Positions 1-33,431 of a stretch of 33,431 nt of DNA are shown here, in pieces (position 1 is the stretch's first letter; each line of letters starts with the position of its first letter). Source of the DNA: Bacillota bacterium. GTDB taxonomy: Bacteria; Bacillota; Dethiobacteria; DTU022. Position numbers and translations under genes: made by a program. The stretch is taken from the NCBI GenBank assembly GCA_016874655.1, contig VGTO01000014.1:1-33431 (forward strand), written 5' to 3'. A model generated the notes under the pieces. That model was not told where the DNA came from, made no database searches, and saw nothing but the letters and a program-made list of their open reading frames with translations.

Positions 1-86
1 TGGTTTTTATCCTGCGTATAACGCAAAGCCAAGCGGTAAATCTTATCGGCATTGGTTTCAACCATTTCTTGAAAGAACTCCTGCAA
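1..86 (-). CDS. N-terminus of an ECF-type (sigma-70 family) sigma factor, truncated by the left window edge
   Basis: Minus-strand translation from TTG at 86: MQEFFQEMVETNADKIYRLALRYTQDKN..., resembling sigma-70 region 2 (..DxIYRLALRYTGD..). Only 28 aa visible; start codon uncertain. Confidence 0.5.
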   Translation of the reverse strand, partial: MQEFFQEMVETNADKIYRLALRYTQDKN

Positions 87-268
87 CTTGACACCACCAA
101 TTCGGCTTCCCACTATATAATACACCGGACTTTAAAAAAAGTCTGATCGCCATTAGAACAAATTATTACAGGAAACAACAAAAAGAAATTGAATCAAGAG
201 GAAGGAAACAACTAGTTGATTAACAAAAAGGCGGAATGCCAGCGATTGTTTTAGGGAGGGTCAGCGGA

Positions 269-1045
269 ATGGAGTTTAAAGATAAGGTAATCCTGGTAAC
301 CGGTGCATCAAGCGGAATTGGTTTTGAAACAGCGAAGTTTTTTTTCGAACAGGGCGCATCAGTATTTATGAATGGCCGGGACTTAGAGAAACTGGAAAAA
401 GCAGTCTCATCGCTGAATAACTTACCGGGCAGAGCTGAAATGCTGGCGGGTGATGTATCGTTAGTAGGGCAGTGCGAGGCGATGCTTGAGAAAGTGCAGC
501 AGACCGCAGGCAAGCTCGATGTGCTGGTCAATGCCGCCGGGGTCTGGGTGGAAGGTAAAAGCGATACTATGACCGAAAAACAATGGGACGAGACGATGAA
601 CATAAATGCCAAGGGCACTTTTTTCATGTGCCGTTATGCTATTCCGCTGCTTGAACAAACAGGCGGAGTAATTGTCAATGTCAGTTCTGATTCAGGCCTG
701 GTCGGCAATAATGAGGCGGCAATCTATTGCGCTTCAAAAGGGGCGGTAACCCTGCTGACAAAAGCCCTGGCAGTGGAACTGGCGCCACGGGGTATCCGGG
801 TCAATGCCGTTTGTCCGGGTGATGTGGAAACACCGATGCTGGAAAAAGCTTGCCGTGAATATGGCGGTGGAAACCGCGAAGTCTACTACAAATCGCTGCT
901 GTCACATTATCCGCAGGGCGAAAAAGTCCGTTTTACCCAACCCCGTGAAGTGGCTGAAACAATTGCATTTCTTGCCTCACCTTCAGTGCAGGCGATAACC
1001 GGGGCCTGCCTCTCCATTGACTTTGGCCTGACTGCGGGTTACTAA
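269..1045 (+). CDS. SDR family oxidoreductase
   Basis: TGASSGIG cofactor motif, NAAG, YCASK active site, PGxxxTPM. ORF track starts at 236, but the SD-like GGGAGG and MEFKDKVILVTG point to ATG 269. Confidence 0.93.
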   Translation: MEFKDKVILVTGASSGIGFETAKFFFEQGASVFMNGRDLEKLEKAVSSLNNLPGRAEMLAGDVSLVGQCEAMLEKVQQTAGKLDVLVNAAGVWVEGKSDTMTEKQWDETMNINAKGTFFMCRYAIPLLEQTGGVIVNVSSDSGLVGNNEAAIYCASKGAVTLLTKALAVELAPRGIRVNAVCPGDVETPMLEKACREYGGGNREVYYKSLLSHYPQGEKVRFTQPREVAETIAFLASPSVQAITGACLSIDFGLTAGY

Positions 1046-1102
1046 GCCGATCATTGAGGGATCAACTTAAAATACCGGTAACCTGGCCTATTTAGCAATG
1101 GC

Positions 1103-2044
1103 TTAGAGCATGGCAACGCCAACAGATGTGATTTCAACCCTGCTGTGCGAAAAAACAGCCGTTTCGACTCCCTCTGTACCAACCTTTATTTCGAGGGTTG
1201 TGATATCCGGCCCTCCCAGTTCGATACCACCGCCTGATTCAATATTAAGAGTCAGCCATCCGGACTCAACAGGATTCAGATGCTTCAACTCACCGGCAGA
1301 TAGAACGGCAATCCCTAAGGCTATTGATCCGGTGCCACAGGAAGGTTCAAAGAAATCATCCTGCACATAGTGGGGAAAAACCACCCGCAAATCACCTTTC
1401 TGCCTGGGATTCCAATCGTATACAGCAACGTTTGGTTCATTTTCACCGGTTTTTTCCATAAAATCATGCTGGATAATTTGCAGAATATCACGGGTCTTTT
1501 GATTCCAACTGACAAAGTCAAGACCCGGGTATGCCGTCTCAAAGTGGTCAGCATTGATTACTAAGAATTTACCGGCCCGCATATATTTCAGCTCACCATA
1601 ACATAGCGCGCCTACTCCTCGCTCGTAGCACTCTTTAACGAAGCAGTCCATATCTGTTTTAATCTTTAAAGCTTTTTTCCCATCAGTAACAATCTCAAGT
1701 GCTGTCGGACCGCAACCGGTTATCAGCATCGTTTGAACAGGGTTAAGGGAAAGATCGATCCCATAATATTTGCCCAGTTCTGTTTCAACCAGGGCCGCTC
1801 CCAACACCTGTGTAAAACCGCCACAGGCACTGATGAAACAAGGGACGGAAGGTTCCGCTATTTTAACCTCAATTTCACCTTTTTTGCTGCCATGATAGAG
1901 AATACCTGTCTCATGGGCATGTAGATAATTCGGCCCCATCAGTTTTACAGCTGTTTCAAGTTCGGTCCCCTCAGGGATCTGATCTCCGCGCATCAGAATA
2001 ATCAGGTTGCCACCCATGTGTCCGCGGACAAAATCTAACTTCAT
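1103..2044 (-). CDS. DapF/PhzF-fold (diaminopimelate epimerase-like) isomerase/racemase
   Basis: Two cysteine motifs in DapF-like arrangement, SACGG... and EPSCGTGSIALG; glycine-rich C-terminal half; ATG preceded by GAGGATG. Confidence 0.6.
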   Translation of the reverse strand: MKLDFVRGHMGGNLIILMRGDQIPEGTELETAVKLMGPNYLHAHETGILYHGSKKGEIEVKIAEPSVPCFISACGGFTQVLGAALVETELGKYYGIDLSLNPVQTMLITGCGPTALEIVTDGKKALKIKTDMDCFVKECYERGVGALCYGELKYMRAGKFLVINADHFETAYPGLDFVSWNQKTRDILQIIQHDFMEKTGENEPNVAVYDWNPRQKGDLRVVFPHYVQDDFFEPSCGTGSIALGIAVLSAGELKHLNPVESGWLTLNIESGGGIELGGPDITTLEIKVGTEGVETAVFSHSRVEITSVGVAML

Positions 2045-2088
2045 CTTGGAATCATCCTCACTATTTGAATAATTTCCGCTTGTTTTAT

Positions 2089-2105
2089 AGGGTGAAACTC
2101 ACCCC
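2089..2105 (-). promoter_or_regulatory. Candidate bacterial SECIS-like hairpin downstream of the FTR UGA
   Basis: Minus strand GGGGTGA-GTT-TCACCCT: 6 Watson-Crick pairs plus one G-U; 3-nt loop starting with G; loop begins 24 nt after UGA. Confidence 0.35.
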
Positions 2106-2497
2106 TTTAAATGATAGAGGTTTCAGAAACAGTGTCCCATCCTTTTAACATCTCCCATGCGGGTTTCGAGACAAGGACAAATATTTTCCGGAATATTGTC
2201 AAAACGGCAGGGACAGTAAAAGTCGCCGTACATTTCGTGTTTACCAATCAAGCCCTCAATGACCAGTTCCTTATCCTCGTTAAAAGTATAGTCACGCAGG
2301 CGGGCATAGTTTTCAGAACGGTTACGAATCTCGGTTTCCGGATCCTGCGGAAAGCGACGGACCCTCACTTCGGGCTCTAAATCGGTGATCTCCAGCTCCG
2401 CACCGCAAACGGTGCAGATCACTACCTTCCCAACCGCAGGTTCTTCCCTGTAAACAAAGGCAACCCGGCAGACTTCGCAGTAGATCTTAGACTTCAC
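2099..2497 (-). CDS. Zinc-ribbon plus ferredoxin-thioredoxin reductase catalytic-like protein; candidate selenoprotein with in-frame UGA at 2123-2125
   Basis: ORF track gives 2123..2497 (124 aa) ending CPCRFDNIPENICPCLETRMGDVKRMGHCF. The frame continues through UGA as N-L-Y-H-L-K-G then TGA at 2099-2101. CPC, CPC and C-x-[UGA] match the FTR cysteine pattern. N-terminal CxxC...CxxC ribbon. Confidence 0.6.
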
Positions 2498-2744
2498 TTT
2501 TTAACGCCCTTTCAATCTCGTCTTCTTTGTAACCCTGAATTACTGTATCACCAATAACTGTTACAGGAAAGGAACGCCTGCCGGTCAGCTTTTCCACTTC
2601 TTCCAGGGCTACTTTCTGCTCTTCGCCCTGGGCCAGATCGACATCAACACAGTTGTACTGAACTTGATGATCTTCTAAGTATCTTTTAACTTTTTTACAC
2701 CAGGGGCAGGTACTCAAAGCGTATACTTTTACCATTTTTTTCAA
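2487..2744 (-). CDS. Glutaredoxin-like protein (CPWC active site)
   Basis: VYALSTCPWCKKVKRYLEDHQVQYNCVDVD...SFPVTVIGDTVIQGYKEDEIERAL, classic glutaredoxin with cis-Pro; overlaps start of FTR-like ORF. Confidence 0.92.
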   Translation of the reverse strand: MKKMVKVYALSTCPWCKKVKRYLEDHQVQYNCVDVDLAQGEEQKVALEEVEKLTGRRSFPVTVIGDTVIQGYKEDEIERALKSEV

Positions 2745-2768
2745 TCTCCTTTTGCTTTTATCAGATTT

Positions 2769-4364
2769 TTATTTCGGTCCGGAGACCTTTAGCCCAAAAT
2801 CGACGAAGTGGGCAGATTCAAAAATTCCCAGGTCCCTGATCTTCTGCATCGTTTCCGGGCTTATTTTATCGTCAATCTGCAGGGACATAATTGCTTTGCC
2901 ACCGATCGATTTGCGTCCGAGCTGCATCGAGGCAATATTGATCTTTTCATTACCCAGAAAGGTGCCGATTTTCCCTACTACTCCCGGCACATCAAGGTGA
3001 GTAGTCATCAGGGTGTAGAGAGCCGGAACAATTTCAATCTGAAACTCGTCAATCCTGACAATGCGCATCTCATTGTTTAAAATGGTGCCGGCAATCAGGT
3101 GTTCTTCGTTGCCGGAGCGCCCCTTTAAAGTAATCAGGGTGCTGTAGTTCTTAACCTCGGTTGTCGATGTTTCACGCACAGCAATGCCCCGGGCCTTGGC
3201 GATAAAGGGCGCATTAACCCAGTTGACACCATCGCCAACGATATGATGCAAAAACCCGATCAGGCAGGATATGGTAAGTGGCGCCAACTGCAAGGAGGCA
3301 ACCTTGCCGCTGTAAGTAAGCTCCAGTTCATCGACCTGGCCACCAAAGAGCTGCAGGTAAAAACCGCCCATCATCTTTAAGAGCGGCAGGTACGGCTCCA
3401 GGGCGGCCCTTGCTTCAGGCATCAGGGCTGGAACGTTAACCGCCGAAACGATCGGATCACCCTTTAAGGCCATCACTACCTGCTCAGCAACCTGCAGGGC
3501 CACATTGGTTTGCGCTTCAAGAGTCAGTGCGCCTAAATGGGGAGTAACAATGACATTTCCAAGCTCGAGCAGCCTGCAGTTTAGAGGCGGCTCCTGTTCA
3601 AAAACATCGAGCGCTGCTCCAGCTACCTGACCTTCTTTAAGCGCTTCGTAGAGAGCATCTTCATCGATTAAACCGCCGCGGGCGCAGTTGATAATGCGCA
3701 CCCCTTTTTTCATAACGGCCAACTCTTTAGCGCCAATCAGGTGATGGGTAGCAGGGCTGAGGGGCAAATGGAGGGTGATAAAATCGGAGAGTCCGATCAG
3801 CTCTTTAAAAGTTGCTGTTTCAACTCCGAGTTTTTCGGCCTGTTCCTTTGAAATATAAGGATCGTACGCTACAACTGCCATATTCATCGCCCTGGCCCGA
3901 CGGGCGACCTCAGAGCCGATCCGCCCCATCCCGACCACACCAAGGGTTTTTTTGTTCAGTTCCACCCCGGTATAGGCGGAGCGGTCCCACTCACCCCGTT
4001 TTACCGAGCTGTCGGCACCGGCGATGTTGCGGGCCAGCGCTGTAAGCATGGCAATCGTCAGCTCTGCCGTGGAAATGGTGTTACCATGAGGGGCGTTAAG
4101 CACGATAATGCCCTTCTCCGTAGCTTTTTCAACATCAATGTTATCCACGCCAACCCCGGCCCGACCGATAACCTTAAGGTTTGTGCCTGCTTCAATCACT
4201 GCGGCGTTAACCTTTGAACGGCTACGCACCACCAGGGCATCGTAATTTTTAATTTCAGCTACCAGCTGATCCGGAGTCAGTTCCGGTTTGTAATCAACCT
4301 CAACATTTTCCTCAAGAATTTTAATTCCTTCTTCGGAGAGAGAATCACTGACCAATACTCTCAA
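2769..4364 (-). CDS. serA: D-3-phosphoglycerate dehydrogenase, long form with C-terminal ACT domain
   Basis: [16 protein letters not shown] site, [14 protein letters not shown]-terminal ACT ([26 protein letters not shown]). ORF track starts at 4373 (GTG inside GGAGGTG); a TTG at 4364 lies 8 nt after AGGAGG. Confidence 0.95.
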
Positions 4365-4590
4365 GCTCAGCACCTCCTACTATAGGTAAAGCTGTATAAT
4401 CGTGTTTTTAATATACCATAGATTACTGATAGCTGGAAATATGAGGCGTTCGTCAAAATACATTTCGTCTCTACTCAGAAGCAAGTTAGGATGAGAGGAA
4501 ACCGATTAATGAAATATCAAGGAAAACGGGAGCGCTTGTGCCCGCTAAGTTGTGGGACAAAATGGAAAAATTGCGCACCTTAAGCTACGA

Positions 4591-5742
4591 CTATGATGAA
4601 TGATGGTGGTCCAGCTTGATAGCACCTTCTGAGCAGTGTTCCTGGCAGCAGTAACAGCGAATACATTCGTAGAGATCAAATTCCGGGATCCCATAGCCGC
4701 AGTCAATCACCTGCAGCGGACAATTATCGGCACAGATTCCGCATTCAATACAAAGCTCCGGATCAACTCTGGGGTAGGGCCGCCTGGCATAAAGCAGGTT
4801 TCTGAAATAAGCGAGCGGAAAACTGGCGATCATCCGACTGATCTTGCCGTGACCGCCGGGACCGCGATCAAAATCTTTAACCCGGCTTTCTTCCAACTTT
4901 AACCCCTTGACTTCAATATCCTCAAAAAATGATCCCGGCAGTTTCAGTTCCCTTGCCGCGGCAATAGTCGTAACCTGGGCAGGCAGAAAACCGGCAATCT
5001 CTGCCGCAACGCTGTCAAGTGCCACGGCGTTGGTCGAGGCCAGCAGCAGCCCCAGCTGCCGTGGCTTGCCGCGCCGTGGGCCGGTTCCTTCCATCGCCAC
5101 AATGGCATCCAAAATTGAAAGCGCCGGTTTAGCTGCAAGGTAAATATTGATCACCAGGCGGGAAAAATCTAGGGGCAGGGGATGCTCCATGTGGTAGCGC
5201 TTTTTTATTTTGCCAAACAGTAGACCGTAATTATTCTTAACCGCTCCGGTGAGGCCAGTTAAGGCATGGGTTTTTAACTTTGCTGCATTGATGATCAGGT
5301 CTACCTGATCCAGCTCCCGGGCCAGCGGGATTAGCTGCTCCTGAAAACCGGCCACTTTGTGTTCTTTGCTACCCGTAAAAATTAACGCCTTGGCGCCGGT
5401 CTGATCGATAATTTCCTGCAGTCCGGCTTTACTCAGGGTTACTTTTTGATCATCATTGCCGGGGTTATCACCGATAAAAGCTTCTCCCCCCGCATCCTGC
5501 ACCATCCCAACTAAGGCTTTGATCACCGCCGGATGCGTGGTTACCGCTTCGGCAGGAGCAGCGGCAGCTAGGAGATTGGGCTTAATCAAGACCTTCTGCC
5601 CGGGAGCTACAAACGCCTCAAGGCCGCCAAAAGGCTGCACAGCTCTGCGCAGCGCCTCGCTGACTTCACTTATTTCATAGCGCATACATCTTTCAATTGC
5701 GACAACCGGTTTCTGCTGTTCTGACATGTAAGTTTTCAACAC
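4591..5742 (-). CDS. DUF362 domain protein with C-terminal 2x[4Fe-4S] ferredoxin domain
   Basis: KVLIKPNLL, INAAKLKTHALTGLTGAVKNNYG typical of DUF362; CIECGICADNCPLQ and CIRCYCCQEHCSEGAI clusters. Confidence 0.9.
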   Translation of the reverse strand: MLKTYMSEQQKPVVAIERCMRYEISEVSEALRRAVQPFGGLEAFVAPGQKVLIKPNLLAAAAPAEAVTTHPAVIKALVGMVQDAGGEAFIGDNPGNDDQKVTLSKAGLQEIIDQTGAKALIFTGSKEHKVAGFQEQLIPLARELDQVDLIINAAKLKTHALTGLTGAVKNNYGLLFGKIKKRYHMEHPLPLDFSRLVINIYLAAKPALSILDAIVAMEGTGPRRGKPRQLGLLLASTNAVALDSVAAEIAGFLPAQVTTIAAARELKLPGSFFEDIEVKGLKLEESRVKDFDRGPGGHGKISRMIASFPLAYFRNLLYARRPYPRVDPELCIECGICADNCPLQVIDCGYGIPEFDLYECIRCYCCQEHCSEGAIKLDHHHSS

Positions 5743-5850
5743 CTTCAGTTTTGATGCCGGTCTTTAATCGTCACTTTATTCAGATCGATTTTTTTGTAAA
5801 CCAAATCTAAACAGAGACCTAAATTTAGGACCATCCATGCCATAAAATAA

Positions 5851-6579
5851 TCAGCTAAGCAGGCCAGCGGCTTCGCGATCAACAATAATGGTTACATCCC
5901 GGTGAAGCTGTAAAATAGAAGCAGGTACACTGGTCGTAATCAGGCCACTAACTGTCCGGGTGATGGCTTCAGCTTTTGCTTTACCCGCCGCAAGCAGGAT
6001 AATCTTATTAGCCAGCATAATCGAACCGAGGCCCATGGTAACAGCCTGCTTTGGCACTGCTTCAACAGAGCTGAAAAAGCGGCTGTTGGCCAGGATTGTG
6101 TCTTCGGTCAAGTCGACTAAGTGAGTAGGCACCCTTAGCTGATCACCGGGCTCGTTAAACCCAATGTGACCATTACCGCCGATACCTAGCACCTGCAGGT
6201 CGATCCCACCTGCTGCGGCAATCCGCTGATCGTACTCGAAGCAGAACTGATCCACATTTTCCAGATCGCAGCTAGGCATGTTGATCTGCTCCGCCCTGAT
6301 CTTTACCTGGTTAAAGAGGTGGTGGCGCATATAATAGTAATAGCTCTGTTCGTGCTCTGGGGCCAGGCCGGCATATTCATCCAGGTTGAAAGTAGTTATC
6401 CCGCTAAAATCAACTTTACCTTCACTGTTTAGCTTAACCAACTCGGCGTACATTCCTTCCGGAGTTGAGCCAGTGGCCAGTCCAAGCACCGCCCGGGGTT
6501 TTGCTTCGACCTCCGCCACAATCAACATTGCTGCTCTTTCACTCAATTCCTGGTAGTTATCGACAATGATCAATTCCAT
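5851..6579 (-). CDS. nagB: Glucosamine-6-phosphate deaminase
   Basis: LGLATGSTPEGMYAEL, FNLDEYAGL, LGIGGNGHIGFNEPG signatures. Confidence 0.95.
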   Translation of the reverse strand: MELIIVDNYQELSERAAMLIVAEVEAKPRAVLGLATGSTPEGMYAELVKLNSEGKVDFSGITTFNLDEYAGLAPEHEQSYYYYMRHHLFNQVKIRAEQINMPSCDLENVDQFCFEYDQRIAAAGGIDLQVLGIGGNGHIGFNEPGDQLRVPTHLVDLTEDTILANSRFFSSVEAVPKQAVTMGLGSIMLANKIILLAAGKAKAEAITRTVSGLITTSVPASILQLHRDVTIIVDREAAGLLS

Positions 6580-6601
6580 CTTTCAGCAACACTCCCCAGC
6601 A

Positions 6602-7501
6602 CTAAAATATTTCTTCCTTTTCTTCGGTAGTATAAAAGAGGGCCATCAGCTGCTCCCGATCGGCCGTTTTAGGAGCGCCGAGTAGCGCTGCTTCAGCATG
6701 CTTGCGGTCCAAAATTGCCTTTTCTTCAAGGATGGCAATTTTCTCTGCCACAGCATTTAGCCGGATCAACTCTTTTACGCGGTTAAAGATCTTTTCGCTG
6801 CCATACAGGTACTGCCCTTCCGCCAGAATTTTGGAAGCAACCATAGCCTTAAAATGATCAAATTTTAATTGCTGGTTAACCAGTTCCAGATCCTTTATTA
6901 AATAATCAAGTTCTTCTTTAGAGGCCGGGTTCATCAGGAGACTGTATTTTTCCCGGTATATTATACTGTCGAGCTCTTCGGTCAGCACCGGGCTCAACCC
7001 ATCGGTAATAGTAATGATATCAAGATCAGAGCCCCGGACCAGCTCACCGGTCGATGATTCGGGGCGGGGTTCTGCATGAGCCATCCCGAAAACAACATCA
7101 CCGGCAATAATAAAACAGCTACGAGCCGAAATTTCAGGGCCACTGCGGTGGTTTTCAACCAGCCTGGTTATGGTATCACGGGCCAGGGCAATCTTCCGGG
7201 CGCTTATGGCAGCAATTTCACCATTTATCGTACTCGCTTTTTTTTTGATCGCCTGTTCCTGGCTGGCTGAACCGATTACCATATAGTTTAAAAACTCGCG
7301 CATGATCGATGGTGATAGGCGGGCATAGGCCTCGACTTTCTGATCAAGCCTCAAGTAACGACGCCCAACAATACTGGTAATTACTGCCGGTGTGGAGGCA
7401 CAAAACTGCCAGGCTTCAAAAATATCCAGCCCGGTTTCCCGGACAAAATCCTTACCGGTTAAAGGGCCCCGCTCTTTGATCAACTGAAGCAAATGTTCCA
7501 C
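6602..7501 (-). CDS. Uncharacterised protein with nucleotidyltransferase-like motif
   Basis: FGMAHAEPRPESSTGELVRGSDLDIITI resembles G...(R)GSDxD of KNTase-fold proteins; N-terminal winged-helix-like start; coupled to neighbours. Confidence 0.5.
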   Translation of the reverse strand: MEHLLQLIKERGPLTGKDFVRETGLDIFEAWQFCASTPAVITSIVGRRYLRLDQKVEAYARLSPSIMREFLNYMVIGSASQEQAIKKKASTINGEIAAISARKIALARDTITRLVENHRSGPEISARSCFIIAGDVVFGMAHAEPRPESSTGELVRGSDLDIITITDGLSPVLTEELDSIIYREKYSLLMNPASKEELDYLIKDLELVNQQLKFDHFKAMVASKILAEGQYLYGSEKIFNRVKELIRLNAVAEKIAILEEKAILDRKHAEAALLGAPKTADREQLMALFYTTEEKEEIF

Positions 7502-8334
7502 TAGTGATCCCTACTGCTAAAGGCTTTAAGCTGGTGTTCCTGCTTGACCTTAATGATCGTTCCCGGGGGATAATAGCCCCTGGCCGTGCCGTTGGGATAG
7601 AGCAGTGCGTTTTTCCCAAGCAAAGTGCCGGGCGTGCTGACGCTGTTACAGCCTGTTTCTACGCCGTCACCAAAAATCGCGCCAAACTTGCGCAGACCGG
7701 TCTGATAACTTTTGCCATCAACTGTAATCGTAACTTTAGAATCAATCATCTTCAGGTTGGCCAGTTTGGTGCCTGCTCCCAGATTAACCTGACCCAGAAT
7801 ACTGTCACCAATGTAGGCAAAGTGACCGGCCTTACTGCCACCAAGCATCACCGAGGATTTCATTTCGGTGGTATGGCCCACTACGCAATCATCGCCAACC
7901 AGCACATCACCACGGATGTAAGCCCCGTGGCGCACTTCGGTACCATCACCGATAATCGCCGGTCCCCGAACCAGGGCGGCGGGTTCAATGACCGTATTTT
8001 TACCGATATAGATCTGATCGTCCATTAGAAAGGCGCCAGCGTAAATAATCGATGCCCCGGTTAGCTCTTTACCTTCCATAATTACAACCGGTTTTTTACC
8101 ACTGCTGTCGATCTGGAACCCAGCCCTAATTACCATGCCGTCATGAATAATCACGGTTTTGGCAATCACCGTCTCCCCCTGGCGAGCCTCTTCAACGTTA
8201 GGCTGCAGGTTTTCTTTTAAGTAATCTTTGATTCTGCCTAATCCTTCCCAGACATATTCGGTCCCGGCAAAAAGGTCGGCAAACCGGCACTGAACAAGAT
8301 CAAAAAAATCAGCTGCCTGTAACACCTTCATCAC
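7501..8334 (-). CDS. Left-handed beta-helix protein, GlmU C-terminal/UDP-GlcNAc pyrophosphorylase-related
   Basis: Hexapeptide repeats (IGKNTVIEPAALVRGPAIIGDGTEVRHGAYIRGDVLVGDDCVVGHTTEMKSS...AYIGDSILG...LGAGTKLANLK); lacks the N-terminal pyrophosphorylase domain. Confidence 0.8.
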   Translation of the reverse strand: MMKVLQAADFFDLVQCRFADLFAGTEYVWEGLGRIKDYLKENLQPNVEEARQGETVIAKTVIIHDGMVIRAGFQIDSSGKKPVVIMEGKELTGASIIYAGAFLMDDQIYIGKNTVIEPAALVRGPAIIGDGTEVRHGAYIRGDVLVGDDCVVGHTTEMKSSVMLGGSKAGHFAYIGDSILGQVNLGAGTKLANLKMIDSKVTITVDGKSYQTGLRKFGAIFGDGVETGCNSVSTPGTLLGKNALLYPNGTARGYYPPGTIIKVKQEHQLKAFSSRDH

Positions 8335-9779
8335 TCCTTTTCTAGGCCGGCGATTACGGCGGCCATTCTCTTCTTGGCAGCGATATCGGCCTGACGCCCG
8401 ATCATGATCCTCTGCGCCTGGGGCGAGCCGGCGCCATGCATCGATTCGGTGCGGTAACTAACAGCAGCGGTGCCAAGGGTTAGATTCTCAATCAGGCGCA
8501 TCACCCTGATCCGCTGCTCCGTTGAGACGGCCGCAGAGGCGCGGTAATATTTTTCTATATAGCGGCCGATCTCCGGATGTTTGAGATCCTTTTCCGAAGG
8601 CAGGGTTACCATTAGGCCCCCGGCAATATCCTCGGCCAGACGGGCAATTTCGTACGGAAAACGGGTAACATTCTGCTTGCAGACATTAGCCAGCAAAAGA
8701 TCAATCAGGTAGGTGCCGGAAGCAGTGGCATAGCCCTGGCTGGAACAGGCAATACCGCAGGCATAAAGGGTTTCGTTCAGTTGAATCATTTCGATCAGTT
8801 TATCCTTCACGTGTGAAGCACCGGCAGCCCCATTATACTCGGCGGCCAGCGCGGCAGCGCCAATCAGCACATCACCAACCCCCACTTTGCAGCCGCCATA
8901 ACTTTGGCGGTGATACCCGGCGAAGCGTTCAACCAGAGCACCGGAATACTGATACTCTCCGCACATGAAGACCCGTTCCCAGGGCACAAATACATCTTCA
9001 AAGATAACCAGGCATTCGTGCCCACCGTAGTGGCAGTTGCCTACATCAATAGTGCCGCCTTCCATCCGACGCGTATCGCAGGATTGACGGCCGTAAATAT
9101 AAGTAATGCCACTTGAACCACTGGGCACAGCGAAGGAGACGGCATAGTCGGCATCTTCCTCACTCATGGCCAAAGTGGGCATAACCAGTATTTCATGCGC
9201 CGCCAGCGCTCCTGTCTGGTGAGCCTTGGCGCCGCGCACCACAATCCCGTCGGGGCGCTTCTCCACTACCCGCAGGTAAAGGTCCGGGTCTTTCTGTTTT
9301 GAAGGCCTCTGTGACCGATCGCCCTTTGGATCGGTCATCGCCCCTTCAACCATCAGGTCATTTTCCTGAACGTACCTTAAAAATCGGCGAAAACGCCTGT
9401 GATAATCGACCCCTAAATCGCGTTCCATTTCAAAAGTAACACTGTCGACGGCATTAAAAGCATCCATCCCCACACAGCGTTGGAAACAAGCGGCAGTTTT
9501 CTGACCCAACAACCTCTGCATCTTAACCTTATTAATCAGATCATCTACGCCCTGGTGCAGGTGGGTAAAACGGTTGATTATTTTGCCGTCAAGGCTTGAG
9601 CGCACTGTCATCAACTCGGCACAGTCAGGATCGGCTGCAAGCTCATAGCTTTTAGCCACAGAATTGATCGAGGGTCGAATCAGCGGATGGTCTATCACGT
9701 TGTCAATTTTTTCGCCAAAAAGGTAGACCTGGTAGTTAATCGCACGCAATGAATCAAGGTATTCTTCGACAGTTTTCAC
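8331..9779 (-). CDS. abfD: 4-hydroxybutyryl-CoA dehydratase / vinylacetyl-CoA delta-isomerase
   Basis: HpaB-like fold with AbfD cluster ligands: C98FQRC102 and H290RQSYGGC297, matching the CxxxC plus H-x6-C ligands of AbfD (C99, C103, H292, C299 in the characterised enzyme, from memory). Confidence 0.88.
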   Translation of the reverse strand: MKTVEEYLDSLRAINYQVYLFGEKIDNVIDHPLIRPSINSVAKSYELAADPDCAELMTVRSSLDGKIINRFTHLHQGVDDLINKVKMQRLLGQKTAACFQRCVGMDAFNAVDSVTFEMERDLGVDYHRRFRRFLRYVQENDLMVEGAMTDPKGDRSQRPSKQKDPDLYLRVVEKRPDGIVVRGAKAHQTGALAAHEILVMPTLAMSEEDADYAVSFAVPSGSSGITYIYGRQSCDTRRMEGGTIDVGNCHYGGHECLVIFEDVFVPWERVFMCGEYQYSGALVERFAGYHRQSYGGCKVGVGDVLIGAAALAAEYNGAAGASHVKDKLIEMIQLNETLYACGIACSSQGYATASGTYLIDLLLANVCKQNVTRFPYEIARLAEDIAGGLMVTLPSEKDLKHPEIGRYIEKYYRASAAVSTEQRIRVMRLIENLTLGTAAVSYRTESMHGAGSPQAQRIMIGRQADIAAKKRMAAVIAGLEKE

Positions 9780-9822
9780 CGCTTTATCTACCTCCCTTCA
9801 GATTAACAGTTTCGCCAAGCCC

Positions 9823-10212
9823 TCAACTGATAAAAAGCTCTTTTGTTGTATCCTTGTTCAGGTTAAGGATCGTAAAAATACCAAGTACGGTGCCAAGGGG
9901 CATAATCAGGCACTCGAGGAAAGCAACCGTGACGCAGAAGGTAATAGACTCTCGTTTTTTCATTTTGCGGCTGGCAATGAGGATCAGGACTGCCAGTACC
10001 CAGCCGGCCAAAATGATCACCAGGGCAAGGATAATAAATACAAGGCCCACGATGCGTGGTGCTGCTTCGCCACCGCTTGTTGCCCCGATAAAAATGGCAA
10101 TCCCGATCGCTAAGTAGATGATCGGAAGGCAGGCCATTAGTGCGGTAAAAATCCCAAGAATCAGATGCAGATTGGCCAGCAGATCGAGATTCTTTTCATC
10201 CTGTCCGTTCAT
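9823..10212 (-). CDS. Small multi-pass membrane protein of unknown function
   Basis: 129 aa with several hydrophobic segments; SD-like AAAGGAGG upstream of ATG. Confidence 0.7.
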   Translation of the reverse strand: MNGQDEKNLDLLANLHLILGIFTALMACLPIIYLAIGIAIFIGATSGGEAAPRIVGLVFIILALVIILAGWVLAVLILIASRKMKKRESITFCVTVAFLECLIMPLGTVLGIFTILNLNKDTTKELFIS

Positions 10213-10244
10213 AAAAAAACCTCCTTTAGCTCCCCGTAATTATT

Positions 10245-11795
10245 TTAAGCGGGCTTTGCAACAACGACACAATTACGACCATTTTCCTTTGCCTGATAGA
10301 GCGCCCGGTCTGCCTCAATCAGCAATCCGTCGACACTGATGATATCAGCATGATAGGTTGCGACGCCAATACTAATGGTGTAGCTGATTAAAGCTCCATC
10401 ATGGCGCACTTTTGAAGACTCAACAGTTTTTCTCAATTCCTCGGCCAAATATAATGCCTTTTCGACCGCTGTATCAGGAAGTAAAATGCTAAATTCTTCT
10501 CCACCAAGCCTGGCGGCAGTATCCAATTCACGCAACCGTTTCTTTAATAATTCTGCAAAGGCAATGAGAACCCGATCTCCTCCGCTATGGCCATAGGCAT
10601 CGTTAATCTTTTTGAAGTGATCGAGATCGATTGTGATGATCGACAAAGGAATTTTATAGCGCATTGAGCGTTTTAGCTCTTTTTCTGTTATCTGTGTAAA
10701 GAATCGGCGGTTTCGGAGCCCGGTCAGGTAATCAGTAGTTGCCATTAAACGTAAGTTTTCTTCAGCAAAACGCTGATCAGTAATATCTTTTATAATTACC
10801 ATCTGCCCCTGCAAATTGTTTATGTCTTCTGCAAGCGGTATAATATCTGCCCTAAACCAATGATCTTTTTCAGATGTTTCCTCTTGCAATTCAAATGACA
10901 AATACTTTTCAACAGGTTTTTGTAAATTTTGTAGGAGTTTTGGCCAGGATCTCTTTAGCTCTGACAGGTTCTTGCCTATTGATTCTTCGTCCAAATTAAA
11001 TAATTCTTTCGCAGCAGCATTGAAATCTACCAACCTTAATCTTAAGTCAAAAACCAATGCCCCATCTGGTAAAGCTTCAAAAAGTAGGTCCCTGGCTACA
11101 GGAATGATATCAAATAATCTATAACGGACAAGGCCATAATAAAAACAGATCGCGCTTAACGGCAATATAAAAGCGGTAATATCGATGTTTATGCTGATAG
11201 CGCGGGTCAGATATACTATAAAACCTAACCATGGCAACAGTGAGCCGATAAATATAATGGCGATCTGCTTGCGGATGTTTCTTTTCGAACCAAACCACAT
11301 CAGCAAAAAGAGTATATTACTAAGAATCACAGAAAATGAAATATTAACGATGTGAAACCAGTACCAGATGCCACGCTCAAATGTAAGAATTGGAAAGGGA
11401 CCACTTAAATCAAGGTAAGAGCTCCGGTAAATTAAACCATGATACTCATTCGTCAGGTTCAGGACAAAGGTAATTATAGGAATAACAAGCAGTGCTAATA
11501 ACCAGGGAAAAGTGAACTTTTTGACCCGTCCGGTATACTTTAAGGCAAAGAACAGAAATGCGGGGGCAATAAATGATATTCCAAGATATTGAAGTTTGCT
11601 CCATATCAGAACAATATTCAATTCAGTGCTTGACAGTTCAAGAGCATAGAAGAAAGCGTAAATAGCGCAGGCCAAAGCCAATAAGCTAAATTCCCGTGTC
11701 CCCTTCACTTCCTCTAAGCCCCATGACCGGAAGAATAGAACAAGAATAGCCAGAGCTGCGACAAATAGGATAATCGCGTACGGATTAAAAAACAA
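10245..11795 (-). CDS. Membrane-anchored PAS-GGDEF diguanylate cyclase
   Basis: N-terminal 7TM-like region, PAS, then GGDEF domain with active GGEEF and an RxxD I-site (RELD) five residues upstream. Confidence 0.9.
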   Translation of the reverse strand: MFFNPYAIILFVAALAILVLFFRSWGLEEVKGTREFSLLALACAIYAFFYALELSSTELNIVLIWSKLQYLGISFIAPAFLFFALKYTGRVKKFTFPWLLALLVIPIITFVLNLTNEYHGLIYRSSYLDLSGPFPILTFERGIWYWFHIVNISFSVILSNILFLLMWFGSKRNIRKQIAIIFIGSLLPWLGFIVYLTRAISINIDITAFILPLSAICFYYGLVRYRLFDIIPVARDLLFEALPDGALVFDLRLRLVDFNAAAKELFNLDEESIGKNLSELKRSWPKLLQNLQKPVEKYLSFELQEETSEKDHWFRADIIPLAEDINNLQGQMVIIKDITDQRFAEENLRLMATTDYLTGLRNRRFFTQITEKELKRSMRYKIPLSIITIDLDHFKKINDAYGHSGGDRVLIAFAELLKKRLRELDTAARLGGEEFSILLPDTAVEKALYLAEELRKTVESSKVRHDGALISYTISIGVATYHADIISVDGLLIEADRALYQAKENGRNCVVVAKPA

Positions 11796-11831
11796 ATTCT
11801 CACCCCGAAAGACGCTACTGTTTTCTTCTGT

Positions 11832-12851
11832 TTAGCCTAATAGATCCTTTACCTGCTGTAAAGTGGTTTCTATATCAGCCCTGTTTACTTCCTTGTTGGT
11901 AGTAAAGCGGATCCGATCGGGCTCAATTGCCACGGTCAGAATACCTCTCTTTTCGAGCTCTTCGCCCAGCTGCCGAATAGACATGGTTGTCGGTTTAACG
12001 ATGACAATGTTGGTGTCTACATCTTCTGGATTAAACTCGATCCCCTTAATTTTTGCCAGCCCTTCAGCCAAAAGGCGGGCATTGGCATGATCTTCAGCCA
12101 GGCGTTCAACCATCGTTTCCAGGGCCACAATACCGGCCGCGGCAATTATACCGGCCTGGCGCATTCCGCCGCCCAACCTTTTGCGCCAGCGCCTTGCCTC
12201 TTCAATAAACTGATGGGTGCCGGCGATTATCGAGCCAACCGGTGCACCCAAACCCTTGGAAAGGCAAAACTGAACCGAGGTTGTGCAGGCGGCATAGTCT
12301 TTAACCGGCACTCCGGAAGCAACCGCGGCGTTAAAAATGCGGGCGCCGTCAAGGTGTACCGGCAGGTTATGTTTAAGAGCAACCTGGTAAACCGCTTGCA
12401 TATCTTCAAGTGGCACAACCGTTCCCCCGGCCCGGTTGTGAGTGTTCTCCAGGCAGATCAGTGATGTGGGCGGCAGGTGGATATCATCCTCGCGGATTGC
12501 CCACTCCACCAGATCCGCCGACAGGGAGCCGCGCTTGCCCGGCAGGGGCCGGGGCTGGATGCCGGCAAAAACTGAAGCAGCCGCTGCTTCATAATAGTAG
12601 ATATGTGAATCTGCCTCGAGGATTACTTCTGTTCCCGGGCTGGTATGCGTTAAGATGGCGATCTGATTACCCATGGTACCGCTAGGCACCAACATGGCCT
12701 CTTCCTTGCCGAGCAGGTCAGCCGCCAGCTCCTGGAGACGGTTCACAGTCGGATCATGACCGTAAACATCATCGCCTAATTCTGCTTCATAGATTGCCTT
12801 CCTCATTGCCTCGGTCGGCAGTGTTACCGTATCGCTTCGCAAATCAATCAA
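11832..12851 (-). CDS. ltaE: Low-specificity L-threonine aldolase
   Basis: MIDLRSDTVTLPTEAMR, GDDVYGHDPTVNRLQ, HLDGARIFNAAVASG, LSKGLGAPVGS signatures. Confidence 0.95.
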   Translation of the reverse strand: MIDLRSDTVTLPTEAMRKAIYEAELGDDVYGHDPTVNRLQELAADLLGKEEAMLVPSGTMGNQIAILTHTSPGTEVILEADSHIYYYEAAAASVFAGIQPRPLPGKRGSLSADLVEWAIREDDIHLPPTSLICLENTHNRAGGTVVPLEDMQAVYQVALKHNLPVHLDGARIFNAAVASGVPVKDYAACTTSVQFCLSKGLGAPVGSIIAGTHQFIEEARRWRKRLGGGMRQAGIIAAAGIVALETMVERLAEDHANARLLAEGLAKIKGIEFNPEDVDTNIVIVKPTTMSIRQLGEELEKRGILTVAIEPDRIRFTTNKEVNRADIETTLQQVKDLLG

Positions 12852-12910
12852 TCAAAATTCCTCCTTCATACTCAAGGTCGGCTGTTTCTCGACCAAAACC
12901 TTATAGCCAA

Positions 12911-14137
12911 TCAGGCAGCCTGTTCTCCTTCTGCCTTTGCTTCGCCGCCCTGGACCCTGGTCATCATCAATAGCGCTACCAGGTAGGCAACAGCCGCCAT
13001 CGGGAAGAGGACCATCCGCGTGCCAAAAAGATCCATCACCCAGCCGAAGATCGGCGGGGCGATAATGGCCGCCAGCATGGAGAAGAAATAATAGAGACCG
13101 GTGTAAGTGCCCAGTTTGGCCACCGGGGACATATCGCTGACCATCGGGTATGAGTTAATATTTATCAAGGCCCAAAAGACTCCACCCAAAACCAAAAGCG
13201 AGATCGCCAACACGATCGGGGTGGCAAAGTAAAATGAGCCCAGCATCAGACACATACCCACCAGACCGGCCAAAATCGTCTTTTTGCGGCCCAGCGCCGT
13301 AGCGATAAAGCCGCTTGGAATGGCCATTAGCAGGAATGAGAGCGAAAAGAAACCGAGATAAAAAGCAGCCTGAGATTCGTCAATACCCCACTTGTCCATC
13401 CCGTAAAGGGTAAAAAATGTTTCTACACCGTTCCAACCGATGAACCAGAAAAATATGGCATAGAAGAGAAAGCGGGTTGTACTCTCTTTTTCCTTCATAA
13501 TAGCCATAAGTGAACTATAAATACCACCGGGGCGTTTTTCCGCCTCCTCGAATTCGTCGCGGGGCTCACGGATTGCCGCCATTAATATAACTAATACGAC
13601 AATCATGATCACCGCGGCAACCACGAATGCCCCGTTGACACTGATCATCCTGGTAAAAACAAAGAAAAAGAGCAGGGCGCCAAGGCCGCCCATTAAGTTA
13701 ACAACACCGTTGGCCTTACTCCGGTAGATGGAGGGTGTCAGGTCAGGCATCAGGGCAATGGCCGGAGCCCGAAAGGCAGCCATGGCAATATTCATGATAA
13801 TGATCACCGGAATTAGAATGGCCAGAGAATAGCCGACATAGGGAATCAGGGCAAAAAAGAAAGCGGCAACCGGCACACTGACCAGCAGAAAAGGCATGCG
13901 ACGACCGAAGCGGGTCCAGGTCCGATCACTCATTGCCCCGAAAACTGGAATCAGCAGGATGGCAGCTATATTATCAAAAGTCATAATAATGCCAACAGCG
14001 GTGTCGGTGTAAGGCAGGTGTGTAAGCAACCTTTCCAGTATTGGTGGCACATAAGCATTGTAAATAGACCAGGTGAGGGAAATGATCAGAAAACCAAGGC
14101 CGAGAATGACAATCTTTAAATAATTAAATGATTTCAT
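12911..14137 (-). CDS. MFS transporter (SLC45/GPH-like)
   Basis: About 12 hydrophobic segments, GAMSDRTWTRFGRRMPFLL MFS loop motif; ends 1 nt from the following GDPD gene. Confidence 0.88.
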   Translation of the reverse strand: MKSFNYLKIVILGLGFLIISLTWSIYNAYVPPILERLLTHLPYTDTAVGIIMTFDNIAAILLIPVFGAMSDRTWTRFGRRMPFLLVSVPVAAFFFALIPYVGYSLAILIPVIIIMNIAMAAFRAPAIALMPDLTPSIYRSKANGVVNLMGGLGALLFFFVFTRMISVNGAFVVAAVIMIVVLVILMAAIREPRDEFEEAEKRPGGIYSSLMAIMKEKESTTRFLFYAIFFWFIGWNGVETFFTLYGMDKWGIDESQAAFYLGFFSLSFLLMAIPSGFIATALGRKKTILAGLVGMCLMLGSFYFATPIVLAISLLVLGGVFWALININSYPMVSDMSPVAKLGTYTGLYYFFSMLAAIIAPPIFGWVMDLFGTRMVLFPMAAVAYLVALLMMTRVQGGEAKAEGEQAA

Positions 14138-14875
14138 TTACTTACCTCCATTGATTATTTTATGCAAATCCTGAGGCCGATCGGTGATAATCGCATCAAT
14201 CCCACCAGCCACCATCAGTTCCATATAGAGAGGCTCATTAACTGTCCAGGCATAGATAGCAAGGTTATGCTCCCTGAAACCGCTGACCAGCTCCGGGTGC
14301 TGCAGGTGGTAAAATAGCGGGTGCACCGAGTAACAGCCAAGTTTTAGAGCATATCCCCAGGGTTCAAAAAGCCCGGCGACATAAAGCATTCCAGTCCGGA
14401 TCTCTTTATTCAGTTCGCGGCACGTAACCAAACTGTAGTGGTTAAAAGAAGATACAACAACCTGATCTTCTAAGTTCCGGGTGGTAACCGCCTCGATAAC
14501 CTTCTCCTCCAATCCGGGATAAAGCACAATGCCACTTTTCAGCTCGATGTTGTAGACCAGGTTTGTGGAGGAGAATTGATCAAGCACTTGATCGAGAGTT
14601 GGTATTTTCTCTCCGGCAAATTCTTCGCCAAACCAGCTGCCGGCATCAAGGTGCTGCAGCTCTTGCAGGGTGTAATCTTTAACCAAGCCACTGCCGCTCG
14701 TGGTGCGCTCCAGTTTCTCATCGTGAATCACCACCACAGAGCCATCTTTGCTTAATTGAACATCAAATTCGAGACCGGAAGCACCCACCTCGACCGCACG
14801 GCGAAAAGCAGCCATGGTGTTTTCCGGAGCATCTGTATTGGCGCCGCGGTGGGCCAGATTCAGTGTTTTACTCAA
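14138..14875 (-). CDS. Glycerophosphodiester phosphodiesterase
   Basis: AHRGANTDAPENTMAAFRRAVEVGASGLEFDVQLSKDGSVVVIHDEKLERTT. Confidence 0.95.
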   Translation of the reverse strand: MSKTLNLAHRGANTDAPENTMAAFRRAVEVGASGLEFDVQLSKDGSVVVIHDEKLERTTSGSGLVKDYTLQELQHLDAGSWFGEEFAGEKIPTLDQVLDQFSSTNLVYNIELKSGIVLYPGLEEKVIEAVTTRNLEDQVVVSSFNHYSLVTCRELNKEIRTGMLYVAGLFEPWGYALKLGCYSVHPLFYHLQHPELVSGFREHNLAIYAWTVNEPLYMELMVAGGIDAIITDRPQDLHKIINGGK

Positions 14876-14913
14876 TTGTCACTCCTCCTTTAACTCCATA
14901 CAGAGCGGGTTTT

Positions 14914-14957
14914 TTCACCCCCACCCCATCCCTCCCCTCTCAAGGGGGAGGGGAGTT
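14914..14957. repeat. Dispersed C/G-rich palindromic repeat, intergenic copy
   Basis: ttcacccccaccccatccctcccctctcaagggggaggggagtt; CCCTCCCC/GGGGAGGG arms; nearly identical to 30435-30476. Confidence 0.85.
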
Positions 14958-14965
14958 AATGGAAT

Positions 14966-16288
14966 CTACTCTACCCGGAAAAAGGCTTCATCAAATTCAG
15001 GCTTTCCTTCATAGCGGCCCATAAAGAAACCGGGCAGACTGTCAATCTGTTCAAAAAGGGCCGCATCGGCCTTAATACCAGCCTTGTTTAAAGCTTCCAC
15101 AATCTCTTTAGGTTCAGGCGGACAGCCCTTGGCGGCAAACATCTGCTGAATCTCGGGGTGGTCTTTATTCTTGCGGTACATGCACTGGCCGATCAGCAAA
15201 GTGGCCTGCATGCCCGGTGACGGTTCCATCACTTTACCGGTTAAAACCTCGACTCCATCCCAAGCCTCACCCTGCCAGGCCTGACGGATGGCTGTTAAAA
15301 TCAGGCCGTTTAAAGCAGAACAGTACGTGCACATCGTGTCATCAAATTTACGGTAGTAAACACCTGCCAGGCCCTGTTTGGCCAGAGCGGCAGGCATCTC
15401 CCCACTATCATTACAATCGTATTCAAAATCATATTCATGATAGGAGATAACATCTTCTATCTTTTCACCGATCACTTCAATGTCGGAAAGGTCAAGCGGC
15501 CGACCGGCCCTGGCAGCAGCCAAAGCCAGATGTTTTACCCGGACCGGATCGTGGCCGAGCACTTTTGCACCCACCAAATCAGCAGATAAAAGATCCGGGG
15601 AGGCAATCAGCAGATTAGTGCGCCGCATCCGCCCGTCAAAAGCAGGGCCCCGTTCCAGGCTGTATATGCCATCGATCAGTGACAGCCCGGGAGGCATCGG
15701 ATCGGCGATTTTTGATACATAAAAATGCAGATCCTTATCGCGATCGGCATTATGACATTTCTTGCGCGATGCAATATCGATGGTGCCTTTTAAATTTTTC
15801 ATCCCTAAGCTGACCACCGTCTGGTTGTGCGATTTTAAGGCCGGAATATCGACCAAAAAGTCGCTTTCGAGGATGTCCGTATTAATTTTAAGGCTGATTC
15901 CTTCGCCTAAGTCTACCTTCTTAAAGGGCCGCTCCATGATATTAATGAATTTAACACCGTAGCGCTCTTTAAGGGTTTCGTAACCGAGGCTTTTAAAAGC
16001 ATGGGCCGGGGTTTCGGTATCTTTAGGATCGGCCACAATTCCTTCGCCAATCGTAATATCATCGACCCCGTGCTCCTTTAAGGTTATAACCAGATCCTCA
16101 ATCACCCTTGAAGTGGTGATCACTCCCCACTTGGGAAAGTTACAGGTTTTGGTCCAAAAAACTATGTTCGGCTTGATGAAGACCCTGGCCGCTGCAGGCA
16201 GGTGATCGAGCCCACCACAATCGCGAATGACCTTCTGCACCGATTCCAGCGGTTTTTCATAACGGACAATCGCTACTTTATTTGTCAC
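14966..16288 (-). CDS. DUF362 domain protein with cysteine-containing C-terminal extension
   Basis: RVFIKPNIVFW, VDIPALKSHNQTVVSLGMKNLKGTID; C-terminal MCTYCSALNG...GQCMYRKN...KGCPPEP. Confidence 0.85.
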   Translation of the reverse strand: MTNKVAIVRYEKPLESVQKVIRDCGGLDHLPAAARVFIKPNIVFWTKTCNFPKWGVITTSRVIEDLVITLKEHGVDDITIGEGIVADPKDTETPAHAFKSLGYETLKERYGVKFINIMERPFKKVDLGEGISLKINTDILESDFLVDIPALKSHNQTVVSLGMKNLKGTIDIASRKKCHNADRDKDLHFYVSKIADPMPPGLSLIDGIYSLERGPAFDGRMRRTNLLIASPDLLSADLVGAKVLGHDPVRVKHLALAAARAGRPLDLSDIEVIGEKIEDVISYHEYDFEYDCNDSGEMPAALAKQGLAGVYYRKFDDTMCTYCSALNGLILTAIRQAWQGEAWDGVEVLTGKVMEPSPGMQATLLIGQCMYRKNKDHPEIQQMFAAKGCPPEPKEIVEALNKAGIKADAALFEQIDSLPGFFMGRYEGKPEFDEAFFRVE

Positions 16289-16382
16289 CCGGTTACCTCC
16301 ACTGATCCAGCTCTATTTTTGGTTTCAAACAGTAGTTGCTGCCATTCAGACATCAGTTTTGTCCACTAATCCATAAGCCTTA

Positions 16383-17375
16383 TTATAAAAGTGTGGCATA
16401 CATCACCGCTTTAATGGTATGCATCCTGTTTTCAGACTGATCGAAAACCACAGAATAATCAGATTCGAAAACTTCCTCCGAAACTTCCATGCAATCTAAG
16501 CCAAAGACGTCGCCGATATCTCTGCCGATTTCGGTCTCCAGGTTATGAAACGCCGGCAGGCAGTGCATGAAGATAGCCTCATCTTTGGCATTTTCCATCA
16601 TATCCATCGTCACCCGGTAAGCCGTTAACAGGGCAATCCGTTTTTCCCACATCTCTTTTGGCTCGCCCATCGATACCCAAACGTCAGTATAGATAACATC
16701 AGCATCTTTTGTACCCGCCTGAACATCATCAGTCAGGGTAATCGTAGCGCCGGTTTTGCGGGCGATATTTTTACACTTTTCGACCAACGCCGCTGCCGGC
16801 CATACTGCCTGCGGGGCTACAGCCCTAAAATGCAGGCCCATCTTGGCTGACCCAATCATCAGCGAATTACCCATGTTATTGGAGGCATCACCCAAAAAGG
16901 CCAGGGTTTGCCCTTGCAGGCTCCCTCGCTTTTCCTGGATGGTTAAAAAGTCGGCCAGGATCTGGGTCGGGTGATATTCTGTAGTAAGACCGTTCCAGAC
17001 CGGAACTCCGGCATAGGCGCCGAGCTCCTCGACTATGCTCTGCGCAAATCCGCGGTATTCGATGCCGTCATACATCCGCCCGAGCACCCGCGCCGTATCC
17101 TTAATCGACTCTTTTTTACCCATCTGCGATCCTGTAGGGCCCAGGTAAGTAACATGCATCCCTAAATCAAAAGCAGCTGTTTCAAAAGCACAGCGGGTTC
17201 TGGTCGAATCCTTTTCGAAGATGAGAGCGATGTTTTTGCCTTTCAGCGTATCATGAGCAATACCTAAACGTTTCATGGTTTTAAACTCCTGCGATAACTG
17301 GAGCAGGTATTTTATTTCTTCCGTCGTAAAATCAAGCAGCGTCAGCAAGTTTCTGCCCTTCAGGTTAAAAGCCAT
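16383..17375 (-). CDS. argF/arcB: Ornithine carbamoyltransferase
   Basis: [47 protein letters not shown]. Confidence 0.95.
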
Positions 17376-17526
17376 CTGTTTACCCTCCCGAAAAAATATG
17401 ATGAAGCAATTGCACCAGCCGAAAACAAATAAATATCAGCTCTTGTAAATTAAATTATCATTCGCCTCCAACAGGCGTTAACCCTGCAATTATGACAAAA
17501 TTTGTTGCCGCAAAAACGATAGCTTA

Positions 17527-17535
17527 TGCTATAAT
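17527..17535 (+). promoter_or_regulatory. Extended -10 promoter (TGCTATAAT) upstream of the TPP riboswitch
   Basis: TGn-TATAAT at 17527-17535, about 16 nt upstream of the riboswitch 5' end; poor -35 match. Confidence 0.6.
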
Positions 17536-17549
17536 GAAAAAAACAAAGA

Positions 17550-17670
17550 TTGTAGGGGAGCTCCGAGCGGGGCTGAGAGTAAGGCGCATGGAAGCCTTTA
17601 ACCCTTATAACCTGTTGCTGTCCGCCGCTAAAGGCTGGACACTGGGTAATGCCAGCGTAGGGAACAACAA
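17550..17670 (+). ncRNA. TPP (THI element) riboswitch
   Basis: GTAGGGGAGCTCC...GGGGCTGAGAGT...AACCCTTATAACCTG...CTGGGTAATGCCAGCGTAGGGAAC matches the THI-box core; outer TTGT/ACAA closing pairs; upstream of thiamine-type ABC transporter. Confidence 0.95.
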
Positions 17671-17689
17671 ACCGGGCTTGAAACCGGCA

Positions 17690-17724
17690 AGATGCCGCCT
17701 ACGTGGGCGGCATCTTTTTGTTTT
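17690..17724 (+). terminator. Rho-independent terminator of the TPP riboswitch expression platform
   Basis: GATGCCGCC-TACGTG-GGCGGCATC followed by TTTTTGTTTT. Confidence 0.92.
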
Positions 17725-17761
17725 ACTAAGAATAACGGCCGGCAGAGCGGAGTTGACCTAA

Positions 17762-18541
17762 ATGGCCGAAATTAAAAAGTTAAACAACATTGCACCAGCG
17801 CTTATCCTAATCGTTCTGGTCATCGGCAGCTGGGAGCTGATCAGCAACTTTTCAGATATTCCGACCTATATCCTACCTGCCCCTTCGGCTATCGTCCGCG
17901 CTCTCGCTAATAACTTTGGGCTGCTGCTCTACCACAGCGGCTATACTTTTGCTGCAGTCCTGCCCGGCTTAAGCCTGGCGATCATCATCTCCCCCCTGCT
18001 GGCCTTGTTGATGGATCGCTTTACATTCTTTAAGAAAGCACTCTACCCGCTACTGGTAATTTCCCAGGCGGTGCCGATCTTTGCCGTTGCCCCGCTGATC
18101 TTAATCTGGTTTGGAGTCGGCCTTTTACCCAAGGTGCTGATAGTGGCCCTGGTCTGTTTCTTTCCGCTGACTATTAACCTGGTCGATGGTTTTAGCCAGG
18201 TTGATCCCGAGGCGATTGAACTGATGCAGACGATGCGGGCCAACCGTCTGCTAATCACCCGCTCAGTGCACCTGCCCTCTACCCTTCCATACTTCTTTTC
18301 GGGCTTAAAAATCGCAGCCACCTACAGCGTTTTGGGCGCAATTATCGGCGAATGGCTTGCCGCCAGGGCCGGTTTGGGCATCTATATGCTGCGGGCCATG
18401 CACTCGTTCAGAACCGTCGATCTCTTTGCCGCGATCATCGTAGTGGTTGTCTTAAGCCTGGCCCTATTTAAGCTGGTAGAGCTGGCCGGAAATCTGGCCA
18501 TGCCCTGGCAGAGAACAGATTATGAACATCCTGAGAGGTGA
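17762..18541 (+). CDS. ABC transporter permease (ThiX-like)
   Basis: Multi-pass membrane protein with the permease EAA-like loop around MQTMRANRLLITRSVHLPSTLPYFFSGLKIA; under TPP riboswitch. Confidence 0.88.
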   Translation: MAEIKKLNNIAPALILIVLVIGSWELISNFSDIPTYILPAPSAIVRALANNFGLLLYHSGYTFAAVLPGLSLAIIISPLLALLMDRFTFFKKALYPLLVISQAVPIFAVAPLILIWFGVGLLPKVLIVALVCFFPLTINLVDGFSQVDPEAIELMQTMRANRLLITRSVHLPSTLPYFFSGLKIAATYSVLGAIIGEWLAARAGLGIYMLRAMHSFRTVDLFAAIIVVVVLSLALFKLVELAGNLAMPWQRTDYEHPER

Positions 18542-19542
18542 TTAATATGGTTTTAACCCAACAGAAGAAAATAGTAATCCTCATTACTTTGAGCCTGCTG
18601 CTGTTCTCTACCTTATTGGCAGGAGGCTGTGCAAAACCGAAAACGGAGCAGCCTGAAAGCGTGACGCTGCTTCTGGACTGGACGCCAAACACGAATTTTA
18701 GCGGGATTTATTCAGCAATAGAGCTTGGTTATTACCGAGAAGAGGGGCTTGAAGTTGTACTGGTCCAGGCTCCCGGCAGTGTCATCCAAATGGTTGGCGC
18801 AAACAGGGCTGAGTTTGGTTTCAGTTTTCAGGAAGAGGTTACCTTCGCCCGTCTGGCAGAAATCCCTGTTGTTTCTGTCGCCGCTGTTATCCAGCACAAC
18901 AGTTCCGGTTTTATCTCGCTTAAAGAGCGTGGCATTGAGAGCCCTTCTGATTTTGAAGGAAAAAGCTATGGTGGTTGGGGCTCGCCGGTTGAGGAAGCGA
19001 CGATCAGAGCTTTAATGGAGCGCCAGGGAGCTGACTTTGGCCGGGTAGAGATGATTACTACCGGCGAAGTAGACCAGTTGGTGGCCATTGAACGGGAAGC
19101 CGATTTTGCCTGGATTTTTTATGGCTGGACCGGAATCGAAGCAGAGCTTAAAGGTCTGGACTTTAACTTCATCGAGCTGCGATTGGAAGATCCGGCTCTC
19201 AACTACTATACCCCGGTGCTCATCAGCAATGAAGCCCTGATCGATACCAACCCGGAGCTGGTCAGGCGCTTTATGCGGGCCACGGCTAAAGGCTATATCT
19301 TTGCCATTGAGAATCCGGAAGAGGCAGCCCGCATCCTGACTGAAGCGGTACCGGAACTTAACGCGGATTTAGTGCTGGCCAGTCAGCTCTGGCTTGCCGC
19401 TCGCTACCAGGCAGAAGCTGAAACCTGGGGGCTGCAAAAGCTGGAGACCTGGGATAATTATGGAAAATGGCTGCTTGAACACGGTTTAATTGAAGAAATG
19501 CCAGAGCTGGAAAAAGCTTTTACCAATGCTTTTTTAGACTAG
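18538..19542 (+). CDS. ABC transporter substrate-binding lipoprotein, NMT1/THI5-like (ThiY-like)
   Basis: Lipobox LLAGGC; LLLDWTPNTNFSGIYSAIELGYYREEGLEV typical of THI5/NMT1-like proteins. Confidence 0.92.
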   Translation: MINMVLTQQKKIVILITLSLLLFSTLLAGGCAKPKTEQPESVTLLLDWTPNTNFSGIYSAIELGYYREEGLEVVLVQAPGSVIQMVGANRAEFGFSFQEEVTFARLAEIPVVSVAAVIQHNSSGFISLKERGIESPSDFEGKSYGGWGSPVEEATIRALMERQGADFGRVEMITTGEVDQLVAIEREADFAWIFYGWTGIEAELKGLDFNFIELRLEDPALNYYTPVLISNEALIDTNPELVRRFMRATAKGYIFAIENPEEAARILTEAVPELNADLVLASQLWLAARYQAEAETWGLQKLETWDNYGKWLLEHGLIEEMPELEKAFTNAFLD

Positions 19543-19573
19543 CCAGCTGCCGGTGAAAGCGGTGCACCACTAG

Positions 19574-20371
19574 ATGGATTGCTTAGTTTTAAAAAATATC
19601 TACTCGACCTATTACTCCGGTAACCGGTTGCTGCCGGTGCTTGACGGGATTTCGCTTCAGGTTGGCGACGGTGAGTTTGTCAGCGTGCTCGGCCCCAGCG
19701 GTTCGGGTAAAAGTACCATCTTAAAGTTAGCCGCTGGATTGTTGAAACCCGATCAGGGCCAGGTTTTAGTTGATGGAGAAGAGACCGCTGGGCACTCGCA
19801 GTTGGTCAGCTACATGCCCCAGCAGGATCTGCTCTTCCCCTGGAAAACCTTGCAGGATAACGCCGTCCTGCCGCTGCTGGCCGCTGGCTTAGACCGCCAT
19901 ACCGCGCGTGCCCGGATTGGCAAACTGCTGCCCACTTTCGGCCTGGAAGGCTTTGCCGACTACTACCCCCACCAACTTTCCGGAGGAATGCGCCAGCGGG
20001 CGGCCCTGCTGCGCACGATGATGGTCGACAGCAACCTGATGCTGCTTGACGAACCCTTTGCAGCTTTAGACGCCCTGACCCGGGAAAACCTGCAGGACTG
20101 GCTGCTTAAAATCTGGTCGCGTTACCGCCGCTCGGTGCTCTTTGTCACCCACAGTATTGACGAAGCTATCTACCTTTCCGATCGCATCTACGTGATCACC
20201 GAAAGACCGGGCCGGATCAGTTTGGAACAGAAGATTACTTTACCAAAACCGAAGGTCAGAAGTATGGTGACAGCGCCGGAGTTTTCACTCTATAAAAAAA
20301 TCCTGCTTGAAGCACTGCACCAGGAAACAAGCTGGGAAGATGGCGGTAAAATTGAAGGTGAAACCTTTTAA
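19574..20371 (+). CDS. ABC transporter ATP-binding protein (ThiZ-like)
   Basis: Walker A GPSGSGKST, LSGGMRQRAALLRTM signature, LMLLDEPFAALD Walker B. Confidence 0.94.
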   Translation: MDCLVLKNIYSTYYSGNRLLPVLDGISLQVGDGEFVSVLGPSGSGKSTILKLAAGLLKPDQGQVLVDGEETAGHSQLVSYMPQQDLLFPWKTLQDNAVLPLLAAGLDRHTARARIGKLLPTFGLEGFADYYPHQLSGGMRQRAALLRTMMVDSNLMLLDEPFAALDALTRENLQDWLLKIWSRYRRSVLFVTHSIDEAIYLSDRIYVITERPGRISLEQKITLPKPKVRSMVTAPEFSLYKKILLEALHQETSWEDGGKIEGETF

Positions 20372-20403
20372 ACCTGCTTGAGTTTGAGCATCAAGAAAAC
20401 CGT

Positions 20404-21054
20404 TTAAGTCTTGCTGGTTACAATCACCAGCAGTATTCCCCGGGAAATAGATACCCTGCCTCTGTCGCCGATCAGCTCATTGCTTAATCCACGTGAAGAT
20501 CCATGCTGCAACAATTCTTTCTGCAAGGGGTATCTTAATCCTTCGGTCGTCACCCCATCCACCTCAGCTGTTATGGGAAAGAGTGAAACATAGCTGCCGG
20601 GCAGGCACTCAACAGTGATGTCGTCTTCAATAAGGACCAGCTCCTGCCGGTGATCGATAATCCGAGCCGGGATCCCTGCCTCCAGCGGCAGTATAAGCAG
20701 CATCAGGTTAAAGAGGCTGTGATCCACCCGGCTGCCGCCAAGCGCCCCGATGATTAAGATCTCCTGAGGCTTAAGTTTAACGGCATGTCCCACCGCCAAC
20801 TCCAGATCGGAATAGTCTTTTTCAGCCGGATAGCTGATAACTTCTGGCTTTAAATCAGCAGCTTTGGGCAGCGCTAGCGGATCGACCGAATCAAGGTCGC
20901 CGATGATCAGATCCGGAGTCAGGCCCAAAGTCCTGGCGTGGCGCGAGCCGCCGTCAGCGCAGATAATATAGTCATCCTCGCAGAGCAACTCCCGGTAAAA
21001 CTTAGGGTTTTCTAAGTCACCGTTGGCGATGATCACAATTCGCTTCGGCTGCAA
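20404..21054 (-). CDS. thiN: Thiamine pyrophosphokinase
   Basis: CADGGSRHARTLGLTPDLIIGDLDSVD, EKDYSDLELAV, GALGGSRVDHSLFNL. ORF track starts at 21072, but GGAGGTG lies inside that extension and points to TTG 21054. Confidence 0.92.
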   Translation of the reverse strand: MQPKRIVIIANGDLENPKFYRELLCEDDYIICADGGSRHARTLGLTPDLIIGDLDSVDPLALPKAADLKPEVISYPAEKDYSDLELAVGHAVKLKPQEILIIGALGGSRVDHSLFNLMLLILPLEAGIPARIIDHRQELVLIEDDITVECLPGSYVSLFPITAEVDGVTTEGLRYPLQKELLQHGSSRGLSNELIGDRGRVSISRGILLVIVTSKT

Positions 21055-21082
21055 AGCATTCACCTCCGCCAATAATCTAAAC

Positions 21083-21205
21083 TCATCTTGCCATGCTGAC
21101 CAGGTAACTGATCAGTTGGTACAAACCAAATACTGCTGCCAGCAGTATATACATCTTCACTCAGGGTGATACTTTCTTATACCAGGGCTCTTTTATATCG
21201 CTCAT
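21083..21205 (-). CDS. Unannotated small single-TM protein reading frame interrupted by an in-frame UGA (21161-21163)
   Basis: AAAGGAG SD then ATG: MSDIKEPWYKKVSP[UGA]VKMYILLAAVFGLYQLISYLVSMAR, stop TGA 21083-21085. Frame is continuous across the UGA. Confidence 0.4.
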
Positions 21206-21238
21206 CTGTTTTCTCCTTTAACATTGATATTCAATCTA

Positions 21239-22405
21239 TTAGAGGGCCGCAAAAAATCGCTCCAGGCGGCGGAGGCCTTCTTTGAGGGTTTCTGTGGAGC
21301 AGGCGTAGGAGATACGCAGGTAGCCTTCAGCCCCCTGGCCAAAATCGATTCCCGGAGTAAGCGCCACCCCTGTTTCATCTAAAATCTTCAAGGCAAAAGC
21401 GTAGGAGTCGGCGGTATACTTTTTAACATTGGCGAGCATATAGAAGGCGCCGTCGGGAATCCTGGCTGGCGCAATGCCGATCTGCTGCAGGGCATCATAG
21501 AGATAGAGCCGGCGCTCATTGTACTCGCTGAAGCGGTTGGCCAGCACTTCCGGAGTCTCACGCAGGGCGGCAATCCCGGCCGCCTGGATGAAGGAACAGG
21601 CACAGATAAAGAGGTTTTGCTGCAACTTTTGCATGTTGCGGACCAAGTCAGGCGGGGCAATCAGGTAACCGAGACGCCAGCCGGTCATAACGTTGCGCTT
21701 CGAGAAACCGTTGATTACGATGGCCCGGTCGGTGTATTCAAGAATAGAATGATCCCGGCCCGTGTAGTTTAAACCGTGATATATTTCATCGGCCACTAGA
21801 TAGGGCCCGAGTTCGGCAAAAGACTGCAACTCTTCGGCTTCGAGCACCGCCCCGGTCGGATTGGATGGTGAGTTAAGCATGATCCCCTTTACACCGGGGC
21901 CGAGCTGCTTTTTAACCTCAGCAGCCTGCAGTTTAAAGCCCTCTTCTTCCCGCGCCGGAACCAGCAGCGGGCGGGCCCCGATATAACAAATAAAGTTGGG
22001 ATAACAAGCATAGTAGGGATCGGCCATCACAATCCGATCATCACTGTTGAGCAACGCCGAAAAAGCCAGCAGCATCGCCGGGGAAGAACCGGAGGTTACT
22101 ATTACCTGCTCCGGCTCAATTTTCACGTTATAGTTACGCCGGTAATAGGCAGCTACCTCTTCCCTCAGCTCCGGTTTGCCCAGGCTGTGGGTGTAAGCAG
22201 TATCATTATCATTAATCGCTGCTATGGCCGCTTCCTTAATCACAGTGGGAGTGTTACCGCCCGGCTCTCCGACTTCCATGTGCACTATGTCGCGGCCTGC
22301 GGCTTCAAGCTGCTTAGCCTTTTCTAGAATTTCCATCGCCAAAAAAGGCTTTACCTGGCAGACCCGGGAAGGTAATTTTAATTGGTGAGAGTTTTCCGGT
22401 TTCAC
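21239..22405 (-). CDS. Pyridoxal-phosphate aminotransferase, class I (aspartate/alanine aminotransferase-like)
   Basis: MLNSPSNPTGAV, VADEIYHGLNY, NGFSKRNVMTGWRLGYL. Confidence 0.93.
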   Translation of the reverse strand: MKPENSHQLKLPSRVCQVKPFLAMEILEKAKQLEAAGRDIVHMEVGEPGGNTPTVIKEAAIAAINDNDTAYTHSLGKPELREEVAAYYRRNYNVKIEPEQVIVTSGSSPAMLLAFSALLNSDDRIVMADPYYACYPNFICYIGARPLLVPAREEEGFKLQAAEVKKQLGPGVKGIMLNSPSNPTGAVLEAEELQSFAELGPYLVADEIYHGLNYTGRDHSILEYTDRAIVINGFSKRNVMTGWRLGYLIAPPDLVRNMQKLQQNLFICACSFIQAAGIAALRETPEVLANRFSEYNERRLYLYDALQQIGIAPARIPDGAFYMLANVKKYTADSYAFALKILDETGVALTPGIDFGQGAEGYLRISYACSTETLKEGLRRLERFFAAL

Positions 22406-22426
22406 TTCGCTCTCGTCAGCTCCTTT

Positions 22427-22861
22427 TTAGCGCCTGGCGCTATCGATCTCTTTTTCTTTAATCAACTCAGCACAGTATTCAATGATCTCCCGCCTTCTGA
22501 CAATCCCGATAAAAATGCCCTGGTCGTCGACCACCGGTACAAAATTCTGCTCGCTGGCCAGCGAGAGCAGGTCAACAATGCGGGAGTCAATCCTAACCGG
22601 TTTGTTAATAGTACGGGAAGTAATATCTTTTAGAGTGATTTTCTCCATCTCGGCCAGGCTCATCCCGGGGGCATCTTTTAACTTCCAGAGCAGATCTCCT
22701 TCAGTTATGGTTCCAACGTAACAACCCGCTTCATCAATCAGGGGCACAGCAGCGTGCCTGTGACGCTCCATGCGCTCTAAAGCCTGGCGCAGGGTGGTTT
22801 TTGTACTTAGGCAAACAACATCATTTTTCGGAATCAGGAAAAAAGCAACTTTCATGATCAA
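22427..22861 (-). CDS. CBS domain pair protein
   Basis: TTLRQALERMERHRHAAVPLIDEAGCYVGTITEGDLL and FVPVVDDQGIFIGIVRRREII repeats. Confidence 0.9.
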   Translation of the reverse strand: MIMKVAFFLIPKNDVVCLSTKTTLRQALERMERHRHAAVPLIDEAGCYVGTITEGDLLWKLKDAPGMSLAEMEKITLKDITSRTINKPVRIDSRIVDLLSLASEQNFVPVVDDQGIFIGIVRRREIIEYCAELIKEKEIDSARR

Positions 22862-22881
22862 TCATAACCCTTCTGTTTTTA

Positions 22882-23289
22882 TCAATCACGCTGATGGTCA
22901 TCTTCATTGTCGATCAAACCGCCGCAGACAATTCTGAAACCAGCCTTACGGTAGAGCGGCTCCAATTCCGGTTCAAAAAGAACATTAACGGTCTTAATCC
23001 TGTCTTTTCTAATCGCGGCGGTGACCATATTAATAAGTTCAAGGGCGATTCCCTGTTTCTGATACTCCGGATCCACCATCAAACCGCGAATCAAAGCATC
23101 ATCAACCCCATCACTTAACACATCAACATAGCCAACCATCCGTCGCTCGTCAAAACAGGCAACCGAGAGGTAGGTGCATCCGATAATTTTTTCCAGTTTA
23201 TGTCGGCGCTCATCCCACCCAACAGTTTTACGCAGTTTTGAGAGCTCGCCGGCGTCTACTTCCGGATTAACCAGGAACTTGAGAGTCAA
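22882..23289 (-). CDS. GNAT family N-acetyltransferase
   Basis: IRGLMVDPEYQKQGIALELINMV acetyl-CoA binding motif. Confidence 0.85.
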   Translation of the reverse strand: MTLKFLVNPEVDAGELSKLRKTVGWDERRHKLEKIIGCTYLSVACFDERRMVGYVDVLSDGVDDALIRGLMVDPEYQKQGIALELINMVTAAIRKDRIKTVNVLFEPELEPLYRKAGFRIVCGGLIDNEDDHQRD

Positions 23290-23360
23290 TCTTCCACCTC
23301 AGTAAAAAAACTTTAATCAGTCAATCGCTGCCCGCTGTGTCGTAGGCATAATCACAGCTG

Positions 23361-23540
23361 CTACTGGTTTTTATAGCGCTGGGCCATGATGTACATATAG
23401 ATAATCAGGCCGAGTACCAGCACAAAAGTAATCAACGTGAATGGGTCAACCTCAAAACGCCCGGATGTAAAAACCAGGTAAACTCCGGCGAAAAAGATCA
23501 AAACCATAAGAGTAAGAAAAATCCACTTCCTGAGATTCAA
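23361..23540 (-). CDS. Small two-TM membrane protein of unknown function
   Basis: Two hydrophobic segments. ORF track starts at 23588, but GGGGGGAGG lies inside; TTG at 23540 is 8 nt downstream of it. Confidence 0.6.
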   Translation of the reverse strand: MNLRKWIFLTLMVLIFFAGVYLVFTSGRFEVDPFTLITFVLVLGLIIYMYIMAQRYKNQ

Positions 23541-23596
23541 ATTCACTACCTCCCCCCAAGCACTAATGCCAAACTGTTCTCGGATCAAGCTGATTT

Positions 23597-24346
23597 TTAG
23601 CTGTTCTCCAGTACGGTTAAAAGATCATGCAACGCATTGCTGCTGTTTTCACGCACCACTACCTCCGCCCGCTGATCATAATCTGTCGGCTGTTGATTAA
23701 TAATAGCCATCTTTTTGGCCAGGCGAGGCAAATCGGCAACCGGATAGACGACCAGACTGCTGCCAACAACCAGCATGAAGTCACATTCATACTGCATTTT
23801 ATGCTGTAATTCAAAAAAGAAGGTGGGCATCGGGTCACCAAAAAGGACTACTTCGGGCCTCAACACACTAAAGCAGTAATGACAAACCGGTGGAATCCGC
23901 TTTAACTCGACCTGCTGCACCAGCTCTTCAAAGGGGTATTTCTTTTTGCAGCCCTGACAGTAGCCGGAACGCAGGTGACCGTGCACCTCCCAGACGTTTT
24001 TCGATCCTGCTTTAACATGCAGACCATCAATATTTTGAGTAACCAGACCCTTGATGTATCCCATTTTTTCCAGCTGAGCTATAACCCGGTGCCCCTCGTT
24101 TGGCTCGGCCAGTGTAATTTTTGAAAAGCGGCTGAAGCCGGCTTCGTAAAACAGGCGGGGATCATTTTTTAAAACCTCTACTGATGAGACAGCGATCGGG
24201 TCAATATTTTCCCACAATCCGGTACCCGGTGAGCGAAAATCGGGAATTCCGCTATCTGTACTGATTCCGGCACCGGTTAAAACATAAAAACGTTCATTTT
24301 CCCTGATTAAATCTGCCAACTGCTGAATTTGTTCTTCGTAGCTCAT
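23597..24346 (-). CDS. cobB: NAD-dependent protein deacylase, sirtuin
   Basis: LTGAGISTDSGIPDFRSP, TQNIDGLH, CxxC...CHYC zinc site, VLFGDPMP, VVGSSLVVYPV. Confidence 0.96.
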   Translation of the reverse strand: MSYEEQIQQLADLIRENERFYVLTGAGISTDSGIPDFRSPGTGLWENIDPIAVSSVEVLKNDPRLFYEAGFSRFSKITLAEPNEGHRVIAQLEKMGYIKGLVTQNIDGLHVKAGSKNVWEVHGHLRSGYCQGCKKKYPFEELVQQVELKRIPPVCHYCFSVLRPEVVLFGDPMPTFFFELQHKMQYECDFMLVVGSSLVVYPVADLPRLAKKMAIINQQPTDYDQRAEVVVRENSSNALHDLLTVLENS

Positions 24347-24371
24347 CTTTTCACCCCTCCCCCCGCTTTAG

Positions 24372-25094
24372 CTAGCTTTTTACTCCTGCGCCCAACGGGC
24401 TGCAGAGTGATCCGGAATCACGATCGGTAAGCCTTGGTTCCTCAATATTAATAATATCGTAAAAATCCCACCAGGGCGAATAAGCAAGATTGTGCCTTTC
24501 ACATGTAAGTGCCAGATCCTCCCGGGCAAAGATCCGATCAGCCCAGGAAGCGCCAAACCGGTCGTTGCTGCCATCACCGATATAGATTACCGGGCGGCCT
24601 GCCGCCTTTTGCTGCACCACTATTCTTGCTTTGCAATTGCCACAGACTACACAGGTCGGGTGGGCATGGGGATTTAAAATTTCCAGCAACCCCTGATCGT
24701 TGATGACGGTGTCGTTGCGGTAGATCTGATCCACTTCACCGAGCAGCCCAAACTGATCAAGAATTGGCTCGATATAGAATCCCAAACCGTCACTGGCGAT
24801 GATCACCGGGTTGTTAGCAGCGCGCGCTTTTTGTAAGAAAGTATTAAAACCCGGCCTGATCTCGGCCCACTCAAAGGCCCTGTTCTTTAGTTTCTCGAGG
24901 TCTACCGGCAGCAGGGCTACAGCTGCCTGCAGCCAGCTCTTGATCGGGATCTTTTTGGCCTGATAGCTTTGATCGATCTCAATGAATTTTTTACCACCAA
25001 AGAAAAGGCCCAACTCGGTAGTGATATCCCTGGTGGTTACTGTGCCATCAAAATCTATAACGTATGCTGTTTCGGATGCCATTAAAACCTCCAT
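24372..25094 (-). CDS. HAD-IB family phosphatase (MtnX-like)
   Basis: VIDFDGTVTTRDIT, IIASDGLGFYIEPIL, CVVCGNCK, YIGDGSNDRFGA. Confidence 0.82.
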   Translation of the reverse strand: MEVLMASETAYVIDFDGTVTTRDITTELGLFFGGKKFIEIDQSYQAKKIPIKSWLQAAVALLPVDLEKLKNRAFEWAEIRPGFNTFLQKARAANNPVIIASDGLGFYIEPILDQFGLLGEVDQIYRNDTVINDQGLLEILNPHAHPTCVVCGNCKARIVVQQKAAGRPVIYIGDGSNDRFGASWADRIFAREDLALTCERHNLAYSPWWDFYDIINIEEPRLTDRDSGSLCSPLGAGVKS

Positions 25095-25121
25095 TAAATA
25101 AGTAAATGATAGAGACCGTAA

Positions 25122-25772
25122 TTAAAATAGCTTGATCAGGTCAAGCGGGTCTGCGGCCAAAAATTTAGCTCCAGCAGCTTTCAGTTCTCCCACCGGGCGA
25201 AAACCCCAGAGCACAGCAGCCGGGTAGAAACCTCCGGCATAAGCGGTCTTCATGTCGGTATCGGTATCTCCTGCGTAAACGATCGCGGACGGTTCAAGCT
25301 GCATCTGTTTCGCAATCTTTAAGGCACCGGTTGGATCGGGCTTACGAGGCATATGCTGGCCGATGCCGATCACCGCTAAAAAGCGCCAGTGGGAAAGCAG
25401 CTTTTCTACGGTAAGCAAGGCAAACTGATGCGGCTTATTGGAAAATATTGCCTTTGGCACCGCCATCTGCTCCAAAAGATTAAGCATCTCCGGCACACCG
25501 GGATAAGGTTCGGTGTGATCAGCCCAGCGCCGGCCATACTCTTCCTTGACTGCTTCAACTAAAAGGTCAAGGTTGCCGCCCGACCAGGCTGCCTCGGGAA
25601 AGGTTCTTTTAACCAGCAGGTCAATACCGTCTCCGACAAAGTAGCGATAAGCATCTACCGGGTGCTCGGGGTAACCCTTGCTTTCCAACACCGCGTTGAC
25701 CGCTAAGGCTAAATCCTTAAGGGTGTCAAGCAGCGTGCCATCTAGGTCGAAAATGATCGCTTTAAACTTCAA
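25122..25772 (-). CDS. HAD hydrolase, phosphoglycolate phosphatase-like
   Basis: IIFDLDGTLLDTLKDLA, IFSNKPHQF, YAGDTDTDMKTAYAGG. Confidence 0.92.
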   Translation of the reverse strand: MKFKAIIFDLDGTLLDTLKDLALAVNAVLESKGYPEHPVDAYRYFVGDGIDLLVKRTFPEAAWSGGNLDLLVEAVKEEYGRRWADHTEPYPGVPEMLNLLEQMAVPKAIFSNKPHQFALLTVEKLLSHWRFLAVIGIGQHMPRKPDPTGALKIAKQMQLEPSAIVYAGDTDTDMKTAYAGGFYPAAVLWGFRPVGELKAAGAKFLAADPLDLIKLF

Positions 25773-25801
25773 AGATTTACTCCTTCTGCTTTAAGGGTGG
25801 T

Positions 25802-26467
25802 TCAACTACCGGCTTCTTTCCGGTCTTTCTTATAATATAGGGCACCGACCGGGCAGGCATCAACACAGAGCGTGCACTGCGTGCAGATCGAGTCGGCCAG
25901 GGGCAGATCTTTAAAAGTGGTAACCATTCTCTTAATCCCACGGTTGGTGAAACCGATGGCCCCCACTTTTGCTTCCACTCGGTCGGCCCAAATGCACTGA
26001 CCGCAGAGCACGCAGCGACTGCGATCAAAAGCAAACACTTCCGGGCTGTCGTCAAGTTCAAATTCGCGAACAATTGATTTAAACCGTTTCTGCTTTAAGC
26101 GAAGGCCGCGCTCTTTAGCAATCGTTTGCAGCACGCAGTTTTTATTGGCCGGGCATTCGTTGCACTTAAGATTATGGTCTGAAATAATCAGCTCGAAGGC
26201 CGTTTTAACCAGCCGGTCGATGCGTGGGCTTCTGGTTTTAACCACCATATTTTCTTCCACCGTTTTGGTGCAAGAGGTAACCGGGTGTTTGCTCCCCTCT
26301 ATTTCAACAAAGCAGAGCCGGCAGCTGGCATTAGGCCTGATCTCTTCCCTGATCGCACAAAGGTGAGGGATATAGATTCCATTATCAAGCGCCGCCCAAA
26401 GCAGCTTCAGGCCAGGCATCACATTAATCTGCCGTCCGTCAATGGTGATGGTGATCTGATCGCTCAT
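25802..26467 (-). CDS. Iron-sulfur subunit, NuoG N-terminal/HoxU-like
   Basis: Plant-type 2Fe-2S region (CAIREEIRPNASCRLC), His/Cys site HNLKCNECPANKNC, CVLCGQC and CTQCTLCVDACP. Confidence 0.9.
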   Translation of the reverse strand: MSDQITITIDGRQINVMPGLKLLWAALDNGIYIPHLCAIREEIRPNASCRLCFVEIEGSKHPVTSCTKTVEENMVVKTRSPRIDRLVKTAFELIISDHNLKCNECPANKNCVLQTIAKERGLRLKQKRFKSIVREFELDDSPEVFAFDRSRCVLCGQCIWADRVEAKVGAIGFTNRGIKRMVTTFKDLPLADSICTQCTLCVDACPVGALYYKKDRKEAGS

Positions 26468-28374
26468 CAGTTTTTCCTCTCTTTCTCCGGAGGCAATATG
26501 GGCGGAGAAAGTTTGACCACCGCGGTATACTCAGGCGGGCAGGCCTTCAGGCAGTTATCGCATTTAACACATTTCTCCTGGTTGATCTCTTTCAACCCGT
26601 CTTCCCTGGTGAAGATCGCCTCTGTCGGGCAACTGCCGACGCAAACATTACACAACTTGCTACACTTACGCGGCAAGATGTAGTAAAGGATCAGGTCATG
26701 GCAGACTAAAGCCGGACACCGGCCTTCTTTAATATGTGCTTCGTATTCATCGCGGAAATATTTAAGGGTGGTTAAGACCGGGTTGGGAGCTGTGCGCCCT
26801 AAATTGCAGAGCGAGCCGTCGCGTACATCTTCTGAGAGTTCCTCGAGTAAAGCCAGGGTCTGATCGTCACCCTTGCCTTGTGTAATATCGGTTAAGATGT
26901 CGAGCATTTGCTTGGTGCCGAGGCGGCAGAAGGTGCATTTGCCGCATGATTCGTGCTGGGTGAACTCCAAAAAGTAACGTGCCACCGCCACCATGCAGTC
27001 ATCCTGCGCCATCACCACCAGACCGCCGGAACCCATGATCGCTCCCGCTTCCTGCAACGAGTCGAAATCAATGGGCACATCAAGCGCCGTCTCAGGCAGG
27101 CAGCCTCCGGAAGGGCCGCCGATTTGCACGGCCTTAAATTCCCGGCCGTTTGGCAGGCCGTCGCCCACATCGAAAATCAACTGCCGCAGAGTGGTGCCCA
27201 TCGGTACCTCTACCAGCCCCGTATTAACTACCTTGCCGACCAGCGAAAAGACCGCTGTGCCCGGGCTGTCCGGGGTGCCGATCGCTTTAAACCAATCAGC
27301 GCCGTTCTTAATAATCAGCGGCACATAAGCAAAGGTTTTTACATTGTTCAGCACCGTCGGCCTGCCGCGGTATCCTTTTTGGGCCAGGCGGGGCGGCCTG
27401 CTCTCGGGCATTCCCATCTTACCTTCCATCGAATTGACCAGCGCAGTCGCTTCGCCACAAACAAAAGCACCTGAACCCTGGAATATTTCAAGATCAAAAC
27501 TAAAATCGCTGCCAAGAATCTTAGTACCAAGCAACCCTTTAGCCCTGGCCTGATCAATGGCCTCCTGCACATGGGTCACCGCCCGTGGGTACTCGGCGCG
27601 AATATAGAGAAACCCTTTACCAGAGCCAACGGCATAGGCGCAGAGAATCATCCCTTCCAACACCAAGTGCGGGTCTGATTCTAAGATACTGCGGTCCATA
27701 AAAGCCCCCGGGTCACCCTCGTCGGCGTTGCAGATCACATAAATCTGCTCACCGCCGGACTTGATACAGGCCTCCCATTTAAGGCCGGCCGGAAAACCGG
27801 CCCCGCCTCTGCCGCGCAAGTTAGCCTGCTTTATTTCAGCCAACACCTGCTGCGGTTCTCCTTCCAGGGCCTGAGCCAGTGCGCTGTAACCGTCTCGTGC
27901 CAGGTAGCTGTCGATATTGCGGGCATCGATAAACCCGCACTGTTCCAAGATCAGCTTCTGCTCATAAACCCCACGGGGGAATTCCGCAAAGGTGGGAAAA
28001 ACATCATTTGGCTCCAGGGCGGCCATCGCATACTCATAACAGGGATCGTCGCCGGCCAGGAAATCTTCAACCAGCCGGTGCACCAGACCGTTATCTAAGT
28101 GCCCATAGCAGATCGGCGGAAAGCCGGGCTTGGCAATCACCGCCAGTGGCTCCGCATAACAGTGTCCCATGCAGCCCACTTCAATAACCTCGGCATCAAG
28201 GCCTTTGGCCCCGATTTCGCGGATAAAATCTTCTTTAACCTGAAGCGCTCCGGCAGCCACACCACAGGTGGCGGTACCGACCAACACCCTGGTTTTCTCA
28301 GCGTCGGCGTTTGTAGCCAAAACGGCCTCGCTGCGTAATTTTTCGTAGCTCACAAGGGGAGTCAGATTACTCAT
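26467..28374 (-). CDS. NADH-binding flavoprotein subunit, NuoF/HoxF/HndC-like
   Basis: N-terminal thioredoxin-like 2Fe-2S region, RGRGGAGFPAGLKWE, CNADEGDPGAFMDRSILESDPH, ESCGKCTFCRLG, C-terminal 2x[4Fe-4S]. Confidence 0.95.
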   Translation of the reverse strand: MSNLTPLVSYEKLRSEAVLATNADAEKTRVLVGTATCGVAAGALQVKEDFIREIGAKGLDAEVIEVGCMGHCYAEPLAVIAKPGFPPICYGHLDNGLVHRLVEDFLAGDDPCYEYAMAALEPNDVFPTFAEFPRGVYEQKLILEQCGFIDARNIDSYLARDGYSALAQALEGEPQQVLAEIKQANLRGRGGAGFPAGLKWEACIKSGGEQIYVICNADEGDPGAFMDRSILESDPHLVLEGMILCAYAVGSGKGFLYIRAEYPRAVTHVQEAIDQARAKGLLGTKILGSDFSFDLEIFQGSGAFVCGEATALVNSMEGKMGMPESRPPRLAQKGYRGRPTVLNNVKTFAYVPLIIKNGADWFKAIGTPDSPGTAVFSLVGKVVNTGLVEVPMGTTLRQLIFDVGDGLPNGREFKAVQIGGPSGGCLPETALDVPIDFDSLQEAGAIMGSGGLVVMAQDDCMVAVARYFLEFTQHESCGKCTFCRLGTKQMLDILTDITQGKGDDQTLALLEELSEDVRDGSLCNLGRTAPNPVLTTLKYFRDEYEAHIKEGRCPALVCHDLILYYILPRKCSKLCNVCVGSCPTEAIFTREDGLKEINQEKCVKCDNCLKACPPEYTAVVKLSPPILPPEKERKN

Positions 28375-28919
28375 TTATTTTTACCTTCTCCCTCGTCCGG
28401 CAGATCAGTTTTCATTTCACTCTTTTTGGTATCGCCATTTTCCTGTAAAGCAAGCATAATCCCGTCCACTCTGGTCGGGGTAACTTTTCCTTCAACCACT
28501 TCGTCAACGACCACAACCGGAGCCATGGTGCAGCAGCCGACACAGGCCACCCTCTCCAGGCTGTACAGCCGGTCTACGCTGGTTTCGCCTTCCCTGATCT
28601 CCATCCGTCTTTCAAAAGATTCAAGAGCGATCTTACCACCCACCATGTAGCAGGCGGTACCCAGGCACACTTTTACCTGGTGTTTGCCCGGTGGGCTTAA
28701 GCGGAACTGATTATAAAAAGTGGCCAGGCCGAAGACATCGGCTGCCGGCACCGCCAGATCAGCAGCAATCATTTCCATAGCCAGAGACGGAAGATAACCG
28801 AGCCGGGCCTGTACATTTTGAAGGATGGGAATCAGGTTTTCGGTGGTTTTTTCTTTTTCTTTCAGCACTTCATTGACACAGGCAATAATCACTTCTTTTT
28901 CGCCTTCAACTAACTGCAA
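28371..28919 (-). CDS. NuoE/HoxE/HndA-like 2Fe-2S subunit
   Basis: FGLATFYNQFRLSPPGKHQVKVCLGTACYMVGG and CVGCCTMAPVVVV; TTG start after GAGGGAG; ATGA overlap with next gene. Confidence 0.93.
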   Translation of the reverse strand: MQLVEGEKEVIIACVNEVLKEKEKTTENLIPILQNVQARLGYLPSLAMEMIAADLAVPAADVFGLATFYNQFRLSPPGKHQVKVCLGTACYMVGGKIALESFERRMEIREGETSVDRLYSLERVACVGCCTMAPVVVVDEVVEGKVTPTRVDGIMLALQENGDTKKSEMKTDLPDEGEGKNK

Positions 28920-28965
28920 CGGCTACATCTCCCTCTGCTTCGATTCTGCTTTAAGCGCCATTTTA

Positions 28966-29055
28966 ATTATAACCTTTTTGCATTGTTTTTGCACTTCATC
29001 AGAAGGCTTCCACAGCAATGACAAATTCTGGCTCCAATTGAAGGGAGTGCAAAAA
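28966..29055 (-). promoter_or_regulatory. Probable promoter/operator region of the NuoEFG-like operon
   Basis: Minus-strand TATAAT (28966-28971); TTTTTGCA direct repeats at 28975-28982 and 28986-28993 (11-bp spacing); inverted copy TGCAAAAA at 29048-29055. Confidence 0.45.
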
Positions 29056-29095
29056 ACAGAGATTAAATAATATTGCTTAGGGTTTATTTTTATGA

Positions 29096-29124
29096 TTGAA
29101 TTAGGAGCAGAATGTACCTATAAT
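29096..29124 (+). promoter_or_regulatory. Sigma-A-type promoter for the cupin gene
   Basis: TTGAAT at 29096-29101, 17-nt spacer, TATAAT at 29119-29124. Confidence 0.65.
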
Positions 29125-29225
29125 CTAATTTGGCAAACCTGGCCACAATTTACCTACCGGCCAGTTCATTGGCATTTCTACCAATTTCCTTTGCTGATGA
29201 TTACACCTATTTTCGGAGGTTTAAG

Positions 29226-29558
29226 ATGAACCCTTATATGATCAGTAAGAATCATGAAGGTAATTATGTTGAAATGGCTGAGGGAATCCGGCGCAGAACA
29301 CTGGCTTCTGGAGATAACACTGTAATTTGCGAATTCAGCTTCAAAAAGGGAGCAGTTGTTCCTTCGCACAACCATATTTTCGAACAAACCGGATACCTGG
29401 TCTCGGGCAGATTACTGTTTACGATTGAAGGTGATCAGCACGAGGTAACCCCTGGCGACGGCTGGTGTATCAGAGCCAACGTGGAGCACGCGGCTTTTGT
29501 GCCTGAGGACACCGTACTGGTAGAGGTTTTTTCGCCGGTCCGGGAAGATTATCTCTAG
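29226..29558 (+). CDS. Cupin domain protein
   Basis: GAVVPSHNHIFEQTGYLVSGRLLFTIEG and PGDGWCIRANVEHAA; SD CGGAGG before ATG 29226 (track start 29130 not supported). Confidence 0.93.
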   Translation: MNPYMISKNHEGNYVEMAEGIRRRTLASGDNTVICEFSFKKGAVVPSHNHIFEQTGYLVSGRLLFTIEGDQHEVTPGDGWCIRANVEHAAFVPEDTVLVEVFSPVREDYL

Positions 29559-29567
29559 TAACAGTAT

Positions 29568-30797
29568 TTACTGCACTTTGCAGATCAGCTCTTCGCGGTA
29601 GCCGGTAACTACTTTAATATAGCCGCGTAGCAAGTTGTTTACTTCCTCACTGCCGGTATCGACAAGCAGGCTGTTCTGCTCAAGAGCAAGAATTTTTTCC
29701 TTTGTTGCGACGACGATGATGTTTTCTTTGCCAACCTGTCTGATCACTGCAGCGCTAATCTGCTGATTACCGCGACCGAAAATGTAACCCTGACCACCGA
29801 TCACGGTAACAATGATTTTAGCCGGTTTATCTGCAATAAAATCCAGCAGCTCTCTTTCACCGACATCAGATGCAAGTAGCTTGCCATCCCGGACAAGATC
29901 TACGCCTAACAATGTGTTCTTTAATCCCAACTTCTCCATAATTGGGCTGATTGTGGAACCGGGCCCAACTATGTAGGTGACCTCTGTCTGCATGTTTTCA
30001 GTAACTTGTTCGGCGATCGCTTCGAGGGTTGAGGTTTCTGCAGCCGCTCCACCCACTTTTAGGTGCTGCATTAAGCTACCACTACAGGGTACCGGCAAGT
30101 AGCCGTAGAGACGAGCGGAGAGGCGACCGTCGCGAAAAGCATCTTCATCAATATCCATTACTTCAGCCTGGCGCACTGGTAAACTGCCTTCCTGTAAGTA
30201 TTGCCGGGCCAGTTCGCCGGCGCTGCGGGGAGTTGTGGCATAAACGGCGGAGTGGATTTTAACGCCGGCCGGGATGCCGATGACCGTAAGGGCGGTGTTT
30301 TCGCCGAGGGCGTTGTGAATGTTGCGGGCTGTGCCGTCGCCGCCGGCAAAGAGCAGAAGATCGACAGGCTCTTTGGCGAGTGCAATGGCGGCGGCTTCAG
30401 TGTGGGCTGGGAGTGTTGACCATAAAGAGCTAACTTCACCCCCACCCCGACCCTCCCCCCTCAAGGGGGAGGGGGATTTTATGATTTCCTCCGAGGAGGG
30501 GGTTTTGGGGATCTCTTCCAAGGAGGGGGAGTCAAGTAATGACGGATCGATCAGGCGGGGGGTGAAGCCGGCTTCCAGAACTGCCTCCTCGCCCATCGGG
30601 CCGGAACAGGTGACGAGTTCAATTTGATCTTTGATTGGCAGCAAAGCCTTCAGAGCAATGAGTGCTTTGGCCGCTGCTTCAGGCCTGGCCCCCATCATAA
30701 CTGCCTTTTCGACAATAGCCAGCCCATCGGTGCCTTTCAGCCCCACTTTACCTCCCATGCCGGCCACTGGATTGACGATCAAGCCGACTTTTTTCAT
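29568..30797 (-). CDS. ATP-NAD kinase family / AcoX-like protein with in-frame palindromic insert
   Basis: GLIVNPVAGMGG, LLLFAGGDGTARNI, IGIPAGVKIHSAVYA; extra linker SPSLEEIPKTPSSEEIIKSPSPLRGEGRGGGEV. Confidence 0.88.
   Translation of the reverse strand: MKKVGLIVNPVAGMGGKVGLKGTDGLAIVEKAVMMGARPEAAAKALIALKALLPIKDQIELVTCSGPMGEEAVLEAGFTPRLIDPSLLDSPSLEEIPKTPSSEEIIKSPSPLRGEGRGGGEVSSLWSTLPAHTEAAAIALAKEPVDLLLFAGGDGTARNIHNALGENTALTVIGIPAGVKIHSAVYATTPRSAGELARQYLQEGSLPVRQAEVMDIDEDAFRDGRLSARLYGYLPVPCSGSLMQHLKVGGAAAETSTLEAIAEQVTENMQTEVTYIVGPGSTISPIMEKLGLKNTLLGVDLVRDGKLLASDVGERELLDFIADKPAKIIVTVIGGQGYIFGRGNQQISAAVIRQVGKENIIVVATKEKILALEQNSLLVDTGSEEVNNLLRGYIKVVTGYREELICKVQ
30435..30530. repeat. Dispersed C/G-rich palindromic repeat inside coding sequence, with adjacent degenerate 27-nt tandem units
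   Basis: ttcacccccaccccgaccctcccccctcaagggggaggggga matches 14914-14957; units 30477-30503 and 30504-30530 share tCCCCCTCC...GAaGA.ATC..AAA on the minus strand. Confidence 0.85.
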
Positions 30798-32200
30798 CTG
30801 CGGGTGATATGCAGCGATGTTTTATTGACAGCCATCGCTGCCTCCCAGACCGCTTCGTTCATAGTCGGGTGGGGGTGGATCAGCTTCGCCAGTTCGGCGG
30901 CTTTAACCCCTTTGGCTACAGCCAGGGTGCCTTCCTGGATTAGCTCTGAAGCATGAGCACCTAAAATATGCATCCCAACTACCTTTTCGTCTTCCCCCGC
31001 GGCAATAATCTTAACCAAACCATCCAGTTCATCCTGGGTTGCTGCCCGGCCACAGGCTGAAAAGGGAAACTTGCCGCTTTTTATGTTTTCCAACCCTTTT
31101 TCTTTCGCCTCTTCCTCACTTATCCCGACTGAAGCCAGCTCTGGATCAGTATAGAGGCATGATGGAACAGCGGTTCCATCGAAGTGTGCTTCTAGACCGG
31201 CAATGTTTTCGGCAGCAACAATACCCTGATGAAAAGCAGTGTGCGCCAGATAATAACCGGGATAGGTAACATCGCCGACTGCGTAGACGCCGGAGACAGA
31301 GGTTTCCATCTTGCTGTTGACCCGGATGCCATCTTTTTCATATTTAACACCAAGCACGTCAAGATCTTGATCACCGAATGCCGGTTTGCGGCCAACTGCC
31401 AGTAATACGCTTTTCGCCTCCACCAGCTCTTCGCCTTTTTTACCATCAACTTTCAGCCGGTAGCCGCTGTCCGTTTTTTCGATCACTTTTATCGGCGAAT
31501 TCATCATAATCTCCAGACCACTCTTGCGCAGGTAGGTAGAAAGGCGGCGCACCATTTCGAGATCCATCCTACGTAGTAACCGCTCACTGCGATGGACGAT
31601 AGTTACCTTGACCCCCAACCCCATGAAGATCGATGCCATCTCAAGGGCGATTACTCCGCCACCGATTACAGCCATCGTTGCGGGCAGCTCTTCCAAGGCC
31701 AGCGCTTCACGGGAGGTCATGATCCCCGGTAACTCCAAACCCGGAGTGGGTGGGATTATTTCATCACTTCCGGTAGCCAGGATAATATTTTCTGTTTCCA
31801 GCTCTAACTCTTCATCGTTGTGCAGCTTAACACTAACCTTTTTGGGGCTCGTAGCACGGGCAATCCCGAAATAAACTGAGATTTTGCTGTTTTCCATCAG
31901 CTCGCCAATATGGCCGACCAGCTCGCTGACCACCGCTTTTTTCTTTGCCTGCAGGATGGGATAAGAAAATTTTAGTTCATTAAAAGTGAAGCCAAACTGA
32001 TCTGCCGTATGCAGGCGTCGGTTCATTGCCGCCCCATGAGTGAGGACCTTGGTCGGGATGCATCCGTGGTTTAAGCAAACCCCACCCAGTGCTTCTTTTT
32101 CGATCACCGCTGTTTTCAGTCCGAGCGAACCGGCCCTAAGCGCAGCCAGGTACCCACCGGGGCCACCGCCGATAATGACAAGCTGATATTTTTCACTCAA
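30794..32200 (-). CDS. lpdA: Dihydrolipoyl dehydrogenase
   Basis: IIGGGPGGYLAALRA, GGVCLNHGCIPTK redox disulfide, YAVGDV, HPHPTMNEA; TTG start. Confidence 0.95.
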   Translation of the reverse strand: MSEKYQLVIIGGGPGGYLAALRAGSLGLKTAVIEKEALGGVCLNHGCIPTKVLTHGAAMNRRLHTADQFGFTFNELKFSYPILQAKKKAVVSELVGHIGELMENSKISVYFGIARATSPKKVSVKLHNDEELELETENIILATGSDEIIPPTPGLELPGIMTSREALALEELPATMAVIGGGVIALEMASIFMGLGVKVTIVHRSERLLRRMDLEMVRRLSTYLRKSGLEIMMNSPIKVIEKTDSGYRLKVDGKKGEELVEAKSVLLAVGRKPAFGDQDLDVLGVKYEKDGIRVNSKMETSVSGVYAVGDVTYPGYYLAHTAFHQGIVAAENIAGLEAHFDGTAVPSCLYTDPELASVGISEEEAKEKGLENIKSGKFPFSACGRAATQDELDGLVKIIAAGEDEKVVGMHILGAHASELIQEGTLAVAKGVKAAELAKLIHPHPTMNEAVWEAAMAVNKTSLHITRR

Positions 32201-32231
32201 CCAAAACCACTTCCTTTCAAACCTTGTTTGC

Positions 32232-33026
32232 TTAACTCTTCAGCAGGGTGCGAGCACTGGTGAAAACAGCCGGTATAACCAGGGAAAAAGCCTTAATCAA
32301 TGCCCGCGTCATCTTCTCGTAGCTAACATCGTAGCCGAGGTCGAGCAGACCGGCCGCCTGCTCACTCAGATCTATTTCCAGGCCTGCTGCACCCTTCCGG
32401 TAACTTTTCTTTAATACCTGCCGGTAAAGATCTGCCGGCAGGCGGAAGAGGATCGCTCCATGCTGCAAGAGGATCCCGTCGCGCCGCAGCTGGGCGCTGC
32501 CGATCACTTTCTTTCCCTGAACCTGGATCTCGTACGCCGAAGGAGTATCAAAGCATGAGCCGGGCGCCAAACCTGCCTGCCCCTCTCTCTCCGGTGTCAG
32601 CAATGCAGTGATCCCCATGAGGTTAAGCGCCGTCACCAGGCCACGGCTGATCGACCGGTAGGTCTCCAAAACACTGCCCTGATCGATAAAAGGGTGCACC
32701 TCCGGAACTATAATACTATAGGTCAGCTCATCATAGTGCAGTACGGCCCGGCCGCCGGTGGGGCGCCTGACCAGGTCAATCCCGGCCCTGCGACAGGCCT
32801 CCAGGTCGGCTACTTCGTTTTCATCCTGAAAATAGCCAAGTGACAGCGCCGGGGGATTCCAGCGATAGAGCCTCAAAATGGGGGGGCATTCGCCACCGGC
32901 TACCTCTTCCATCAGTTCCAGGTCTTTTTCCATATTAGCCCTGCCTGTCATAGGCGGGTCGATGATCAGTCGCCACTGATAGCGCATACTATAAAATGTT
33001 TGAGGCAGGCGCATATCCGCCGACAT
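32232..33026 (-). CDS. lipM: Octanoyltransferase LipM-type (lipoate-protein ligase fold)
   Basis: RRPTGGRAVLHYDELTYS, GSCFDTPSAYEIQVQGKKVIGSAQLRRDGILLQHGAI with the LipM-type Cys. Start may be the ATG at 32987. Confidence 0.85.
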   Translation of the reverse strand: MSADMRLPQTFYSMRYQWRLIIDPPMTGRANMEKDLELMEEVAGGECPPILRLYRWNPPALSLGYFQDENEVADLEACRRAGIDLVRRPTGGRAVLHYDELTYSIIVPEVHPFIDQGSVLETYRSISRGLVTALNLMGITALLTPEREGQAGLAPGSCFDTPSAYEIQVQGKKVIGSAQLRRDGILLQHGAILFRLPADLYRQVLKKSYRKGAAGLEIDLSEQAAGLLDLGYDVSYEKMTRALIKAFSLVIPAVFTSARTLLKS

Positions 33027-33431
33027 CTAAGGTTCCGGTAAGCAGGCTTAGCGCCGCCTTAATCTCCTTTTCATCCAGCGGTCGATGATAGTTATAAACT
33101 GTTTTACCCGGCCGCTCGTTATAATACGGCCGGTTGCAGTCGGGGCAACCGCTGGTTCTGAATGCCTCGCCACCAGCCAGGCTTTTTATAAGATCATCTG
33201 CCGTAAGATTTAAACTTGTTAATTTGCCCTGTTTAAAGTTCAGCATTTCAAAAGAAATGATCTTCTCCTTAAGCAGATATAGTGTTGCCTGCATGCGCCG
33301 GTAGCAATCAAGGGCAGGGGGCTCAGCCTGCTCAAGCCGGGTTCCTTTCAACGGCACAAAAGCAAAGAGGGCCAGGGTCACCTGCGCCCTTAAAAGCTTC
33401 GCTGCCAGGGTCAGCAGCTCCTCTTCACTCT
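32989..33431 (-). CDS. C-terminal part of a radical SAM protein, biotin-synthase/LipS-like, truncated by right window edge
   Basis: Frame is open to the edge (SEEELLTLAAKLLRAQVTLALFAFVPLKGTRLE...SGCPDCNRPYYNERPGKTVYNYHRPL). Radical SAM CxxxCxxC motif is outside the window. Confidence 0.6.
   Translation of the reverse strand, partial: SEEELLTLAAKLLRAQVTLALFAFVPLKGTRLEQAEPPALDCYRRMQATLYLLKEKIISFEMLNFKQGKLTSLNLTADDLIKSLAGGEAFRTSGCPDCNRPYYNERPGKTVYNYHRPLDEKEIKAALSLLTGTLDVGGYAPASNIL

Follow-up and report, generated by a model that had tools for sequence, protein, structure and literature searches.

The analysed stretch of DNA (the window) comprises 33,431 nucleotides of contig VGTO01000014.1 from a Bacillota bacterium (assembly GCA_016874655.1) and carries a gene of the ferredoxin-thioredoxin reductase (FTR) family behind a glutaredoxin-like gene (Table 1). 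The conventional reading frame of the FTR gene (2497-2123, minus strand) starts with GTG, spans 124 residues, and ends in the C-terminus CPCRFDNIPENICPCLETRMGDVKRMGHCF (...GHCF), which is followed by UGA. Translation through this codon (2125-2123) continues in frame as NLYHLKG until a second UGA is reached at 2101-2099. This confirms the observation of the first-pass annotation, which had proposed that the first UGA encodes selenocysteine (Sec) in the context C-F-U-N-L-Y and restores the last cysteine of FTRs. If so, standard translation halts one residue short of the active-site selenium, and the gene would therefore look like a truncated FTR in dozens of genomes.

Table 1 Features of the FTR locus, given as positions of the window
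Feature	Position	Strand	Description	Evidence
Glutaredoxin-like partner, YruB-like	2487..2744	(-)	CPWC; overlaps FTR start	PF00462, 57.5 bits
Predicted Sec-FTR gene	2102..2497	(-)	132 residues from a GTG start; UGA-encoded Sec at residue 125	In-frame translation past the TGA, and homologs
LysW-like zinc ribbon, N-terminal	2357..2479	(-)	Residues 7-47 (CxxC...CxxC)	PF21344, 27.3 bits (cut-off 27)
FTR catalytic motif	2123..2215	(-)	CPC-x9-CPC-x13-C-x-U	Alignment of the profile with 7pwe, 4tpu, and Synechocystis 1dj7
Predicted Sec codon (UGA)	2123..2125	(-)	C-F-U-N-L-Y	UGA or Cys at the same column of homologs
Candidate bacterial SECIS apical hairpin	2089..2105	(-)	GGGGTGA-GTT-TCACCCT; spans the stop codon	Conserved stem and spacing
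True stop codon (UGA)	2099..2101	(-)	Located in the 5' arm of the hairpin	TAG/TAA in 9 of 37 distinct relatives

Membership in the FTR family is indicated by the Pfam profile FeThRed_B (PF02943), which the protein matches with 33.3 bits at a cut-off of 22. FTRs possess a redox-active disulfide that is formed by two cysteines (PMC2398784). In the family alignment, to which the structure 1dj7 was aligned, five cysteines and the UGA/Cys column are invariant in the order CPC, CPC, and CxC. A comparison of the family profile with the solved FTRs 7pwe, 4tpu, and 1dj7 places the UGA column on the last cysteine of C-x-C, the residue that Sec had been proposed to restore. In Synechocystis this residue is Cys87, which forms the active-site disulfide with Cys57, while Cys55, Cys74, Cys76, and Cys85 hold the cluster. 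The alignment thus assigns putative roles as cluster ligands to Cys95, Cys107, Cys109, and Cys123, and Cys97 and Sec125 would form the active pair. Family membership further predicts a 4Fe-4S cluster and a ferredoxin-dependent disulfide reduction.

The N-terminal third of the protein is taken up by the zinc ribbon, which was absent from the first-pass annotation and presumably acts as a docking or structural domain. A Foldseek search with the AlphaFold model ranks LysW structures first, with a probability of 1.00 and a best E of 4e-3. The model is good for the zinc ribbon and the helices and of low confidence at residues 97-106, just past the first CPC. With this model, Foldseek recovers LysW and not FTR, and none of its matches lies below E 0.001. 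Both the missing FTR match and the fact that the distance between Cys97 and Sec125 is not measurable are due to the low confidence in this segment.

The UGA is shared across the class to which the genome belongs. The gene is present in 35 of the 98 genomes examined from the class, with a single in-frame UGA in 34 and a cysteine codon in one. The 60-genome set made up of the genome itself and its relatives contains 28 carriers, with UGA at this column in 27 and Cys in one. Among further sequences, UGA is also found in two metagenome-assembled genomes (MAGs) named Pelotomaculum and in Candidatus Formimonas warabiya, which has a complete chromosome. Five Cys forms (CxCGLF/Y) lie outside the class: two in Atribacterota, one in a bog Peptococcaceae MAG, and two in complete genomes from another class of the same phylum. 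The alignment of homologs that the first-pass annotation had suggested shows UGA or Cys in the column, and N-L-Y falls on G-L-F as anticipated there. The closest named record is Firmicutes bacterium UBA993 (86% protein identity), followed by MAGs labelled Syntrophomonadaceae. A family tree, in which few branches are supported, contains three to four changes between the Sec and Cys labels and is compatible with a single origin. The comparisons below are based on 37 distinct UGA and six distinct Cys sequences.

One alternative reading is an ordinary stop at the first UGA, with a protein that ends at GHCF and untranslated codons behind it. UGA is indeed a normal stop in this organism, as the second in-frame UGA, eight codons on, does terminate. 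An ordinary stop at the first UGA, however, would leave 34 genomes of the class with an enzyme that is intact except for the loss of an active-site cysteine. The truncation would occur at one codon in dozens of genomes, precisely where others have Cys. The codons behind the UGA are moreover conserved at the protein level and differ by synonymous changes. Among the 37 distinct sequences, the differences per codon position from the UGA to the hairpin amount to 0.35/0.19/0.58, similar to the upstream coding part (0.31/0.27/0.61), and become flat past the second stop (0.58/0.65/0.62). Single-base differences between codon pairs are synonymous in 1063 cases and not in 259 between the UGA and the hairpin, as opposed to 279 and 910 past the second stop; these counts come from pairs of related sequences and are hence non-independent. 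Judged by these substitution patterns, the codons from the UGA to the hairpin evolve like coding sequence and those past the second stop do not. Together with the homologs that have Cys in place of UGA and the Sec machinery in the genome, this makes an ordinary stop very improbable.

The second in-frame UGA was considered as another Sec codon and ruled out. At this position the 37 distinct sequences have TGA (26), TAG (five), TAA (four), or CAG (two, with a longer tail). The use of other stops by relatives and the end of the coding signal identify this codon as a stop.

Behind the first UGA lies a hairpin that has the features of a bacterial SECIS element. The GTT loop described in the first-pass annotation, 24 nucleotides past the UGA and closed by GGGTGA/TCACCC, is borne out: it begins exactly at this distance and is closed by GGGGTGA/TCACCCT. 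Each distinct UGA sequence (37 of 37) can form a stem of 6 bp or more, with a loop that starts 23-24 nucleotides past the UGA. The loops are 3-4 nucleotides long and mostly GTT, with GTC, AGTT, GGTT, and similar forms also present. In the Cys forms, only 1-4 bp can be paired at this site, and none of the six reaches a 6-bp stem. Hairpins were detected by scripts and chosen afresh for each shuffle, as a permutation of the arms of a fixed hairpin is biased. Under these conditions, the hairpin is found on average in 1.7 of 37 shuffled sequences (maximum five) and in 18 of 37 when the 3' parts are redealt among the sequences (maximum 27). The stem is also maintained by compensatory changes, with the second pair being GC, TA, AT, or CG. 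The stop codon forms part of the 5' arm, so that a different stop is accompanied by a change in the 3' arm, as in GGAGTGA/TCACTCC versus GGAGTAA/TTACTCC. With a G in its small apical loop, the hairpin fits a SECIS-like element and is a candidate target of SelB.

A second reading accepts translation through the UGA and assigns another amino acid to it, for example Trp or Cys inserted by a suppressor or near-cognate tRNA. The comparative coding evidence taken alone demonstrates translation and not the identity of the residue, which leaves room for this reading. Against it stand the nature of the position, a redox residue for which Cys is the alternative among homologs, the hairpin at a fixed distance that occurs in UGA forms only, and a full Sec pathway, Sec-type selD included. 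The genes selA, selB, selC, and selD, for which the first-pass annotation had recommended a search, are all present in the genome. Profile searches yield selA with 595 bits, selB with 382 bits, and selD with 371 bits, all above cut-off and clustered on contig C27, and the tRNA-Sec is located on contig C100 (66.8 bits, anticodon TCA). The selD gene (C27:350-1279), which adjoins selB and selA, contains its own in-frame UGA in TTSAGUAAK. This is the usual Sec motif of SelD, and a second gene of the same genome thus points to Sec as well. Outside this genome, a search of 59 relatives finds selA in 57, among them all those with a UGA gene, some of which have a contig-end fragment only. This co-occurrence fits the proposal, but it discriminates little since nearly all relatives have selA. 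Insertion of an amino acid other than Sec is therefore regarded as highly improbable. A sequencing or assembly error that made TGA from TGC or TGT, conceivable in a fragmented assembly of 152 contigs, is already refuted by the independent genomes with 37 distinct UGA sequences, the complete Candidatus Formimonas warabiya chromosome among them, and is practically negligible. Taken together, comparative sequence analysis assigns a probability of about 0.93 to the reading that the gene encodes a Sec-containing enzyme of the FTR family.

The first-pass annotation had coupled the Sec-FTR to the adjacent glutaredoxin, and this neighbor recurs in all loci examined. A glutaredoxin-like gene lies directly upstream of the FTR gene in 43 of 43 loci (36 distinct), usually with an overlap of a few bases. 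The adjacency holds for FTRs with Sec or Cys, including those of Atribacterota, while SerA and the downstream neighbors are retained in closer relatives only. The active site of the glutaredoxin is CPxC or near it in the readable copies, with the exception of one genome with UPWC. The window's own glutaredoxin reads CPWC at its active site, which rules out Sec there. The conserved adjacency supports the glutaredoxin as the partner, and the family suggests the electron donor and the direction of electron flow. A role of the Sec-FTR between ferredoxin and glutaredoxin is thus probable from family and adjacency. As the genome also encodes an NADPH-type thioredoxin reductase, the Sec-FTR/glutaredoxin pair would be a parallel line and not the only thiol-reducing route.

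Several further observations concern the neighborhood. In the genome with UPWC (L028), the U in the glutaredoxin upstream of the FTR stands for an in-frame TGA that is found in this genome only. A short stem with the loop AGTT lies about 22 nucleotides downstream of this TGA, but a similar stretch occurs in a Cys relative (L029). To judge from its codons, L028 may encode the FTR and the glutaredoxin both as selenoproteins. In another genome (L032), the glutaredoxin gene that precedes the Sec-FTR is broken into two frames, probably by an assembly error. The window's assembly itself contains another contig whose start (C7:1-1014) is 80% identical to window positions 1125-2137, where the tail of the FTR and the gene downstream of it lie. 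Its match to the FTR tail has two in-frame TGA codons, and the contig is either a second copy or comes from a related strain that was binned in. The downstream gene (1103-2044, minus strand) encodes 313 residues and follows the FTR gene in most close relatives. Neither Pfam nor NCBIfam gives a match for it at E 0.001; by eye it is reminiscent of the diaminopimelate epimerase family.

A mechanism can be proposed for the Sec-FTR. The ribosome would decode the first UGA as Sec with the help of SelB, tRNA-Sec, and the hairpin with its loop 24 nucleotides downstream, and would terminate eight codons later at the second UGA within the hairpin. In the folded enzyme, Cys95, Cys107, Cys109, and Cys123 would bind the 4Fe-4S cluster, and a selenenylsulfide between Cys97 and Sec125 would replace the usual active-site disulfide. 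The cluster would receive electrons singly from reduced ferredoxin. Cys97 would attack the disulfide of the glutaredoxin encoded upstream, and Sec125 beside the cluster, as a selenolate, would stay bound to an iron atom until the second electron is delivered. This Fe-Se intermediate is proposed from plant and cyanobacterial FTRs, in which Cys87 moves onto an iron atom while Cys57 holds thioredoxin. To our knowledge, an iron-selenium catalytic step is known for no FTR. The combined proposal is tentative, with chances slightly short of even: an unlisted Sec-FTR subfamily that is widespread within one class of anaerobic Firmicutes, a dedicated two-gene line from ferredoxin to glutaredoxin, and a selenolate that binds the 4Fe-4S cluster in the one-electron intermediate. 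Sec at the cluster-side position would be a natural selenium probe of the one-electron steps of FTRs, where electrons are shared between the cluster and the active-site chalcogen. The gene pair also points to a conserved, probably ferredoxin-linked thiol system of anaerobes that includes a glutaredoxin of its own.

The open-licence literature searched yielded no account of a one-Sec, zinc-ribbon, glutaredoxin-linked FTR subfamily and nothing direct on FTR Cys87, on a methanogen FTR with glutaredoxin, or on the FTR intermediate. The closest solved structures by sequence are 7pwe (FtrB) and 4tpu, which share the CPC...CPC...C-Y-C-x-L-Y motif and differ by having Cys instead of Sec and other extra domains. 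The entry 4tpu carries the name rubredoxin and presumably originates from Methanosarcina acetivorans. The ferredoxin disulfide reductase of Methanosarcina barkeri (Wei et al. 2015, cited in PMC11846895) is reportedly FTR-like, works with a glutaredoxin-like redoxin, and is said to feed class III ribonucleotide reductase. It resembles the present pair in this combination but is archaeal and is not known to contain Sec. The catalytic subunit of plant and cyanobacterial FTRs (1dj7, 2pu9) has the same motif order, and its last CHC cysteine falls on the Sec125 column, whereas the spacing between its CPC motifs is longer. These FTRs have a variable-chain partner and use thioredoxin as substrate.

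Global Ocean Sampling sequences had led to the prediction of two Sec-FTRs, and in one of them Sec takes the place of both redox cysteines (PMC2398784). Later reviews list the FTR selenoprotein as CxU (PMC9312934, PMC13188914), and a 2026 review contains a single FTR entry and mentions neither LysW nor Pelotomaculum. The marine sequences and the NCBIfam double-Sec model NF041072 (FtrB_double_U) share with the present protein the FTR catalytic family and Sec at C-x-U of the redox-active pair. Against NF041072, the protein scores 28.3 bits, below the cut-off of 160, and in place of the model's two Sec, the first CPC has Cys in the 28 relatives read and in the family alignment. Sec-FTRs are thus already known. 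In contrast to the double-Sec form, the protein described here belongs by its sequence to a different subfamily of anaerobic Firmicutes with one Sec, a LysW-like zinc ribbon, and a glutaredoxin partner.
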